Positions 1-60,316 of a DNA stretch of 60,316 bases are shown here, piece after piece. The stretch's first letter is position 1, and each line of letters begins with the position of its first letter. This DNA comes from a virus, in IMG/VR virus record IMGVR_UViG_3300018080_000195, positions 1 to 60,316 of that record; one strand, written 5' to 3'. The notes under the pieces were generated by a model that was not told the origin of the DNA, ran no database searches, and saw nothing but the letters and a program-made list of their open reading frames with translations. The position numbers were made by a program, and so were the translations under genes.

Positions 1-334
1 CACGGATTCGCCAATCCACGCTGGAATCATGTATCTCACTGACAGTCCAGTACTTCACTTCGTCATCGGACGTGAAGAACTTCAAGTACTGTCCTTCCAC
101 AGTCCTCTGCGGGCTTCCAGTAGTCTTGTACCCGTCCTCTGAGTAGACACCGACCCAACGTCCAGTGCTGTGCCAGATAGTTGCTGGATCGTGCTCCCCA
201 GAGACTAGCGTGGACCAATAACGTCCGTCCATCGGAATCGCAGCTTCGTACTGATCGCTCGTTAGCCGAACTCTTGGATTTCGATGCTCCAAATCCTGTG
301 CGTCATGTAACTCACCGGACAGAGTAAGTGCCAT
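1..334 (-). CDS. Distal tail-region protein, partial (runs off the left edge)
   Basis: Open frame from an ATG at 334 with AGAGGA upstream, continuing without a stop to the window edge (111 codons visible). The visible part is polar and rich in Trp and Tyr, begins MALTLSGELHDAQDLEH, and has no domain I recognise. It is the last visible gene of the late operon, 12 bases downstream of the small tail gene that follows the tape measure. That position suggests a baseplate, tail-tip or receptor-binding component (inference from gene order only). Confidence 0.7.
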   Translation of the reverse strand, partial: MALTLSGELHDAQDLEHRNPRVRLTSDQYEAAIPMDGRYWSTLVSGEHDPATIWHSTGRWVGVYSEDGYKTTGSPQRTVEGQYLKFFTSDDEVKYWTVSEIHDSSVDWRIR

Positions 335-346
335 TTCTTGTCCTCT

Positions 347-751
347 TTATGCTGTCGCTCTAATCAGAAAAGTTAGCTTCACGTCCTTTCTCCAAGGAGC
401 GTCTGACAGTGCGCTCTCCAGATACTTGCCGTCCAGTTTCAGGACTTGAACACTGTAACTTGCTCCAAGCTGAGTGTTCCACGTCACATACTCATCGTTC
501 TCCAAGATGGTTTGCAATTCAGCGAACGTGTCGTCGGGCATCCAGTCCCACTCCAAGACAATCTCTTGTCCTTTTATGAACATGCCCCAACTGAAGAATG
601 CAACGCTCGTATATGTTGGCTTGTACGCATAGCTCCTATACTTCTTCGGGATCGTGAAGTCCGTTGGATTTCTCCAAAACGTATATGATCCATTTGTATA
701 TGGCGATGACTGCCCACGTGGTGTATCAGTCGTTATAATCATCTTGTTCAT
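347..751 (-). CDS. Minor tail protein downstream of tape measure
   Basis: 134 aa, starting at an ATG that overlaps the tape measure stop as TGATG with GGAG upstream, so the two are translationally coupled. The sequence is rich in aromatic residues and predicted beta structure, with a TFWRNPTDF segment near the N terminus. The position directly after the tape measure and the length suit a small distal tail or tail-tip subunit. I see no diagnostic motif, so the role comes from position. Confidence 0.75.
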   Translation of the reverse strand: MNKMIITTDTPRGQSSPYTNGSYTFWRNPTDFTIPKKYRSYAYKPTYTSVAFFSWGMFIKGQEIVLEWDWMPDDTFAELQTILENDEYVTWNTQLGASYSVQVLKLDGKYLESALSDAPWRKDVKLTFLIRATA

Positions 752-3700
752 CAGACTAGCTCCGTTCTAATGTATCTCTTGACAGTAGACTCTACTTCTG
801 TCCTCAATCCTGCTGTGAAGCGTGGACTTACGTGCTCCACATTGATCGGCACGTTGATCGTCAGTGCTTGTGCTGCACTCATCTGTGCTCCGAGTGCTTT
901 CATCTGTCCTTTCGTGAAGACTCCTTCTCCTCTTTGCAGAATCGCAGGGAACTCGTTGCTCTTCAATCCATCATGCAGTCTTCGGGCACTCTCGAAGATC
1001 TTCGGATTGACAAGTCTCACAGGAAGAGGAGAGTCTGTTCCTACCAACCCCCCTTTGTGGAAATCCGGCATAGTCATCTCCACAGGTCCCTTAGATATGT
1101 CCTGTGCTCCTGTTCCTCCTCCAAAACCGGGCAGGAAACTCATTCCTTGCATGAGCATCTTCATGATCGTTAGCTGGATGATCGTCTGACCGATATACTT
1201 GAGGATGTTCACAAACATGTCGATCATTGCTTCGCCGAAGGACTTGGATCCTTCCGTGACTTCCATGAAAGCGTCCACAAATTCATCCGCAAACATCCTA
1301 GGCAACTCTGAAGCTATGTCGTAGAACATCTTGGAGAAAGAGATTACTTCACGACGGGCCTTGTCGAACCCTCGCTTGAACGCTGCCCAGTGTCCTTCCA
1401 TGAGGATCGCTCTCTGATCCTGATACTCAGACTCAGAGATGAGATCCGCATTTCTCGCATCCTGCACATATGTAAAATATTCCTCCGCAGAGATCTTGCC
1501 GGACTCGTACAGATCTCGCCCTTCTCTGAGTTTCCTTCTTCCTTCCTCCTTGGGCTCCCCCTCGTACCCCGCTTGGATCGTCGCAGTTCTCGCTTGTTGT
1601 AACTTTAACTCTGCATCCTTCTTCGCATTCGTCTCTTCAATGTACGCTCCAGCATCATCCTTGTAGAGTGCTTTAAGAGCACTCACAAGTGACTCCAACA
1701 ATCGAAGACGCTCTTCCGCAAACTTCTCATCCTGTCGAGCAAGTTCCACATCAATTTCATTTTTCGCGGTCTTCTTCTCTGCCCCCTCCCGCTCGATCAT
1801 CGTCTTTGCAAGTTCCGTTCGACGCTCTAATGCTTGCTCTTCCTGCTCAAATTCGTGTCGAAGTCGTTGGGCACCCGCTTCCTGAGTGATCTCATTCCTT
1901 TGTCTTTGGGCTTCCTCCGTCACCCCTACGATTGCTTTTTCGTTTCCTTCAATCCTTTCCTTGAGTTCCTCCTCATGCTTCATACGGTCATCGGTGCCCT
2001 TTTTGAAGTTCTTCCTCATCTCGTCGCGGGTTCTTTTGTCAGCCGCAATCTGCTCCTGTAACGATGCTATGACCGCGTTCTTGTGCTTCTCTATATATTC
2101 CAATTTTGCTTCGAGGTTCTCAAACTCCAGTGCTCTTTCCTTATGCATGATGTCAAACGCTTCCATCATTGCATTGAAGCGTATTCCAGAGACGTGCTCC
2201 GCTTGCTCTTCCGTAGCGACTCCGATATCCTTTGCAGTCTTCTTGTATGCGGAAACTTGCTGCTTCATCGAACGATAGATAGCAGCAATCTCCGCTTGCT
2301 GGAGTCCTTTCGCTCCTTTGATCATCTCTTCGAACGGGCTGTCCACTTTCTCAAACACGAGAGGCTTTCTCCGCATCCTCTCTATCGACTCTTGGATCTG
2401 CTTATCGACCCGTTCCATTGCTAGTTTTATTGCTTTGAGGACATTCGGAAACTTTGCATAGCGTTCATTCAGGATTTCAACCCACTCATGCAACTCCTCT
2501 GCATTGTAAATGCCTTTCTCGTAAGCAGTGAAGAGAGACTCACCAAGAGTATACGTGAGTTGCTTCAGAAGTAGCTTTTCCTGTTTTACTTTTTCTGTGC
2601 TCTCCCCCCACTCCTTCATCTTCTCAGTGGCCATATCTCCAACTATGCTAACAATCTCTCCCAAGTCCTTCCATCGCTGGACCATGTGATCTATAAAACC
2701 ACCCAAAATGGGAATCTGCTGCATCATGCCGACAAGATTTCTTGAATCAAATCCTTTCTTGAGTGCATACTGCCATATATTAACTCCAGCAATCATCTCT
2801 GCGGAGAACATCTCCTTGAAACCTTCGATAACCTTCGTCTTCTCGATGACTTTGAACTGCTGGGCAATAGACTCCACAGCAGCAGAAACATTGTTGAACC
2901 ACGCTACTGTGATCTCTTGCTGAAGAATATCGTTTAGATCCTCAAAATTCTCTCCTGCGTCAGCGAGAATGAATTCTAGATCCTCAAACTCCGTCTTCAA
3001 TCGCTTGATCAGATCCCGGTACCGCTTCAATCCCTCTTCACTCTTCTCTGCTTCCTCATTCGCTTTCTTCAGACGATCCTGATAGCTCTTCAGGATCTCA
3101 ATCCGTCTGTTCGTAGCGATGACTGCTTGCTGCTCTGCTTGCGTGTTGGAACGGATCTGTGTTTGGAATCGCTTGTAAGCTGCTGCTGCTGCTCCGACTG
3201 CAAGGACGAGCCATCCAATCGGATGCTTGAGCAGTGCGGCAGAAAACGTGTAAATGCGCTTCGTGACAAGGTAAATCGCTTTTCCAAGAGCGAGGACTGC
3301 TATCGTAGCAATGCCTGTCGTTGCAGTGAAAGTCGTGTATGTCGTGATTGCTCCACCGATTCCTTGCTCCACAAATGCAGTCAGCGCAATCACAGTCTGT
3401 CGGACGACTTCAAGGAATCCTCTCAAGACATCCGTAAATCCGAGGGCTCCTAGTTCCACCATCAACGACTTGAATCTGTCCTGCAAGTTCTTGAACTGGA
3501 GAGCAAGTCCTTCGATCTGGATTCCGGCCATGTTTGCTGCTGTTCCGACTTCATAGACGCTATCCAATGCTCTATTAAACTCACCGCTGTTGATCGCTCT
3601 CATCAGAGCAACGATGGAGTTCGCTCCACGCAGTCCGAATAGTTCAAACGCTTTCCTAGCGTCGATTGCTCCTGTTGTACTGTCTACAAAGACTTCCGCA

Positions 3701-4935
3701 AGGTTCTCCATGACCCCCACGAACCCGTGTGCGCGAACATCCAAGTCTTCCAGTTGAATGTTATGCTCTTCGTATGCTTCACGCAGCTTCGCGGACGGTG
3801 CGACGAGACGGGAGAAGACTTGCCTTAACCCCGTTCCGATTGTAGACGCTCTCAGTCCGGAGTTAGCAAGCGTCATCATCGCAGCAGTGACTTCCTCGAT
3901 CTCCGCTCCTACTGCATAAGCCGCAGGTCCGACATAGTTGAACGCAATCCGAAGCTTATCAACAGTCAGCTTGGACTTGTTGATCGCATTTGCCATGATG
4001 TCGGAGATTTGTCCAGCTTGGAAGGATTCTAGGTTGAACGCTCGAACGGAAGTAGTAAGCAAGTCAGCGACAGTCTTCATGTCCGACAGCGTTCCAGTAG
4101 CAAGATCCGCAGTTGCTTGGATCGCGTCCATCGACTCTCCTGCATCGAATCCTGCTTGTCCAAGGAGTACCATCGCGTCTGCGGTCTCTGTCATGCTGAA
4201 CTTCGTAGTCCGTGCTACTTGCTTGATCGTCTCGCCCATTGCGCGGACTTCTGCGTCTGTTGCTCCTGTGATCGCTTTCAAATTCTTCAGTGCTTGATCA
4301 TACGCTACGATCTCATCGAATCCTGCCCGTAGGGCATCAACTACAGCATAGATCGCAGCAGCAGCGACACCGTATGCAGCAGTCACTTTCATTGCAGCAG
4401 TGAGTCTTGCCATTGCTCCTTCGACTTGAGCAATTTGCTTTCCAATCCAAGACTGTGACTGTCCAGCTTTCTTCGTCGCTGAGTCTAGGACACGAAATCC
4501 TTGCGCTGTCCTTTCCAGAAGTCCAGCTTGATCCTTCGCTACTAAGTTTACATAATCAATATCTTGGGCAAACTTCCGTCCATTCTTTCCAGCAGCACTA
4601 AGGGCACGGGCTTGCTTGTGGACCATCGCTTGCATTTGATCCATATATCTGATCGCATCTCTGTGAGATCGCGCAGTTCCATCCGTACTCTTCCTCAGAT
4701 CGTCGAGAGCGCGTTTGTACGTGTTGTTGATCGGCGCCATCTCCTTGACACGCTTTGCGTAGAGAGCCTGAACCTTCTGTAGGTCATTCATCGGACCAGC
4801 AGCCTGCTTTGCTCCCTTCGCCATCGCTGTGTTAAGGGCATTAAGCTCCCGACGAATAGCTTGAGTTCCTTTACGGAAACTCTCGACGTTCGCAGTGAAT
4901 ACAGTTGCTAAGGATAGATCTCTCTGTTCTGCCAT
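751..4935 (-). CDS. Tail tape measure protein
   Basis: 1394 aa, the longest gene in the late block. Residues about 240-420 carry the TP901-type tape measure core (for example MGQAGFDAGESMDAI and TLSDMKTVADLL followed by asymmetric repeats). Residues about 540-600 contain two hydrophobic segments (IATIAVLALGKAIYLV and IGWLVLAVGAAAAAY). Long charged coiled-coil stretches follow. Family role: it sets tail length and is ejected with the DNA. At about 0.15 nm per residue it predicts a tail near 200 nm (inference). It lies directly downstream of the frameshifted tail chaperones, the standard siphovirus order. Confidence 0.95.
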   Translation of the reverse strand: MAEQRDLSLATVFTANVESFRKGTQAIRRELNALNTAMAKGAKQAAGPMNDLQKVQALYAKRVKEMAPINNTYKRALDDLRKSTDGTARSHRDAIRYMDQMQAMVHKQARALSAAGKNGRKFAQDIDYVNLVAKDQAGLLERTAQGFRVLDSATKKAGQSQSWIGKQIAQVEGAMARLTAAMKVTAAYGVAAAAIYAVVDALRAGFDEIVAYDQALKNLKAITGATDAEVRAMGETIKQVARTTKFSMTETADAMVLLGQAGFDAGESMDAIQATADLATGTLSDMKTVADLLTTSVRAFNLESFQAGQISDIMANAINKSKLTVDKLRIAFNYVGPAAYAVGAEIEEVTAAMMTLANSGLRASTIGTGLRQVFSRLVAPSAKLREAYEEHNIQLEDLDVRAHGFVGVMENLAEVFVDSTTGAIDARKAFELFGLRGANSIVALMRAINSGEFNRALDSVYEVGTAANMAGIQIEGLALQFKNLQDRFKSLMVELGALGFTDVLRGFLEVVRQTVIALTAFVEQGIGGAITTYTTFTATTGIATIAVLALGKAIYLVTKRIYTFSAALLKHPIGWLVLAVGAAAAAYKRFQTQIRSNTQAEQQAVIATNRRIEILKSYQDRLKKANEEAEKSEEGLKRYRDLIKRLKTEFEDLEFILADAGENFEDLNDILQQEITVAWFNNVSAAVESIAQQFKVIEKTKVIEGFKEMFSAEMIAGVNIWQYALKKGFDSRNLVGMMQQIPILGGFIDHMVQRWKDLGEIVSIVGDMATEKMKEWGESTEKVKQEKLLLKQLTYTLGESLFTAYEKGIYNAEELHEWVEILNERYAKFPNVLKAIKLAMERVDKQIQESIERMRRKPLVFEKVDSPFEEMIKGAKGLQQAEIAAIYRSMKQQVSAYKKTAKDIGVATEEQAEHVSGIRFNAMMEAFDIMHKERALEFENLEAKLEYIEKHKNAVIASLQEQIAADKRTRDEMRKNFKKGTDDRMKHEEELKERIEGNEKAIVGVTEEAQRQRNEITQEAGAQRLRHEFEQEEQALERRTELAKTMIEREGAEKKTAKNEIDVELARQDEKFAEERLRLLESLVSALKALYKDDAGAYIEETNAKKDAELKLQQARTATIQAGYEGEPKEEGRRKLREGRDLYESGKISAEEYFTYVQDARNADLISESEYQDQRAILMEGHWAAFKRGFDKARREVISFSKMFYDIASELPRMFADEFVDAFMEVTEGSKSFGEAMIDMFVNILKYIGQTIIQLTIMKMLMQGMSFLPGFGGGTGAQDISKGPVEMTMPDFHKGGLVGTDSPLPVRLVNPKIFESARRLHDGLKSNEFPAILQRGEGVFTKGQMKALGAQMSAAQALTINVPINVEHVSPRFTAGLRTEVESTVKRYIRTELV

Positions 4936-4941
4936 CAGATA

Positions 4942-5232
4942 TTATCCCCGTCCCATCTGTTTGGGCATCTTACTCATAGCCTGCCGATGCAGCCCTTTCA
5001 TCTGTTCTGTCAGTTTTTGCTTTTGCTCTTCAGACAGATGAGCATACTCAGAAGGATGCTTGAACTGTGTAGAGAATGGGGTCCCTTCTATCGCAGCAGC
5101 AGCAGCAGGAGGAGGAGGAGGACTACTCCTCTCCTTCTTCGCTTCTCCTTCAATGTCCACTCCGAGCATAGCAGCAAAGAACTTCATCCTGTCCATCTCT
5201 CTGTCCTCAGAGTAGCTATACAGCGCAGTCAT
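4942..5232 (-). CDS. Tail assembly chaperone, downstream -1 frame (T part of GT)
   Basis: 96 aa are readable from the ATG at 5232, but that ATG lacks a good ribosome site and the frame stays open upstream to the slippery site at 5373-5379. Translation by -1 frameshift adds 47 residues before this ATG and gives a fusion of 119 + 143 = 262 aa with the upstream chaperone. The segment VTIGQMTALYSYSEDREM looks like ordinary chaperone sequence running straight across the ATG, which argues that the ATG is internal. A Pro/Ala-rich linker follows. Known role of the family: the minor GT form recruits tail tube subunits to the tape measure. Confidence 0.88.
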   Translation of the reverse strand: MTALYSYSEDREMDRMKFFAAMLGVDIEGEAKKERSSPPPPPAAAAAIEGTPFSTQFKHPSEYAHLSEEQKQKLTEQMKGLHRQAMSKMPKQMGRG

Positions 5233-5237
5233 CTGTC

Positions 5238-5729
5238 CTATTGTAACTCCTCCGTCTCTGTAGGATTTTCTGAAGAAATCTTCGAGTCGGTATCCACTAT
5301 ATCGTTGAAGGATGGTCGTGACAGCCTCGCCGATGGAAACAGTTTCCTTGCTTTCTCGCCGAGGCTCTTGAGGTTTTTTCCGAGAATACCGTAGTTCATG
5401 TCGAAGATCGCTTCCGCAATCTCCAATGCTTGCTCATTCGTCAGTTCCTCAAGGATCTTGTCTCCGTCCTCATCGGAGACCATGGAGATTATGCGTCCAA
5501 TGTTCGACTTGATCATCTCAATGACGGCCCCAACGAACACCATGTCGTTCACTTCTCCAGCATCCGTGAACTCCTGTAGAGCAGTCGTGATGAGATCTGT
5601 GAGTTTGAGTTGATCCGCCATGGAGAGCGGATAGACTTTGATTTCTCTCAGGTCGCGGATCCCAACAGTAACTTCCGCGACCTGAGGAATCAGCTTTGCA
5701 CTTCTTTTTACTTCGTCTTTCTCCGGCAT
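5238..5729 (-). CDS. Tail assembly chaperone (G-like)
   Basis: 163 aa with GGAGAG upstream of the ATG. It lies between tail tube and tape measure, the fixed place of tail assembly chaperones. Residues about 30-110 resemble the tail chaperone fold: a basic N terminus, a DLREIKVYPLSMADQLKL segment, then helices with acidic loops. Most ribosomes end at 5238. A minority should slip at codon 119 and make the 262-aa GT form. The product is needed in assembly and is not part of the final tail (family knowledge). Confidence 0.85.
   Translation of the reverse strand: MPEKDEVKRSAKLIPQVAEVTVGIRDLREIKVYPLSMADQLKLTDLITTALQEFTDAGEVNDMVFVGAVIEMIKSNIGRIISMVSDEDGDKILEELTNEQALEIAEAIFDMNYGILGKNLKSLGEKARKLFPSARLSRPSFNDIVDTDSKISSENPTETEELQ
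5323..5379 (-). promoter_or_regulatory. Programmed -1 ribosomal frameshift site with stem
   Basis: On the minus strand the heptamer A AAA AAC (5379-5373) lies exactly in the X XXY YYZ phase of the upstream chaperone frame (codons 118-119). After a 6-nt spacer a 7-bp stem can form between 5366-5360 (AGCCTCG) and 5329-5323 (CGAGGCT), with an inner GGAAA/TTTCC hairpin. The -1 frame is open from here to 4942. Site, spacing and context match the classical G/GT tail chaperone signal. Confidence 0.9.
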
Positions 5730-5759
5730 TGCTTTCTCTCCTTCTAATTCAGCGAGGGT

Positions 5760-6353
5760 CTATTCCCACGCAATTCTGCCAAGAGGCTTGTCGTCCCAAG
5801 CAGCGTCTCCTCCTGTGGTTTCGGAGTCCGCTCTCTTTCCTTCGATCATGATCGGAACTGCCGCCGCATCCTCACTCTGTAGATCCATCTCGACGGAAGC
5901 AGACACCTGAGCACGAGGAAAGATGATGTACATGTAGTTCGTTCCGTTCGGATACGTGTAGACAGCTTCCATCCTGACATACGCAGGAGAGACACGATCT
6001 CCGATAGGAACTTCACCGGAATGTACAGTCATGCTTGCAAACTCACCGGAATTCGGGTCGAATCCGTAAGCGAGAGCCATGTTGAACGGGGTGATTTCCT
6101 TGAAGGAACACTCCAGAGCAGCACTCTCTCGAATCGGGGTCGTAAAGTCCTCAATCAGAGGAAATCCGGATTCCAGCTTGAACCAGTCCGTGTTTCCTAC
6201 GAATCGGGTGTTCGCAAGTGCTCCAATGGAATCGCTTGCAGTCAGTGCAGCGTGGATGTCGCCGATGTTCGTAGCGGAGTCACCGATCCTGATCTGAGCA
6301 AGTCCAAGAGCAATAGTGCTAGTATCGGTTGTTACGGGTCCTTTTCTGGCCAT
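5760..6353 (-). CDS. Major tail tube protein
   Basis: 197 aa with a perfect AAAGGAGGTGA site. It is predicted to be beta-rich, with segments such as TFRFVGNTDWFKLE-like strands and the FPRAQVSASVEMDL stretch followed by acidic loops, typical of siphovirus tail tube subunits. It lies upstream of the chaperones and tape measure and downstream of a tail terminator-like gene. No sheath gene is present between it and the chaperones. It has its own long leader with direct repeats, fitting a highly expressed structural gene. Confidence 0.78.
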   Translation of the reverse strand: MARKGPVTTDTSTIALGLAQIRIGDSATNIGDIHAALTASDSIGALANTRFVGNTDWFKLESGFPLIEDFTTPIRESAALECSFKEITPFNMALAYGFDPNSGEFASMTVHSGEVPIGDRVSPAYVRMEAVYTYPNGTNYMYIIFPRAQVSASVEMDLQSEDAAAVPIMIEGKRADSETTGGDAAWDDKPLGRIAWE

Positions 6354-6356
6354 TAA

Positions 6357-6457
6357 GTATCACCTCCTTTCATAGTGGATTTTTTGATTTTACCGGAGAT
6401 GTCAGCGAACGCTGATTGCACTACAGTCAGATGAGGGATCTGATTGCACTACTTATA
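6357..6457 (-). promoter_or_regulatory. Leader of tail tube gene with 13-bp direct repeat
   Basis: The only sizeable spacer among the tail genes. The 13-mer CTGATTGCACTAC (plus-strand notation) occurs at 6412-6424 and 6440-6452, 28 bp apart. Two small hairpins can form (CAGAT/ATCTG and CAGCG/CGCTG on the minus strand) before the strong ribosome site. No convincing sigma-A promoter is visible. It may serve mRNA stability or extra expression of the tube gene (inference). Confidence 0.45.
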
Positions 6458-6751
6458 TCACTTGCTTTCTGGTATTGCAAGCTTTTCTTGCACTCCTACA
6501 TTTGGAAAATAATTCAATACATTCCAGTGGCAACACTCCTTTCGTAAGCATTTGATCTTTATGGAGCCGTGGATGTATATCTCCACAGGACAATACTCTA
6601 TTCCTTCCTCATTCACCCGGAGTCCATACATGAAGTGCCATAGACCATTCTGATTCCTCTGAACTATACGCTTTCCGCACTTCTCACAACGGAAAGTCTT
6701 TATTCTGCTCTTTCTCTTCTTGTCCTTAGTTCTAGGTGCAGGAGTGGCCAT
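6458..6751 (-). CDS. Com-like zinc-binding protein
   Basis: 97 aa with a basic N terminus followed by CEKCGKRI (residues about 22-29) and later GSIKIKCLRKECCHWN. The pattern CxxC ... IxIKCxRxxC matches the Mu Com family of small zinc proteins. In phage Mu, Com binds mRNA and activates translation of mom. Here no mom gene is recognised, so the target is unknown. It sits between tail terminator and tail tube with a 1-base gap, so it is expressed late. Confidence 0.6.
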   Translation of the reverse strand: MATPAPRTKDKKRKSRIKTFRCEKCGKRIVQRNQNGLWHFMYGLRVNEEGIEYCPVEIYIHGSIKIKCLRKECCHWNVLNYFPNVGVQEKLAIPESK

Positions 6752-6752
6752 G

Positions 6753-7223
6753 TCAGATCTTTGAACTCCATCTCAATCTCACTGTGAGCACTTTGTACTT
6801 CGTCTCATCATCCGCTACGAACTGCTGAGACTCCAAGACTTCCTGTACGAGAAGTCCTCCTATGAGACTCCACGCTTGATCCTGATAGCTCCTGTACAGC
6901 GCAATCGTCCTCATTCCATGCGTAGCTGTATCGTCGGACAGATATCCCATCACAGTGTCGGTCAACTGAGCAAGCTTGAATCCTTCGTTGTCCTTTCTCG
7001 TGCAGCAGTAGATTGTCAGGTAGTGCTCTGAGAGATCCCCTCTGTCCATCATTCCAAAGTTGACGGAGATCCATCTATCTATCGTGCTCGGAGTGCCTTG
7101 CACATTTGGAGTTGTGAGTCCTTTGTCAAACATCAGATGGTACGTTGGGTGCATACTGTCAACAAAGTACTTCTTTATCGAGTCGCGCACATTTGCTTCT
7201 CGTGCTGTAGGGTCAAGGGCCAT
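6753..7223 (-). CDS. Tail terminator/completion-like protein
   Basis: 156 aa with a strong GGAGGTGAAAC site. It has the usual size and position (after the gp10-like gene, before the tail tube) of tail terminator proteins. It has an N-terminal helix (DSIKKYFVDSMHPT), then beta strands around DRWISVNFGMMDRGD and LTIYCCTRKD, resembling the alpha-beta fold of minor tail protein U. Its start overlaps the end of the preceding 70-aa gene. Confidence 0.62.
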   Translation of the reverse strand: MALDPTAREANVRDSIKKYFVDSMHPTYHLMFDKGLTTPNVQGTPSTIDRWISVNFGMMDRGDLSEHYLTIYCCTRKDNEGFKLAQLTDTVMGYLSDDTATHGMRTIALYRSYQDQAWSLIGGLLVQEVLESQQFVADDETKYKVLTVRLRWSSKI

Positions 7224-7425
7224 TCCGTTTCACCTCCTTCAAAAACTCATCCAAGAACTTCCAGAACTCTTTCGTGTACTTCACTGCTTCTGCTTGCTCT
7301 GCATCCTTTCCGTCGAAGTCGATCTTCGCAAGCGACAATCCAGTCTTGAGCAGATCCAGTTCCTTGATCGGGAATTCTAGCTCCACATGGATGTCTTTCG
7401 GTGCTACGTTGACGATTTTGACCAC
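7213..7425 (-). CDS. Small late protein of unknown function, GTG start
   Basis: 70 aa. I chose the GTG at 7425 because AGGAG lies 7 nt upstream. The longer reading from 7467 has no site and overlaps the upstream gene more. Sequence starts VVKIVNVAPKDIHVEL and then forms a lysine-rich amphipathic helix. It overlaps both neighbours slightly, as expected within a dense tail operon. Not recognised. Confidence 0.65.
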   Translation of the reverse strand: MVKIVNVAPKDIHVELEFPIKELDLLKTGLSLAKIDFDGKDAEQAEAVKYTKEFWKFLDEFLKEVKRNGP

Positions 7426-8057
7426 TGAATTTCTCCTAGATTTGTCTTCGTTCCTATCCAGACCCAAGTTCCTATTTTCTGAAGAGGGTAACCAACCTCC
7501 ATACAGAATTTATCCACTGTACTTTGCACATCTGGATCTGTCGGTCGATAGTCGTCCCATGCAATGCACCAATCTCCATCTTTGTTCCTATTCTCCCATG
7601 CCGTCCAAGTATCCTTCTCAACTGCTGGAAGAGTATGATCTGCGTCAATCAAGCAAAGATCTACTTCTCCTCGCATCTTCAAATCCCAACTATTCATAAT
7701 GTGTAGACTGAGATTATTAACTTTGTGCATCAATGGAATATATCCAGTAGGATTTCCTGATTTCTCCACTACTGTACGAACATCCACTGCATGTACTCTC
7801 GCTTCCGGGTTCAACTTGCACAACAACAAAGTCGTCCATCCGTGATGAACACCCATCTCAACTATCACTTTCGGACGAAAAAGAAGACTCAAACAAGCAG
7901 GAGCCATCACTATATTACTTTCCGTCACTTCCTGCACAAGAAGATCATGGGTAGCAAGCCGTTTCATCCCAATCGAGCTATCAATCTTTTCTACTGGAAA
8001 ATTGTAGAATCTCTCCTTCGGAAAACAATTAAGCACATACTCTTGCCAACTATTCAT
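7404..8057 (-). CDS. Class I SAM-dependent methyltransferase (Methyltransf_24 type)
   Basis: 217 aa. Motif I is VIVEMGVHHGWTTLLL (residues about 60-75). An acidic strand end (VHAVDVRTV) follows, then DLCLIDADHTLPAVEKD, the metal/SAM-associated IDADH motif of the CmcI-like and Methyltransf_24 families. Probably an O-methyltransferase on a small molecule or sugar. It overlaps the sulfotransferase gene by 8 bp, so the two are co-translated, and lies among tail genes. The substrate may be a virion glycan (inference). Confidence 0.8.
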   Translation of the reverse strand: MNSWQEYVLNCFPKERFYNFPVEKIDSSIGMKRLATHDLLVQEVTESNIVMAPACLSLLFRPKVIVEMGVHHGWTTLLLCKLNPEARVHAVDVRTVVEKSGNPTGYIPLMHKVNNLSLHIMNSWDLKMRGEVDLCLIDADHTLPAVEKDTWTAWENRNKDGDWCIAWDDYRPTDPDVQSTVDKFCMEVGYPLQKIGTWVWIGTKTNLGEIQWSKSST

Positions 8058-8799
8058 ATGGACAAGACTCCGCTAGGATCTCATAAGCTTTCGACAAACC
8101 AGGTCTACTATTGGAAAAACCTTCTGTCTCCTCTTGTCCTACAGTAGAAAACTGTGACGGGTTAAACAAATTCGCTGCTTGATCAGTCCACTTGAGACCG
8201 GAATCACTGATAATCTTCTTTATCACTCCATTCTGAAAATGCTCTGGAAAGCGAACAGCAGTTGCGCCTTTACTGATCAGAGCAAACTTCAATGGAAGAT
8301 GTGATGCCCACTGCTCATACACTTTTTCAGGATTCTTTCCATCTGGTCTATTGTGCTTTTGCAATCTCTTCAAAGAAGCAATAGGGTGTCTTACTGTAAG
8401 GAAGTAGTGAATGTCCTTTCCCCACTCTTCCTCCTGAATCCTCATAAGATCAAAGAATACAGAAGGGTTGTGTCCTGTTGTTGTCTTTATGCCGAAACAC
8501 TGCCAATTCTTTTCCTTTGCCATTCTCATATAGGATCGAAGTACAGTACGATACTTCTCCTTCGGATCGTTTCCCGGCAACGAGTTATACTTATCCACCA
8601 ATGATGACGGCTCTGTGACCTTGTTTCCAGTTGTAATCTCCCCATGCAGAGAGTTAATCAAAGAATGTTCCGCATTTGACCCTGAATCGTAGTATGTCTG
8701 CTTATCCCCAAGATTCATTCCACATGCACTCAGCATTTGACTCAGCAGACTAGACCCAGTGCCAGGGGAGCACCAGATGATTATCTTCTTCATGTCCAT
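8050..8799 (-). CDS. Sulfotransferase-family protein
   Basis: 249 aa. The N terminus KKIIIWCSPGTGSSLLSQML is the P-loop-like PAPS 5'-phosphosulfate motif (SPGTGSS) of sulfotransferases. A later strand (HYFLTVRHPIASLKRLQKH) matches the 3'-phosphate-binding VRxPxxSxxS region. Predicted to move sulfate from PAPS to a hydroxyl. The start overlaps the gp10-like gene. Together with the adjacent methyltransferase it forms a small modification pair in the tail operon. Confidence 0.78.
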   Translation of the reverse strand: MDMKKIIIWCSPGTGSSLLSQMLSACGMNLGDKQTYYDSGSNAEHSLINSLHGEITTGNKVTEPSSLVDKYNSLPGNDPKEKYRTVLRSYMRMAKEKNWQCFGIKTTTGHNPSVFFDLMRIQEEEWGKDIHYFLTVRHPIASLKRLQKHNRPDGKNPEKVYEQWASHLPLKFALISKGATAVRFPEHFQNGVIKKIISDSGLKWTDQAANLFNPSQFSTVGQEETEGFSNSRPGLSKAYEILAESCPYE

Positions 8800-9332
8800 T
8801 TGCTCTTCAACTCCTTGAGTGCTTTCTCCCCACGTTCAATGTACTGTCCTTCCTTGTACTCCTTCAGTGTCGGACGGAACATTGGACGCTCCACGTTATG
8901 TCCTTCTCCATACTCCAGAGTCCGAGCGTACATGGCAATAGGCTTAGGAGGCCCAAGATTGCCCTGTCCGAACCAGGAAGTTCCTCCAGCATCCGAAATT
9001 CCAGCAGGAATTCCGGCTCTCCAGACCCCTTTCTGCTCCTTCCAGAAAGAGATTGAGTTTATGAGACTCCCCATCGCTTTCCAGTATTCCACTTTGAAGA
9101 TAGCATACTTCCTCTTCCAGTCCGCATACTCCTCATGATATGGAGGATATCCTGCTATATGCTTCTGATGGTTGATGTTACCTCTCAGAAGATTCGCATA
9201 GTCAATCGCATTCTTCCGAGGAAGACTGTCCTCTAGTTGCTCCGATGTGTTCTCAAGATTGTTCAACGCTCTCATTATCCGAGCGAAGTCGGAAGCGTTG
9301 AAATGCATACGGACCATTACTGCATCGGCCAT
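8790..9332 (-). CDS. HK97 gp10-like tail completion protein
   Basis: 180 aa from the ATG at 9332, one base beyond the upstream stop; the frame is open 84 bases further but only in shadow of the neighbour. C-terminal part MYARTLEYGEGHNVERPMF matches the E(Y/F)G....RPF pattern of HK97 gp10/Neck tail completion proteins, preceded by helices. The position upstream of the tail terminator-like gene fits. Predicted role is at the head-tail joint. Confidence 0.72.
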   Translation of the reverse strand: MADAVMVRMHFNASDFARIMRALNNLENTSEQLEDSLPRKNAIDYANLLRGNINHQKHIAGYPPYHEEYADWKRKYAIFKVEYWKAMGSLINSISFWKEQKGVWRAGIPAGISDAGGTSWFGQGNLGPPKPIAMYARTLEYGEGHNVERPMFRPTLKEYKEGQYIERGEKALKELKSKWT

Positions 9333-9333
9333 C

Positions 9334-9768
9334 TTACTGAATCTTCCTGCTAGGCTCCAAGATCCATCCGTCCAGAACTTTAGCAAAGGACAGATCTTGA
9401 GGGTTCTTTGGAACAAGCTGCCCGGGGCCCTCTAGCTCCACATGTGATCGGAATATCCTTGGCATCTGAAACGCTCTCGGCTCCGTCACCCCTCCACGAT
9501 CTTCAATCACTTTCTTGAACAGGACGAGGTAGTCAAGTTCCTCCTCCTCCAGAAATAACGGCAAAGCGTACTGCAAACTCTCATCCATCCACTCATTTGA
9601 GAACATGTAGCCGTACCACGGATATGTGCCCTTGTCCAAGCTGTTCAAATCACGATGCTTGAGAACAGAGACGTGCCCAGCAACGTCAGATAGACTCTTC
9701 TTCAGCTTCAAAATATCTGACTGCTCCGGGTTGTCGCAAGGAATAATGAACATATTCAACATGGTCAT
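9334..9768 (-). CDS. Unknown late protein
   Basis: 144 aa. Starts with ATG at 9768 overlapping the previous stop as ATGA; a second ATG at 9762 is better spaced from GGAGGAG and may be the real start. Begins MTMLNMFIIPCDNPEQSDIL, then an acidic helix LFLEEEELDYLVLF. No cysteine pairs or membrane segment. Not recognised; the place in the operon suggests a head-tail joining or tail factor. Confidence 0.65.
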   Translation of the reverse strand: MTMLNMFIIPCDNPEQSDILKLKKSLSDVAGHVSVLKHRDLNSLDKGTYPWYGYMFSNEWMDESLQYALPLFLEEEELDYLVLFKKVIEDRGGVTEPRAFQMPRIFRSHVELEGPGQLVPKNPQDLSFAKVLDGWILEPSRKIQ

Positions 9769-10235
9769 TTCTCCTCCTCCTTCTTCTTCTTTTTCCGCGG
9801 CACTGGTTTGTAGCCCGGAATCTTGTGTATCTTCATCCAATAACAGAACTGTCTTGGGGAGACACCAAGAAACTCTGCCGCTTCTCTTTGCAATTCAAAT
9901 CTCTCCTTTGCTAAAGTCACGACTGCTTTGAGCATGTTCTTATATCTCGGCTGAGGAAACCCAGCTATCCAGTTCATAACGTCAAAGTGCCGCTCCTGTT
10001 TTGTCTCTGCTCTCAACTCCTCTATCCGATCCCGCAATACGTCGATGAGGATCTTCGTGTTCTCTCCATCTCCGACTTTTCCAACATTGACGATATTGAC
10101 TGTCGATCCATTCGGGTTCCCCTTGAGATAGCTCAAGAGTACTTTGATATCCATCTGCTGCAATATATGAGGTACTTCCTCCTCTAACCTCCTTCTCTGA
10201 AACTCTGCTATCGCTTCCGAGTTGTCACTGGTCAT
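9765..10235 (-). CDS. Helix-turn-helix protein (Fis/HTH_8-like C terminus)
   Basis: 156 aa. Residues about 112-142 (REAAEFLGVSPRQFCYWMK) match the HTH_8 pattern of Fis and NtrC-type regulators, followed by a very basic tail KKKKKKEEEK. The N-terminal half is helical and acidic. Likely DNA-binding. The start forms an ATGA overlap with the 65-aa gene. It could regulate late transcription or act with packaging, but nothing in the sequence decides this. Confidence 0.6.
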   Translation of the reverse strand: MTSDNSEAIAEFQRRRLEEEVPHILQQMDIKVLLSYLKGNPNGSTVNIVNVGKVGDGENTKILIDVLRDRIEELRAETKQERHFDVMNWIAGFPQPRYKNMLKAVVTLAKERFELQREAAEFLGVSPRQFCYWMKIHKIPGYKPVPRKKKKKEEEK

Positions 10236-10429
10236 GTCTTATGCCGTTCGTCCATCAAGAACTGCTTGTAATCAAAGTTCTCGTGCGGTCCAAGACAGAT
10301 CTCTTCTTCGTCAACGATGACCCACAAATGTTGACTCAGATCTAGCCATACCGCGGACGCTTTCTTCAGTAAATTTCTTTTCTCTTCTTTCGAGAGTGAA
10401 GAACCCGTGCGATGTTGGGTAGCTGTCAT
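10232..10429 (-). CDS. Small protein overlapping a methyltransferase end
   Basis: 65 aa. The ATG at 10429 has AAAGGA 8 nt upstream, and its stop overlaps the next gene as ATGA; these signals support it despite a 119-bp overlap with the methyltransferase C terminus. Contains HLWVIVDEEEICLGPHENF. Not recognised. Confidence 0.5.
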   Translation of the reverse strand: MTATQHRTGSSLSKEEKRNLLKKASAVWLDLSQHLWVIVDEEEICLGPHENFDYKQFLMDERHKT

Positions 10430-11048
10430 AGTAGTGATCCTTTATTCCTGGTATGCACAACCTAAGATCCGTTACGTTCCATCCTTTCTTCATAAAGAAC
10501 TCGACCCACCAAGACTCGGGCTCGCATATCCGATGCGTCACGTCCAAATCGTTTGCAGGAGCACGGTACTTTCCTTCCTCTCCTAGCGGAATGACAGCAA
10601 ACAGTCGATCAGAAGGAACAACGTAAAGCTCGTCAGATAGCTCAGATTCGATTAAATGCTCAAACACGTCTTTCGCTATGCAATAATCAAAAGAACGTGG
10701 AAATCCTAGCTTCCTGTTCGCGTAAGTAGGACCTTTTTTGAGCAGACAGTAGCGTTGCACATCCGGATCGACTCTGCTGATAGCATATTCGGAGCTATCG
10801 ACACCGAAAGCAGAGCGTCCAAGCAGTCTGAAAGCTTTGACTACGAAGCCCTTCGCGCATCCGAAGTCGAGCACGGTCTGATAACGATGGATTCCAAGGA
10901 AGTCGATCATCGTCATGACCATAGGAATCGTGAGTTCTGGCATCCACCGGTAGTTCTGATACAGAGATACGCCAGTCTCTATTCCATACTCGAAGTACGC
11001 TTCATCGTACATACACTGCTCTTCTTCTACTCCAAGCACTTTGAGCAT
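10311..11048 (-). CDS. Class I methyltransferase (Methyltransf_11/23 type)
   Basis: 245 aa. SAM motif I VLDFGCAKGFVVKAFRLLG (residues about 50-68), then the acidic strand FGVDSSEYAISRV and motif IV-like FDYCIAKDVFEHL, as in ubiquinone/sugar-type methyltransferases. The last 40 residues overlap the following small gene. The start at 11048 has a distant GGGAGG; an in-frame ATG at 11012 is an alternative. Belongs to the cargo cluster; the substrate is unknown. Confidence 0.82.
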   Translation of the reverse strand: MLKVLGVEEEQCMYDEAYFEYGIETGVSLYQNYRWMPELTIPMVMTMIDFLGIHRYQTVLDFGCAKGFVVKAFRLLGRSAFGVDSSEYAISRVDPDVQRYCLLKKGPTYANRKLGFPRSFDYCIAKDVFEHLIESELSDELYVVPSDRLFAVIPLGEEGKYRAPANDLDVTHRICEPESWWVEFFMKKGWNVTDLRLCIPGIKDHYYDSYPTSHGFFTLERREKKFTEESVRGMARSESTFVGHR

Positions 11049-11860
11049 AGCGAGTGTGGGACCTCCCTTGCTTGATGTCTCTTGTAGAAGTCAAGTCGTC
11101 GCTCACGGATGTCTGTCCACTTGTCATTGCAGATGTTTCCGAACACGATCTCCTCTTCCATGTCCATACAGCACGGCATCACGTTGCCCGTGACTCCGAT
11201 GAAAAAGTGAGCAGCATCCATGTACGGACAGACAGAAAAGTGTGCCATCTCCTGTTCTTGCTTGACACGACCGGCCCAGTGATTGATGCAAGAATTGACA
11301 TGTACAGCTTTCAACTGTCGCTTCTGGATCGAGATGTTCGTCCACTTGACATAAAAGTCATGTGTCCACGCTTCGTCTGTCAGATCAAGCTTGTGCATTG
11401 AGACGACAAACTCCACATTCGGCACATCCAGTTCCAGACACGCTTTCAGGTTCTCCTCCACTTTCGCTAGATCGTAGCGTGTTCCATCGAACTTGAAATT
11501 GTGGAAGGACACGAGAACCCAGATCTTGTTGTCAGGAGCCATGTTAGACATGAACTGCACACGCTCTGGAGTCAACAAATATCCGTTCGTGTACAAGTCG
11601 ATCTTCGCTTTCGTCTTGTGTGTGATCCGAGCGAAGTAGTCGTCAAAGAACGGGCACATCAGAGGCTCACCGTCCTTGTGCAAAATCATCGTCGTGAGAG
11701 GCTCCCTTTGCTCACAGGACTCGATAAAATGCTCAAGATACTTGAAGACTCTCTCCGACATATGCTCAAGAGGACGCTCCATATCTCTGTGCGGACACTC
11801 CATACACTTGAGATTGCAATAGTTCGTCAACTCCACTTGGAGGTGTTTAGGATTTGTCAT
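11027..11860 (-). CDS. Radical SAM/SPASM protein
   Basis: 277 aa from the ATG at 11860 (GGAGG 9 nt upstream). The CxxxCxxC cluster motif is C15, C19, C22 in TNYCNLKCMECPHR, followed by KDGEPLM (the GGEP-like SAM motif). The C terminus has SPASM-type cysteines (VCPYMD, VMPCCMDMEE, LCSKCLE) for an auxiliary Fe-S cluster. SPASM enzymes modify peptides or sugars by radical chemistry. It lies between a methyltransferase and a glycosyltransferase in the cargo cluster. Confidence 0.9.
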   Translation of the reverse strand: MTNPKHLQVELTNYCNLKCMECPHRDMERPLEHMSERVFKYLEHFIESCEQREPLTTMILHKDGEPLMCPFFDDYFARITHKTKAKIDLYTNGYLLTPERVQFMSNMAPDNKIWVLVSFHNFKFDGTRYDLAKVEENLKACLELDVPNVEFVVSMHKLDLTDEAWTHDFYVKWTNISIQKRQLKAVHVNSCINHWAGRVKQEQEMAHFSVCPYMDAAHFFIGVTGNVMPCCMDMEEEIVFGNICNDKWTDIRERRLDFYKRHQAREVPHSLCSKCLE

Positions 11861-12827
11861 AGCCCATACCCTCCAATCCGAGTTCGGAGTAGATCTTTCC
11901 GATAATCTTCTTGTGCTCTTCCGGGACAGTCTGCTCCCAAACTCTGTGCTCACGGTCAAGCCACTGAGGAGAGCATCCCTTGACGAATCTGTCAGAGACA
12001 GGGTGCTTCAGGTGATCCCATGCTCTCGTGCCTCCCCAGAAGTGGACGAAGTACGGATTCGCTTTTCCTCCATAGTACGTTCCTTCTGGAGCACGTCCAC
12101 CGGCCCACTTCTGATAGATGTGATCGACAGGAACAGCTACATGCTCATACTCTCCGAGCGATCGGTAGTACAACCACGCTCCTGGCTCAAACCATGCAGC
12201 TTGCGGAACTCCTTTCTCGATCTCCTGCTTCTGACGAGGGTTCGGATCTTTGATCCCTCTCGTCTCCGAGAAGACTCCAGCAACGACCTTGATGTTGGAG
12301 TCCATTCCTGGGTCCGTGTCCGCTCTGTTTCCTCTAGGGTGCCAGAAGATTCCTTCATTGTTGTCCGTACATTCCTTATGATACTTCTTCAGCATGTTCA
12401 CATCGTACAGTGTAGCGGACGGATTGATATTGTAGTGATTCGTTCCTTCATTCCAGAAGAATCCGGCCATTCCGCAATTCTCCTTGGACTCGATCTGCTG
12501 GACGAACCAATCCAACCATCCTGGCTTCGTTGCGAGACAGTCCGTCTCCGTACAGAACATGTACTGGTAGTCATCGTCCCAAATAAGCTCAAGGATCTCA
12601 TCCAGTCCAGTAGCGTGAGACTGTCTGCGTCTGATGCAATCCATGACGGTCACATCCTCTCCGAGAGCAGTCTCCGTGATTGCTTCGATTGATGGATGTC
12701 CGGGCCATGTTGCTGCGACATAGATATCCGCTTCGATGTCATTGTCCATTGTCTTCAGGGAGTTAATGATCACCTGAAGCCATTTCGCTGCGTGTCCGTG
12801 GGACAACGCGATTGCAACTCTACTCAT
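11847..12827 (-). CDS. GT-A type glycosyltransferase-like protein
   Basis: 326 aa, ATG with AAGGAGGAGC upstream. N terminus VAIALSHGHAAKWLQVIINS resembles the nucleotide-binding start of GT-A folds. The YMFCTETDCLATKPG segment (residues about 88-102) carries an ETD in the place of the metal-binding DxD. A Trp-rich C-terminal half may bind acceptor. Overlaps both neighbours. Likely a sugar transferase of the cargo cluster; the exact family is not certain. Confidence 0.65.
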   Translation of the reverse strand: MSRVAIALSHGHAAKWLQVIINSLKTMDNDIEADIYVAATWPGHPSIEAITETALGEDVTVMDCIRRRQSHATGLDEILELIWDDDYQYMFCTETDCLATKPGWLDWFVQQIESKENCGMAGFFWNEGTNHYNINPSATLYDVNMLKKYHKECTDNNEGIFWHPRGNRADTDPGMDSNIKVVAGVFSETRGIKDPNPRQKQEIEKGVPQAAWFEPGAWLYYRSLGEYEHVAVPVDHIYQKWAGGRAPEGTYYGGKANPYFVHFWGGTRAWDHLKHPVSDRFVKGCSPQWLDREHRVWEQTVPEEHKKIIGKIYSELGLEGMGYDKS

Positions 12828-13596
12828 AGTAGCTCCTCCTTCTGATCATCGTCCGCTTCTTCAACAACCCAATGTTGTGATGAAGGACGATCTTTTCCCA
12901 TCTGGGATTGCGCTCCGGCCATTCCTCCCACGCCCTCTCCACTCCTCCGGGCTCAGGATCGTCCTGATTGCCCGGAAAGGCTACATCGTCACACAGAATC
13001 GCATCTGTGATGTTACTCGACAACTCAAGCTCCTTAATCGTGTGAGTGTAACTATGGATCGTGTCCACGAAGACAAGATCAAAGCGTTGATCTTGTACGC
13101 TCTCCAAGAACTTGACGCTATCCGTCATGATGAACTTCCAGTGAGACACATGGTTGTAGCGTACTCCTGTCGTTCCGAGCGGGTTCCTCTCAATGGACGT
13201 TAGGTGGCCTCCTTGCACTCCTTCCAGATATGCAAGGAACAGTGCGGTGCTGATTGCACTGTCTCCTCCTACTCCTAGCTCAAGCACAGTAGTCGGCTGC
13301 ACAAGTTCCAACGCTTTCTCATACGTTCCTGCTTGCGGAACTCGCATCAGATTCAGGAACCGATGGGCATCCAGTTCGCTCTTGAACTCCGTGTCCACTC
13401 TCGCTAGTGCTTGCTCTACGATGTCCTCCGTGTTCACTTGGTACTCGATCAGATGCTTCCACTTGCTCCACTCTTCCAGCCGCTCAGGAGGCACATTCTT
13501 TCCATACTTGTTGAGCCAGTCTCGTGACTGCTTCGCTTGCTGTGGATTCGCGCTGCCGTAATGCTTGCGGAGCCACGCTTTTGTCATTGTAAACAT
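12820..13596 (-). CDS. Class I methyltransferase (CmcI/Methyltransf_24 type)
   Basis: 258 aa. Start ATG at 13596 chosen because AGGAG lies 5 nt upstream. Motif I TTVLELGVGGDSAISTALF, acidic LTSIERNP, and DLVFVDTIHSYTHTIKEL (VDxxHxYxxxxxDL type) identify a Methyltransf_24-like enzyme, as in the paralogue at 7.4 kb. Such enzymes often O-methylate sugars. It sits 9 bp downstream of a radical SAM gene. Confidence 0.8.
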   Translation of the reverse strand: MFTMTKAWLRKHYGSANPQQAKQSRDWLNKYGKNVPPERLEEWSKWKHLIEYQVNTEDIVEQALARVDTEFKSELDAHRFLNLMRVPQAGTYEKALELVQPTTVLELGVGGDSAISTALFLAYLEGVQGGHLTSIERNPLGTTGVRYNHVSHWKFIMTDSVKFLESVQDQRFDLVFVDTIHSYTHTIKELELSSNITDAILCDDVAFPGNQDDPEPGGVERAWEEWPERNPRWEKIVLHHNIGLLKKRTMIRRRSYYE

Positions 13597-13604
13597 GTCG
13601 TCTC

Positions 13605-14543
13605 CTAAATGAAGTTGCACATCTCTCCCGGATGGATTATTGACTCACATAAGTCATTCTGCACATGAAACACACAATGATCACAGTGCAACGGGTCATA
13701 CGCTACAACTTTATCCTTGTAGCGTTGCACTAGGTTGTCCATGTGGACCCACCGGAAATTCTCATGGAAGGATCTGTCCGACGAGGTATTCAAGACAACA
13801 GAGGAGCACGGGTAGACCCATCCATCATGGAGCAGGAACGGCTTCCAGTAACACCACCAACAATTCTTCGGACGTGAGAATGACTTCGCTTGATAGAAGT
13901 AAGGATCTCCCATCTTTCCAACGACCTCGGAAAGAATCCGATTGTTCTCCTCCTGTTCCTGCTGAGTTGCTTGGCAGTTCGGAACGACTCGCACGTACTC
14001 AGGACTGTACTTCCGGACATGCTCCTTGAGACACACAAGCGTCTTGTCCGTTGTCTTCTCATTCCAAACGTAGGAGAATCCTAGCGTTCCAGAGAAGTCT
14101 GGTATATCTACTTCATCCACATAATCAAGGCAGTTCATGGAGATACGGAGCCACTTCAAACGCTGTAGTCCCATCCACTGTAAATGTGAAGTCAGGAGCA
14201 GTCCATTCGTGATCAGTCCTTGTTCAAGCTTCAAGTGATTAGCCATCTCGATAGCTTCATTGATCCACTCATAGCAGAGCGGATCTCCTCCTCCTGTCCA
14301 CTCAACTGTCCTCGTTCCGATCTCTCGCATCTCGTACAGGAGCACAGACAGTTGAGAGATGTCCAAATCCTCATGCGTCTTCCTGTTCACATTGGAGCAG
14401 AACACACATCTCAGATTGCATCTCGAAGTCGGTCCTATCTGCAAGGAGATCGGAGTGCCGTATCCCATCCTGAATCGGCTGATCGCAGCAGGATGACTCA
14501 GAAGTTTAATCCCAGTAGATGTAAACACGTTGATCTTGCTCAT
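13605..14543 (-). CDS. Radical SAM protein with C-terminal cysteines
   Basis: 312 aa. CxxxCxxC cluster is C42, C46, C49 in TSRCNLRCVFCSN; WTGGGDPL is the SAM amine-binding motif. The C terminus has more cysteines (NCWWCYW, PCSS, CDHCVFH, LCES) that may hold auxiliary clusters as in SPASM or twitch proteins. ATGA overlap with the upstream decarboxylase gene shows tight co-expression. Reaction unknown. Confidence 0.9.
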   Translation of the reverse strand: MSKINVFTSTGIKLLSHPAAISRFRMGYGTPISLQIGPTSRCNLRCVFCSNVNRKTHEDLDISQLSVLLYEMREIGTRTVEWTGGGDPLCYEWINEAIEMANHLKLEQGLITNGLLLTSHLQWMGLQRLKWLRISMNCLDYVDEVDIPDFSGTLGFSYVWNEKTTDKTLVCLKEHVRKYSPEYVRVVPNCQATQQEQEENNRILSEVVGKMGDPYFYQAKSFSRPKNCWWCYWKPFLLHDGWVYPCSSVVLNTSSDRSFHENFRWVHMDNLVQRYKDKVVAYDPLHCDHCVFHVQNDLCESIIHPGEMCNFI

Positions 14544-14920
14544 TCGAACGTCTTTCCTCTCTCGATTACGTGAGGGACTACTCTCTTCGCTCCAAACAAT
14601 ACTCCTAGATTTCTAGCGACTTCTGCATGATTGAAATCCTTACAAGATGTCAGATCAAACATGACGTATCGGTACTCCGGCCATGAATGGAAGTAAGCGT
14701 GGGATTCCGCAAAGAGAACAGTTCCAGAGTATCCCCATTCGTCCCTCTTTTTTGCTTGTGGAACGTCCCAACGAGCGATCTGAGGAGCAGAAATGACAGT
14801 CATACCAATGCGCTCCGGTAGCTCCACAAGCAACCGATACTGCTTGCTTACATCTTGGAGAATCCGGGAACTGCAAGCATACAAATCCACAAGCAGGCTC
14901 TTCCCTTGGAGTTTCTTCAA
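14540..14920 (-). CDS. speD: S-adenosylmethionine decarboxylase homologue (SpeD-like)
   Basis: 126 aa from TTG at 14920. The catalytic block FAESHAYFHSWPEY holds S73 (pyruvoyl-forming serine) and H78, and C93 lies in LTSCKDF. The spacing S, S+5, S+20 equals the bacterial SpeD pattern (Ser63/His68/Cys83 in Thermotoga). The N terminus SLLVDLYACS also fits. The enzyme self-cleaves and makes decarboxylated SAM for spermidine, though phage homologues can have other substrates such as arginine or ornithine. The TTG lacks a ribosome site, while ATT at 14929 has AGGAGG 8 nt upstream and may be the real start (129 aa). Confidence 0.85.
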   Translation of the reverse strand: MKKLQGKSLLVDLYACSSRILQDVSKQYRLLVELPERIGMTVISAPQIARWDVPQAKKRDEWGYSGTVLFAESHAYFHSWPEYRYVMFDLTSCKDFNHAEVARNLGVLFGAKRVVPHVIERGKTFE

Positions 14921-14944
14921 GTCCCCAATCGTCCTGCCCTCCTA

Positions 14945-15523
14945 TCATAACTTCCTTCCTACGTAAATGTGGCCATTGCTTGCTCCAATCTTCGTTCCAT
15001 CAATGTAGAGATGACAGAACCACTGATCGAGCAAAGACGTGACCTCGCCTATCGTGTAGCGAGTCGTCTGAATGCCATCATCCTTGTATGCTCCTTCATG
15101 GAAAAGGAGAAAAGGGGTGTTGAACATAAGAATGCCATCATCTCGAAGACGATCAACAACCCACTTGAAGAAGTTGTACACTTCGCATCGTGGAATGTGG
15201 TGCAGGACATACCAGAAGTGAACTACATCAAACTTGTCTGGAATGTCCTCATATCCACGAAGTAGGAACTTCTTCTCAATTCCATTCCAGACAGGGCAAT
15301 CGAGAACTTGCTGAGAGATGTCCGCAATCGCATAGCTCTTGATTACTCGCTTAATGACTTCATACGCTCGTCCTTCTCCCGGACCAACCTCCAACACATA
15401 CGAATCGACGTAGTACTTCACATAGTCGATGAACGGAGCAGGATTGGAGTCCCCTTGATTCTTCGCAGTCCATCCAGTGCTCCAGTGCTCCAGTCGCTTG
15501 TCGAGATTGTAGGAGAAGTTCAC
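14945..15523 (-). CDS. Class I SAM-dependent methyltransferase
   Basis: 192 aa from GTG at 15523 (AAGGAGGG upstream, GTGA overlap with the glycosyltransferase stop). Motif I SYVLEVGPGEGRAYEVI, acidic YAIADIS, then FDVVHFWYVLHHIPRCEVY, the typical post-III region of Methyltransf_11/25 enzymes. Probably methylates a cargo-cluster product. Confidence 0.85.
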   Translation of the reverse strand: MNFSYNLDKRLEHWSTGWTAKNQGDSNPAPFIDYVKYYVDSYVLEVGPGEGRAYEVIKRVIKSYAIADISQQVLDCPVWNGIEKKFLLRGYEDIPDKFDVVHFWYVLHHIPRCEVYNFFKWVVDRLRDDGILMFNTPFLLFHEGAYKDDGIQTTRYTIGEVTSLLDQWFCHLYIDGTKIGASNGHIYVGRKL

Positions 15524-16212
15524 TTCAGACCCTCCTTCAAGTAACGCTCTCTGTACATAGCTTCCTTGTGATGCTCAGGGACAGTGTGCCCGTGCTCCTT
15601 GTCCTCCATGTGAAGCTTCGCACAGAGTTTGCCGATCTCGTCTCGCTTGTCCTGTCCTGCTGATCTGTGAAAGTGATTGATCTTTGGATTCGTCAATCTC
15701 GCGTAGATCTGCTTATGCTGCGTGACTTGCTCATGCAATCTCCGAATGTAAGTGATAGGGCAATCCAATCTGGACATCCTTGCTTGATAGTCCGGGTAGA
15801 CTCTCCAGTCCTTTGCCCACGCTGTACGCTCTAAGTTCATCCAGTCGATCCTCGGAAACGCTATGACATCACACATCTCCTGCAGGTAGTCCTTGACGAA
15901 ACGGAACTGATGGAACTCCTCTTCATCAATCCGCTCGTCAGCGTCGAAGTAAGCCATCCAGCTTGCTTCTCGAAAGTACTTCCTTGCGAGATAGCGCAAG
16001 TGGTTCCTTGCAGGGCCGTATCCTTCCCTGCGAATAATGTCGTCCTCAACGACAATCGCTCCATGATCCCGACAGAACTCTTGCGTTCCGTCTGTCGATC
16101 CAGTGTCTACGATGATGATCCCTCCATCAGCTAGAGGCTTGAAGTTGTCGAACCACTCCGGCAACTGCTCGATCTCGTTGTACATGTTACTCGCAATGAC
16201 AACTTTTTTCAC
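15520..16212 (-). CDS. Family 2 glycosyltransferase
   Basis: 230 aa from GTG at 16212 with AAGGAG. Classic GT2 features: VVIASNMYNEIEQLPEW at the N terminus, GIIIVDTGSTDGTQEF (nucleotide-binding VDxGSTDGT), and WMAYFDADERIDEEEF (DAD metal motif). Closest to the WaaE/SunS-like subgroup that often glycosylates lipids or peptides. Its start lies inside the 3' end of the homing endonuclease gene. Confidence 0.92.
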   Translation of the reverse strand: MKKVVIASNMYNEIEQLPEWFDNFKPLADGGIIIVDTGSTDGTQEFCRDHGAIVVEDDIIRREGYGPARNHLRYLARKYFREASWMAYFDADERIDEEEFHQFRFVKDYLQEMCDVIAFPRIDWMNLERTAWAKDWRVYPDYQARMSRLDCPITYIRRLHEQVTQHKQIYARLTNPKINHFHRSAGQDKRDEIGKLCAKLHMEDKEHGHTVPEHHKEAMYRERYLKEGLK

Positions 16213-16795
16213 GGTATCTCCTTCCGTTCTTTTCCCACCTAATTAGCTGGGATTGAGTCATCTTCTTTCTCGTCTCGACAGATGCTTTCTTCCCTGTGGA
16301 AGCTTTTCGCATCTTCTCGATTGTTTCTGGGGAGTGTTTCTTCCCCTTATTCCAAGTTGTCTTGCCCTTGTGTGCTAGAGACATCTTCATTCGAGTCTCT
16401 GCTGAAACGACTTTGCCTCTGTGAAAATCTCCTATCTGTCTTCTCTTACTAGGTGGACAAACATACCCATTAAGCCCATTTCCTCCATCCGTTAGGTTAA
16501 CGAGAGGCCCTGTTCCTAAATCCTTTCTCCCAATCTTCTTGATCAGGTATCTCTCCATCTGCTCCGCTTGCTCCTCAGTAAATGGAGACAGAACAACTAC
16601 TGACACTTCCTCCAATTCGTTAAATCGGTCAATAAAAACCTTAGTCCTTCGAGATGGACACTGATCCCATACACGCTTTTGAACACGAGTCTTCCCAACA
16701 TAAAATGGTTCACGCTCCGCTCGATCCAAGTAGACATAAATCAGAAACTTGCCTTCCTCGTTCGACATACTCAAAGCGGAAGCTTCCCTCTTCAT
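16187..16795 (-). CDS. GIY-YIG homing endonuclease with NUMOD3 motifs
   Basis: 202 aa from ATG at 16795 (AGGAG 8 nt upstream). GIY-YIG domain: FLIYVYLDR...PFYVGKTRVQKRVW, with a glutamate further on (MERYLIKKIG). The C-terminal half holds repeated NUMOD3-type DNA-binding motifs (HKGKTTWNKGKKHS, RKASTGKKASVETRKKM). It overlaps the end of one glycosyltransferase gene by 86 bp and the start of the next by 26 bp, as expected for a free-standing mobile gene inserted at a junction. Confidence 0.9.
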   Translation of the reverse strand: MKREASALSMSNEEGKFLIYVYLDRAEREPFYVGKTRVQKRVWDQCPSRRTKVFIDRFNELEEVSVVVLSPFTEEQAEQMERYLIKKIGRKDLGTGPLVNLTDGGNGLNGYVCPPSKRRQIGDFHRGKVVSAETRMKMSLAHKGKTTWNKGKKHSPETIEKMRKASTGKKASVETRKKMTQSQLIRWEKNGRRYREKSCHCE

Positions 16796-18884
16796 TTTCG
16801 TTGCTCCTCTTGACTTTGCCTTCCTGCTCAAGTCTTTCGACCTGTTGCAGAATTGTGTTAGGATCATGAAGTCCAGTACACGGAACAGGACAGTTCCGAA
16901 TCGACGCAGAACACGGCCCTAGTCCGGGACAATCCATGATGTAATCTGGAACCATGCAGACTAGCTCCCCTTTTGTCTGATCTGGACGGACAACGAAAGC
17001 GTTACCCGATCCAAACAGCACAACTTGCGAAACTCCGATAGCACCTGCCAGATGCGAAATAAAACTGTCCACATTGACCGATAGGACTGCTTTGTCCATA
17101 ACCCATGCTGACTCACGGAAGCTGAGTTTGCCACGGAGGTCCAACTCTGCTCCTGCATCATAGTCCCCTTTTCCTCCAAGCTGGATTGTACGATAGCGGT
17201 TCTTGAGTGCCTCTGCCACGGGCTTCATATATTTGTAAGTTCTGAATGCTGCGTCTCCTCCTGTCGTGTGGAGGATACAAATCGGTCGATGCTCCTGATC
17301 CAGAACTTGCTTTGCTATCTTCTCCTGCGGCCGTTTCTTCTCAATGTACATCTCATCCGGGTCGACCATCAGCAGCTTCCAGTAGAAATCTGACAGGATG
17401 GTGTTGCAATTCCTACCCCAATGCCCGGGGAGAATCCTCTCCGAATGTGGATTCAGTCTGTGGACGAAGCTGGCGAACTCATTCTCGTCCCATGCGAGAA
17501 CATCCTCCACGAGCGGATTTCCACGAACGATGTCCATGTACTGGCGCTCACACATGTAATAGAGAGGCTTATCCTTGAACATCTCCTTCAAGCCCTTGAG
17601 GGCTTTCGTCGTCATGAGGATGTCTCCAGCAGAGGATCGCTGTGCAAAGCAGACAGCATCCTTCATTCCATAAGGAACGGAATCCTTCGGCACAATCATT
17701 CCTTGCTGAAAAACATCATTGAGCACATCGTTGATGTTGTGAACACCGTCGACCCATTCCTTTGCTCTCTGCTTTCCATCTGCGGCACATCTCTTCCTAT
17801 ACGCTTCGTCCGAGATCATCTGATCCATAGCATCGTACAGATCTTCCGCTTTGCAGGCACTCGCTTCGATCCAAGATTGGCCTCTCTCCGCATACACTGG
17901 TATATATGTAGGCTCCTTGCAAGGAACGAGCGTTCCTACATCCTTGACTAGCTCCGTCTGCGCTGTCGTATCAGACGCTATGATAGGAACTTCGCAAAGC
18001 ATAGCTTCAAGGAGCGTCCACGAGAGTCCTTCCTGCAAGGAGCAGTTCAGGAGAGCGTCAAAGCAGTTGTAGATTGCTACCATCTGAGGGAGACTGACCC
18101 ATGCATCTGGATCACCAGACTTTGCGATGATGTCACCGGACTTGAGGCCACAATCCAGCGCATGTTGGATGAGATTGTATACTCCACTCTGCATGTTCAG
18201 ATGGAGATACAAATAAGCGTTCGGGTACTTCTGCTTTATCTTCGAATAAGCAAGGATCGCTTTCTGCGGGTCCTTCCTCACTTGATTGTTTCCAAGGAAT
18301 CCGAAGAGGAAGCCGTCTCCGATTGTTGGAAAGTATCTGTGTCTTGCTTCTCCACGCTGCTCTGGAGTGATCTTCTGGAACAGTCTGTTAGCGAACAGGG
18401 GAGGACGGAAGTACCTAGCGTTAGGAACTTCGCTCTTGATCAGATCGTATCCAAACTGCGAGTAGACGCAGGAGATATCCGGTTGACGGAACCAGTGAAT
18501 CCAGTCCTTCCTTATCTTCGGAGTGTCATACGGACAGATCGTGATGAACTTGAACTGCTTTGCCCGCTTCAACTGCATGAGTTCGTCAAAGATCGGAGCG
18601 TAGACCCAGATGTCGATTCCTACGAATATGACAGCTTCTACTGGGTTCTCATGGATGACCCGGAGGAGCTTCTTTCCGTTCCACTTGTCCTGCGATCCGT
18701 CCGCAGGAATCACTGGAACAGGCTGAGGATGGAAGATATCATGCTTCAGTATGTGGGAAGTTCCTACTGCAAAACAAGCAGGAGCGTACTGCTCCTTGTT
18801 TACTTGAGCAAGGAGGGCTCGCATGAAGTTAGAATTACCTGTGCATCCGACAGGACTCTCGCCAACGAAGAGAACTCGTTTCAT
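16710..18884 (-). CDS. Two-domain glycosyltransferase (GT4-GT9 fusion)
   Basis: 724 aa. Residues about 1-380 are a GT4-like domain with the donor site NCSLQEGLSWTLLEAMLCEV (E-x7-E). Residues about 400-690 resemble GT9 heptosyltransferases: LHTTGGDAAFRTYKYM, then VLSVNVDSFISHLAGAIG and SQVVLFGSG. The last 30 residues (after about 695) are overlapped by the homing endonuclease gene and look random, so the native C terminus may have been altered by insertion. Two transferases in one chain suggest sequential sugar additions. Confidence 0.85.
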   Translation of the reverse strand: MKRVLFVGESPVGCTGNSNFMRALLAQVNKEQYAPACFAVGTSHILKHDIFHPQPVPVIPADGSQDKWNGKKLLRVIHENPVEAVIFVGIDIWVYAPIFDELMQLKRAKQFKFITICPYDTPKIRKDWIHWFRQPDISCVYSQFGYDLIKSEVPNARYFRPPLFANRLFQKITPEQRGEARHRYFPTIGDGFLFGFLGNNQVRKDPQKAILAYSKIKQKYPNAYLYLHLNMQSGVYNLIQHALDCGLKSGDIIAKSGDPDAWVSLPQMVAIYNCFDALLNCSLQEGLSWTLLEAMLCEVPIIASDTTAQTELVKDVGTLVPCKEPTYIPVYAERGQSWIEASACKAEDLYDAMDQMISDEAYRKRCAADGKQRAKEWVDGVHNINDVLNDVFQQGMIVPKDSVPYGMKDAVCFAQRSSAGDILMTTKALKGLKEMFKDKPLYYMCERQYMDIVRGNPLVEDVLAWDENEFASFVHRLNPHSERILPGHWGRNCNTILSDFYWKLLMVDPDEMYIEKKRPQEKIAKQVLDQEHRPICILHTTGGDAAFRTYKYMKPVAEALKNRYRTIQLGGKGDYDAGAELDLRGKLSFRESAWVMDKAVLSVNVDSFISHLAGAIGVSQVVLFGSGNAFVVRPDQTKGELVCMVPDYIMDCPGLGPCSASIRNCPVPCTGLHDPNTILQQVERLEQEGKVKRSNENEEGSFRFEYVERGRQVSDLCLLGSSGA

Positions 18885-18910
18885 TTGAATTTTCCTTGTA
18901 AATCAAAGGA

Positions 18911-19528
18911 TTATACTCTCGTATCTTCAGCCAAATAACACACATCTACTGCTGGGAAGTAACGCTTTATCACCTGCTCTATCTTATAATACTCCCCACT
19001 GCAGGGCTGGTATCGGTCAAGCGATTGTACTCCTATACTGCTAGGCAGATACAGGACTTGCGACTCGATTCCTATCTGAGCGAGTTCTTCGTCTTGCTGT
19101 AGATCCGTTCCAAACAAACGGCTAGTCAGGAGAGCATAGCACTCGGACTGCACAACGCTCCAAGAGGTCTCCCTCCTGTAGTTTGCGTCGAACACTTCTC
19201 CGGACGCTCGGAGCAGTTCACCGGAGACGTTTGCTCCATAGAGCACAACTTCTCTGGAGATCATCGTGTCCTCGAAATTCTCCGGCGAGTCGTTCATCAC
19301 CATGAACCGTCTGCCGTCGGAGAACTCGATTACATCTCCGTTCGTCGCTACGCTGTTGTCTTGGAAAGTCGCTTCTAGGAAGAACTCACGAATGAATGGT
19401 TTCGTAACCTGTCGATTCATCTCGTAGTCAAGATATCCACCGTCAACATCAGCTTCACCGCTCGTCTTGACGACGAAACTCGTTCCTATCTCCTCAAGAA
19501 CAAGCCTGATATCTAGGGCAATCGACAT
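18911..19528 (-). CDS. Head-tail joining (neck) protein
   Basis: 205 aa, starting one base before the stop of the 150-aa connector gene. N-terminal helix ALDIRLVLEEIGTSFVV, then beta-rich sequence with GDVIEFSDGRRFMVMND, similar in layout to siphovirus head-closure/stopper proteins. Assigned from position between connector and tail completion genes; the family is not certain. Confidence 0.6.
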   Translation of the reverse strand: MSIALDIRLVLEEIGTSFVVKTSGEADVDGGYLDYEMNRQVTKPFIREFFLEATFQDNSVATNGDVIEFSDGRRFMVMNDSPENFEDTMISREVVLYGANVSGELLRASGEVFDANYRRETSWSVVQSECYALLTSRLFGTDLQQDEELAQIGIESQVLYLPSSIGVQSLDRYQPCSGEYYKIEQVIKRYFPAVDVCYLAEDTRV

Positions 19529-19980
19529 TACGTGTCATTCTCAGTAGGCGTGAACTGGACAAAGTTCGTATCGAGGTACGTACTGTCCCGTCCTGTATCC
19601 TCCTCATACTGGAATCCAGCGTCTATCTTCATCGTGCCGATATGGACGGCCATATCCGGATCGACGGGCTCCGATTCCAGATATTCCTTGTACTCCTTGT
19701 CCATGTACTCGATCAGACTCCGATAGTGCTCGAATCTGTGATGAAGAGAGTACTGCTTGACCTTGAACTTATGGGCACTCTCAGCTAGGAGCATCGAATA
19801 GATCGCACGTTTCGCTCTCTCTACGAGCCAGTGGATCTTCATGTCATTCGTTGCGGGAATAGCATAGCCCGTCTCACGGGAAGCAGCTTGCACTGCCCTC
19901 GTATAGTCATCCTGATCTAGATAACTATCGAGTCCCTTCACATCATCTTGGACAAGCAATGCTAGTTCCGTCTCGTTCAT
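19528..19980 (-). CDS. Head-tail connector (gp6-like)
   Basis: 150 aa, mostly helical: VQDDVKGLDSYLDQDDYTRA followed by a long helix WLVERAKRAIYSMLLAESAHKFK. Size, helical content and position after the capsid genes fit gp6/gp15-type adaptor proteins that sit below the portal. ATGA overlap with the preceding gene. No catalytic motif. Confidence 0.62.
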   Translation of the reverse strand: MNETELALLVQDDVKGLDSYLDQDDYTRAVQAASRETGYAIPATNDMKIHWLVERAKRAIYSMLLAESAHKFKVKQYSLHHRFEHYRSLIEYMDKEYKEYLESEPVDPDMAVHIGTMKIDAGFQYEEDTGRDSTYLDTNFVQFTPTENDT

Positions 19981-20231
19981 TCTTTGCTCCTGCGAACAAG
20001 TTTTCTCGTACTCTTGGGTTTCTCAACTTCTACAGGGATCTCAATTGGTTGCGATTCTTGAGGCTCCTCCTTGACATCCGCTTCGCTCTCAAGGATCTCA
20101 ATGTGTGGGGAGCCTCGCGCAATTTCTTTGAGTATGTCAGGAGAGAAAGGTTTCGTGTAAACCTTTCCCCCCTGAAATACTTTATCTCCAAACTTGAGGG
20201 TTCTCAGGACCCTCACCGATTCGACGTTCAT
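19977..20231 (-). CDS. Small head-region protein
   Basis: 84 aa from ATG at 20231 (GGAGG 10 nt upstream). N-terminal half is beta-like (VRVLRTLKFGDKVFQGGKVY). The C-terminal half is acidic, then Pro-rich and basic (KPKSTRKLVRRSKE). Similar small proteins often lie between capsid and connector genes in siphoviruses. Function unknown. Confidence 0.62.
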   Translation of the reverse strand: MNVESVRVLRTLKFGDKVFQGGKVYTKPFSPDILKEIARGSPHIEILESEADVKEEPQESQPIEIPVEVEKPKSTRKLVRRSKE

Positions 20232-20259
20232 AGTCGATTGACCTCCGTAAAGTCGCCCT

Positions 20260-20730
20260 CTACTTGACGGGCTCCAGTTCGACGACAACAACAGGACATT
20301 GAATCTCTTGTGTCGGAGAAGCAGTCCGAGTCACATGGAGATCGACTTCGAGGACATCTCCAATCTCAAACGAGTTATTGGAGTAGTCCAAAACTGCTTC
20401 AACGATTCCTGTGTCACCAGTCTTTCCGGTTGTCTTCTGCTGTGAATCTTCTCCACTGATATGTGCGATTCCAGCCATTGTCGTGAGACAGGAAGTGTCG
20501 TTGATCATAACGTCGCCGGAAAAGTTGAGTTCGTTCGAATCATCCTTTCCGCTCTGAGCGCATGATACCCATACTCTCTTGACCCTTCCTTTGAACCGCG
20601 CTGTTCCTGCTGGCACTCCGCACACGTCCGCGACGAGTTCACCTGACCATGACACCTGCATTGGAGGCATTACGTTAAGAGCAAGACGCTCTCTCCAACC
20701 GACTTCAGGAAAAACGTGATCCGACTTCAT
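20260..20730 (-). CDS. Capsid-associated protein of unknown function
   Basis: 156 aa with GGAGGTGA site. Beta-rich sequence (ARFKGRVKRVWVSCA, FEIGDVLEVDLHVTRTA). It lies directly downstream of the capsid protein and may be a minor head or decoration component. No motif recognised. Confidence 0.6.
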   Translation of the reverse strand: MKSDHVFPEVGWRERLALNVMPPMQVSWSGELVADVCGVPAGTARFKGRVKRVWVSCAQSGKDDSNELNFSGDVMINDTSCLTTMAGIAHISGEDSQQKTTGKTGDTGIVEAVLDYSNNSFEIGDVLEVDLHVTRTASPTQEIQCPVVVVELEPVK

Positions 20731-20747
20731 GGCTCACCTCCTTCCCT

Positions 20748-21998
20748 CTAATCGCAGACGGTTAGTTGATAGATCGCGTCCGTATGGTACAGAATCGGAA
20801 TCCCCTTGTCTTGTACTCTAATCTGCACAACTTCCGGATCCCACTTGTCGTTCCGATCCGTACTGAGTCCATACTTCCTCGGCACCCCGTACGGTGCAGT
20901 CTTGTACTCAGCGATCTTCGATCCTTCAACACTCGTGGCCATCATCACGAACTTCGTGTCCGCAATGAATTTCTTCTTCATGACAGCATAGTCCTCTCCT
21001 GCTTTGAACGATGCTGTAGGAGCACTGGAGACTGTAACAGTTCCATTCTCCACTTGGATCGAAGCAATCGTCTCATCCTCATACGTTCCTGCACTAACAT
21101 CAACAAGACGGAGTGTTCCTCCTACTTCGTAGTCGGAAGTGTCCGTGACAGGAATCGCAGTCGTACTTGATCCTGTAACAGCACCGGTGAGCACGTTCCT
21201 CACCTCATACACTTCGTCGTAGATGATCAGTCTAGGAATGTCCAAGAGTCCAGCGATCACATTCGGATTCACTCCGACGATAGGGTTCTTCGATCCTTTG
21301 AAGAGATCACCGTCTCCGAAAGCGGACTTCTGGAGCAACGTCTGGATGTCCGGGTCCTGTGCGAGATAGCGTAGAACTTGGCTATTGCAGATGGCAATAT
21401 CCACTTTCCCACCACACTCGTCAGCGATCAGCTTCTTGCCGTCGATGATGTCTCCGATGATGTTCCTGCTCGTTCCGTCATTCCAGTGATAGTCCGTTCC
21501 AAGAGAGACTTGGTTTGCGGACGGAATGCCGTAGTCAAGCTCGTTCTTATAGCCAGTAGCTATGTAGTAACTGAAGGAGCCATCGAAGAGCATCTTTGCA
21601 AACATCCACTCACGTCTCCGGTTCGCACGGTTCACAAGGCCGGCAAGTTCGCGGCTCAGCCTCGCTGCTGCGTCCAGATAAGCGGATTCCGTTCCCTCCT
21701 GTCGAAGGTTATTCAAGAACTCTTCATCGAAGTCCATGATTTCCTTCCAGAAGGCCGCCTCTGCACTGTGCTGTGCGACTCCGAGTGGTGCTGTCTTCGG
21801 GGCCGGTGCTCCGGGCGGTACGAACGGGGTCATGCCTCTCGTTCCAGTCTGACTCTCCCACTTGATAGCGGAGGAGGGAGACGGACTTGAGGGAAAGAGG
21901 TTCTGGAGTACAAGTTCAGGTGGTGACATGAACTTGGTAAGGAATTTCTGCAACACTTCGAGTCGCAGAATCGGGATTTCACTTGATCCTCTGGGCAT
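20748..21998 (-). CDS. Major capsid protein (lambda gpE-type)
   Basis: 416 aa with GAAAGGAGGTGAGAT site. N-terminal region has the long helix ESAYLDAAARLSRELAGLVNR; mid-region GGKVDIAICNSQVLRYLAQD and GLLDIPRLIIYDEVYE match the HK97-fold phage capsid E family; C terminus ends with a strand on the order of VVQIRVQDKGIPILYH. An Ig-like or inserted beta segment (VTGSSTTAIPVTDTSDYEV) lies at about 270-330. Position between decoration protein and connectors is standard. Confidence 0.9.
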   Translation of the reverse strand: MPRGSSEIPILRLEVLQKFLTKFMSPPELVLQNLFPSSPSPSSAIKWESQTGTRGMTPFVPPGAPAPKTAPLGVAQHSAEAAFWKEIMDFDEEFLNNLRQEGTESAYLDAAARLSRELAGLVNRANRRREWMFAKMLFDGSFSYYIATGYKNELDYGIPSANQVSLGTDYHWNDGTSRNIIGDIIDGKKLIADECGGKVDIAICNSQVLRYLAQDPDIQTLLQKSAFGDGDLFKGSKNPIVGVNPNVIAGLLDIPRLIIYDEVYEVRNVLTGAVTGSSTTAIPVTDTSDYEVGGTLRLVDVSAGTYEDETIASIQVENGTVTVSSAPTASFKAGEDYAVMKKKFIADTKFVMMATSVEGSKIAEYKTAPYGVPRKYGLSTDRNDKWDPEVVQIRVQDKGIPILYHTDAIYQLTVCD

Positions 21999-22015
21999 CC
22001 TATCTCACCTCCTTT

Positions 22016-22684
22016 CTATCGGATATAGGCGTACTGTCCAATGGTAGACGCACTAATGTCCGTCTGAGCATTGGAGTCAAGGTTCAACAGCATACCAGCG
22101 TACAGAACACAGTTGCCAATGATCAGCGTTGCTACAGCACCCTTGGAGTTGAGTCCGGTTCCTGTGTCCACAGACTTCTCAAGGATGCCTACGGCAGTAA
22201 CGGAGCCTTCCAGACAAGCATAAGCAAACTTCGCAGTCGTGAAAGTGTCTCCTGTTGCGGTCGTAAACGTAATCACAGCATAGCTTGTGTACGTGGTCCT
22301 GTCGATAGCCGTTATGGCTCCTCCATTGTCCAAGTTCACTTCTCCATCACTGTCGATGATCAGGATGTCATCTCCTACTGCAAATCTGTAGGAGTCCGGG
22401 ATCGTCACGTTGCACGTTGCTTGTCCAGACGTTTGATCAGCGACAAGATAGGAGCGTCCTGGCGCATTCTCCGTTCCAAGGATTGAAGCTGTTGGATCGT
22501 AGGGAACGAAGTTGCCTGCCGTGGTTGCAGACGTGTTCCGGGACAGAACGGTCCCCATCTTGAGGACCCCGAATCCGGGAGCGATAGTGATCGGAATCTT
22601 CAACGCAGCATCCGGATCGCTGTAGTACAGCTTTTTGTAGTCTTCCTGGGTTCCACGAATGATGTTAGGAATATCCTGGGCCAT
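22016..22684 (-). CDS. Head decoration protein
   Basis: 222 aa from ATG at 22684; GGAGGTG precedes it by about 9 nt, whereas the GTG at 22696 overlaps that site. N-terminal basic/aromatic arm, then Thr/Gly-rich beta sequence (ITIAPGFGVLKMGTVLS and AGNFVPYD), which is the pattern of lambda gpD-like head stabilisation proteins preceding gpE-type capsid proteins. Larger than gpD (110 aa), perhaps due to inserted strands. Confidence 0.75.
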   Translation of the reverse strand: MAQDIPNIIRGTQEDYKKLYYSDPDAALKIPITIAPGFGVLKMGTVLSRNTSATTAGNFVPYDPTASILGTENAPGRSYLVADQTSGQATCNVTIPDSYRFAVGDDILIIDSDGEVNLDNGGAITAIDRTTYTSYAVITFTTATGDTFTTAKFAYACLEGSVTAVGILEKSVDTGTGLNSKGAVATLIIGNCVLYAGMLLNLDSNAQTDISASTIGQYAYIR

Positions 22685-22711
22685 ATCGGTTTTCACCTCC
22701 TTTCGAGTAGA

Positions 22712-23281
22712 TTAGTCCGTAGCTCCAAAGTCTACAAACTGGGAAAGGGTTCCCACTGCCTCGTCGTTCTCCTTCGCTAACTGAGTGACAGCAGTGTCGT
22801 CGTTGCCAGTCGCGTCCTTCGTCTGGAACGACATGCCGAGGACAGAGGACGTTACACCCTTATCCTCCCAGTCCTTGATCTCAGCGTCGATTGCCTCTGA
22901 AAAGCCCTTCTCATCAAGAACACCGTCCTTGACGTGCTTCGCATACGGCACATGGGCAGAGACTTTCGCAAACAGGTGCTCCGGGATGTTGGACTCTGTA
23001 AGCTTGGAAGTCCAGATTCCATCCGCTCTGTGCTTCAACTCATTCTCCGTGCGGATAGCATCCTTCTTCTCAAGCTCCAAAATCCGGTCCGTGGAAGCTT
23101 TGCTCTCCTCCGAGTGCTTCGTCTCCAAGTCCTCTTTCTCCTTCGTGAACTTGGCAGTAAGCTCTTCGGTCACGGTTGCTGTGACGGACTCCGTGACAGA
23201 GGCAGTAACTTCCTCCTTAGCCGACTCCATCAGCGCACTGAACGCTTCAGGGTTCTGCTCCTGCAATTCTTTCAGGGTCAT
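22712..23281 (-). CDS. Scaffold protein from internal start
   Basis: 189 aa in the same frame as the protease fusion. A perfect AAAGGAGGTGAT site lies inside the coding sequence just before ATG codons at 23290 and 23281. It is as strong as the sites of whole genes, and its codons (Asn-Glu-Lys-Glu-Val-Met) fall exactly at the domain boundary. The product would be the coiled-coil scaffold alone (KELQEQNPEAFSALMESAKE onwards), as for lambda Nu3. Confidence 0.7.
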   Translation of the reverse strand: MTLKELQEQNPEAFSALMESAKEEVTASVTESVTATVTEELTAKFTKEKEDLETKHSEESKASTDRILELEKKDAIRTENELKHRADGIWTSKLTESNIPEHLFAKVSAHVPYAKHVKDGVLDEKGFSEAIDAEIKDWEDKGVTSSVLGMSFQTKDATGNDDTAVTQLAKENDEAVGTLSQFVDFGATD

Positions 23282-24187
23282 CTTTGACATCACCTCCTTT
23301 TCATTGGACTTTGTTTGATCGTCTTCGACCGTCCTGTTTGTCTGTACCTCCATCTCCAGTTCAAGTTCAGTGTTCGCAAACGCTTCGGATCGAGTGTTGG
23401 AGTCGTGGCCGAAGACACACACGGAGGCTTCCTTGAACTCCCACTGCCTCCAGATTGCACCGGGGCCTTTCATCGTAAACCCATTCACTTCCGCGCTTGC
23501 ATCCTCATCCAACCGTTCGATGTTCGACGGAACACCGTATATACTCGACTCATACGGGAAGCCCTGCTTTGAGAGTTTCTGAAACTCTTCGGAGCATTCA
23601 GTATCGACGAACTGCACCTTGTCCGGGTCGATTGACAACTGATGATCCTTTACTACGGGCTTGCCGTTAGAGAATGCAATCTTCCTGTCCATCATGTGAT
23701 TCTCAAGGATAGGAAAAGAGCCCTTGCTGAACTTCATTCCGTCGAGGTCAATGACAAGCTGACCCCAATACCAGTGGTTCTTGATCGGTTTGCCGGAGTA
23801 AGCGACCATCTTCAGCTTCGGCTTGTCGCTGTCCCCCGTTTCCATCTTTGCGAAGCATTCATGATCCATGAACTGCAACGCAGACTGTGGCATTTTCAGC
23901 TTCTCTTTCGTCATAGTCACCTCCATAGAGGGATGCTCTGTCTGACCCTCATCGTATTGGAACACTTTCCTTACGATTCCATCCGAGAATTGATCAAACA
24001 GAGAGAACGCTCCTGTGTCCATAGCAAACGCAGCATTTGCAATCCGAATCGCTGAAGCGTCACAATTCTTTCCTCCTTTTGCTTGACAACGCTTCAGAGC
24101 AGCATTCGCTATGCTGACCCACTTCTTCTTCTGTGAAGGAGAAAGCCCTTTCTTCTTACTGTCTACGTCCGCAACAGTCCAGGGCAT
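22712..24187 (-). CDS. Prohead protease-scaffold fusion
   Basis: 491 aa from ATG at 24187 (GGAG 10 nt upstream). Residues about 1-55 form a basic Lys-rich domain (KKGLSPSQKKKWVSIANAAL). Residues about 100-270 are protease-like, with FPILENHMM (candidate His) and GFPYESSIYG (candidate Ser), the His/Ser pattern of prohead assembly proteases. Residues about 300-491 are acidic coiled-coil scaffold. It lies between portal and decoration protein, as lambda C/Nu3. Confidence 0.82.
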   Translation of the reverse strand: MPWTVADVDSKKKGLSPSQKKKWVSIANAALKRCQAKGGKNCDASAIRIANAAFAMDTGAFSLFDQFSDGIVRKVFQYDEGQTEHPSMEVTMTKEKLKMPQSALQFMDHECFAKMETGDSDKPKLKMVAYSGKPIKNHWYWGQLVIDLDGMKFSKGSFPILENHMMDRKIAFSNGKPVVKDHQLSIDPDKVQFVDTECSEEFQKLSKQGFPYESSIYGVPSNIERLDEDASAEVNGFTMKGPGAIWRQWEFKEASVCVFGHDSNTRSEAFANTELELEMEVQTNRTVEDDQTKSNEKEVMSKMTLKELQEQNPEAFSALMESAKEEVTASVTESVTATVTEELTAKFTKEKEDLETKHSEESKASTDRILELEKKDAIRTENELKHRADGIWTSKLTESNIPEHLFAKVSAHVPYAKHVKDGVLDEKGFSEAIDAEIKDWEDKGVTSSVLGMSFQTKDATGNDDTAVTQLAKENDEAVGTLSQFVDFGATD

Positions 24188-24188
24188 A

Positions 24189-25799
24189 CTACTTCTTCTC
24201 CGTTGGCTTCTTAGTAGCCTCCGGTTTCCTCTTCGATACTGGAGGCTCCGCCTCCATCGACTCCTGCAAGGACTCAGCATCCACAGAGTAGATCAACTCC
24301 GGATACGCTTCCTTCTCCGTTGCGTGTCTCAGACGCATACGTCCGTAGTTGCTGAAGCCCATTCTACGGGCAACCTCACTGTACGGAATCCCAAGCGTGT
24401 CGGATGCAGGTCCGTGTTTGACTCCCATGAGTCCTCGGGCACGTCCTTCGTAGTCGATGTTCTCGGAAATTGGATAGCTGATCTCAATCAAATGAGACGC
24501 TTTCTTCTTCACGTTTCCAAATACTGGCTCACCGTCCTTGTCAAAACTCGTTGCCTCACGGACTTTGTGCTCATATTTGAAGTCAGAGACGGATGATTTC
24601 AGGAAGAAAATGGCTTCCCAGAAGTCGTACTTCAGAAAGCGATCAAAGAACGCTATCTCATCTGAAGTTCTGTCGGCCATCGGTCCTCGGGAAGCCTTAA
24701 CACTTGCATATGTTCCTTTTGCACGTCCAAGAGTCACATCTTCCGGCTCATTCAGACCAGAAGAAATCATTTCCATGATATCCGTGTCCTGCTCCGTGAT
24801 CCGAGTCAGATTTGGATTCCGAACGTCCAGCGAGACTCCCGGAGGAAGCACGAGAGAGCCTCCTGGCGTCTTTTTCGCTGTGATTCCTGTCTTTCTGCGC
24901 TCTTCATCGGAGAGGGACAACCATAATTTGAACGCACGAGGCTCTTCGAAGCTGAAAACCCAGACATAGGCACCACTGGATTTCTTGTGATCTATCTCAT
25001 ATTTCTTCAGATTCTCATAGTAGTTGAGCCACTCAACAGTCGTTCTCATGTAACTTATCGCTCTACGGGTCAAAAATCCTTTGTCCCAAGCGACCACAAA
25101 GCGATAATATCCGTTAAATTTACTGAATTTTCTGCTGCGGGAATGCGAACCTCTGAGTAATTTTCGCTGAAAATACTCGTCTTTTGCAGCAATTTCGACT
25201 AATTCTGGGAAATAAGCGCAATAAATGGACGGAATTTGCGCTTTATTGCCCTCTAAGTCGTCTATTGTGTACAAAAGGGGCATTAAAGACTTGGAAGGGT
25301 GAAAAATGATCCCAGAATCGTCACTTCCCGCACCCATAATCGTAGAAGGGTCAATAAAGTCCACCTCGACGAACGAATCCTTGTGTAAAGTCAAAAGTAG
25401 GAAGAGTTCGCCTTCAACGAGAGAGCGACCAACGTATTTCGGCCAGTAGTTGTACAGCCGATTGCGTGGATCATAGTAGATTTCGTCTATTGCTGTTTGG
25501 ATTTCTGCGATGTCTGAGGTGGTTTCAAAGCCGAGGCCCGTGAGTCTGCCAAGTAATCCTCGTGTAGCTGTATTAAACTGCGGGTTTCTGTTGAACTTTC
25601 GCCAGCACTCCTTCTGCAATGTGTCTCTAGTCGTTTTCGAGTCATCTTTATCCGTTGAGAGCGTAGTCGCAGAGAAGCCGTCCTCATCCTTGTACCCTCC
25701 TGTTCCAGAGTCATACTGCCAAGGAACTGAGAACTGTAAGGAAGCGAGTACTTCGTCCGGCATATCCAAGATGTACTGCTCTATATCCGATCTATCCAT
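24189..25799 (-). CDS. Portal protein
   Basis: 536 aa. Contains GLLGRLTGLGFETTSD, YVGRSLVEGELFLLL and FVEVDFIDPSTI, typical of the lambda B/SPP1-type portal fold, and IMEMISSGLNEPEDVTLGRA in the crown region. C terminus is Lys/Pro-rich. One base separates its stop from the protease-scaffold ATG. Forms the dodecameric DNA channel (family knowledge). Confidence 0.9.
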   Translation of the reverse strand: MDRSDIEQYILDMPDEVLASLQFSVPWQYDSGTGGYKDEDGFSATTLSTDKDDSKTTRDTLQKECWRKFNRNPQFNTATRGLLGRLTGLGFETTSDIAEIQTAIDEIYYDPRNRLYNYWPKYVGRSLVEGELFLLLTLHKDSFVEVDFIDPSTIMGAGSDDSGIIFHPSKSLMPLLYTIDDLEGNKAQIPSIYCAYFPELVEIAAKDEYFQRKLLRGSHSRSRKFSKFNGYYRFVVAWDKGFLTRRAISYMRTTVEWLNYYENLKKYEIDHKKSSGAYVWVFSFEEPRAFKLWLSLSDEERRKTGITAKKTPGGSLVLPPGVSLDVRNPNLTRITEQDTDIMEMISSGLNEPEDVTLGRAKGTYASVKASRGPMADRTSDEIAFFDRFLKYDFWEAIFFLKSSVSDFKYEHKVREATSFDKDGEPVFGNVKKKASHLIEISYPISENIDYEGRARGLMGVKHGPASDTLGIPYSEVARRMGFSNYGRMRLRHATEKEAYPELIYSVDAESLQESMEAEPPVSKRKPEATKKPTEKK

Positions 25800-25841
25800 A
25801 GATCTAGTATCCTGTCAGTTCACATTGGATAAAGGTGGACC

Positions 25842-25968
25842 GGCCGCCCAGCGTGGCATTCCGGGCGGCCAATCCAAGGAAGAAGGAGCCCCTCGACGGG
25901 GACCGAGACTGTGGTCGAGATGCGCGGAAAGGGACTGAAAGTTCACATGCTCAACCTCCCCGTCGAGG
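25842..25968. ncRNA. GC-rich structured spacer between terminase and portal
   Basis: The 255-bp spacer 25800-26054 has no gene. It holds an 8-bp perfect inverted repeat (GGCCGCCC at 25842-25849 with GGGCGGCC at 25863-25870, 13-nt loop). It also holds a 12-bp perfect stem (25891-25902 with 25957-25968, core CCTCGACGGGG) enclosing 54 nt. Both are far more GC-rich than flanking DNA. A TTGACA (minus strand) lies upstream at about 26023-26028 but its -10 is poor. It could be a structured RNA, an attenuator in the late mRNA, or a packaging site. Confidence 0.55.
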
Positions 25969-26054
25969 TTACAAAGGAAGAAAATGACAGACGGTGTGAC
26001 GGTAGCAAATCGGTAGGAATCTTGTCAAGGAAAATTTCAGATTTTTTTGCAGGG

Positions 26055-27887
26055 TCAGTAATTTCCAACCAGGCTAGCGTCCGGCGTGAATGTTCCAAAG
26101 AATCTCGTACTCCTCCGAGCACGGAATTCATCAGGTCCGAGCATACGGCCTCCGTACATGCACCAGCCTAAGGAGTAGATGAAGTCGTCTTGGATTCCGT
26201 ACCGTTCGGCCTTCTCCGGGGAGCCAAACCAACGCTTCTCGATGTCATGATCGAAGATGCTCATCTCTTCGCGCATGATGTCCTCTTTCTTGCTGCCGTG
26301 GATTGGAATTGGAGGAGCTTTGAATCTTCCTTTAGCAACTACGTTGAAGAGTTCCTTGAACGCTCCTCTCTGTCTGTCATATGTCGGATAGATCGCTTCG
26401 AACTGGATTTCGCGCTCCTCGGACCAGGGTTGCAAGTCCCATATGCCGTAACGCTCTCCGCAGATCATGTCGATTCCATCGTACTCCTCATTGACTGCTT
26501 CAAGGATCGACTTCATCTTGTCCATGCTGTGATCCTCGATGTCCGCAGCATACAACAGGAAGTAGATATACTCCGGGTTTCCTAGCTCCTGATTATATAT
26601 ATAAGGTCTACTACGACACCCGACCAATCCTTTCAGCATGAACGTCATGATCGTCCGAGCGTTGCTCCTCTGCGACATCGGGTCGGCCATGTCAATCCCT
26701 GCGAGGAGGGCCCAGTCCGTATCGAGCAGTTTGCTCAGATTCTCGATCTCCTGCATCGTCGGAAACTTCGGAACTGGATAACTCGGATCTGTCATACTGA
26801 TGACATCCGAGACAAGCTTGAAGCGTTGCTCGATGTTGTACGCTTTCACTTCCAGCTTCGTAGCTGCATCGAACAACCCGCGTCCCTCAATATCAATCTT
26901 GTTGTCGATCAGCTTGTTCCGCTCCACTACAGCTTCGTGGACTTCCGTGTGATTGAGCAGAGCGTCCTCCGTTCCAAGTATCGCAGTCTCCTCTATCATC
27001 TCGTCCGTGAAGACTCTCGCTTGTCCTGCGCTCCACAAGTTGAGGAAGTAACGCTCAAACTCTCCAAACGGAAACGTGACGCGATAGTCGTTCAACTGCG
27101 TCTCGTCCATGTTCGGATTCCAGTAATCGTCCGGCATTCCCTCTCTGGAGTGACGATAGGAGAAGAACACTTCCTTCGTCTTCTGCTCCGTGAAGCTGTG
27201 ATAGAGTTGGTACAGAACGTGCTGCTTGTCCGAGACTGTGGAGTCAATGATCCCTAGTGCGTTCGGCATGTTACGGATCGAACCGTACAACTGCACGTAG
27301 AACTTCGGATTCTTCATGTCGAAGATCTCGGAGAACGTGAACCCAGTAATGTTGGAGACGATTCCGGAGAAGCTAGAAATCGAACGGATCAGGGATAGCA
27401 CCTTCCCCCGGCCGTCCTTCAAGTGGATCTCTTTCTCCTGAATGTTCTTCTTTCCGACTTGCTCAAACAAAGTAGGAGAGTTGTACAGGATGTCGCGGAT
27501 AATATCATAGTGGACAAACTTCACTTGATCCTTCGAGTTCGCTCCGAGCATGATCTGCTGCTTCGGCCAACAAAAGAACTTCCATAGCTGTATGAGACAT
27601 ACGAGTAACGATTTGCCTTCCCCACGCATCCAACAGAAGACGATCAGACGGTACTTGAACCTGCCGTTCTCAATAACGAGACACTGACGCACTACTTCCT
27701 GCTGCGACTCCCAGATGCCAGAGTAGGATTTCCCCGTAGCAGGGTTCCTCTCCGTGGGGAGTTCTCCCATCGGACACCACTCGGGTATCGTCTCCCCCGG
27801 GTAGTAGATCGGCACACACACATGATCATTGCAGAAGTTGATGAATCCTTCCGCTCCATTCCGATACTTCTTGAAGTTGATTCTCAT
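26055..27887 (-). CDS. terL: Terminase large subunit
   Basis: 610 aa. Walker A-like motif WMRGEGKS at about 86-93, followed by an adenine-binding style WPKQQIMLGANSKDQ. The C-terminal RNase H-fold nuclease starts at WALLAGIDMADPMSQ (first catalytic Asp) with a later acidic DDFIYSLGW. N terminus CVPIYYPGETIPEW resembles SPP1/lambda-like terminases. Motor and nuclease for headful or cos packaging. ATGA overlap with the upstream 30-aa peptide gene. Confidence 0.92.
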   Translation of the reverse strand: MRINFKKYRNGAEGFINFCNDHVCVPIYYPGETIPEWCPMGELPTERNPATGKSYSGIWESQQEVVRQCLVIENGRFKYRLIVFCWMRGEGKSLLVCLIQLWKFFCWPKQQIMLGANSKDQVKFVHYDIIRDILYNSPTLFEQVGKKNIQEKEIHLKDGRGKVLSLIRSISSFSGIVSNITGFTFSEIFDMKNPKFYVQLYGSIRNMPNALGIIDSTVSDKQHVLYQLYHSFTEQKTKEVFFSYRHSREGMPDDYWNPNMDETQLNDYRVTFPFGEFERYFLNLWSAGQARVFTDEMIEETAILGTEDALLNHTEVHEAVVERNKLIDNKIDIEGRGLFDAATKLEVKAYNIEQRFKLVSDVISMTDPSYPVPKFPTMQEIENLSKLLDTDWALLAGIDMADPMSQRSNARTIMTFMLKGLVGCRSRPYIYNQELGNPEYIYFLLYAADIEDHSMDKMKSILEAVNEEYDGIDMICGERYGIWDLQPWSEEREIQFEAIYPTYDRQRGAFKELFNVVAKGRFKAPPIPIHGSKKEDIMREEMSIFDHDIEKRWFGSPEKAERYGIQDDFIYSLGWCMYGGRMLGPDEFRARRSTRFFGTFTPDASLVGNY

Positions 27888-27976
27888 TCCTTGTCTCCGA
27901 AGTAAGCAAGAAGGACTCCGACAAGCAGGACGAGCAGCATAGCGTAAACAACTCCGTTTGGAACGTCTTCCATCAT
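27884..27976 (-). CDS. 30-aa single-span membrane peptide
   Basis: Encodes a short acidic N terminus and one hydrophobic helix (VVYAMLLVLLVGVLLAYF), ending GDKE. Its start overlaps the previous stop as TAATG and its stop overlaps terL as ATGA, so both ends are coupled; such double overlap is unlikely for a chance frame. Too short for usual gene finders. Could be a membrane anchor or small holin-like peptide; the position before terL is unusual. Confidence 0.6.
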   Translation of the reverse strand: MMEDVPNGVVYAMLLVLLVGVLLAYFGDKE

Positions 27977-28815
27977 TATTTCACATACTTTCTATAGAAA
28001 TCTGTCTGCTTCATTGAGTTTGTGCCGAGCCGGACACGCTCTCCAAACGTATTCGTCCGCGGCTCACTCTCTATCCACTTCTTCTGCTGCTCAGACGCTT
28101 CCAGTCCAAGGATGGAGAGCAAGCGGAGCCATTCCGCTTTCCTGTCGTCTGGATCGCTCAGGTTCACAATATGCACGGACGCTCCGTACTGTCTGATCAA
28201 ATCACTGACTTTCGCGTAGTTCAGAGTCAAACGCGCTTTGAAACTGGAAATGTTCTGCTCGATATTCTGTCCTTTCGGATGGATTCCTTTGTTCCATGTC
28301 CAGAACATCTCCTCCAGGTTCCTCCTCACAGGGTAGATATACAACGAGCGGCGTGCGTTAAAGAACAGCCCGCGTCTTTCTTTCTCACGAATATTAGCAA
28401 AAGCTTTCCAAGCTTCGTCATCACGTATAGCTAACACTTTCTTGGAGAATGCCGCGTCCGCTCCAGTCTTCGCATTCTTATCCAACAGGAAATCCTTGTG
28501 CTCACACGGAACTCCTTGGACATTCGCAGGAGGAGCTTTGTTCGTTCCAAAGCGCGAACGCAAACTGTCAATCGCTCCTCCAGCAGTGTTAAAACAGTAA
28601 GCTTCCGGGTGCAGGTGCACAAAGGCCGCAATGTGCATTGTAGCACAGCCAGGGGTGCCCCCAATGTAAACAAGCAACTTTTCCGACGACATAGCTTCCT
28701 CCTCCAAAAAGTCCTCAATCCGAACAGTGCAGTTCCGACACTTCCTCTTAGAATGAACAGGAGCAGTATTCCGCTCAAAGCTCCTCAGATAAGGATTATT
28801 CGTCCTCGTCTTCAT
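27976..28815 (-). CDS. Sulfotransferase-fold protein near terminase
   Basis: 279 aa from 28815, which overlaps the previous gene by 20 bp. An internal ATG at 28692 has an ideal AGGAGG 5 nt upstream and may start a 238-aa form. LLVYIGGTPGCATMHIAAF matches the start of P-loop sulfotransferases (GGTPGxA) and SLYIYPVRRNLEEMFWTW matches the 3'-phosphate-binding strand-helix. The N-terminal extension has a CxxC (KCRNC). Role beside the packaging genes is unclear. Confidence 0.6.
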   Translation of the reverse strand: MKTRTNNPYLRSFERNTAPVHSKRKCRNCTVRIEDFLEEEAMSSEKLLVYIGGTPGCATMHIAAFVHLHPEAYCFNTAGGAIDSLRSRFGTNKAPPANVQGVPCEHKDFLLDKNAKTGADAAFSKKVLAIRDDEAWKAFANIREKERRGLFFNARRSLYIYPVRRNLEEMFWTWNKGIHPKGQNIEQNISSFKARLTLNYAKVSDLIRQYGASVHIVNLSDPDDRKAEWLRLLSILGLEASEQQKKWIESEPRTNTFGERVRLGTNSMKQTDFYRKYVK

Positions 28816-29425
28816 CTTCCTCCAAAGACTTCCTCCGTCTCACCCTACGCGAGGGCTCCTCCAGTGAAGCATGAAAGTCCGGATTTCCGTACTCCAACGG
28901 ATCACGTATGGAAGTAGGAGCGAAAGCAGATGCGGAAGTACCGTGCAACCCGAGAGCTTTCCACTCCTTCGAGATCGCTTGGAGAGTATCTCGGATCTCC
29001 TTAAACACAGGATTCGCTCGACGAACTCCTTTGTCATCCAGATAGATCGCATCCTGTATAGAGTGCTCCACTATAAGCAACTTACACAACATCTTATAGA
29101 GCGGCATCATATGCAGCCCGACCCTGTAGAGGCGCGGCTCATCCATCTGATCCGCGAAGTTCCTGTAGAGTATAATTGACAGGGATTTCAAGAACTGGGA
29201 ATGGGTTTGACATTTTACTGCTGGGCCTTTCTGGTACGGACAGGTCGTCTCTATCGGGCAGTCATTCATCCGGCACATCGGCACCGCATCCCAGGAGTAG
29301 AAGAGGGAAGTGGCATTGAATTTACCTTTCGGGAGTTTCTGTGTGCCAAACCCTTTTGCGTAGGCCGGGCCCGCTATACTGTTCAGATCTTGTATGTCTG
29401 TAGTGCTCAGTCCGTTTCCATTCAT
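28796..29425 (-). CDS. Terminase small subunit-like protein
   Basis: 209 aa from ATG at 29425. Has a cysteine cluster (MCRMNDCPIETTCPYQK then C) and the C-terminal pattern GVRRANPVFKEIRDTLQAIS plus KEWKALGLHG, like P27-type small terminases (NPxxxELxxxxxxxxxLGL). Very acidic end EEDEDEDE. It is the first gene of the late operon, just downstream of the promoter. Confidence 0.65.
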   Translation of the reverse strand: MNGNGLSTTDIQDLNSIAGPAYAKGFGTQKLPKGKFNATSLFYSWDAVPMCRMNDCPIETTCPYQKGPAVKCQTHSQFLKSLSIILYRNFADQMDEPRLYRVGLHMMPLYKMLCKLLIVEHSIQDAIYLDDKGVRRANPVFKEIRDTLQAISKEWKALGLHGTSASAFAPTSIRDPLEYGNPDFHASLEEPSRRVRRRKSLEEDEDEDE

Positions 29426-29465
29426 AGTCGGAATGCTCCCTTCTCCTTGTAAGACGGTCACTGCA

Positions 29466-29494
29466 ACGATACAGGAAGGACTTTTGACTGTCAA
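29466..29494 (-). promoter_or_regulatory. Late operon promoter (sigma-A type)
   Basis: Minus-strand TTGACA (29494-29489), 17-bp spacer, TATCGT (29471-29466), about 40 bp ahead of the first late gene. Perfect -35 and 4/6 -10. It is the best promoter match in front of the structural block. Confidence 0.65.
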
Positions 29495-30104
29495 GTTGAA
29501 AGTTCATTTTCTCGATTCCGTAGCGATTTCAGCGTGTTGCGGAGACACGGTACCGGTTCGCTATCATAGAGAAACACAACACAAAATTTTATGGTCGAGT
29601 CTCTGCTCTTTTGTGCAGTGCGTCATATGTCCAAATTTTTGGAGGGGTCGGATTCTGAGTCGCAAACTGAGTCTCATTTTCTCAATGGACTCAGCTAGTT
29701 ACAGCTAAGTCAACGTAATACTCATTATCGGACACTCATAAGTACTCAATTTGATTGCACAAAGCTGGGTGTCGAATATTCTACAATGTGCAATAGTTGC
29801 AGAGTTTCATCCTATGCGAGTCATCACTTCTGCTACTATCCATTCTCGCAGTATGTACTGCAATAACTGACTGAGTTACAGTCCTACAACGACACTGGAT
29901 TCCGACTCGCTTCGCAGTCGATACTACTCAACGATTAGTCCAACTCTCGACACAGTGTCGAATCCGTAAAATCGACTCAGAAAATCCGAATCGACTCAGA
30001 CTAGCAGAAAAGAGAATTGGACTCGGAGAAACCCCTAGAATCGACTCTCTCCAATTCCAATGCATAGGATCAAGCTAGAAAGGAATCAACTAGAAAAGGA
30101 CGTT
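29495..30104. other. Non-coding control DNA left of the centre
   Basis: About 600 bp without a credible gene on either strand. It has many GANTC pentamers (for example pairs of GAATC and GACTC at 29970-30000 and 30040) and one copy of GAATATTCTACAAT at 29774-29787, which recurs at 32233. Likely regulatory or origin-flanking DNA. Confidence 0.5.
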
Positions 30105-30154
30105 TTCAGGATCCTGAACAGTACATATAGAAGGATCCTTCTATTGCAGGATCC
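30105..30154. repeat. Cluster of palindromes centred on GGATCC
   Basis: Three GGATCC cores at 30109, 30133 and 30149. The first is in a 14-bp perfect palindrome (30105-30118), the second in an 18-bp perfect palindrome (30127-30144), the third in an 8-bp one. Looks like protein-binding sites for a dimer; the spacing is 24 and 16 bp. Confidence 0.6.
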
Positions 30155-30181
30155 TTTGGAAGGATGATTAGATCCGAAAAG

Positions 30182-30349
30182 CTAGACTCCGCTCTTCCTG
30201 ACTATCGGATCGAATGTCGAGCTGGACAAGATCCGATATTGGAATCGTCAGGACAAGATCCTAGACTTTGATATTGGAAGGATCGAACAGAGCGGAGTCT
30301 AGTATTAACTGAAAAGGAAGTCGTGAATTTGGACTATTCTCGACTTCCT
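30182..30349 (+). ncRNA. Branched stem structure (candidate RNA), left copy
   Basis: A perfect 14-bp stem (30182-30195 with 30289-30302) encloses two branches. One is a 16-nt arm made of 7 bp (30196-30202 with 30247-30253) continuing into 9 bp (30203-30211 with 30230-30238) with an 8-nt bulge. The other is a 5-bp hairpin (30257-30261 with 30280-30284). This makes a three-way junction. A 9-bp hairpin follows (30315-30323 with 30341-30349), then a terminator. The outer stem shares GACTCC and CGCTCT-type sequence with the element at 41.66 kb. No ORF covers it. Strand is inferred from that similarity. Confidence 0.6.
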
Positions 30350-30361
30350 GAAGCACAAAGA

Positions 30362-30399
30362 AAAAGAGCATGTCCGAGTGTTACAGGACATGCTCTTTT
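30362..30399. terminator. Bidirectional rho-independent terminator
   Basis: 14-bp perfect stem (30362-30375 with 30386-30399) with 10-nt loop. Reading leftward it is followed by TTTTTCTTT and ends the operon 30430-31509. Reading rightward it ends in TTTT and could end the branched RNA at 30182-30349. Confidence 0.85.
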
Positions 30400-30429
30400 C
30401 TGCTACTGACTATTAGTCGCTAATAGTCG

Positions 30430-30609
30430 CTAACAGGAATCGAAGAAGTCGCTTTTCCGAATCTTCAATCCTTGCAAGTTGTGATACAAACGCGCTGCAA
30501 GTGTCTGCATTTCTTCAATCGTGAGAAGATACAAGTCGAGACTCTCGACTTCTAGAATGTCTTTCAAGTCTTCTATTGCTCTCCTCAGAATGTCTCTTCT
30601 GCTTTCCAT
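30430..30609 (-). CDS. Small helical protein
   Basis: 59 aa from ATG at 30609 with AAAGGAG 8 nt upstream. Charged helices (RRDILRRAIEDLKDILEVES, then TIEEMQTLAARLYHNLQGL) and a final Cys. Last gene of the short leftward operon, 31 bp before the terminator. Too short for common ORF cutoffs. Not recognised. Confidence 0.75.
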   Translation of the reverse strand: MESRRDILRRAIEDLKDILEVESLDLYLLTIEEMQTLAARLYHNLQGLKIRKSDFFDSC

Positions 30610-30624
30610 TTCTCTGACTCCTTT

Positions 30625-30819
30625 CTAGTCTTTCAGGATCCTTTGCTCTTGAGGATACATGCTGTAGATCGTCCGGAGCAATTCATCCGTTGCACTTGCA
30701 AAGTCTTTCCGGAACTGTTCGATCTCCTCCAAGAGTCGATCGTATTCTTGGATGACTTCCTTTCTTGTAGTGTTCCAATTCAAGGAACGACAATCTCTTG
30801 CATGAGTCGGAGCTAACAT
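30625..30819 (-). CDS. Small helical protein
   Basis: 64 aa, ATG with AGAGGAG 8 nt upstream. One long amphipathic helix (VIQEYDRLLEEIEQFRKDFA) suggests a coiled-coil partner protein. Second-last gene of the short leftward operon. Not recognised. Confidence 0.75.
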   Translation of the reverse strand: MLAPTHARDCRSLNWNTTRKEVIQEYDRLLEEIEQFRKDFASATDELLRTIYSMYPQEQRILKD

Positions 30820-30834
30820 AGTCTTTTCTCCTCT

Positions 30835-30939
30835 TTAAGTGCATCCATTCAGCAAAGGACAAGTTGCAATCACAACAAAGAGATATAGAAGGACGCAGAT
30901 TGTCATTAGGATTCGGAAAGTCCAATTTGTCTCTTTCAT
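30835..30939 (-). CDS. 34-aa membrane peptide
   Basis: Begins MKETNWTFRI and continues with one hydrophobic segment LMTICVLLYLFVVIATCPLL, ending NGCT. It fills the gap between the 185-aa and 64-aa genes; its TAA sits directly before the next ribosome site. Its own ribosome site is weak, so existence is likely but not certain. Could be a small early membrane protein affecting the host envelope. Confidence 0.45.
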   Translation of the reverse strand: MKETNWTFRILMTICVLLYLFVVIATCPLLNGCT

Positions 30940-30951
30940 GATTCATCGTTT

Positions 30952-31509
30952 CTACAGGATCAATCCGTCTTCTCGGAGATCCTGCAACTGGAATGCTACT
31001 TCCGTCATCTGTTCCGGAGTCCACGTATTCCAAGTGATGATGAAGTCCTTTGACTCTTCGTCCAGGAATGCGAGATTCTTCTCTACTAATCCTTCGTTCC
31101 TGTATTCGTATATAGTCGTCTTGCTTGTGTTCCAAGGAAGATCGACTATAGGAACGAGTCCTGACTTGTCCTTTTTCTTGATTGGACGAAGGATTCCGTT
31201 TGCTGCATCCGATACTAACTGGAAACAAGCTAATGACTTTTTCGTCTTGAGTCCAAATCCAAAGATTGTCTTTTCTCCTCTTTGCTTGGACTCTTTCTTG
31301 TCCTTTGGAATGGACTTCCGGAACGCAATACACAGAACGTTGTCGAGACACATTTGACATTTTGTGTCTGAAGACTCGATTTGTCCAAGACAAACGTTCA
31401 ACGTCTGCATCTGCGTACGGAACTGTTCTGGAATGTGTCCAAGCAATCCGTAAATCGCTAAGACAATCCATTCCTGGACGACTCTGACAATAGTTTTTTC
31501 CGCGCTCAT
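30952..31509 (-). CDS. Early protein with cysteine pairs
   Basis: 185 aa, ATG with AAGGAA upstream. Contains CLGQIESSDTKCQMCLDNVLC, a possible zinc or Fe-S site, then a basic region (PKDKKESKQRGEKTIFGF) and an acidic helical C terminus. First gene of the short leftward operon whose leader contains the iteron region. Could be a regulator or replication accessory; not recognised. Confidence 0.7.
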   Translation of the reverse strand: MSAEKTIVRVVQEWIVLAIYGLLGHIPEQFRTQMQTLNVCLGQIESSDTKCQMCLDNVLCIAFRKSIPKDKKESKQRGEKTIFGFGLKTKKSLACFQLVSDAANGILRPIKKKDKSGLVPIVDLPWNTSKTTIYEYRNEGLVEKNLAFLDEESKDFIITWNTWTPEQMTEVAFQLQDLREDGLIL

Positions 31510-31744
31510 TTTGAATTCCTTTCTTTTTCGAGTTAGACGTAAACGTCCAATTGTCGAAGTCGAATCGACTCGGATTCTTGCTACTGCGAATCATGTAAAA
31601 TCTCATCTCCTTTCTTGAGCAGATTCGGACTCAACTTTCTGAGTCCTTGCTCAGAGTCTTTCCGACTCGATAACAGATTACTCGACTCGACAAATATATG
31701 TCAAGTGAATTTACAATTTAATTTCGCAAGTATCTGAGTCTGAA

Positions 31745-31909
31745 GAATACTCAGTCAATTGCTTTCCGAGTCAATTAAATTCTTGACTGAGTATTCAAAG
31801 GACTTATTGACTATCGAGTCAAGTTATTGCTCATTCACTGAGTCAAAACTTGACTATCGAGTCAAAGTCTTTCTTTATTAGTCAGTCAATTCGCTTGCTA
31901 TCGAGTCAA
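31745..31909. repeat. Iteron-like origin or control region
   Basis: Three near-identical 16-mers, TTGACTATCGAGTCAA at 31807-31822 and 31850-31865, and a 15-base variant at 31895-31909, are spaced 43 and 45 bp, about four helical turns. Each is itself an inverted repeat. A 14-bp perfect inverted repeat lies just left (31745-31758 with 31783-31796). More AGTCAA copies lie between, and the DNA is AT-rich. It is in the divergent spacer, a usual site of an origin or master regulatory region. Confidence 0.65.
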
Positions 31910-32211
31910 GTCGAAGTCTGAGTCAATATTCGTTCTATCAGTCGAGACGTGACTCAAGTAAAACAAAGCGACTCAGAACTATAACATGAGTCAGATCTCA
32001 GATCTGGGCCACCCCGATTTCGCTGGCATCCGATATTTTGTGATACCACGGGTGGGAAAAACACACACAACGCGGCTCAGGACGCCGCTCCTCAAAAACC
32101 AAACCGAAAACGGATCAAAAACACCACAATCTCCTCAACAGTGCGGAGAATAGTAGACTCACCATACGTGCTTGTAAATAGTTGATTCAATTAGACTTTT
32201 TCAAGTGAGAA

Positions 32212-32246
32212 GAATATTCAACAATAACTGTAGAATATTCTACAAT
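32212..32246. repeat. Paired operator-like sites GAATATTCnACAAT
   Basis: GAATATTCAACAAT (32212-32225) and GAATATTCTACAAT (32233-32246) are 21 bp apart, two helical turns, on the same face of DNA. An identical copy lies at 29774-29787 in the left control DNA. Typical of binding sites for a dimeric repressor or activator controlling the divergent blocks. Confidence 0.55.
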
Positions 32247-32354
32247 CAGAGCGTATGTGGCACACCCATACGGGTATGTCTGAATCGACTATTTTATTGA
32301 ATTTAGTTAATGAATTCAAGCGTTTACAATGTGGTCATAATAGTCGCTAATAGT

Positions 32355-32377
32355 TTTGTATGAATATTGCATACAAA
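32355..32377. promoter_or_regulatory. Inverted repeat upstream of first rightward gene
   Basis: TTTGTATG (32355-32362) and CATACAAA (32370-32377) form an 8-bp perfect inverted repeat with a 7-bp centre, about 60 bp before the first early gene. The layout fits an operator. No good promoter could be chosen with confidence nearby. Confidence 0.5.
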
Positions 32378-32435
32378 TTACTTGAAGTAGATCCATTAAA
32401 TGCGGGTAACCGCAAAACACGAAAGGAGTCAGAAC

Positions 32436-32603
32436 ATGGAAGAGCAGACAAAGCAAGCAGGAGGATGGGACCGTGTGCGTAATTTCTTCTCAGAAGGAGT
32501 AGATGCGCCGAAGCTGAGTATGGACGAGATCAAGGAACTGAGTCCGGAAGAGAGAGCAGAAGTCAAGATGCTCGTGCTCGCCGCACTCAACAAGAGCGAC
32601 TAG
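32436..32603 (+). CDS. First early protein, small
   Basis: 55 aa from ATG at 32436 with AAAGGAG upstream. Sequence ends LSPEERAEVKMLVLAALNKS; helical, acidic. It is cut off from the next gene by a strong terminator, so it may be made in excess right after infection. Not recognised. Confidence 0.75.
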   Translation: MEEQTKQAGGWDRVRNFFSEGVDAPKLSMDEIKELSPEERAEVKMLVLAALNKSD

Positions 32604-32662
32604 CTGTCGGAGTCCTGAGTTGTAGTCTGACTCAGGACTCTCATCAGTCAGTCGCTTTTTTT
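32595..32662 (+). terminator. Terminator after first early gene
   Basis: An 11-bp perfect stem (32610-32620 with 32630-32640, GAGTCCTGAGT type) sits inside an outer imperfect stem (AGCGACT near 32595 with AGTCGCT near 32656), followed by seven T at 32656-32662. Confidence 0.75.
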
Positions 32663-32783
32663 ATGTCAACTCACAGGAGAGAGGAGGTGCCAGCGTCAGA
32701 TCACAAAGTCAGACTAGATGTCTGAGTCAAGAGCGAGAAAATAAGCAAGAAAATTTCACTGAGTCAGAAAGGAGAAAGGAGCT

Positions 32784-33038
32784 ATGCATTTAACTGAGCG
32801 AGAAATTAATGAGATGCTCGGAAAGCGGCCCGTGTACTACATCAAGGACACGGATGGAGGATGGTACCTGAAGCGGAAGAGATGGGACCGCGAAGGATGC
32901 TGTCTGAGTCTCACTTGGACTCATGATCGCTCGGATGCGACTCCGTACAGGAAGGAACTCACCGCTATCGAGATCAAGGACAGAATCCGAGTCGATTACG
33001 AGAGAGAGACCGTCGAAGTGTTGCAAGTCTGGAACTGA
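32784..33038 (+). CDS. Small early protein
   Basis: 84 aa, ATG with AAAGGAG. Begins HLTEREINEMLGKRPVYYIK, then a Trp-rich basic middle (GGWYLKRKRWDREGCC) and an acidic end. No motif. Codons use GAGTC-rich words like the surrounding DNA. Confidence 0.7.
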   Translation: MHLTEREINEMLGKRPVYYIKDTDGGWYLKRKRWDREGCCLSLTWTHDRSDATPYRKELTAIEIKDRIRVDYERETVEVLQVWN

Positions 33039-33060
33039 GTCAATGAAAGGAGTCTGAGTC

Positions 33061-33303
33061 ATGTATATCCAATCATTCCTAGTCAGAGGAACGGGCCACT
33101 TTCCGTATGATATGCTTCGATACGATGGATGCTGGCCCAGCACGTCGGATGATGTACTGGAGATGACATACGAGTCCCGCGAATCGAGAGTAGTCAAGTT
33201 GACTCGATACACCCGGACGAAGAAAGAGATGCCGACAACTGGAAGATGGACCTCATTCGGATGGAACGTAGTCAAGGACTCAATCTCTACCTTCAAGGAC
33301 TGA
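33061..33303 (+). CDS. Small early protein
   Basis: 80 aa, ATG with AAAGGAG. Aromatic and basic (GTGHFPYDMLRYDGCWP; VKLTRYTRTKKEMPTTGRW). Ends just before the start of the zinc-ribbon gene. Not recognised. Confidence 0.68.
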   Translation: MYIQSFLVRGTGHFPYDMLRYDGCWPSTSDDVLEMTYESRESRVVKLTRYTRTKKEMPTTGRWTSFGWNVVKDSISTFKD

Positions 33304-33308
33304 GAGAG

Positions 33309-33707
33309 ATGCCGAGTAAGTACTCAGAATGGAAGTGCAAGTGCGGAAAGAAGTATATCCCCGCAAAGAAAGTGTATGGCGGATACGTCTATGAGTGCGA
33401 CTCATGTTCTTTTGTGACTCAACAAGAGGATATAGACTGGAAAGCAGGACGCACTGATAAGTACGTGGGCCGCATGTCGGAAAAGAGCAACGAAGGAATA
33501 ATCATTTTCAGGAACGACATTGCGGCCCATAAGCTACAGTTGAGACTCGAATCATCTCGTGGAATGGCACCGAACTTGAACATTACGAGTCCAGTCGGAG
33601 CGTTAGTCCGCCAGCAAGAGGATGAGAACAAGTCAATGGAGAAGGAGCCAACTATAGAGGAAGTACTCAAGGAGAAGGAAGATGACACCGATAACGAGCA
33701 GGATTAG
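33309..33707 (+). CDS. Zinc-ribbon protein
   Basis: 132 aa from ATG at 33309 (AAGGA upstream). N-terminal zinc ribbon KCKCGKKYIPAKK...YECDSCSF (two CxC/CxxC pairs). Rest is polar with an acidic tail (EEVLKEKEDDTDNEQD). Probably binds nucleic acid or another protein. Overlaps the next gene by 26 bp. Confidence 0.72.
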   Translation: MPSKYSEWKCKCGKKYIPAKKVYGGYVYECDSCSFVTQQEDIDWKAGRTDKYVGRMSEKSNEGIIIFRNDIAAHKLQLRLESSRGMAPNLNITSPVGALVRQQEDENKSMEKEPTIEEVLKEKEDDTDNEQD

Positions 33708-33894
33708 CCGTGAGATCACTGAGATGGAGATCCAGAGGGACCTCTATCTGGAGAACGACACCAGTGAGGAAGAGTATGTCAATGAGATCCGTCAGCTTGC
33801 CATCAATCTGTTGCTTGCCATAGACGGAAAGATCAAGCTGGACAACTACATTCCTGCCCTTGATATCGACTACAGGGTCAAGAGAGGAAACTGA
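33682..33894 (+). CDS. Small acidic helical protein
   Basis: 70 aa, ATG with AAGGAGAAGGAAG. Helical: ISREITEMEIQRDLYLEND then QLAINLLLAIDGKIKLDNY. Could be a subunit or adaptor; not recognised. Confidence 0.65.
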   Translation: MTPITSRISREITEMEIQRDLYLENDTSEEEYVNEIRQLAINLLLAIDGKIKLDNYIPALDIDYRVKRGN

Positions 33895-33897
33895 GCC

Positions 33898-34080
33898 ATG
33901 GAGATACGACTAGACGCCCACTCTGCGGACAGAGTGCGAGTAGTGCTGTTCTGTAACCATTGCGGACACACGATGGGGCCATTCCTGATGGACGATCTGT
34001 TGCAGCCCGAGCCTATTGTGTGCCGTGCGTGTCGGAAGAGCGAGCCGATCTTCAGCAAGATGTCCCTCCGACTTGATTGA
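33898..34080 (+). CDS. Zinc-ribbon mini-protein
   Basis: 60 aa with AGAGGAAACTGAGCC before ATG. FCNHCGHTMG ... VCRACRKSE form two CxxC pairs 24 residues apart, a zinc ribbon. One of several such small proteins in this block. Confidence 0.7.
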   Translation: MEIRLDAHSADRVRVVLFCNHCGHTMGPFLMDDLLQPEPIVCRACRKSEPIFSKMSLRLD

Positions 34081-34153
34081 ACACCGTGATGCTGGAGTCG
34101 AGTCGGACTTCAGCATCATAGCCTGCAATCAAGCAGGAGAAAGGAGAAGGAGC

Positions 34154-34315
34154 ATGAGTGCCACAGCAGTAGTACAGGAGGAGACCGTAGAGATCACTGT
34201 TGTTTGTGAATCCTGTTTCAGGGTCACAACGAAGGAGTGCAGCCCGGATGAAGCGAAAAAAGTGCCGTTCGTAAAGTGTAGATGGTGTGGAACATTCGTC
34301 CGGTACAAGAAGTAA
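34154..34315 (+). CDS. Zinc-ribbon mini-protein
   Basis: 53 aa from ATG at 34154 (GGAGAAGGAGC upstream). VVCESCFRVTT and VKCRWCGTFVRYK are two CxxC pairs. Not assigned further. Confidence 0.7.
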   Translation: MSATAVVQEETVEITVVCESCFRVTTKECSPDEAKKVPFVKCRWCGTFVRYKK

Positions 34316-34330
34316 AAAGGAGACAGTCAA

Positions 34331-34690
34331 ATGGCTCTAATGCAGAACGAACACGGAGAGTGGGCCCAAAAGAAGTATCCACACACAGATGGAAATGCGG
34401 TCATCGAGTACGAAGTCGGCCAGTCCTTCTGCTATCCACATGACCGGATCGGATTCAGTTCCCTCATAAGGATTCCTGAAGCCGCAGCAAGAGCATGGCT
34501 CCAAGATCTCGGAATCCGGCTCAATCCGGACTACGATGCTACAGACAATGCCAACAACTGCAATCAGTGGCTCAACAAGCTCGCTGTAGTCGTAGATGTG
34601 AGATTCCACCCAGAGTGGAGGACACTGTGCCTGTACAATCATGACGGCACCTATGGACTCGTCGTAGAACGATGGAGGGACGAGCTATGA
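34331..34690 (+). CDS. Unknown early protein
   Basis: 119 aa with AAAAAGGAGACAG site. Beta-rich pieces (NAVIEYEVGQSFCYPHDRIG) and helix (PEAAARAWLQDLGIRL). No catalytic motif visible. ATGA overlap with the next gene. Confidence 0.68.
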   Translation: MALMQNEHGEWAQKKYPHTDGNAVIEYEVGQSFCYPHDRIGFSSLIRIPEAAARAWLQDLGIRLNPDYDATDNANNCNQWLNKLAVVVDVRFHPEWRTLCLYNHDGTYGLVVERWRDEL

Positions 34691-34872
34691 GACAACAATT
34701 CCACCGGATAACAGACCAGTGCGTCAGATGTAGTTGCTACTACGAGAACTGGTGCCATGACACGATGGAGTACATGAAAGAGTGTGATGCCGACTACGTG
34801 GAATGCACCCATGAGTTTGACACAATGCACAATGAGCCATGCGTATGTTTCGCACCATGCAAGGAGGAGTGA
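34687..34872 (+). CDS. Cysteine-rich mini-protein
   Basis: 61 aa, starting in an ATGA overlap. Nine cysteines including DQCVRCSCYYENWC and PCVCFAPC, enough for one or two zinc sites. Not recognised. Confidence 0.65.
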   Translation: MRQQFHRITDQCVRCSCYYENWCHDTMEYMKECDADYVECTHEFDTMHNEPCVCFAPCKEE

Positions 34873-34873
34873 G

Positions 34874-35203
34874 ATGACCACAATGTTTCGAGAGCAAGTC
34901 AAAGAGACAATGGCCAAGTTTGGATACAGGCCAGAGCAAGGAGATGATGGCTTCTTCTACTTCTTCAAGGACATCGCAGACGGAGAGGGTTGGATAGCTA
35001 TCACTGCTGCCAGTGAGGACAGGAAGCAGTGGATCAAAGACCCTCAAACGGATGAGAAGATGCTCGTACAAGTGTACGATGCCTGCGTCTACGGAGCACT
35101 CACCTTCGAAGCAGAGTTCACCCTCCTAGAGTTCCTTACAAACAATCACAATATCTACCGCGGAACTTTCCCACGAGTTGAAAAGGAGGAAGACAATGGG
35201 TAA
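34874..35203 (+). CDS. Unknown early protein
   Basis: 109 aa from ATG at 34874 (GGAGGAG upstream). Contains DDGFFYFFKDIADGEGWIAI and an acidic C terminus. Not recognised; overlaps the next gene by 8 bp. Confidence 0.68.
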   Translation: MTTMFREQVKETMAKFGYRPEQGDDGFFYFFKDIADGEGWIAITAASEDRKQWIKDPQTDEKMLVQVYDACVYGALTFEAEFTLLEFLTNNHNIYRGTFPRVEKEEDNG

Positions 35204-35507
35204 GAAGAAGAAGGACTTGCCTCCTCATCCTGTTCGCATAGTCGTGAACAAGAAGGGGCATGCACTTCCTCCGGACAGAGCCGCGAAGATGGACGTAGTG
35301 CCTGATATCGTCTTTGTCCGGAAGGATGGATGGGCCCTCGGAGCACCGTTCAGCCTCGCTGACGTAGCGTATGACCTCTGGAAGGATGAGTGGGACATAT
35401 TCTACAACGTACTCAGCGGACGGGACATCACGTTCCGAGCAAACCTGTATGAAACATGGAGGACCAACAAAAAGAAAGGAGGACGGAGCAATGGCCAGAC
35501 TAACTGA
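35196..35507 (+). CDS. Unknown basic early protein
   Basis: 103 aa from ATG at 35196, AAAAGGAGGAAG upstream; the longer frame from 35178 lies within that site. Starts MGKKKKDLPPHPVRIVVNKK; middle contains SLADVAYDLWKDEWDIFYNV. Not recognised. Confidence 0.68.
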   Translation: MGKKKKDLPPHPVRIVVNKKGHALPPDRAAKMDVVPDIVFVRKDGWALGAPFSLADVAYDLWKDEWDIFYNVLSGRDITFRANLYETWRTNKKKGGRSNGQTN

Positions 35508-35703
35508 TTTGACCGATCTACTGAGCAGGAAGAGGAGAGAGCCGGAGATGGAGCCAATGGACTGGATCGCATTGGAGGACCAGCTTGCGGATGTAGTGAA
35601 CAACCATGTGACGAACTGGACCGAGTTCGTGACCCTGATGCGGATCATGGAAGAAGTAACGGAGCAAGCGGCGGAGCACGTTAGCCTTCACATGAGTCAG
35701 TAG
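35491..35703 (+). CDS. Small helical protein
   Basis: 70 aa from ATG at 35491 (AAAGGAGGACGG upstream), overlapping the previous gene. Helices LTDLTDLLSRKRREPEMEP and WTEFVTLMRIMEEVTEQAA. Not recognised. Confidence 0.65.
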   Translation: MARLTDLTDLLSRKRREPEMEPMDWIALEDQLADVVNNHVTNWTEFVTLMRIMEEVTEQAAEHVSLHMSQ

Positions 35704-35713
35704 GAGGAAGAGC

Positions 35714-35974
35714 ATGACAGAAGAACGGGACATATTACATCCGTATTACCATGACTGCGATGAGTGCCGCTGGGTAGGATGGTTCTCTCCGTATGCTGAC
35801 AAGGTGCCGATGAACGTGTATCTCTGCCGAGATACTGTCATCATCCGATTCTCCTCTGAAGGGTCGGACTACTGGTCAGCTAGAGCGGAAGAAGGAATAA
35901 AGGGACCAATCTCTATCTCAACTGACGCTATCGCACTGGTTGAAGAACGCAAGCAATGGTTCAAGGAGGAATGA
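35714..35974 (+). CDS. Unknown small protein with cysteine pair
   Basis: 86 aa with TAGGAGGAAG site. HDCDECRWVGWFSPYADKV has one CxxC; another Cys follows at LCRD. Acidic/aromatic, beta-like. Not recognised. Confidence 0.68.
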   Translation: MTEERDILHPYYHDCDECRWVGWFSPYADKVPMNVYLCRDTVIIRFSSEGSDYWSARAEEGIKGPISISTDAIALVEERKQWFKEE

Positions 35975-35976
35975 GA

Positions 35977-36243
35977 ATGGCAAGCACAATCACATTGAGG
36001 TACGATGCAACGTGCCGCGACTGTGGAGCGAGGCTCCCAGCAGGAACGAGGGCCCGCTACTACAAGCGTGGGTTCATCTACGGACTGGACTGCCATCCAC
36101 GACCGCAGAAGAGACGGAAGAACTGGAGACGGGACGATGCGATCCACTCGGCTCGTGAGTCTGCTGTCCAGTTGTTTGAAGGACCGGATGGAGTCTGGAG
36201 CATGGACGAGCATGGCAACGTACAGACTACGGCGACAGAGTAA
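35977..36243 (+). CDS. Zinc-binding protein
   Basis: 88 aa. ATG at 35977 preferred over 35971 because GGAGG would be too close to the latter. ATCRDCGARLPAGTRARYYK ... GLDCH is a compact CxxC...CH site common in phage proteins. Rest basic, then acidic. Confidence 0.68.
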   Translation: MASTITLRYDATCRDCGARLPAGTRARYYKRGFIYGLDCHPRPQKRRKNWRRDDAIHSARESAVQLFEGPDGVWSMDEHGNVQTTATE

Positions 36244-36249
36244 AAGTGC

Positions 36250-36279
36250 TTGCCTTGCAACGAGTTAATAGTGTATAAT
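36250..36279 (+). promoter_or_regulatory. Early promoter
   Basis: TTGCCT (36250-36255), 18-bp spacer, perfect TATAAT (36274-36279) right after the stop of the previous gene. The transcript would begin with a 6-bp GATTCC/GGAATC hairpin just before a strong ribosome site at 36309. Confidence 0.7.
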
Positions 36280-36320
36280 AGCAACCCTCGATTCCCCTTG
36301 GAATCAGAAAGGAGGTGCGT

Positions 36321-36443
36321 ATGCACATAGATCGGTACCATATAAAGCACGAGTGGCACGTGCGGATGAAAGGAGGTGATACATATGACCCGGAAAGCAA
36401 ACACAGCCCGGAAGGAGGAGGAGAGAAAGGAAAAACGCTCTGA
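36321..36443 (+). CDS. Possible 40-aa leader peptide
   Basis: ATG at 36321 follows AAAGGAGGTGCGT, one of the best sites here. The frame (MHIDRYHIKHEWHVR...) is His-rich at first and then overlaps the next gene's start in another frame. It may be a leader whose translation opens the next ribosome site, or it may be a true mini-protein. Confidence 0.4.
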   Translation: MHIDRYHIKHEWHVRMKGGDTYDPESKHSPEGGGEKGKTL

Positions 36444-37029
36444 TCCCGGAATCGTGGTACCACTGGAGGAAAAGAAGAAGGACAAGCCACGTAGAACGGC
36501 AAAGGGCAAGCAGCAACAGAGCAAGCCCGCTCCGAAGAAAGCAACAAAGAAGGAGGTGAAGAAGGAGACAGTAGCAAAAGCGGAAGCGGCGAAGAAGGAG
36601 CAGCCTAAGACAGTTGCAAAGTGCAAAGTGTACGGACAGCCGGATATGCATCATCACAAGTGTCAAGTATGCGGTGATCTGACGGAGTGTCTCGTACTGC
36701 AACAGCAGCAGACTCCTGAGACGAGCCGGACGAAGAGCAAGAGAGGAAAGTCCTTCATCGGCTTCCTCCGAGGATCCGGTAAAGCCACATTCGCTACCCA
36801 CATAGCGAAGACTCCATGCCACATGAGAGACATCAAGGTCGCTCCGTGGAACAAGAAGAAGTTGACATGGTACGACACGTTCAATGAACTAGAAAGGAAC
36901 GTGTCAGAAGATGGCACTCCTTTTCCTCTCGCAAAGAGAGAGAAGGGCATCATGTCTATCAACACGGAGAACCTTACAAAAGAGCAACTGGAACAGATGA
37001 GAAAGGAGGTCAAGGAGTTCCCTTACTAG
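36385..37029 (+). CDS. Lysine-rich DNA-binding-like protein with zinc site
   Basis: 214 aa from ATG at 36385 (AAAGGAGGTGATACAT). Residues about 1-75 are a disordered Lys/Ala/Pro-rich tail like histone or nucleoid tails (KPAPKKATKKEVKKETVAK). Then MHHHKCQVCGDLTEC suggests a metal site. The C-terminal half is basic and mixed. Likely binds nucleic acid; expressed first from the 36.25-kb promoter. Confidence 0.6.
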   Translation: MTRKANTARKEEERKEKRSDPGIVVPLEEKKKDKPRRTAKGKQQQSKPAPKKATKKEVKKETVAKAEAAKKEQPKTVAKCKVYGQPDMHHHKCQVCGDLTECLVLQQQQTPETSRTKSKRGKSFIGFLRGSGKATFATHIAKTPCHMRDIKVAPWNKKKLTWYDTFNELERNVSEDGTPFPLAKREKGIMSINTENLTKEQLEQMRKEVKEFPY

Positions 37030-37042
37030 GATGAACTAGAGT

Positions 37043-37093
37043 GGGTGAGCAATGCGAGTTGTTCACCCGCTTCATTCATCCAGTAATGGATGA
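37043..37093 (+). promoter_or_regulatory. Tandem hairpins between genes
   Basis: Stem 37043-37052 with 37059-37068 (GGGTGAGCAA type, one G-U pair, 6-nt loop), then 37076-37081 with 37088-37093 (TCATCC/GGATGA). No T run, so more likely mRNA stabilisers or processing sites than terminators. Confidence 0.5.
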
Positions 37094-37135
37094 GCAACCG
37101 ACAACCCGCAGAGGAAGAAAGGAGGAAAGAGGAGC

Positions 37136-37840
37136 ATGATTAGCGAAGCAGTAAAGAGGGAGAAAATCGAGAAAATTCGCAAACTTCAGAGACAGGCCGA
37201 AAGCACAGACTTTGCACCGGAGAGAGAGTTGTGCCTCCAACGCATCGAACAGATTATGGAGGAGTACCAGATTCTAGCGGAGGAGATGGAGGATCTGCCG
37301 ATAGGAGACATTGGAGCAAGCGAATTGGATGGATTGACCAATGAGTTCACAGTCATGAGACACTGGGAGAGCGTCCTAGCATACGCTGTAGCTGACATCT
37401 TTGACTGCACGACAGTCCGGGACCGCGGACGCAGACGATGGAAAACTGTATTCATTGGATCAAGAGAGCGGCTCATGTGTGCTATCCACTTCTATGACTT
37501 CCTACGAAGGGCGATAGACAAGTCAGCCACGGAGAAATTTTCTTCCTCAGAGGATCAGGCCACTTACAGTCAGATGTTCACGAATGTAGTCTCTGTCCGG
37601 CTCCGTGATAAGTACAAGCAGAGACAGCAGGAAGTGGGCAAAGAGAGCACCGCATTAGTTCATCTCAGAAGAAAGGAGGTCGACAGAGTGAGAGATGATT
37701 TGTTCCCGGAAGCGGAGCAGAACAACGAGCGCATGGAGCAGGGCAACCGTGATGCCCTGCTACAAGGAATGAGGGACGGAGAGGAGATTCCACTGAGCCG
37801 TCCTGTGGAGCAAGGAGAAGACAGACGCACTATCAAATGA
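37136..37840 (+). CDS. DUF2786-like protein
   Basis: 234 aa. N-terminal KIRKLQRQAESTDFAPEREL followed by CLQRIEQIMEEYQI matches DUF2786 (KIRKLLxLAxS...EAxxALxxAxxLMxxY). The rest has a SRERLMCAIHFYDFLRRAID helix and an acidic, Gln-rich tail. Common in phages and plasmids, function unknown. Good AAAGGAGGAAAG site upstream. Confidence 0.72.
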   Translation: MISEAVKREKIEKIRKLQRQAESTDFAPERELCLQRIEQIMEEYQILAEEMEDLPIGDIGASELDGLTNEFTVMRHWESVLAYAVADIFDCTTVRDRGRRRWKTVFIGSRERLMCAIHFYDFLRRAIDKSATEKFSSSEDQATYSQMFTNVVSVRLRDKYKQRQQEVGKESTALVHLRRKEVDRVRDDLFPEAEQNNERMEQGNRDALLQGMRDGEEIPLSRPVEQGEDRRTIK

Positions 37841-37856
37841 AAGGAGGTACTACACT

Positions 37857-38786
37857 ATGGAAAAGCAAGATCAAGAAGTACAGGCCATGCTGGACGAGAT
37901 GAACAGAGTCAAAGCGATCCGGCTCGACGTGCGTGAGCGGTATCCGGAGACGAAGTTCCCGGACGTGTACAAGGAGCCGATCTGGATTGGACGCGACCGG
38001 AACGATATCGAGTTACAGAAGGACAGCGTTGCGATCTGCGGCTCCTTCAATGAGGATCACTCGGACAGGATTCGCTACGCCTACGGATCGAACCAGTACA
38101 AGATCGTGACCCATGAGGAAGCGATCACGAGCATTGAAGCCGCTCTGCTGGACATGCCCGAGTTCGGAGATCCGAAGATCCAAGTCAGCCTGCTGAACGA
38201 AGGAGCCTTGCTGAGAGCAAGAGTCACCTTCCCTGACTGCAAGTACGAGATCCGAGAGAAGGAGCCCGTCAATCCGCAGTCGAACCTCTTCAACTCCTAC
38301 GACATGAGCAAGAGACTGTTGAGCCAGTTCGGAGCGAAGGAGCTAGTCTGCTCCAACGGACTCATGGCATTCAAAGTCCGTACATCCATCGGACAGAAGC
38401 ATCGGCTCAACATCGACGTAGGATACATCACTCGGGAGATCCAGTCCGGGATGCAGCAGTTCAGCGAACAAGTTGGACTCTGGCAACACTGGGCAAAGAA
38501 GGAGTTGAAGGAACCCGAATGGATACAAGTGTGGGAAGCACTTCCATTCGGAGGAAAGAAGAACGAACTCGGCGAGGAGACAGGACGCTACCGAGAGCAA
38601 CTGTTGGACTATCCGAGGAAGCTGGACCGGAAGACGATCCGCGGCATGTTGAAGGAAGGAACAGTCAATGCGTGGGACGCTCACTCGATCATCACGCAGT
38701 TCATCAGCCATGAGATCGACAGCGAGAATGTGCAGATCGACAAGACCAAGGACGTAGCAAAGGTATTCCATCGACTCGTCAACTAG
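37857..38786 (+). CDS. DUF932-family protein
   Basis: 309 aa. NSYDMSKRLLSQFGAKELVC followed by SNGLMAF is the hallmark of DUF932 (phage/plasmid-like TIGR03299 proteins), and the N-terminal beta part with KIVTHEEAITSIEAAL fits. Widely found next to mobile-element replication genes; exact role unknown. Confidence 0.85.
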   Translation: MEKQDQEVQAMLDEMNRVKAIRLDVRERYPETKFPDVYKEPIWIGRDRNDIELQKDSVAICGSFNEDHSDRIRYAYGSNQYKIVTHEEAITSIEAALLDMPEFGDPKIQVSLLNEGALLRARVTFPDCKYEIREKEPVNPQSNLFNSYDMSKRLLSQFGAKELVCSNGLMAFKVRTSIGQKHRLNIDVGYITREIQSGMQQFSEQVGLWQHWAKKELKEPEWIQVWEALPFGGKKNELGEETGRYREQLLDYPRKLDRKTIRGMLKEGTVNAWDAHSIITQFISHEIDSENVQIDKTKDVAKVFHRLVN

Positions 38787-38796
38787 AAAGGAGGAA

Positions 38797-38858
38797 GGGG
38801 AGCCGTGAGAAGCTCCCCGCTCCTATCATCCACATAAGCAGCGGGTTTATGTGGATGA
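38797..38858 (+). promoter_or_regulatory. Tandem hairpins between genes
   Basis: GGGGAGC/GCTCCCC stem (38797-38803 with 38812-38818), then a 12-bp perfect stem (38826-38837 with 38847-38858, core CATCCACATAA). Same two-hairpin layout as at 37.05 kb. No T run. Confidence 0.55.
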
Positions 38859-38890
38859 CTGGAGCCAATGTAAGAGAAAGGAGGTTGAAC

Positions 38891-39256
38891 ATGAACAAAG
38901 AAACCAGAACACCGGGATGGGGAGCAGCATGGCTGCTTCCGAAGGAGTGGTCCGCAGCATGGGGAGCACGGGCCATAGCTGACGAAGAGTACGATCCGAA
39001 GCGCAGCAAATGGGAAGCTCCGATGCACAGAGCGAGCCTTCTCGCAGACAGACAGTCAGCATCAGGAAAGAACGAAGCCGTCAGAAAGTTGCTCGACTGG
39101 ATCAATGAGAATGTGCTGCCAATCAGGATGATTTATGACGGATGCAGCAGAGAGGTCACAGTCGTAGATGACGGCGAGTTTCATGCACGATGGACGCCGA
39201 ATGCGAGCTTCGGCTATATCTACATCGTTGCATGGATGGACAAGCCGGATGGGTAG
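38891..39256 (+). CDS. Unknown early protein
   Basis: 121 aa from ATG at 38891 (AAAGGAGGTTG). Trp- and Ala-rich N terminus (GWGAAWLLPKEWSAAWG), then LLDWINENVLPIRMIYDG and an acidic strand REVTVVDDGEFHARW. Not recognised. Confidence 0.68.
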   Translation: MNKETRTPGWGAAWLLPKEWSAAWGARAIADEEYDPKRSKWEAPMHRASLLADRQSASGKNEAVRKLLDWINENVLPIRMIYDGCSREVTVVDDGEFHARWTPNASFGYIYIVAWMDKPDG

Positions 39257-39443
39257 ACGTAATCCTCTTCCTAAGTATGAACGGGACGAGGACAAACTCG
39301 GTGACCCCATGCTGAAGATGCTGGAGCCGGAGGAGGACACAACTACGTTCTGGTACGACTTCACCCATCTCGACTGGAAGGAGATTGTTGCTATCCTGAT
39401 AGTAGCAGCATGGCTCCTCTATTGCGTTTACACCTACAACTGA
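39249..39443 (+). CDS. Small membrane protein
   Basis: 64 aa. ATG at 39249 overlaps the previous stop. A polar N-terminal half is followed by one membrane helix (IVAILIVAAWLLYCVYTY), so a tail-anchored (C-terminal) membrane protein is likely. Function unknown. Confidence 0.6.
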   Translation: MGRRNPLPKYERDEDKLGDPMLKMLEPEEDTTTFWYDFTHLDWKEIVAILIVAAWLLYCVYTYN

Positions 39444-39459
39444 AGAAAGGAGAAAGAGA

Positions 39460-40038
39460 ATGACGACACGAAAGGAGTGGCCCCACACAGCATCGTTGCT
39501 AACGTGTATGTCCACAGCATCCGGCACCTCCATACAAGAGGCAAAGTACTGTCTCCTCGGAGCCGCTGTGATGATGATGGACACACATCACCTGAGAACT
39601 ATCGGCGAAGCTGCGGACTACTTGCTGCCGCTGTTTCCGAAAGAGTTTCGAATCGAAGCTATCCCCTATGACTGGCTCGGCCTTGAGGAGGAGATCACTC
39701 TCGATTTCTTGGAGAAGATCACACCGTTCGCTACGCTGTGGGATGCTCTCTCGGAGGAAGAGAAACGAGCGAATCCGGACCTGTACGCAGAACTGCTGCG
39801 CCGCTATGTGTACGTTGTAGCAAGTATGTTCCGTGAGCACCGGAGATATGAACAAGCGGACAGTAGACTCTTTACGTGGCGCCAAGCAGGAACACAGTGG
39901 CTCGCAGAATGGGAAGTCAATGACTTGTCCTTGCCAAACAATCCGAACAAAGTGAACTGGCACCTGCAGAACACGTCACAGTGGAGATACGCTGGCTGCT
40001 TGCTCGTGCAAGACGGCCGAGTCTCCGTCCACACATAG
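39460..40038 (+). CDS. Unknown early protein
   Basis: 192 aa with AAAGGAGAAAGAGA site. Helical N terminus with ASGTSIQEAKYCLLGAAVMM, acidic middle (GLEEEITLDFLEKITPF) and a Trp-rich end. No motif recognised. Confidence 0.68.
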   Translation: MTTRKEWPHTASLLTCMSTASGTSIQEAKYCLLGAAVMMMDTHHLRTIGEAADYLLPLFPKEFRIEAIPYDWLGLEEEITLDFLEKITPFATLWDALSEEEKRANPDLYAELLRRYVYVVASMFREHRRYEQADSRLFTWRQAGTQWLAEWEVNDLSLPNNPNKVNWHLQNTSQWRYAGCLLVQDGRVSVHT

Positions 40039-40052
40039 CGAGAAGGAGGGAC

Positions 40053-40310
40053 ATGACACGGAATCGGCGAGCACGATACTTCACCTATGTAGGATCGTAT
40101 GACGGAGCGATCCGAATGGGTCAATCCTGGGTCCGTGCGAACAACCTGCACAGGATTGACAAGACCGGAATGATCCGCTGGCAGGGGGTTCCCTCGGAAG
40201 CCCTCAGTCGGGCACTCACGGAGCAGGACCCGACTGAGGCCGAAGAACTCATTCCTGGCCGGAGACTAAAGAAAGGAGGGGCAGTAAGTGTCAAAGGAGG
40301 TCGAATGTAA
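40053..40310 (+). CDS. Unknown small basic protein
   Basis: 85 aa from ATG at 40053 (AGAAGGAGGGAC). Basic start MTRNRRARYFTYVGSYDG, then IRWQGVPSEALSRALTEQDP. Its end contains the ribosome site and start of the next gene. Not recognised. Confidence 0.62.
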   Translation: MTRNRRARYFTYVGSYDGAIRMGQSWVRANNLHRIDKTGMIRWQGVPSEALSRALTEQDPTEAEELIPGRRLKKGGAVSVKGGRM

Positions 40311-40455
40311 AGTCTACAACTGTCCTTTATGTGAACTTGGGGCTGAAAGAATGATAGAAATCCCAATTTGGGACCATGAAAGTATGTCAGTGAAAATGTA
40401 TAGACTAAGCGAAGACCTAGCAAAGAAACTAGGCTTCATCAGAGAGGAGGCATAG
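40288..40455 (+). CDS. Small zinc-knuckle-like protein, GTG start
   Basis: 55 aa. GTG at 40288 has AAAGGAGG 8 nt upstream; the frame ends directly before the next ATG (TAGATG). KVYNCPLCELGAERM has a CxxC. The tandem paralogues at 41.3 and 41.8 kb have a similar CPLCE/CVLC segment. Missed by length-limited searches. Confidence 0.68.
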   Translation: MSKEVECKVYNCPLCELGAERMIEIPIWDHESMSVKMYRLSEDLAKKLGFIREEA

Positions 40456-41250
40456 ATGCGAGTACTATCAATAGACTGGGACTACTTCCTTCCAGATGTT
40501 GCCATGTACGATTGGGGGCACCGCGAGAGCAAGTTCTTCGTGGAGTCCTCATGGTCGCTACGCTGTGGCTCCCACAACCTGTTGACTGGAGAGCGAGCAC
40601 TGGAGTCCGTGAACCCGGATAAGAAGCTACTTCATAACTTCTGGGAGAAGCGAGTCAGTGGCTCAGGACTCGCTATGCTTGTTGCAGAGTCACACGCAAC
40701 GATGTACTACTGGCTCAGAGACTTCACAATCAGCGAAGTAGTGAACTTTGACCAGCACCATGACTTGGGATATCCATCCGCAAAAGGAGAACTGGACTGC
40801 GGAAACTGGGCCGGAAAGATGATCAACGAAGGAAGGATCAAACGCTACACCCTCGTCTATCCACCTTGGAGAAGGAACAAGAAGCAGAGAGAGGATCTGC
40901 CGAAAAAGAAGAAGGGGGTAGTGGAAATCTTCCACGATGCCGAAGCTGTGCCTCGTGAAGAGTATGATGCAATCTTCATCTGTCGGAGCGGTGCATGGAC
41001 TCCATCCTGGTGCGACAAGGACTTCACGAAGTTCGTCCGATACTGGGTCGGATATCCTGTCTGGGATCACGTCCGATTCTCTGACTACAATCCTATGATT
41101 CTGCGCTCTCCGGACAGAGAGGAGGCAAAGCATCTAGCAGATGAGCATGAGCGTCTACACACGAACCTCGACGCTCTGAACGCTATCAAGGAAGAGCATC
41201 AGAGACAGAAGAAGGAAGAGGAGCCTAAGAAGGAGACAAAGGAGAAGTAA
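40456..41250 (+). CDS. UPF0489-like (arginase-fold) protein
   Basis: 264 aa. LSIDWDYFLPD at the N terminus, VNFDQHHDLGY at about 95-105, ELDCGNWAGKMI and VVEIFHDAEAVP resemble the metal-binding Asp/His motifs (DxDYF, DxHxD) of UPF0489, an arginase/deacetylase-fold family that includes peptide arginases. It has a basic C-terminal tail. May hydrolyse guanidino groups, perhaps on a peptide; the activity is an inference. Confidence 0.6.
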   Translation: MRVLSIDWDYFLPDVAMYDWGHRESKFFVESSWSLRCGSHNLLTGERALESVNPDKKLLHNFWEKRVSGSGLAMLVAESHATMYYWLRDFTISEVVNFDQHHDLGYPSAKGELDCGNWAGKMINEGRIKRYTLVYPPWRRNKKQREDLPKKKKGVVEIFHDAEAVPREEYDAIFICRSGAWTPSWCDKDFTKFVRYWVGYPVWDHVRFSDYNPMILRSPDREEAKHLADEHERLHTNLDALNAIKEEHQRQKKEEEPKKETKEK

Positions 41251-41282
41251 CAGGGAGAAAATTCCAGAAAGGAGGAAGAGAC

Positions 41283-41645
41283 ATGGCAGACAAGAAGCAG
41301 AAGTACACGATGACACAGAAAGAGGCTCAAACGATGGTGGACTCCATCGTGAAGTGGGAGAAGTGGAAGCCCGCTTACGAGTACGACAGCTTTCCACCAG
41401 GAGAGTGCCCGTTGTGTGAACTCGCTACGAAGAGAAAGAAGGCTGTTGTGAAGAAAGGGGGCAGTTCGCATCAAACCATCTGCCGCAGTGGAGCCGGATG
41501 CCCAGTCTACAGATTCACAGGAGAAGATCTTTGTGGTGGCACACTGTATCACATGAGAATACCAGCACTTGAGAAGCGCAAAGACACAATCAAACTCGGC
41601 TACAAGTTGCTCAACAAGGCAGGATACGAAGTCAAGGAGGTCTAA
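41283..41645 (+). CDS. Cysteine-rich protein, paralogue A
   Basis: 120 aa with AAAGGAGGAAG. Shares with the gene at 41.8 kb the layout MTQKEA..MV.S.VKWEK, a CxxC (CPLCEL), AGCPVYRFTGEDLCGGT and a C-terminal helix KLGYKLLNKAGY. Probably zinc-binding. The two copies arose by duplication and flank a structured RNA-like element. Confidence 0.75.
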   Translation: MADKKQKYTMTQKEAQTMVDSIVKWEKWKPAYEYDSFPPGECPLCELATKRKKAVVKKGGSSHQTICRSGAGCPVYRFTGEDLCGGTLYHMRIPALEKRKDTIKLGYKLLNKAGYEVKEV

Positions 41646-41656
41646 ACAATGAACTC

Positions 41657-41775
41657 GACTCCACCGCTCTATACTGGGGACCAGTGTTTTCTGATGGGTC
41701 CTTCATGAGCCCATCAGCCGACTTGCTCCGTCGGGACTCCTTTCGCATTGGTCCTCAGTCTAGAGCGGTGGAGTC
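41657..41775 (+). ncRNA. Branched structured RNA element, right copy
   Basis: A perfect 15-bp outer stem (41657-41671 with 41761-41775) encloses ACTGG/CCAGT (41673-41677 with 41681-41685), an 8-bp hairpin CTGATGGG/CCCATCAG (41691-41698 with 41710-41717), a 5-bp hairpin CCGAC/GTCGG with 7-nt loop (41718-41722 with 41730-41734) and a weak GACT/AGTC closing pair. The multi-branch layout and lack of ORF indicate a structured RNA, plus strand by operon direction. The outer stem resembles the one at 30182-30302. Confidence 0.7.
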
Positions 41776-41799
41776 ACACAGGAAAGGAGGAAATAGAAC

Positions 41800-42132
41800 A
41801 TGGCAAGAAAAGACTTCAGCATGACACAGAAGGAAGCAGACCTCGTTGTAGAAGCGATGGTCTCATGGGAGAAGATGGTAGGACAAACAAGTTATCGCAA
41901 TGACCCTTGCGTATTATGTCACGGAGGAAAGACGGTCCCACGCGGTACTCCCTGCGTGTGTACGACGAGAACTCCTGAGAAGTGCCCTGTATACAGATAC
42001 ACGGGCAAACACAGTTGCTACGGAACTGGATTCTACCGCATAGACCGTTCCAGAGCAGCAAGGATCGTCGGGTTTGCCAAGAAGATGCTCGACGATGCAG
42101 GATACAGAATCGGCTGGACACGAGTAAAATAA
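41800..42132 (+). CDS. Cysteine-rich protein, paralogue B
   Basis: 110 aa with AAAGGAGGAAATAG. FSMTQKEADLVVEAMVSWEK, a CVLCHGG pair, EKCPVYRYTGKHSCYGTGF and KKMLDDAGYRIGW align along the whole length with paralogue A. Zinc-binding likely; function unknown. Confidence 0.75.
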   Translation: MARKDFSMTQKEADLVVEAMVSWEKMVGQTSYRNDPCVLCHGGKTVPRGTPCVCTTRTPEKCPVYRYTGKHSCYGTGFYRIDRSRAARIVGFAKKMLDDAGYRIGWTRVK

Positions 42133-42149
42133 CAGAAAGGAGGTACTAC

Positions 42150-42347
42150 ATGGAGGTCAAGTGCGCTTACTGCGGTCGTGTGCGTGAGAAGCAGATGTTC
42201 GTCATCGGTGCGTCCAAGGACGTTGACTGGGTGATGAACGAGGGCACAGGCAAGACGAACTGCGACGATCCTGTCTGCTGGGAGAAAGGACGTGAGGAAG
42301 GTCGCAGAGCAGTGGAGCGGCATACAGGACTCAAGGAAAGGGGGTGA
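42150..42347 (+). CDS. Zinc-ribbon mini-protein
   Basis: 65 aa from ATG at 42150 (AAAGGAGGTACTAC). VKCAYCGRVREKQMFV ... NCDDPVCWEKG gives CxxC plus C...C, as in stress-type phage zinc proteins. Not recognised further. Confidence 0.7.
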   Translation: MEVKCAYCGRVREKQMFVIGASKDVDWVMNEGTGKTNCDDPVCWEKGREEGRRAVERHTGLKERG

Positions 42348-42351
42348 AGTA

Positions 42352-42612
42352 GTGGCAGATCCGAAGTTCTTCCAAACAAACATGGGCAGAAAGTTCTACG
42401 AGATCACGATGCCGCAGATTGCGAGAGCCCTGGAGCGGATCGCAGACAACTTGGAGAAGCAGAAAGGCATCGGAATCTGGGAGTGTACGGAGTGTGGACA
42501 CCGTGAAGAGTTGAATTACGAAGACGCTATCGTTATCGGCACTCCTTACTGCTCTCCTTGCAACACGAAGCGTGGACGGCTAGAGCAGATGGAACTACTA
42601 ACAATGAAGTGA
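42352..42612 (+). CDS. Zinc-ribbon protein, GTG start
   Basis: 86 aa from GTG at 42352 (GGGGGTGAAGTA upstream). Helical N terminus YEITMPQIARALERIADNLE and zinc ribbon WECTECGHREEL ... YCSPCNTKRG. Similar to small phage proteins of unknown function. ATG at 42382 is an alternative start. Confidence 0.65.
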   Translation: MADPKFFQTNMGRKFYEITMPQIARALERIADNLEKQKGIGIWECTECGHREELNYEDAIVIGTPYCSPCNTKRGRLEQMELLTMK

Positions 42613-42628
42613 AAGGAGGTACAAGAAA

Positions 42629-43006
42629 ATGGGAGACAGAGGAAACGTAAAGGTTGATGGAGTCTACTTGTATACACACGACATGGGAACTTCCCTTCCG
42701 TTCGTGGTCAAGCGAGCACTCAGAAAGCAGTGGAGATGGGACGACTCTGCGTACCTCGCACGAATCATCTTTTGCGAGATGATCAAAGGGCGCGAACAAG
42801 ACGAATTCGGCTTCGGAATCAGCACTCAGCCATGCGATTGGAATCACCCAACGATTGACGTGGACTGCGAAGCCAACAAGGTCTTCATCATAGAGGAGTC
42901 CTTCTCCGAAAAGAAGGGACAGACGCTCGTAGCAATCCCATTCAGAGATTTCATCGAGATGCAGGATACCCAACTGCGAGAGTTGCTGCAAGGAGTTCGA
43001 TATTAG
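42629..43006 (+). CDS. Unknown early protein (conserved phage type)
   Basis: 125 aa with AAAGGAGGTACAAG. MGDRGNVKV at the start is typical of a conserved phage/bacterial protein family of unknown function (GDRANIxV). VYLYTHDMGTSLPFVVKRAL follows. Its last bases contain the ribosome site for the ATT-start gene. Confidence 0.72.
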   Translation: MGDRGNVKVDGVYLYTHDMGTSLPFVVKRALRKQWRWDDSAYLARIIFCEMIKGREQDEFGFGISTQPCDWNHPTIDVDCEANKVFIIEESFSEKKGQTLVAIPFRDFIEMQDTQLRELLQGVRY

Positions 43007-43268
43007 ACGCCGGAGAAGGAACAGAGACATTCGTGAGTGCGTAGGATGTGGGTACTGCTGTCTGAAAGCACCATGTGCTGTCGGAGTACACTTCCATAGG
43101 CTAGAAGTAGGACAGCGGTGCCCATCACTACGTTGGCTGGAAGCGGAGAGGAGATATGTCTGTCGTCTTCCATTCCGGGACAGAAAGTACTACAAACTCC
43201 TTGGAATTGGGCAAGGATGTGGCTCCTCTCTCAACACATGGCGCAAAGACGTAAAGGAAAGGGGGTGA
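43002..43268 (+). CDS. Cysteine-rich protein with candidate ATT start
   Basis: The frame from 43002 to 43268 encodes 88 aa with a strong cysteine pattern (RECVGCGYCCLKAPC, then RCPSL, VCRL, GQGCGSSLNTWR), resembling small Fe-S or zinc proteins of the YkgJ type. No ATG, GTG or TTG exists in this frame before the cysteines. ATT at 43002 lies 6 nt after AAGGAG and is the likely start; a +1 frameshift from the preceding gene is another option. The stop overlaps the next ribosome site. Confidence 0.6.
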   Translation: MRRRRRNRDIRECVGCGYCCLKAPCAVGVHFHRLEVGQRCPSLRWLEAERRYVCRLPFRDRKYYKLLGIGQGCGSSLNTWRKDVKERG

Positions 43269-43269
43269 C

Positions 43270-43458
43270 GTGGACACACCAATCTATTGTAAAGTACACA
43301 GACAGCAGCCGCTTACTGTCGAATACACAAATGGACGGTATGAAGCTGAGCCGTGTCATCTGTATATCGCTGTAGCAATGGTGAAAGTCAAGAGGAGACT
43401 TCGCCAGAACATGCAGGATTGCCTAGACAAGTCAGTGCTAGTGCAAGAGAGGAGGTGA
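43270..43458 (+). CDS. Small protein, GTG start
   Basis: 62 aa from GTG at 43270 (AAAGGGGGTGAC). TPIYCKVHRQQPLTVEYTNG, then a basic helix KVKRRLRQNMQDCLDKS. Not recognised. Confidence 0.6.
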   Translation: MDTPIYCKVHRQQPLTVEYTNGRYEAEPCHLYIAVAMVKVKRRLRQNMQDCLDKSVLVQERR

Positions 43459-43462
43459 TTGT

Positions 43463-43678
43463 ATGGCAAAGCCTAGCGAGAAACATCCAGACATGACACG
43501 CCAACTGGATGACATCGGCAGGAAGCAGTTTGGACGAAGCAGAACAGAGTCCATTGAGCGGGACATCTGTTTGTTCTGCGGAGAGCCAGCGATAGAGTTC
43601 CGGGACGCATTGAGCGAGAAGGAATATACGATCTCGGCCCTCTGTCAGAAGTGCCAAGACGACATATTCGGCAAGTGA
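43463..43678 (+). CDS. Zinc-ribbon mini-protein
   Basis: 71 aa with AGAGGAGGTGATTGT. ICLFCGEPAIEF ... ALCQKCQDDIFG is a two-pair zinc ribbon; N terminus is polar. Last gene before a 160-bp spacer. Confidence 0.7.
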   Translation: MAKPSEKHPDMTRQLDDIGRKQFGRSRTESIERDICLFCGEPAIEFRDALSEKEYTISALCQKCQDDIFGK

Positions 43679-43838
43679 TTTAGCTGAGTGATCCGGCTAA
43701 GTCGCATTCGTAGGCTCAATCGGATTTTCTGGGCCACTCAGAGGTACATGGGAGGCACGGATGCGGGTCACGCGGCATACACGTAAACCGATACGTCGCC
43801 ATCCGGCGATGTGGGTACCAATGGAGGAAAAACGCACC

Positions 43839-44531
43839 ATGAATGAATTTAGCGTAATCGTTGGCGACTGTAGGGAAAAAATGTCTGAGGTCGGCACGGT
43901 TGACTACATATTCACCGGGCCACCGGACTTCGATGAAGTAGGACTCAATCCAAAGAGCACGAAGGACTACATAGCATATTATGCACTGCTCAAGAGAGCA
44001 TTCGATGAGATGGTCCATGTCACTCCTGTTATCACTGTCGCTATCACAGACAGGAAGTGCGATGGGGAGATCATCCCTAAACACGCAATCGTACAAGATT
44101 TACTCCGAACACATGGATGGAGATGCATATCACACAAGATCTGGAGCAAGTCGATGAAACGTAACTTGTACCGTCTTACATACACACACATCATGTCCTT
44201 TGCAAAGGGAACAGTGAAGCAGAACCACCCCAACGTGTATGAGATAGACGTTCTCCATGCAAAGGAACAGAAGTGGCAAGGATACTCCTACGGGATCAAT
44301 GAGGAGGTCGTCTGGCCCTTCATCCTCAACTTCACGAATGAAGGAGACACTGTGCTCGATCCGTTCCTTGGATCTGGCACTACTGCGGTCGTGTGCTTGC
44401 AGAACAATAGGAACTGCATCGGCATCGAGATCTGCTCAGTCACAGCAGAGATAGCACAAAAGCGGGTCTCCTCTCAAGGACGGATTCCAAGAGCGAGAAA
44501 ATTTTTCGAAGAGCGAGAAAATTTTGATTAG
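43839..44531 (+). CDS. DNA methyltransferase (amino-methylating, motif GPPD)
   Basis: 230 aa from ATG at 43839 (GGAGG 11 nt upstream); an in-frame ATG at 43761 has GGGAGG but adds an Arg-rich, off-codon extension. FTGPPDFDEVGL replaces the usual (D/N/S)PP(Y/F) catalytic motif, and VLDPFLGSGTTAVVCLQ is SAM motif I in the order of beta-class N4-cytosine/N6-adenine enzymes. May protect phage DNA or mark control regions. Confidence 0.8.
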   Translation: MNEFSVIVGDCREKMSEVGTVDYIFTGPPDFDEVGLNPKSTKDYIAYYALLKRAFDEMVHVTPVITVAITDRKCDGEIIPKHAIVQDLLRTHGWRCISHKIWSKSMKRNLYRLTYTHIMSFAKGTVKQNHPNVYEIDVLHAKEQKWQGYSYGINEEVVWPFILNFTNEGDTVLDPFLGSGTTAVVCLQNNRNCIGIEICSVTAEIAQKRVSSQGRIPRARKFFEERENFD

Positions 44532-44565
44532 TAAGTCAAACTAGACACTTAAAAAATCTTTATTT

Positions 44566-44594
44566 TTTACTTGCATCCATATACTAGCTATGCT
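44566..44594 (+). promoter_or_regulatory. Possible promoter before RHH gene
   Basis: TTTACT (44566-44571), 17-bp spacer, TATGCT (44589-44594); 4/6 match in both boxes, in the only spacer between the methyltransferase and the ribbon-helix-helix gene. Confidence 0.4.
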
Positions 44595-44609
44595 AAAAAG
44601 GAGATCGTC

Positions 44610-44801
44610 TTGAAAAAGCAAATCGTAAGCATCACGCTCGATCCGACCGATCTGAAGGAAGTAAAGCGCATCGCACGGAGAAAAGAAAGGAGTGTCAGCT
44701 ACATGATCAATCTCTTTATCAAGCAAGGTCTACAACGTCCGTCCGTCATGGAAAGAGTTATCAGACGTGATCCTACAGCAAGGAGGTACGCAGGGCAATG
44801 A
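44610..44801 (+). CDS. Ribbon-helix-helix regulator, TTG start
   Basis: 63 aa from TTG at 44610 with AAGGAG 6 nt upstream. KKQIVSITLDPTDLKEVKRI followed by ARRKERSVSYMINLFIKQGL is a CopG/Arc-type strand-helix-helix DNA-binding unit. Likely a dimeric repressor, possibly of its own promoter. ATGA overlap with the next gene. Confidence 0.78.
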   Translation: MKKQIVSITLDPTDLKEVKRIARRKERSVSYMINLFIKQGLQRPSVMERVIRRDPTARRYAGQ

Positions 44802-45118
44802 TCATATGCGGACTGTGTGCAAACTTCCGGCTCAGTGTTGACGATAAGTACTTCTTCACACAAACCAGGACGGAGGATGCAACAACTGTCGCGCTGTTCA
44901 AGAAATGCTCGAAACACGGACTCGTACACGAAACATTCGTCGGCTGTGATGACTACGAACCAACGAAGTCGTTCTACTGCGCTAGACTTGAGTGCTACAT
45001 AGGAACAACGATCTGCCTTGCGAATCAGACACAGTGCAAGGACGAATGTGAAGAGTGCGTCCAAGGAGAACTTGTGATTGAAGCAATGAGAGGTGTGCAA
45101 TGCTACGAATTGAAGTGA
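44798..45118 (+). CDS. Cysteine-rich protein
   Basis: 106 aa, ATGA overlap. MIICGLCANFRL, KCSKHG, YCARLECYIGTTIC and CKDECEECVQG give about 11 Cys arranged as two zinc sites. Not recognised. Overlaps the helicase start by 19 bp. Confidence 0.7.
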   Translation: MIICGLCANFRLSVDDKYFFTQTRTEDATTVALFKKCSKHGLVHETFVGCDDYEPTKSFYCARLECYIGTTICLANQTQCKDECEECVQGELVIEAMRGVQCYELK

Positions 45119-46512
45119 TTGACGCTGTTCACAGTCGCGTCACGGAGGATGACGCTCAAGTCATCCAAAACTGCTTGTCCTATCCTGCTGCATTCTGGAG
45201 GCCGCAGACTGTAGCTATAAACAAGAGGACAGGGCAGCCGATCAAGAAGAAAGTCCGAATGGACTACATGAAGGACGTTTTCACATCAAGGAGAAACGGC
45301 TATAAGTACTTCCACACTGGACTCGTTCCTCGAATACAACAGTACTGTGCTGAGATAGATTGTCCTTCCTCCGTCCTTAATCCCATGAGTGATATTGAGC
45401 TTGACTTCTCACAGCCGTATCTATCAGACATAACATTGAGAGAGGATCAACTCAAACTTGTATTTGATGCTTGCAAAAACCGGAGAGGAATAATCCAAGC
45501 TCCTACTGGAACAGGAAAGACTGTCATACAGATGGCACTCCGCTCCGCATTCGCTCACTACAGAACGCTCATCCTTGCACATACAAAGAGCATCGTGGAG
45601 CAGACGTTCGCAGAACTCAACAAGCACGGCTTTAGCAATGTCCAGATCATCGGAGCAGGACACTCTCATCAGCGCGGTCTCTTCGGAGACACAGTAGTCG
45701 CTACAATGCAGAGTTTCGTCAAGATTCCAGCAATGGAGCGGGCAGACTACTTCGAAGTCGTGCTTGTGGACGAAGCGCACCATGTTGTACGTCCGGAAGG
45801 AGTATACGCAAAGATACTCCGCACACTCCTCAGTCCTATCCGACTTGGATTCACTGCGACTGTTCCAACAGCTACAGAGGCAGTCCTGACGATGGAGGGC
45901 CACCTCGGGCCCGTCATCGGACAGCAAACGATACAGGAAGCAGCAGAATTGGAGATCCTAGCAAAGCCGCGGATCCGATTGCTCAAGTCTACATACAGCA
46001 ATCGAGTACACGACATCCGGAGATACGAAGACGTATACGTTGAAGGGATCGTGATGAACCGTCAACGGAACCGGATGATTGCTGAGTGTGTTCAGGATTA
46101 TGTGAAGGAAGGAAAGACAGTGCTGATCCTAGTGACTCGACTTGAGCACGGGGACAATCTCTCACACATACTGAACACAGTGCTTGGAGTTCCGACAGAG
46201 TTCGTGGAAGGAAGCACGGAAAGCGATGCACGAGAGATCGTCAAGGAAGCAATGATTCAGAAGGAACAGAAGTGTGTCATAGCTACAGCAGTATGGAGGG
46301 AGGGCATAAACATCCCGTCCCTGGACGTTGTGATCAACGCTTGCGGAGGAAAGTCGGAGATCATGACCCTGCAAGCGATAGGACGTGGACTCCGGAAGAC
46401 TGACGAGAAGGATGAAGTCGTGATTGTGGACATCTTTGACCCGTCACATTACTATCTTGTCAATCATTTCGGACAGAGAGTTACACTCTACATGGATCAA
46501 GGATGGATGTGA
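45100..46512 (+). CDS. SF2 DNA/RNA helicase (UvsW/RadD-like)
   Basis: 470 aa. Walker A QAPTGTGKTVIQMALR at about 131-146, motif II VDEAHHVVR, motif III LGFTATVP, motif VI QAIGRGLRK. N-terminal 130 residues form an accessory domain as in UvsW. Such helicases process recombination and stalled-fork intermediates in phages (family knowledge). Overlaps the upstream Cys-rich gene. Confidence 0.93.
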   Translation: MLRIEVIDAVHSRVTEDDAQVIQNCLSYPAAFWRPQTVAINKRTGQPIKKKVRMDYMKDVFTSRRNGYKYFHTGLVPRIQQYCAEIDCPSSVLNPMSDIELDFSQPYLSDITLREDQLKLVFDACKNRRGIIQAPTGTGKTVIQMALRSAFAHYRTLILAHTKSIVEQTFAELNKHGFSNVQIIGAGHSHQRGLFGDTVVATMQSFVKIPAMERADYFEVVLVDEAHHVVRPEGVYAKILRTLLSPIRLGFTATVPTATEAVLTMEGHLGPVIGQQTIQEAAELEILAKPRIRLLKSTYSNRVHDIRRYEDVYVEGIVMNRQRNRMIAECVQDYVKEGKTVLILVTRLEHGDNLSHILNTVLGVPTEFVEGSTESDAREIVKEAMIQKEQKCVIATAVWREGINIPSLDVVINACGGKSEIMTLQAIGRGLRKTDEKDEVVIVDIFDPSHYYLVNHFGQRVTLYMDQGWM

Positions 46513-46745
46513 TGGGCACAACAGACTATAAAATGGGCACTGGAAAAGTAACTGTAATTTTTACGGACGGCTGTGTACTGAAAATGGACGCAGCAAATGC
46601 CACCATCTCAATGAATCCTGAGAATCTACACAACGATGCTATCATCACACTCGTATCCGGTTCATTTACAATAAGGACACCGCACCAAGTTACAAAATGG
46701 AACAAAGAAGAAGGCGTTGTGTACAAACATTGGACGGATGAGTAG
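46512..46745 (+). CDS. Small protein after helicase
   Basis: 77 aa. ATG at 46512 overlaps the helicase stop (TGATG); AAGGATGG precedes. Beta-rich: KVTVIFTDGCVLKMDAANAT and IITLVSGSFTIRTP. Not recognised. Confidence 0.65.
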   Translation: MGTTDYKMGTGKVTVIFTDGCVLKMDAANATISMNPENLHNDAIITLVSGSFTIRTPHQVTKWNKEEGVVYKHWTDE

Positions 46746-46759
46746 TAGAGGGAGAACCC

Positions 46760-47047
46760 ATGGAAAGACGAATCTTCAAGTACAAGTTAATGGCATCTTC
46801 TCTAATCTTCGTAAACCCAACAATTGTCGAACTGGAAATACCAGAGTTTGCAACATTTTTAAGTGTACAGATGCAAGACAACTCCCTTGTGGTGTGGGCA
46901 TCTGTACTCCCAGAAGAAAAGTATGTAAAAAGAATATTTCACATTGTCGGAACGGGAGGAGCAGAGCCGGAAAGACCATTCTTTTACCTCGGAACCGCGC
47001 AGGATCACAACCTCGTTTATCATGTATTCTATGAATGGGAAAAGTAA
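46760..47047 (+). CDS. DUF7352-like conserved phage protein
   Basis: 95 aa. MERRIFKYKLMASSLIF, ATFLSVQMQDNSLVVWASV and the late HIVGTGGAEPERPFFYLGTA, then YHVFYE, follow the layout of a common small phage protein family (DUF7352-like). Function unknown. Confidence 0.6.
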   Translation: MERRIFKYKLMASSLIFVNPTIVELEIPEFATFLSVQMQDNSLVVWASVLPEEKYVKRIFHIVGTGGAEPERPFFYLGTAQDHNLVYHVFYEWEK

Positions 47048-47058
47048 GGAGACTGGAA

Positions 47059-47253
47059 ATGCATCTCGTATTGAAGCGGCAAGACACTCCTGGCAGACCC
47101 GCGCTGTGTCCAGTATGTAAAGTACGGATAGCGAAGAGCGAACTCCGACTGGAGACTCACTTGTACGGTGAGCAGAGCAGGCAGTTCCACCTCTCATGTG
47201 CCAAGATTCTTGCAGCAAAGATCATCAATCTTGTGGAGACGGAAAGGAGGTGA
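47059..47253 (+). CDS. Zinc-finger mini-protein
   Basis: 64 aa from ATG at 47059 (AAGGAGACTGG). ALCPVCKVRIAKSEL ... HLYGEQSRQFHLSCAK is CxxC...H...HxxC, as in PARP- or HNH-type zinc fingers. Probably binds nucleic acid. Confidence 0.68.
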   Translation: MHLVLKRQDTPGRPALCPVCKVRIAKSELRLETHLYGEQSRQFHLSCAKILAAKIINLVETERR

Positions 47254-47255
47254 GC

Positions 47256-47477
47256 ATGGGGAGAATCAAAGACTGGGTAAAAAGGAAGGAGGACACGATG
47301 AAGCCAAGAAGCAAGGAAGAACTCAGATCCAAGGACGTGGCACACATCCTCGACATCTCTCCGGATGACGTGATCGACATCGCCCGGAGAGGCCATCTCA
47401 AAGGACGCAAAGACGGACGCTTCTGGAGATTCACGCTCAAGGACGTGAGACAGTATCAGAAGCAGTTCGGGGACTAG
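47256..47477 (+). CDS. MerR/excisionase-type helix-turn-helix protein
   Basis: 73 aa from ATG at 47256 (AAAGGAGGTGAGC). LRSKDVAHILDISPDDVIDI followed by ARRGHLKGRKDGRFWRFTLKD is the HTH_17 pattern of excisionases and small MerR-like proteins. DNA-binding regulator or directionality-type factor; no integrase is visible in the window. Confidence 0.75.
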   Translation: MGRIKDWVKRKEDTMKPRSKEELRSKDVAHILDISPDDVIDIARRGHLKGRKDGRFWRFTLKDVRQYQKQFGD

Positions 47478-47515
47478 CAGCACGATACTACTTCGGAGGA
47501 AGGAGGTGATATCCA

Positions 47516-47614
47516 GTGAGCCAAAGGGCAGCCCTGGTGCTTACGACTATGTTCCTGATCGTGACGGCACTACTTACGTTCCGCGGCGTAACTATAGGTA
47601 ACGCGGGTGGGTAA
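47516..47614 (+). CDS. 32-aa membrane peptide, GTG start
   Basis: GTG at 47516 lies 8 nt after AAGGAGGTGATAT. Encodes RAALVLTTMFLIVTALLTF, one membrane helix, then RGVTIGNAGG. Strong ribosome site and membrane character support a real small gene. Confidence 0.55.
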   Translation: MSQRAALVLTTMFLIVTALLTFRGVTIGNAGG

Positions 47615-47692
47615 GTAAGTAAGGAGGGAGTCGTTACCTAACTTAATCTGACCAAACACGATACGACGAAACGAAATAGAATAGGAAGGAGG

Positions 47693-47804
47693 ACATCACT
47701 CAACTGGATTGGATCTAACTTTATCCAACTTCACCGGACGGGACAAGAATTTCTCCACTATACATGACGATGCCTAATTAGACAATACAGTACAATACGA
47801 AACA
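47693..47804 (+). repeat. Pentanucleotide-phased A(C/T)NNN array, block 1
   Basis: From 47693 to 47748 an A followed by C or T occurs every 5 nt in twelve successive pentamers (8 AC, 3 AT, 1 AA). After a phase shift another run follows from 47757 to 47802 (8 AC in 10 steps). The three free bases vary, so this is not a simple tandem repeat and cannot come from codons. A weaker version starts at 47651. Confidence 0.85.
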
Positions 47805-47826
47805 ACATGGAAAAGGGAGAAGAACA

Positions 47827-48474
47827 ATGCAAGGAATCGCTAAATGCCGATACAATACGAATGTACTTGGAACAGCTCCAGCGAAAGGCTATACCCAAAT
47901 TCTTCTCGACTATATCGAAGGAAGAATGGACAAGGAGTTCCTAACATTCGCACAGCAAGCGGCAAAAAAGAATCAAACGATTGAGAAAGTGGCAACGGAC
48001 ATCCTCAGTCTATTTCACAGAGACAATGACGGCAATATTGTCGTCGGAAGCTGGATGATGAAACGCTGTCTGATCGACACAGGAATGATTTATTTCAAGT
48101 CGAAAGAGCACAAGGAACATCCAATCAAGAAAGTCATTCCTTATCTCGTTCAAGTCGTTGAGCCGTACTACATCAAACTCACAAATGGAAATGGAGAAGC
48201 GATACGGGAGCCCATAGGAGTAGACACATACGCGGTAAACTCCAAAGGTCGGAACTTCTTCAAAGCATATGAGTATCTTCCACCAGGAACGGAGTTTGAG
48301 TTTGAGTTCCATGTAGACGACGAAGTTCTCACGAAAGAAGTCTGTGAATGGTGGGTCCACAAAGCCGGAGTGGTCGGAAACTACGCTTTCCGAGAAAGAT
48401 TCGGAAAATTCGACATTCTCAAACTAGAGATAAGCGGTGGAGAGAAGGAAGAAGAGACTCAAGAAGCCGCTTAA
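47827..48474 (+). CDS. RAMP-like beta-rich protein (candidate RNA-binding)
   Basis: 215 aa, GGGAG upstream of ATG at 47827. Late region YEYLPPGTEFEFEFHVDDEV and the glycine-containing end AGVVGNYAFRERFGKFDILK resemble RRM-fold RAMP proteins (Cas7/Csm3 style: PxGxxFxF ... G..G..RxxFGxF). VVGSWMMKRCLIDTGMIYF may match the central helix. No other cas-like gene and no CRISPR array are present. It is enclosed by phased ACNNN arrays, which could be its RNA target. Similarity is seen by eye only. Confidence 0.4.
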   Translation: MQGIAKCRYNTNVLGTAPAKGYTQILLDYIEGRMDKEFLTFAQQAAKKNQTIEKVATDILSLFHRDNDGNIVVGSWMMKRCLIDTGMIYFKSKEHKEHPIKKVIPYLVQVVEPYYIKLTNGNGEAIREPIGVDTYAVNSKGRNFFKAYEYLPPGTEFEFEFHVDDEVLTKEVCEWWVHKAGVVGNYAFRERFGKFDILKLEISGGEKEEETQEAA

Positions 48475-48489
48475 ATCTAATTGTATTGA

Positions 48490-48617
48490 ACGCAACGAGA
48501 CGAGACTCGATGCCACACCATGACAATACCCTACGCTGCCCTACTCGAAAATACGGAACGGTACGTGACAACAATACCCAACGAAACAAGACGAGTCGTG
48601 ACAGCATCTAACAAAAC
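48490..48617 (+). repeat. Pentanucleotide-phased A(C/T)NNN array, block 2
   Basis: In the 160-bp gap after the RAMP-like gene A(C/T/A) keeps 5-nt register at 48490-48525, then in a shifted phase at 48528-48568, then at 48571-48616, with 9 of 10 steps starting with A in the last run. Same pattern as blocks 1 and 3. The gap ends at the ribosome site of the 92-aa gene. Confidence 0.85.
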
Positions 48618-48634
48618 AGAGAAGGAGAAAAAAC

Positions 48635-48913
48635 ATGGAAGAAATCAAAGTCGAAAAAGTAATGAATCGAAAGAAGATTGCAGACGCAATCCACGGCTCC
48701 ATCGACGCAGGACTCAAGCTTCTCGACAAAGAAGAAGTCAGCAGAGAAGACATGCTTAGGGTCAACGTCATGCGGGCCCTCGCAACGAACATCAATGCAG
48801 GAGTAGCAATGATTCAACAGGAAACGAGTCAGGAAAGACTGACTCTTGTTCAAGAGAGAATGAAACAGTTAGGGTATCCTGTCGCCGCACAAATAGGAGG
48901 AAAGACGGAGTAA
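48635..48913 (+). CDS. Small helical protein between arrays
   Basis: 92 aa with AAGGAGAAAAAAC. Helical: NRKKIADAIHGSIDAGLKLL, then DMLRVNVMRALATNINAGVAM. Could be an oligomerising partner of the RAMP-like protein, given that both genes sit inside the array region (inference). No motif recognised. Confidence 0.65.
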   Translation: MEEIKVEKVMNRKKIADAIHGSIDAGLKLLDKEEVSREDMLRVNVMRALATNINAGVAMIQQETSQERLTLVQERMKQLGYPVAAQIGGKTE

Positions 48914-48915
48914 GT

Positions 48916-49191
48916 ACAGCACCACTGGACGTAACGAAACACCACCTGACAGAGTAGGACCATACCTTACGTTACTTCATATCTTTGCCTGATTCTGATG
49001 AACTGTACTCGACACAGCACCAGACATCTCCATGCGGTATATAACGGTACCCTAGTAGCATCAAACCATTACGCTACAATACAGTATTTAACCTAACATA
49101 ACAGTACTCGAATTAGTCAGCGGTACGGTACAATACTATACATTACAACACAGTACAAGATAAAATTCTACGGTACAAGACGATACGCTAC
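48916..49191 (+). repeat. Pentanucleotide-phased A(C/T)NNN array, block 3
   Basis: Fills nearly the whole 289-bp gap before primase. Register runs: 48929-48979 (10 of 11 steps A-initial), 49071-49111 (9 of 9), 49125-49190 (14 of 14: 12 AC and 2 AT). The middle part 48980-49060 is weaker. No ORF or stable hairpin explains it. The next gene lacks a normal ribosome site. Confidence 0.88.
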
Positions 49192-49202
49192 TTGGCCCTA
49201 TT

Positions 49203-50126
49203 ATGAACCTCCATCTCTTCGACATCTGTAAGTATCTTGACTCAGTAGGGGTCCCATACTCCACGGAGAGCAAGCACACAACGGACGATTGGATCAACTT
49301 ACAGTGTCCGTTCTGCCCAGGAGGGGACCCCTCCGATCATCTTGGAATTCATCTCGACAAGAAGAGCATGAACTGTTGGAGATGTGGAACGACCGGAACA
49401 GCAATCAAGCTGATCATGAAGCTTGAGAGAATTGGACTACAGCAAGCGTTAGCAAAAATTGCTAGTCAGACATCGCACAGAAAGGACATAACGCAAAAAT
49501 GGAGCACTCTCGTAAGCGAGAGACGTATTTCCTACATGAGCATCGAGCTTCCAAAGGAGTCTCAGAACACTCTGCTCGACGCTCATCGCAGTTTTCTCGA
49601 AGAGAGACGATTCGATCCAGACCGCATATTCTCCAAGTATGATCTCCGATGCGTCCAACATTCCGTCAAGTGGAAGCACAGACTGATTATCCCGATCAAG
49701 AGACATAGCAAACTTGTAAGCTGGACTAGCAGAGACGTGACTGGAGAATCACATCTCAAGTACAAGACTGCTTCGAATGAGGAGAGCATCGTTCCGGCAA
49801 AGGAGACACTCTACAACTTGGACAGCGTAAAGGACACGGTGATCATCACGGAAGGACCGCTTGACGTATGGAGAATAGGAGACGGAGCAGTCTGCACTTA
49901 CGGCACACAGTACACGAAGACCCAGCTTCTATTGCTCTCAAAGATGAGGAGAGCGTTCGTACTTTTCGACTCAGACGCGGAAAATCCGGCAAAAAATTTA
50001 GGCGCGGATTTGGGATTGTTCGTGAATCAAACCGAGATTTTGTTTTTAGAACAAGGAGATCCTGCGGACATGTCGGAGGATGATGTCCATCATCTCCGGA
50101 GAGAAATCTTCGGAAAGATTTTTTAA
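49203..50126 (+). CDS. DnaG-type primase
   Basis: 307 aa. N-terminal CHC2 zinc domain: LQCPFCPGGDPSDHLG ... MNCWRCGTTGTAIKL. Toprim region: TVIITEGPLDVWRIGDGAV (EGxxD) and FVLFDSDAENPAKN (DxD). Short compared with bacterial DnaG because the helicase-binding tail is missing. No Shine-Dalgarno before ATG 49203, unlike nearly all neighbours; the leader is ACNNN array 3. Confidence 0.92.
   Translation: MNLHLFDICKYLDSVGVPYSTESKHTTDDWINLQCPFCPGGDPSDHLGIHLDKKSMNCWRCGTTGTAIKLIMKLERIGLQQALAKIASQTSHRKDITQKWSTLVSERRISYMSIELPKESQNTLLDAHRSFLEERRFDPDRIFSKYDLRCVQHSVKWKHRLIIPIKRHSKLVSWTSRDVTGESHLKYKTASNEESIVPAKETLYNLDSVKDTVIITEGPLDVWRIGDGAVCTYGTQYTKTQLLLLSKMRRAFVLFDSDAENPAKNLGADLGLFVNQTEILFLEQGDPADMSEDDVHHLRREIFGKIF
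50104..50121 (+). terminator. Terminator at primase end
   Basis: AAATCTT (50104-50110), loop CGGA, AAGATTT (50115-50121), then more T to 50124. Overlaps the primase stop. A small but classical hairpin-T signal. Confidence 0.6.
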
Positions 50127-50135
50127 TACCTGTTC

Positions 50136-50164
50136 TTGACATGATTTTGTGCTTGTGATATGTT
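50136..50164 (+). promoter_or_regulatory. Sigma-A promoter with extended -10, before initiator
   Basis: TTGACA (50136-50141), 17 bp, TATGTT (50159-50164) with TGA just before it (extended TGn -10). About 50 bp before the initiator start. Confidence 0.72.
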
Positions 50165-50212
50165 CGTTAGCCTCTCCAAAAAACGCTTTCCGTGAAGGAG
50201 CAAAGCGTTCCG

Positions 50213-51451
50213 ATGCAAGAGTGGCACTCTGATCTCATAATCCCTAATGAGATTGTTTCCGAGCGCAGCTTGGATCTCACTGACAAATTCCTCATTGGAA
50301 TCATCCGAACGGTACCTGAGATATCTGTTGAGCAGATAGTCGGAGTGCTTGGAGATAAGCTTCCGAAGCAGGAAATCTCCAAGAGACTCAAGAACTTAGC
50401 AGCTTTAAGGTACATAGTTGAGGAGAAAAACGGAAGCGGTTACACTATATTCAAGATCAAGAATATTTTGACTCTTAATATTAAGAGTCAAAAGAGTCAA
50501 ACAATTCAAGATCAAGAAAATAGTGTGCCGGAGAAAAAACGCATCATTTCGCGTCGAAAATTGGACCAGAATCCGAATGCACTAATATACTCTGAAAGAG
50601 TATATAAAGAAAAAAATAATAGTATGATAGAAAATAGTGTATCTACTCCGTTAGGAGTAGATACACTAGACGATCCTGAACAGGCAAACAAAAAGTTCAT
50701 TCCTTCAATTGTCCAACCTTTCCTTGATGTATGGTTCATTCATGATCTTTACATCTCCGGAGACGGAACGAAAGCATTTGCTGAAGACATTGAAGCATTG
50801 AAGAAGTTAATCACTGGCAGATTCTTCTCAACTTCCTCCGGACGAAATGTTCCTTTCCAATATCTTGATAGGAAGTTTACGCTCGAAGAGTGGACTCATG
50901 CTGTCAAGACAATGCACAAGATAGCGTTCGATCCAAGCTATCGTCCTGCAAACAAATCAAAGTTGCAGAAGATGAGAATCAAATCGTTCCTCTACAACGA
51001 GTATACGAACTTCCAGACTAAGGAGAGAACGAATAGCACTTTCCTATTGTGCTTAGAGAACAGAGTACTTTTCCCGAAGTCCGGAAGGAGTAAGTTTTCT
51101 CCGGAGGAGGACTTGCATCCAAATATGACAGCGAGACTCATTCACTTGTTCGCAGAGTACAGAAAGGAGGTGCGTGGACAGTACGAATACAAGCCGAGCG
51201 ATGAGGAAATGGACAGATTCAAAATGGCAAGCAGTAGGATCTCCAAGTTTTTCGATGATAGACAGAAGGACATCATAGATTATCACAATGCGTTCAGTGT
51301 ACAAAATGCAAAGACGGACTTCACATGGGCCGCAGTCCTTCACGACATCAAGAACTCGGACTTCGAACTCACTCCAGGGTTCCTCTGCTCCGATACGACT
51401 TTTGAGAAGAGATTGCCGAACTATCTCACATTCAAGAGAATGATGCGATGA
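50213..51451 (+). CDS. Replication initiator/helicase loader (winged-helix)
   Basis: 412 aa from ATG at 50213 (AAGGAG upstream; GTG at 50192 is an alternative). N-terminal winged helix: LTDKFLIGIIRTVPEISVEQ and LPKQEISKRLKNLAALRYIV. The middle is low-complexity and carries palindromes in its DNA. The C-terminal half is helical with DLYISGDGTKAFAEDIEALK. Position between primase and DnaB-like helicase fits an initiator or loader such as DnaD/lambda O-like proteins. Confidence 0.68.
   Translation: MQEWHSDLIIPNEIVSERSLDLTDKFLIGIIRTVPEISVEQIVGVLGDKLPKQEISKRLKNLAALRYIVEEKNGSGYTIFKIKNILTLNIKSQKSQTIQDQENSVPEKKRIISRRKLDQNPNALIYSERVYKEKNNSMIENSVSTPLGVDTLDDPEQANKKFIPSIVQPFLDVWFIHDLYISGDGTKAFAEDIEALKKLITGRFFSTSSGRNVPFQYLDRKFTLEEWTHAVKTMHKIAFDPSYRPANKSKLQKMRIKSFLYNEYTNFQTKERTNSTFLLCLENRVLFPKSGRSKFSPEEDLHPNMTARLIHLFAEYRKEVRGQYEYKPSDEEMDRFKMASSRISKFFDDRQKDIIDYHNAFSVQNAKTDFTWAAVLHDIKNSDFELTPGFLCSDTTFEKRLPNYLTFKRMMR
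50466..50668. repeat. Large palindromes inside initiator gene (origin candidate)
   Basis: A perfect 28-bp palindrome (50466-50493, centre TTAATATTAA), a 9-bp inverted repeat (50585-50593 with 50597-50605) and a 15-bp perfect hairpin with 4-nt loop (50635-50649 with 50654-50668) lie in AT-rich coding DNA of the low-complexity linker. Initiator-internal origins are known from lambda O. Confidence 0.65.
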
Positions 51452-51460
51452 TACGCACAG

Positions 51461-53023
51461 ATGACGGACGGAATAATGTCAGCATTGAAGAGACGAAGGA
51501 TCGACTCGACTGTCGAGAAGCGCATTGTTACTGGAATGATCGTTTCAAAGAGGTTTTTGCAGGAAGTCCAACCGCTAATCAATCTGGACTACTTCGAGAA
51601 CGACTTCACACGCACAGTCGCGGACTGGGCTCTCCAATACTTCCTCCACTATGACGACTCCTCAAAGGAGCACATAGGGGACATCTACACCCGTGAATCA
51701 GCAAAGCTAAAGGAAGAAGACGCAGAACTCATATCCAAGTTCCTGACTGACATCTCTTCGAAGTATGAGCAGGACTCGGAGATCAACGTAGACTATCTGC
51801 TTGATCAGACGATGGACTACTTCAAGAAGCGGGAGCTTGAGATAACCTCTTCGAACATCCAGTACTTGCTTGACAATAACCAGATAGAGCAAGCGGAAGA
51901 TCAGATCATCCGGTTCAGCAAGATCTCCCGTCTCACGTCTAGCTGGATCAATCCTTTCGAACTTGAACACGTTGACGAAGTATTCGAGAAGGACGAAGTT
52001 CCATTCCTCCGCTTTCCAGGCAGACTCGGACGCTATCTCGGAACATTCGAACGCGGTTGGCTCGTCGGAATCTCCGCTACGTTCAAGAAAGGAAAGACGT
52101 GGATGCTCCAAGAGTTCGCAGTCCTCGGCATCCGCAGGAGACTCAAAGTAGCGTTCTTCAGCTTGGAGATGCCGCAGAAGAAGATGAATGAGCGTATCTA
52201 CAAGCGACTGATAGGAGCAGCAACAAAGGATGATGAAAGGGACGACGATCTGTACCCTGTGTTTGATTGTAATCTGAATCAGTTGAACACTTGTGAGAAT
52301 ACGGACAGGACGAACAACGTAAGACTGTTGCTGGAGGATGGAAATAAGCCGGAGTATGGAAGAGCTAGGATGTACAGGACGTGTACACTTTGCAGAGGAA
52401 ACTTGGACAGCGACTATCAACCCGCGTTCTGGCTCCAAGAGATCAAACACAAGGATGAGGACAAGAAGTATAAGCTCCCCCTGTGGGACCGCAGGACAGT
52501 ACGAAAGAAGATCACTAGCTATGGAGAGAACTTCTCACATCTGCTGCGGATGAAAACGTACCCGAGATTCTCTGCTAACATAAGAGACATAGAACGGGAT
52601 CTCGATATCCTACAGCAGACGGAAGAGTTTGTGCCGGACATTATCATCATAGATTACGCGGACATATTGAAGCCGGAGCATGAAGGACAGAAAGGAGTTG
52701 AAAAAGAGGATGAGACATGGATGAGACTGTCTCAGCTAGGAGGAACGCGACATGCGCTAGTCGTTACAGCTACACAATTGAGAAAGTCCGCTCTGAAGAA
52801 AGGACAAGTCGATCAATCCGACACGGCACTCTGGGTCGGAAAGCTTGCCCATGTGGATGCAATGTTGACTTTAAATCAAACTGAGGACGAAAAGAAATGC
52901 AGAGTTTCAAGAGTCGGTATTATGGTCCATCGCTACGAAGAGTTTTCGGAAGAAAGCTCTTGCTACATCTTGCAAAAACTCAGAAGAGGACAGTTCAATC
53001 TGGACTCAGAAATTCGACGTTAG
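51461..53023 (+). CDS. DnaB-type replicative helicase with zinc insertion
   Basis: 520 aa. N-terminal helical domain (about 1-170); RecA core with Walker A-like GISATFKKGKTWMLQEFA (about 203-220), FFSLEMPQKKMNERI, IIIIDYADILKP (Walker B) and VVTATQLRKSALKKG. Between them FDCNLNQLNTCEN ... YRTCTLCRGN (about 267-313) forms a likely zinc finger not found in bacterial DnaB. Start ATG 51461 lacks a strong site. Confidence 0.88.
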   Translation: MTDGIMSALKRRRIDSTVEKRIVTGMIVSKRFLQEVQPLINLDYFENDFTRTVADWALQYFLHYDDSSKEHIGDIYTRESAKLKEEDAELISKFLTDISSKYEQDSEINVDYLLDQTMDYFKKRELEITSSNIQYLLDNNQIEQAEDQIIRFSKISRLTSSWINPFELEHVDEVFEKDEVPFLRFPGRLGRYLGTFERGWLVGISATFKKGKTWMLQEFAVLGIRRRLKVAFFSLEMPQKKMNERIYKRLIGAATKDDERDDDLYPVFDCNLNQLNTCENTDRTNNVRLLLEDGNKPEYGRARMYRTCTLCRGNLDSDYQPAFWLQEIKHKDEDKKYKLPLWDRRTVRKKITSYGENFSHLLRMKTYPRFSANIRDIERDLDILQQTEEFVPDIIIIDYADILKPEHEGQKGVEKEDETWMRLSQLGGTRHALVVTATQLRKSALKKGQVDQSDTALWVGKLAHVDAMLTLNQTEDEKKCRVSRVGIMVHRYEEFSEESSCYILQKLRRGQFNLDSEIRR

Positions 53024-53076
53024 TTCAGCTACTTACATTCCTCTCAAATAATTTTCCGGATAATTTCATTTTTCGC

Positions 53077-53106
53077 TTGACAGCATATCCTTTGGCGATG
53101 TATGAA
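53077..53106 (+). promoter_or_regulatory. Promoter after helicase
   Basis: TTGACA (53077-53082), 18 bp, TATGAA (53101-53106), in the 128-bp spacer before the Lys-rich protein gene. Confidence 0.55.
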
Positions 53107-53151
53107 GCACTATTCGCTGGATCATCTTTTAACCTAAGAGAGGAGAGTAAG

Positions 53152-53727
53152 ATGAAGCCGATTGATGAAATCAACATGGACAAACTGATCGAGTGCTGCA
53201 AGCAAGTCAACGAGGTATCCGATGACAAGATAGAAGTCGTTGGGACCTCCACTCCGGACTTGATCAAAGCATTCACACTGCGCCTTGAGAGCATGACGGA
53301 TGAGCAGCAGGACAAGGTGCAGGAAGCCGTCGCGTTCTACAACGATCTGTACGCTGACGAGCAAGTGACAGATCCTCCACCTCCTCCTCCGGACGAAAAG
53401 AAGGAAGAGAAACAGAAGAGTGATCCTGTGAAGAGGAACGTAGCGACTACGAAGAAGAAGAAGGAGAAACCCGCAGCGAAGAAGAAGAAGAAGGAGAAAG
53501 AGCCCGCAGAGAAGAAACCCCCGAAAGAGAAGGACGAGTTCGGCTACACTGTCGGAACGCTGAACAACAAGTTCATGCAAGCGATCAAGCAGAAGCCGAT
53601 GACGATGAAGGAAGTCAAGGACGAAGCGTGGAACGAGAAGAGCGTCACGTTCTACGAGATCTTCAAGAAGGAGCGGGTAGCCGGAAGAGCGTTCAAGGAC
53701 AAAGATGGAAAGATGTCTGTGCGATGA
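53152..53727 (+). CDS. Lysine/proline-rich linker protein
   Basis: 191 aa from ATG at 53152 (GAGAGGAGAG). Helical N-terminal domain (IDEINMDKLIECCKQVNEVS), then Pro-rich and strongly basic low-complexity linker (about 80-130), then a C-terminal domain with TVGTLNNKFMQAIKQKPMTM resembling a small winged helix. Could bind DNA in replication. ATGA overlap with the methyltransferase. Confidence 0.65.
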   Translation: MKPIDEINMDKLIECCKQVNEVSDDKIEVVGTSTPDLIKAFTLRLESMTDEQQDKVQEAVAFYNDLYADEQVTDPPPPPPDEKKEEKQKSDPVKRNVATTKKKKEKPAAKKKKKEKEPAEKKPPKEKDEFGYTVGTLNNKFMQAIKQKPMTMKEVKDEAWNEKSVTFYEIFKKERVAGRAFKDKDGKMSVR

Positions 53728-54722
53728 TCGAGACGAAGGAGTACCCTCCGAGAGAGTATCTGTTTCCAGAGGAAAAGGAAATAGACGAGACAGCTAAGGG
53801 GTTGACCTTCGACGCACTGAAGAAGAGTCATGATCGTAGAAGCAATCTCATAGACAAACTCGGCTACGTTCCTACTTCCATCTTCAAGCGAGACAGCAAG
53901 GAACAATTGTATCTCACACAAGATACGTTCATTGAAGAGAGAGGGGGTGGTTACGAGAAGCACAACAAGGAAATGAAGGGGGACCTTCGCAGCTTGGACA
54001 GAGACAAAAACGAATTTCTGCTTGTCAATACTGGATTGCGGATACAAGGCCGGAAAGGGTACTTATCACGTTTTCCTCAGAATGTCGGACGCATCCTGAT
54101 TGAAGTCCATTGTCCAGAGCAAGGAACGATCTACGATCCATTCGCAGGTCACAACAGCAGGATGCAGTTAGCGTATCGTTGCAAACGCAACTACATCGGA
54201 GTGGACATCTGCGCTGAGTACATGAAACTCAATCGGGAACTCCGACAGAAACTCCTCGAAAGACCGGTCTTCGAAGGAGAGTACAAGCCGACACTTGAGT
54301 TGATCGAAGGAAGTTCCGCGAAAGTGGATCTTCCAGACAACTGGGCAGACTTTACGATCACATCCCCACCTTACTGGGATCTGGAGTATTACGGACCAGA
54401 GGAAGAGCAACTTGGATTGGACAAAACGTATGAGGAATTCCTTGAAGCTTTGTATCCGCATATTGTTGAGAACGAGAGAGTGCTGAAGCCCGGAGCGTTC
54501 TGCATCTGGTGCATCAATGACTTCCGGAAGGACAAGAAGTATCACCCGTACCACATAGACTTGTACAAGCTGTTCGAAGTCGCAGGATTCGAAGCGTTCA
54601 ACATCTACATCATTGATCTCGTCAGCGTTGTGCAAGCGTCCTTTGTGCGGGACATAGTGGATCACAAAATCATTCCAAAACAACACGAATATGTACTCGT
54701 ATTCCGAAAGAGAGGAGTGTGA
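53724..54722 (+). CDS. DNA methyltransferase (TSPPYW motif)
   Basis: 332 aa from ATG at 53724. ITSPPYWDLEYYGP is the catalytic motif IV (SPPYW, typical of N4-cytosine or N6-adenine enzymes); YDPFAGHNSRMQLAYR is motif I (DPFAGxxS). Order I before IV suggests the gamma/alpha-like or circularly permuted class. N-terminal 110 residues may be a target-recognition part. Sits among replication genes. Confidence 0.85.
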   Translation: MIETKEYPPREYLFPEEKEIDETAKGLTFDALKKSHDRRSNLIDKLGYVPTSIFKRDSKEQLYLTQDTFIEERGGGYEKHNKEMKGDLRSLDRDKNEFLLVNTGLRIQGRKGYLSRFPQNVGRILIEVHCPEQGTIYDPFAGHNSRMQLAYRCKRNYIGVDICAEYMKLNRELRQKLLERPVFEGEYKPTLELIEGSSAKVDLPDNWADFTITSPPYWDLEYYGPEEEQLGLDKTYEEFLEALYPHIVENERVLKPGAFCIWCINDFRKDKKYHPYHIDLYKLFEVAGFEAFNIYIIDLVSVVQASFVRDIVDHKIIPKQHEYVLVFRKRGV

Positions 54723-55819
54723 TGCAATTAGAAAGAGAGGACTTGCTTCGTGCATTGGAGAAGCTACAACCCGGACTGTCTCCGAAGGAACTCGTGGAGC
54801 AGATGACTCAGTTCAACTTTCTCGGCAAATATCTCGTCACCTACAACGAGATCGTGAGTGTGTTCGTTCCTTTTGAGACGGACTTCGTTTGCTCCGTCAA
54901 AGCGGATGTGTTTCAGGGCATCCTTTCCAAGCTGACCGAGAAGGAGATGGAACTCAGCTTAGTGGAGAACCCGACAAAGGACAGTGAAGGAGAAGTCGTT
55001 GCTATCAGCTACTTCCTCAAACTACAAACAAAAACTGCGGAAGCAGAGTTTCCGGTACTGATAGAAGGGGACATCTCCGAAGCGATGCGTAACTTGCAGA
55101 AGGACATAGCAGATACGGAGTGGTTAGAGGTCCCGAAAGACTTCTCCAGTGGAGCATACGTCTGTATGTTCAGTGCATCACGCGACCCTGCTGATAACAC
55201 GATGACTTGCATCAGCATCGAAGGAGAGGACATCATCTCCTGCGACAACTCCAGAGCAACATGGTACAAGATGGAGTCCCCAATGGAGTCGTTCCTTGTG
55301 CAAGCAGATGTTGCAAAGGAGTTGAGGAAGTACAAACCGAATGGTTACAAGATCGGAGATAATTGGATTCATTTTCGCAACAGCGAAAACGGCATCATCT
55401 TCAATGCCCGCAGAGTGAAAGGAAAGATGCGAGACATTAGACCCTTCTTCGGAAAGGAAGGAATGAACTTCAACGTGCCTGCTGAGTTGAAGGAAGCACT
55501 TGAACTCGCAGGAGTCGTGAACGCTGAAGACAACCCTGCGGATCGACTTGTCGAACTTGCAATCAAGGACAAGAAAGCCGTCTGCTCCGCATGGAGAGAT
55601 GGAGGAGCACGGGTCAAGAAGCAAGTCTCCATTCCATTCTATCAAGGAGAGGAAGTGAGTTTCTTCATCAATCCAGATTTCATGATGGAGATCATAGATC
55701 ACTCCGAGACAGACAAGGACAGCGGGCAAAAGTCTCCGAAGATGATCATCAACATGGAGAAGAAGATGGCATACTTCGTCAACAAGAAGTTCGATCACGC
55801 TCTGCTCCTGAGAGCGTAG
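54722..55819 (+). CDS. DNA polymerase sliding clamp (DnaN-like)
   Basis: 365 aa from ATG at 54722 with AGGAG. Size and beta-strand spacing match bacterial beta clamps: residues about 20-60 (ELVEQMTQFNFLGKYLVTYN and VSVFVPFETDF), repeated blocks, and C-terminal SFFINPDFMMEIIDHSE followed by a basic strand MIINMEKKMAYFVN. Partner of the polymerase and of the clamp loader downstream. Confidence 0.85.
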   Translation: MQLEREDLLRALEKLQPGLSPKELVEQMTQFNFLGKYLVTYNEIVSVFVPFETDFVCSVKADVFQGILSKLTEKEMELSLVENPTKDSEGEVVAISYFLKLQTKTAEAEFPVLIEGDISEAMRNLQKDIADTEWLEVPKDFSSGAYVCMFSASRDPADNTMTCISIEGEDIISCDNSRATWYKMESPMESFLVQADVAKELRKYKPNGYKIGDNWIHFRNSENGIIFNARRVKGKMRDIRPFFGKEGMNFNVPAELKEALELAGVVNAEDNPADRLVELAIKDKKAVCSAWRDGGARVKKQVSIPFYQGEEVSFFINPDFMMEIIDHSETDKDSGQKSPKMIINMEKKMAYFVNKKFDHALLLRA

Positions 55820-55820
55820 C

Positions 55821-58436
55821 ATGAAAGGGTTCTTCTCAAGAGAAGAGATCGAACAGGACTTCGAGATACAGCAACTAGAAGATCCGCTTCCTGCTTGCAA
55901 AAAGTGTGGAATGCATGTCGGGTGTATGCACCCTAAGACAGAGTATACAGGAGACGGAAGGAAGAAGTGTCTCATCGTCGCGGAAGCGATGGGCCCTGAT
56001 GAAGACGAAGTAGGAAAGCAGTTAGTCGGACAAGTAGGACAGTGGTTCCGAGACTCTCTCTCCGACTATGATCTGGACTTGGATCGGGACTTCTGGAAGA
56101 TCAACGCTGTCAACTGCTTTCCTCACGACAAGGACAGACACGTCCGGAGTCCAACAAGAGCGGAAGTTGAATGCTGTCGTCCTCTAGTGGAGAAAGCAAT
56201 CCGTGAGACAAATCCTGAGTTCATCTGGATATTCGGCAACTCCGCCCTCGAATCCTTCTTCATGAAGGACTTCTCCAGACTCAAGATCACACGGTGGAGG
56301 AACACCTGCATTCCGGATCAGAAGTACAATGCTTGGATTCTTCCAATGTTTCATCCAAGCTACATCACTAGGAATCCGAACGACGACAATCTCCTCGCTT
56401 GCTTCGACTGGGACTTGAAGTATGCCGTCTCCTGTCTTAACAAGGAGCGTCCTCCAGTCATCAAGCCAAGAGAGCACGTTGTCTGTCTGACTGACCCTGT
56501 TGATGTTGTCACGCAACTTGAGGACATTCTGTCACGCGAGCCAGGATTTGTAGTCATTGACTACGAGACAAGCGGACTGAAACCACAAGCACCTGGACAC
56601 AAGATCGCTACAGTTGCAATCATGGAGGAAGGAAGCAGTGCAGCATACAGCTTTCCATTCCAGTACAGCGATCACTTCAATGTGCCAGAGCGTCTAGTTA
56701 TCAAGTCTTCAATGAGACAGATCCTCCGTCACAAGAAGATAGGAAAAGTCGCACACAACATGAAGTTCGAACACGCATGGGGTGAAAAGATCTTCGGAGT
56801 CTCCACGGAGAACTGGAAATGGGACACAATGCTCTGTGCTCACATACTGGACACGAGAAAAGGATTCTCTGGCCTGAAGTTTCAGAGTTATGTCAACTTT
56901 GGAATCCGTCCATACGACAAGCACATCAAGCAGTACTTGAAGGACACAGGATCAGGATTCAATAAGATAGACAACGCTCCACTGGACTCTCTTCTCCTGT
57001 ACGGTGGAATGGATGTAGTGCTAACCAGAATGCTGTACAGGAAACAGCTTGATCAGTTCACACTGACGGAAGGACTGAACGAGCGGAACAAGTTAGCGAA
57101 AGCTTACAGGTTTTTCCATGAAGGAAACCTTGCGCTTGCAGACGTACAGCGCAACGGGATCCCGATGGACGAAGAGTACTACGCAGAAAAGGACATGGAA
57201 CTAGCGGATAAAATAGACGACTTGTACGAGAAGTTAGCAGAGTCCAAGGAAGCAGAGCAGTTCAAGGAAGAGTTCGGCAGAGAGATCAACCTGAAAGGAA
57301 AAAGTTCGCAGAAGGATCTGACGAAACTGCTGACGGAAGTGCTAGATCTTGAGATGGAAAGGACGCTGAAGAATAACATAGTGACAGATGAGAAAGCACT
57401 GACTCGGCTAAACATTCCGTTCACGAATCAACTCCTGAAGCTTCGGAAGCTGGAGAAGATCCACGGCACATACTTCGCTGAGTTCAAGCGTGAGATGTGT
57501 GACGGACGGATGTTCCCGTTCTTTGATCTTGTGATTCCTAGATCACTCCGGTCGAGCAGTTCAAAGCCGAACTTCCAGAACATACCGAACAGAGAGGAGG
57601 AAGCAAAGAAGCTCTGTCGGAGTGGAATCATTCCATCCAAAGGAAATCAGATCCTAGAGAGCGACTTCAAAGGAATCGAAGTGTCTATTGCCGCGTGTTA
57701 CACACAGGACCCAACTCTTGTGGAGCACGTCACGGACCCGAACAACGACATGCATAGAGACTGCGCTGCTGATGTCTGGCTCCTAGACACAGATCAAGTC
57801 ACAAGTGAGATCCGTTTCTATGCTAAGAACTGTTGGGTCTTCCCGCAATTCTATGGATCGTACTTTGGAAACTGCGCGGAGGACTTGTGGGAGTCCGTCA
57901 TCGAGCAGGACTTGAAAGCTGCGAATGGAGAGTTCGTAGCTGATCACATACAGGATCAAGGAATCGACTCCTTGGACACGTTCAAGGAGCATTGTCAGGA
58001 CGTTGAGCGTGTTTTCTGGAACAGTCGCTTTCAAGTCTACAAGCAGTGGAAGGATAGGATACAGAGAGAGTTCAGGAAGAGGGGGTACTTCGAGACTTAC
58101 TTTGGATTCCGCTTTCACGGCTATCTGACGTACAATCAACTCTGTAATTACCCGATCCAAGGAACAGCATTCCATTGTCTGCTGTGGACTCTGATCGAAC
58201 TCCAAGACTGGGTAAAGCGAGAGAAGCTGCGCTCTCGGATCATCGGACAGATTCATGACTCCATAGTGTGGGACCTCAATCCGGAGGAGAGAGATACTGT
58301 CATCGAAAAGACAATCCAGTACGGAACAGTGGACATCGTAAGTGCTCACCCGTGGATCAATGTTCCACTTGAGATCGACTTCGAGATCACTCCTGTAGAC
58401 GGATCATGGTACGAGAAGGAGGAGATGCAAGTATGA
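55821..58436 (+). CDS. UDG-DNA polymerase A fusion
   Basis: 871 aa. Residues about 20-210 look like a family 4 uracil-DNA glycosylase: CKKCGMHVGC with Cys26, 29, 35 (Fe-S ligands), LIVAEAMGPDEDEVGKQLVG, NAVNCFPHDKDRHVRSP and FHPSYITRNP. Residues about 240-420: 3'-5' exonuclease (VVIDYETSG; KVAHNMKFEHAW). Polymerase: motif A ESDFKGIEVSIAACY at about 612, finger region SEIRFYAKNCWVFPQ, motif C GQIHDSIVWD at about 808 (HDS instead of HDE). Confidence 0.92.
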   Translation: MKGFFSREEIEQDFEIQQLEDPLPACKKCGMHVGCMHPKTEYTGDGRKKCLIVAEAMGPDEDEVGKQLVGQVGQWFRDSLSDYDLDLDRDFWKINAVNCFPHDKDRHVRSPTRAEVECCRPLVEKAIRETNPEFIWIFGNSALESFFMKDFSRLKITRWRNTCIPDQKYNAWILPMFHPSYITRNPNDDNLLACFDWDLKYAVSCLNKERPPVIKPREHVVCLTDPVDVVTQLEDILSREPGFVVIDYETSGLKPQAPGHKIATVAIMEEGSSAAYSFPFQYSDHFNVPERLVIKSSMRQILRHKKIGKVAHNMKFEHAWGEKIFGVSTENWKWDTMLCAHILDTRKGFSGLKFQSYVNFGIRPYDKHIKQYLKDTGSGFNKIDNAPLDSLLLYGGMDVVLTRMLYRKQLDQFTLTEGLNERNKLAKAYRFFHEGNLALADVQRNGIPMDEEYYAEKDMELADKIDDLYEKLAESKEAEQFKEEFGREINLKGKSSQKDLTKLLTEVLDLEMERTLKNNIVTDEKALTRLNIPFTNQLLKLRKLEKIHGTYFAEFKREMCDGRMFPFFDLVIPRSLRSSSSKPNFQNIPNREEEAKKLCRSGIIPSKGNQILESDFKGIEVSIAACYTQDPTLVEHVTDPNNDMHRDCAADVWLLDTDQVTSEIRFYAKNCWVFPQFYGSYFGNCAEDLWESVIEQDLKAANGEFVADHIQDQGIDSLDTFKEHCQDVERVFWNSRFQVYKQWKDRIQREFRKRGYFETYFGFRFHGYLTYNQLCNYPIQGTAFHCLLWTLIELQDWVKREKLRSRIIGQIHDSIVWDLNPEERDTVIEKTIQYGTVDIVSAHPWINVPLEIDFEITPVDGSWYEKEEMQV

Positions 58437-58735
58437 GTTACCACATGCGGAGCAAAGAGTCGGAGGGCTCTGGATTCAAAGAAGTTGTAATCGGTCTTTC
58501 CGTATTCTTTCTTGCACTGTACGGTGTCGTCATGCTCTGTGTCTCTATTCACGAGTATTTCAAGCCGCAAGTAATTGATCCTGAACTGTACGACATACAA
58601 ACGGACATCATGAGCGATCATCTTGCAGACATGAGACAGGAAGAGGAGATGACAAGAGTACTGAAAGGCATCGAACAGCAACTAGAGAGAATGAATGAAA
58701 TTCAACTCAAAATCTACGAACGGGAAAGGAGATGA
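58433..58735 (+). CDS. Single-span membrane protein with coiled coil
   Basis: 100 aa, ATGA overlap with the polymerase stop. One membrane helix EVVIGLSVFFLALYGVVML, then an acidic linker and a charged helix TRVLKGIEQQLERMNEIQLK. Might tether replication to the membrane; a lysis role is possible but less likely here. Confidence 0.65.
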   Translation: MSYHMRSKESEGSGFKEVVIGLSVFFLALYGVVMLCVSIHEYFKPQVIDPELYDIQTDIMSDHLADMRQEEEMTRVLKGIEQQLERMNEIQLKIYERERR

Positions 58736-58737
58736 AA

Positions 58738-58941
58738 ATGCCACTGTTCGAAGTAGCAATCCTAGAGTTGCCGGAGAAGAAGAAGGACGGAAAAGGAAAG
58801 GAGAAACTTGTATTCGGACCAACGCCTGTGATTGCAGCAGATCCACAGTCCGCAGCGATCAACGCTGTACTGGATGAGCCGGACAAGCTGAAGAACATTG
58901 ACAGGAGCAGGATGCAGGTACTCGTGCGCCCTTTCTCGTAA
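58738..58941 (+). CDS. Conserved small phage protein (MPLFEVAILE type)
   Basis: 67 aa from ATG at 58738 (GGAG 7 nt upstream; 58732 overlaps the prior stop). MPLFEVAILELPEKKKDGKG and KLVFGPTPVIAADPQSAAIN are conserved in many phage replication regions. Near its end the heptamer C CCT TTC (58929-58935) lies in shift phase; a -1 shift would add 64 residues (see next entry). Confidence 0.75.
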   Translation: MPLFEVAILELPEKKKDGKGKEKLVFGPTPVIAADPQSAAINAVLDEPDKLKNIDRSRMQVLVRPFS

Positions 58942-59129
58942 GCGGATCGGAGTATGATCAGCAGAAAGAGAGAGCGAGACAGACTAGGGGTCACCATAAG
59001 TACGACAACGAAATCTCTCTCCAGTACTCTGATCCGCCGGAACACAGCACATGGACCGTAATGAACGTAGCGACTCCAAAAGTTCAAACGTACTCCTACA
59101 CAGGAGATACACTCAGTACGGGAGGATAA
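58929..59129 (+). other. Possible -1 frameshift extension of the small protein
   Basis: From C CCT TTC at 58929-58935, two codons before the stop, the -1 frame is open to TAA at 59127-59129 and encodes SGSEYDQQKERARQTRG ... VQTYSYTGDTLSTGG, protein-like in composition, with no own ATG/GTG/TTG at its start. A fused product would be 130 aa. The other reading, a 35-aa frame from ATG 58953, has no spaced ribosome site. Confidence 0.45.
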
Positions 59130-59132
59130 AGC

Positions 59133-59390
59133 TTGCCCTCAGAACACAAGAAAGTAGCTGTTGTCATTCTCTACAAGGACAGGACATGGGAGCAGCGAGA
59201 CATGCAGTTCATGTTGCCCGTAAACGCTACGGACGAAGAGATCTACAGACACGCAGTACACGCAACAATGAGCAGTCTCGCAGCAGTCGGTGACATTGAG
59301 AAAGTCTACACTGTCTCTGTCATAAGTGGCACACAGGACATAGAAATCGAGTACAAGGAAAAGAAGGAAGAGGATGCCTCTACACACTGA
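59133..59390 (+). CDS. Unknown replication-region protein, TTG start
   Basis: 85 aa from TTG at 59133 with GGGAGG 7 nt upstream. KVAVVILYKDRTWEQRDMQF, VNATDEEIYRHAVHATMSSL and an acidic Lys/Glu end. The layout resembles small phage proteins next to clamp loaders; no function assigned. Confidence 0.65.
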   Translation: MPSEHKKVAVVILYKDRTWEQRDMQFMLPVNATDEEIYRHAVHATMSSLAAVGDIEKVYTVSVISGTQDIEIEYKEKKEEDASTH

Positions 59391-60316
59391 TTACAGGCCG
59401 GAAGAACTGGATCAAATCGTCGGAAACGAGACTCTGACGAAAGCGATCCGAGCAGCAATCACTAGAGACAATCCATTCAAGACGTTCCTACTCACTGGGC
59501 CGTCCGGATGCGGAAAGACAACTATCGCACGGATACTCAAGAATGAGCTAGGAATCTCTCAATTCGACTTCAAGTACTACAACGCATCGAACACAAGAGG
59601 AATAGACACAATCCGTGAAGTCATCATGGATATGCAGTTTGCGCCGATGGACGGAAAGTACAAGATGTACGTGTTTGACGAGTGCCATCAGTTGACTCCT
59701 CAAGCACAGGAAGCGTTGTTGAAGGACACGGAGGAGCCGCTTCCTCACATATTCTTTGTGTTCTGCACAACTGATCCGGACAGACTGAAAACTACGTTCA
59801 AGCGAAGAGGATTCCAAGGACAAGTCGAAAAGCTGATCCGGAAGGACATTATCAGTCTCTTGAAGGATGTTCTTGAAGCGGAGCTAGAGTTCCACAGAGA
59901 CAGAAAAGCGAAGATCAACGCAAGGAATCAGGAAGCGAAGAAGACAGACAAGAAGATCGCAAAGCTGGAACAGATCCCAGGAGAGATACTGTCAGCAGTA
60001 GCGGACGCTGCGGACGGGTCCCCAGGACAAGCGTTGAAGCTTCTGGATCAAGTCGTTGACATGGATGATCTGTCGAATGCTATCGACTCCTTGCAAGTTG
60101 TCTTCGGAGATGAGGTCACGATTCTGGAGTTAGCCCAGACGATTGCGGATCAGAGAATCCAAGTGGATACGAAGTGGAAGAAAGCACAGGAACTCCTGAA
60201 AGCGATGGAGATGGAGCCGGAAGTGATACGGAAAGGAATACTGACGTATCTCGGCAAAGTGATGCTAGGAGGAGGATCGTCCGTTCTTATTCGGATGATG
60301 ATCACAATCTTTTCAG
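59374..60316 (+). CDS. AAA+ clamp loader subunit, partial (runs off the right edge)
   Basis: 314 codons visible from ATG at 59374, no stop in the window. YRPEELDQIVGNETLTKAI, Walker A LTGPSGCGKTTIARIL (about 40-55), Walker B VFDECHQLT (about 100-108), sensor 1 FFVFCTTDPDRL; the usual SRC motif is replaced by KRRGF. A charged helical insertion (about 175-205) follows. DnaX/RFC-like; loads the clamp encoded upstream. Confidence 0.92.
   Translation, partial: MPLHTDYRPEELDQIVGNETLTKAIRAAITRDNPFKTFLLTGPSGCGKTTIARILKNELGISQFDFKYYNASNTRGIDTIREVIMDMQFAPMDGKYKMYVFDECHQLTPQAQEALLKDTEEPLPHIFFVFCTTDPDRLKTTFKRRGFQGQVEKLIRKDIISLLKDVLEAELEFHRDRKAKINARNQEAKKTDKKIAKLEQIPGEILSAVADAADGSPGQALKLLDQVVDMDDLSNAIDSLQVVFGDEVTILELAQTIADQRIQVDTKWKKAQELLKAMEMEPEVIRKGILTYLGKVMLGGGSSVLIRMMITIFS

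What the first reader, a model, noticed from the sequence alone, without database searches (positions are those of the whole stretch)
47693..49191. Degenerate five-base periodic array A(C/T)NNN in three gene gaps
In three consecutive intergenic spaces a dinucleotide AC (sometimes AT) recurs exactly every 5 nt for long runs: 12 of 12 steps at 47693-47748, 10 of 11 at 48929-48979, and 14 of 14 at 49125-49190. The other three bases vary freely, so it is neither a microsatellite nor coding (period 3). I know of no described phage element like this. The nearest analogies are TRAP-binding RNA, where a trinucleotide repeats about every 5 nt around a protein ring, and DnaA-trios in origins. It may be an RNA or ssDNA scaffold for a ring or filament protein that takes one subunit per 5 nt.
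Basis: partly seen in the sequence, partly recalled or inferred. Interest (0 to 1): 0.95.

Follow-up and report, generated by a model that had tools for sequence, protein, structure and literature searches.

The report
Divergent phage RNA-guide arrays (VIPR system)
The five-base pattern is real, and it marks a phage's own RNA-guide genes: chains of guide RNA built from five-base units, next to the gene for a small CRISPR-like protein that very probably wraps them, in a system (VIPR) first described in 2026, of which this is an unusually divergent example.

Summary
It fills three gaps (47636-47811, 48475-48620, 48914-49194), about nine blocks of 9-14 units, and occurs nowhere else in the 60 kb. 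No dinucleotide-preserving shuffle reached it (0 of 2000 per gap). A scan of IMG/VR found degenerate period-5 arrays in about 50 further loci, and 37 of those hold a relative of the Vipr protein of phage SUSP1. The 215-aa protein between the gaps is such a relative: E 1.4e-9 with a profile that excludes it, the RAMP glycine loop invariant, and a predicted fold whose best solved matches are Csm3/Cas7-type RAMPs. So the arrays are most likely vrRNA guides of a VIPR system (preprint PMC13142463). What differs from the published GGY/NN code: only two bases are fixed here (A, then C or T), the usual third fixed base is free, the Vipr is the most divergent of 39 compared, and no conserved 3' tail is evident. 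I found no target for any array, so DNA targeting by this copy is inferred, not shown.

The parts
47636..47685 (+). array block A1, 10 units of A(C/T)NNN (putative vrRNA)
47693..47747 (+). array block A2, 11 units
47757..47811 (+). array block A3, 11 units with one off-pattern unit (GCCTA)
47827..48474 (+). 215-aa Vipr homologue (RAMP; G-loop G181 G184 R189 G193)
48475..48519 (+). array block B1, 9 units
48523..48567 (+). array block B2, 9 units (two off-pattern)
48571..48620 (+). array block B3, 10 units (one off-pattern)
48635..48913 (+). 92-aa protein of unknown family; candidate accessory (vap) by position only
   Evidence: no family match; no resemblance to SUSP1 vap1
48924..48983 (+). 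array block C1, 12 units (one off-pattern)
49002..49058 (+). decayed or slipped array stretch between C1 and C2
49060..49110 (+). array block C2, about 10 units with one 1-nt slip
49125..49194 (+). array block C3, 14 units without a break

Best explanation
The locus is a VIPR (Viral Interference Programmable Repeat) system carried by a phage inside its replication module. The gaps are transcribed in the direction of the genes into vrRNA-like guides of 9-14 pentameric units, x-A-Y-N-N (Y = C or T). Vipr subunits (the 215-aa RAMP) bind the fixed A-Y of successive units and build a filament of one subunit per 5 nt. Each subunit holds the scaffold bases away from pairing and presents the variable bases, which together pick a gapped DNA target in a competing phage or other element and repress it. 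Shown here: the period, its confinement to these gaps, the Vipr homology and predicted RAMP fold, the association in dozens of other phages, and the strand shared with vipr. Inferred, mostly from the preprint: transcription, RNA binding, filament, target rule and repression.
For: Arrays in three gaps far above shuffles. An array-only pattern scan of IMG/VR returned 119 loci; 37 of 50 with degenerate arrays carry a Vipr homologue, against 2 of 69 microsatellite-like loci (Fisher p 2e-17), mostly within 80 nt of an array. SUSP1 itself shows GGYNN arrays on the vipr strand beside ALH47069, as published. The window 215-aa: BLAST against SUSP1 Vipr 26% over 147 aa, E 2e-4; profile without it E 1.4e-9; four invariant G-loop residues across 38 proteins. 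Profile A1 hits PDB 36pp 'SUSP1 Vipr protein' at 8.6e-25 and Csm5 at 0.018. AlphaFold model pLDDT 70.7; its best matches are Csm3 and other Cas7-type RAMPs, best Z 9.8 over 170 residues, and Foldseek also ranks Csm/Cmr chains first. A-C on the vipr strand is the rule in the starred 21-protein clade beside which the window protein falls. Block lengths of 9-14 units fit the published 9-16.
Against: Only two bases are fixed rather than three. No conserved 3' tail, promoter or terminator was found. No target was found for four arrays in IMG/VR and two in the genome collection or for all arrays read contiguously in phages and plasmids. The 92-aa gene matches no known accessory protein. The window Vipr misses PHROG 4652, which 37 of 38 aligned proteins match. 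Foldseek matches are above E 0.001.
Confidence: 0.93

Rival explanations
1. The arrays are a period-5 protein-binding scaffold (RNA or DNA) for the Vipr-like protein but not guides: for example an autoregulatory or origin-linked filament site, with the variable bases meaningless.
For: The locus sits between helicase and primase genes; no targets found; one scaffold position is free, so the variable bases could be drifting.
Against: Multiple blocks of the published guide length, the same architecture as SUSP1, where guiding was demonstrated, and hypervariable pairs in every relative.
Confidence: 0.05
2. Decayed pentanucleotide microsatellite or mutational by-product.
For: Tandem pentamers can arise by slippage; many hits of the same pattern scan were true microsatellites.
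Against: 8-12 different triplets among 10-14 units while A and C/T persist, confinement to gaps flanking vipr, and 37 of 50 degenerate arrays lying with vipr.
Confidence: 0.01
3. Replication-origin element such as DnaA-trio-like or iteron repeats.
For: Adjacent to primase, an O-like initiator and DnaB.
Against: Period 5, not 3; arrays follow the vipr gene, not replication genes: none of seven neighbouring window proteins has a detectable relative in the other array loci.
Confidence: 0.01

Closest known systems
VIPR of Escherichia phage SUSP1 (PMC13142463; KT454805.2 27.5-29.5 kb; Vipr ALH47069; PDB 36pp)
   Same: Small phage-encoded RAMP homologue with arrays of pentameric units in flanking gaps on the vipr strand, 9-16 units, two variable bases after a fixed R-Y.
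   Different: SUSP1 units are GGY/NN (first G sometimes A or T) with shared tails; here A-Y/NN with a free first base, no evident tail, Vipr about 26% identical.
xAC/NN VIPR clade of uncultured phages (L087, L049, L075, L091, L060, L020, L116 and others)
   Same: A-C fixed on the vipr strand; the window Vipr falls beside this clade (98/93 support for the 21 others).
   Different: These keep a phage-specific third fixed base (G, A or C); the window does not, and its Vipr is on a branch of 4.1 changes per site.
Csm3/Cas7 backbone RAMPs of type III CRISPR
   Same: Predicted fold, glycine loop, repeated subunits on a guide RNA (for Csm3 from general knowledge).
   Different: No CRISPR array or cas genes among the genes annotated around the arrays; 5-nt period instead of Cas7's 6-nt; single small gene.
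TRAP-binding RNA
   Same: Triplet-like motif about every 5 nt (general knowledge).
   Different: No TRAP homologue; RAMP fold instead; 9-14 units with a C/T alternative.

Membership tests
VIPR system (PMC13142463) | Vipr protein: small RAMP homologue with RRM core and glycine loop | tested here: met
VIPR system (PMC13142463) | Long intergenic stretches flanking vipr that hold tandem 5-nt units of fixed scaffold plus variable bases (GGY/NN 'or a related consensus') | tested here: met
   consensus A-Y-N-N-x
VIPR system (PMC13142463) | 9-16 units per vrRNA | tested here: met
   blocks of 9-14 units; true RNA ends unknown
VIPR system (PMC13142463) | vap accessory gene next to vipr | tested here: inconclusive
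   92-aa gene in place, no similarity to SUSP1 vap1 or any family
VIPR system (PMC13142463) | DNA target read by variable pairs with a 1-nt skip | tested here: inconclusive
   no target found; two chance-level hits
VIPR system (PMC13142463) | vrRNA expressed and bound by Vipr | not testable with these tools
   needs small-RNA sequencing and pull-down
SUSP1-like (type II) VIPR | strict GGY/NN units | tested here: not met
   A in place of the second G in nearly all units, first base free
SUSP1-like (type II) VIPR | invariable structured 3' tail after each array | tested here: not met
   no repeated or structured flank found; filed therefore as VIPR, not type II
CRISPR-Cas class 1 | CRISPR repeat-spacer array and cas genes | tested here: not met
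   no CRISPR-like direct repeats in 47100-49210; the ten proteins scanned from 45100-54722 show no cas gene

The most novel reading that the evidence does not exclude
This lineage uses a reduced scaffold of two fixed bases (A-Y), so that three bases per unit are free and may all pair with the target: an RNA with gaps that reads a contiguous DNA sequence, unlike the published rule in which the target itself is gapped. L017/L042 (N-G-T-N-N) would be an independent case.
Probability: 0.15. Interest if true: 0.85.

Novelty: new variant of a known kind. Interest (0 to 1): 0.55.

Why it matters
VIPR was reported in April 2026 as a phage-encoded, possibly pre-CRISPR, RNA-guided DNA-recognition system. 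This copy shows that the pentameric code reaches a much more divergent Vipr and survives with only two constant bases per unit. That helps to say which bases the protein reads and which the target reads, and lets the array pattern alone find VIPR loci that protein-family searches miss.

Tried and rejected
Close relatives of the 215-aa protein and of the primase in IMG/VR: none; 215-aa protein and the 609-aa protein in named phages: none. Single-sequence AlphaFold of the 215-aa protein was useless (pLDDT 36). Target hits for block C3 (L122, L123): outer units do not match and L122 lies in another frame of a tape-measure-like gene, so chance. Blocks A1, A2, C1 of the window and the L017 array: no target in IMG/VR; A2 and C3: none in the species genomes. 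All arrays against 1.2 Mb of fetched loci at skips 0-3: nothing above the controls (skip 3 only finds the arrays themselves). Triplets between the A-Y pairs read much like codons in several blocks, but too few units could form a stop to be informative and between-position information is not significant, so this was not used as evidence. Rfam: no match in the window or in 13 related loci. Promoter and terminator scans at chance level. SUSP1 Vipr (36pp) does not appear in the fold lists, which cover entries released up to 8 April 2026.

Full report
Observation. It is there. AC-AC pairs at lag 5 run at 4.0 to 4.8 times expectation in each of three gaps, with further peaks at 10 and 15, and not in the flanking genes. 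Against 2000 dinucleotide-preserving shuffles per gap, none reached the observed longest runs (11, 10, 14) or lag-5 counts (15, 13, 29). Parsed into units it gives about nine blocks of 9-14 pentamers separated by short breaks or phase shifts. In 95 units the first base is A in 91, the second C in 75 and T in 19; the other three are nearly free, except that the last is rarely C (9 of 95; p 0.0001 against the window's C content, 0.009 against that of the two middle bases).

Not unique. About 50 are degenerate arrays, often several per phage, each phage with its own third fixed base: GACNN, CACNN, AACNN, or ACCNN, which is GGTNN on the other strand.

Identity. A literature search found one match: PMC13142463 (bioRxiv, April 2026, version of June 2026), which describes VIPR: a phage-encoded RAMP protein, Vipr, with vrRNAs of 9-16 YNNGG units whose variable NN pairs read a target with one skipped base (no second paper). 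I fetched SUSP1 (KT454805.2) and confirmed GGYNN arrays on the strand of the 195-aa gene ALH47069.

The protein. SUSP1 Vipr alone, by phmmer, reaches 33 of the array loci, the window among them at a weak E of 0.018; iterated, 40 proteins. A profile built without the window protein finds it at E 1.4e-9 among 7287 ORFs. Thirty-eight proteins align with G181, G184, R189 and G193 (window numbering) invariant, the RAMP glycine loop. That alignment matches the solved SUSP1 Vipr (36pp) at 8.6e-25 and Csm5 at 0.018. The AlphaFold model from the alignment (pLDDT 70.7) has Csm3 and other Cas7-type RAMPs as its best structural matches (Z up to 9.8, 170 residues); Z of 7-8 is common for unrelated models, so it is the uniformity of the list that counts. 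Vipr occurs in 37 of 50 degenerate-array loci and 2 of 69 others.

The code. Written on the vipr strand, relatives fall into GGT/NN (SUSP1 kind) and xAC/NN with x fixed as G, C or A per phage. In SUSP1 x is G, sometimes A or T, never C in 54 units (counted). A general form x-R-Y-N-N covers both: R is G in the first group, A in the second. In the window R is A and x is free but rarely C. L017 and L042 are free at x in the G-T group, so the loss of the fixed x probably happened more than once. The protein tree has the xAC group as a supported clade of 21 (98/93; L019 and L089 in it carry the arrays on the opposite strand) and the window on a very long branch beside it; its exact place is unsure.

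What is not shown. I found no target. Exact 1-skip patterns from blocks C3, A2, A1 and C1 in IMG/VR and from A2 and C3 in the species genomes gave nothing beyond two chance hits; contiguous readings found nothing in phages or plasmids. No tail, promoter or ribozyme was seen. The 92-aa neighbour is an accessory gene only by position. The host is unknown: the DnaB-like protein has only remote relatives (about 24% identity) among named phages.

Verdict. A real VIPR locus with a divergent protein and a reduced scaffold. The mechanism (filament of Vipr on pentameric guide RNA, gapped reading of DNA, repression of competitors) is carried over from the preprint. Whether the free x is neutral, as I think likelier, or pairs as a third guide base is open and can be tested directly. 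Whether one of the preprint's seven types already covers this two-base scaffold could not be checked, because its supplement was not readable here.

Noticed in passing
L017:589-718, L042:2897-2976: Arrays of the form N-G-T-N-N on the vipr strand, free at the usual third fixed base; L017 has 26 unbroken units whose triplets read as an open frame of 26 codons.
   Followed up: partly
alignment A1 (38 Vipr proteins): PHROG 4652, listed without function, matches 37 of 38 Vipr proteins (all but the window's) and so appears to be the Vipr family.
   Followed up: yes
L012, L059, L064, L088: Clear AACNN or GACNN arrays with no Vipr found in the stretch held; the protein may lie outside the stretch or be more divergent.
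   Followed up: no
L021, L087, L088: Several GACNN blocks end in ACAAG ACAAG, often followed by AYTTN, a possible conserved 3' end of the guide.
   Followed up: no
L019, L036, L089, L111, L057, L006: Arrays whose A-C strand is opposite to vipr although some of these Viprs sit in the xAC clade; either antisense transcription or another consensus (GTC/GTT NN).
   Followed up: partly
47196-47477: HTH_17/excisionase-like 93-aa protein directly upstream of the first array; could be a regulator of the locus.
   Followed up: no
48523-48535, 48571-48583, 48959-48971: Near-identical 13-mers ACAATACCCTACG, ACAATACCCAACG, ACCATACCTTACG, two of them at block starts: shared guide sequence or a 5' handle.
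   Followed up: no
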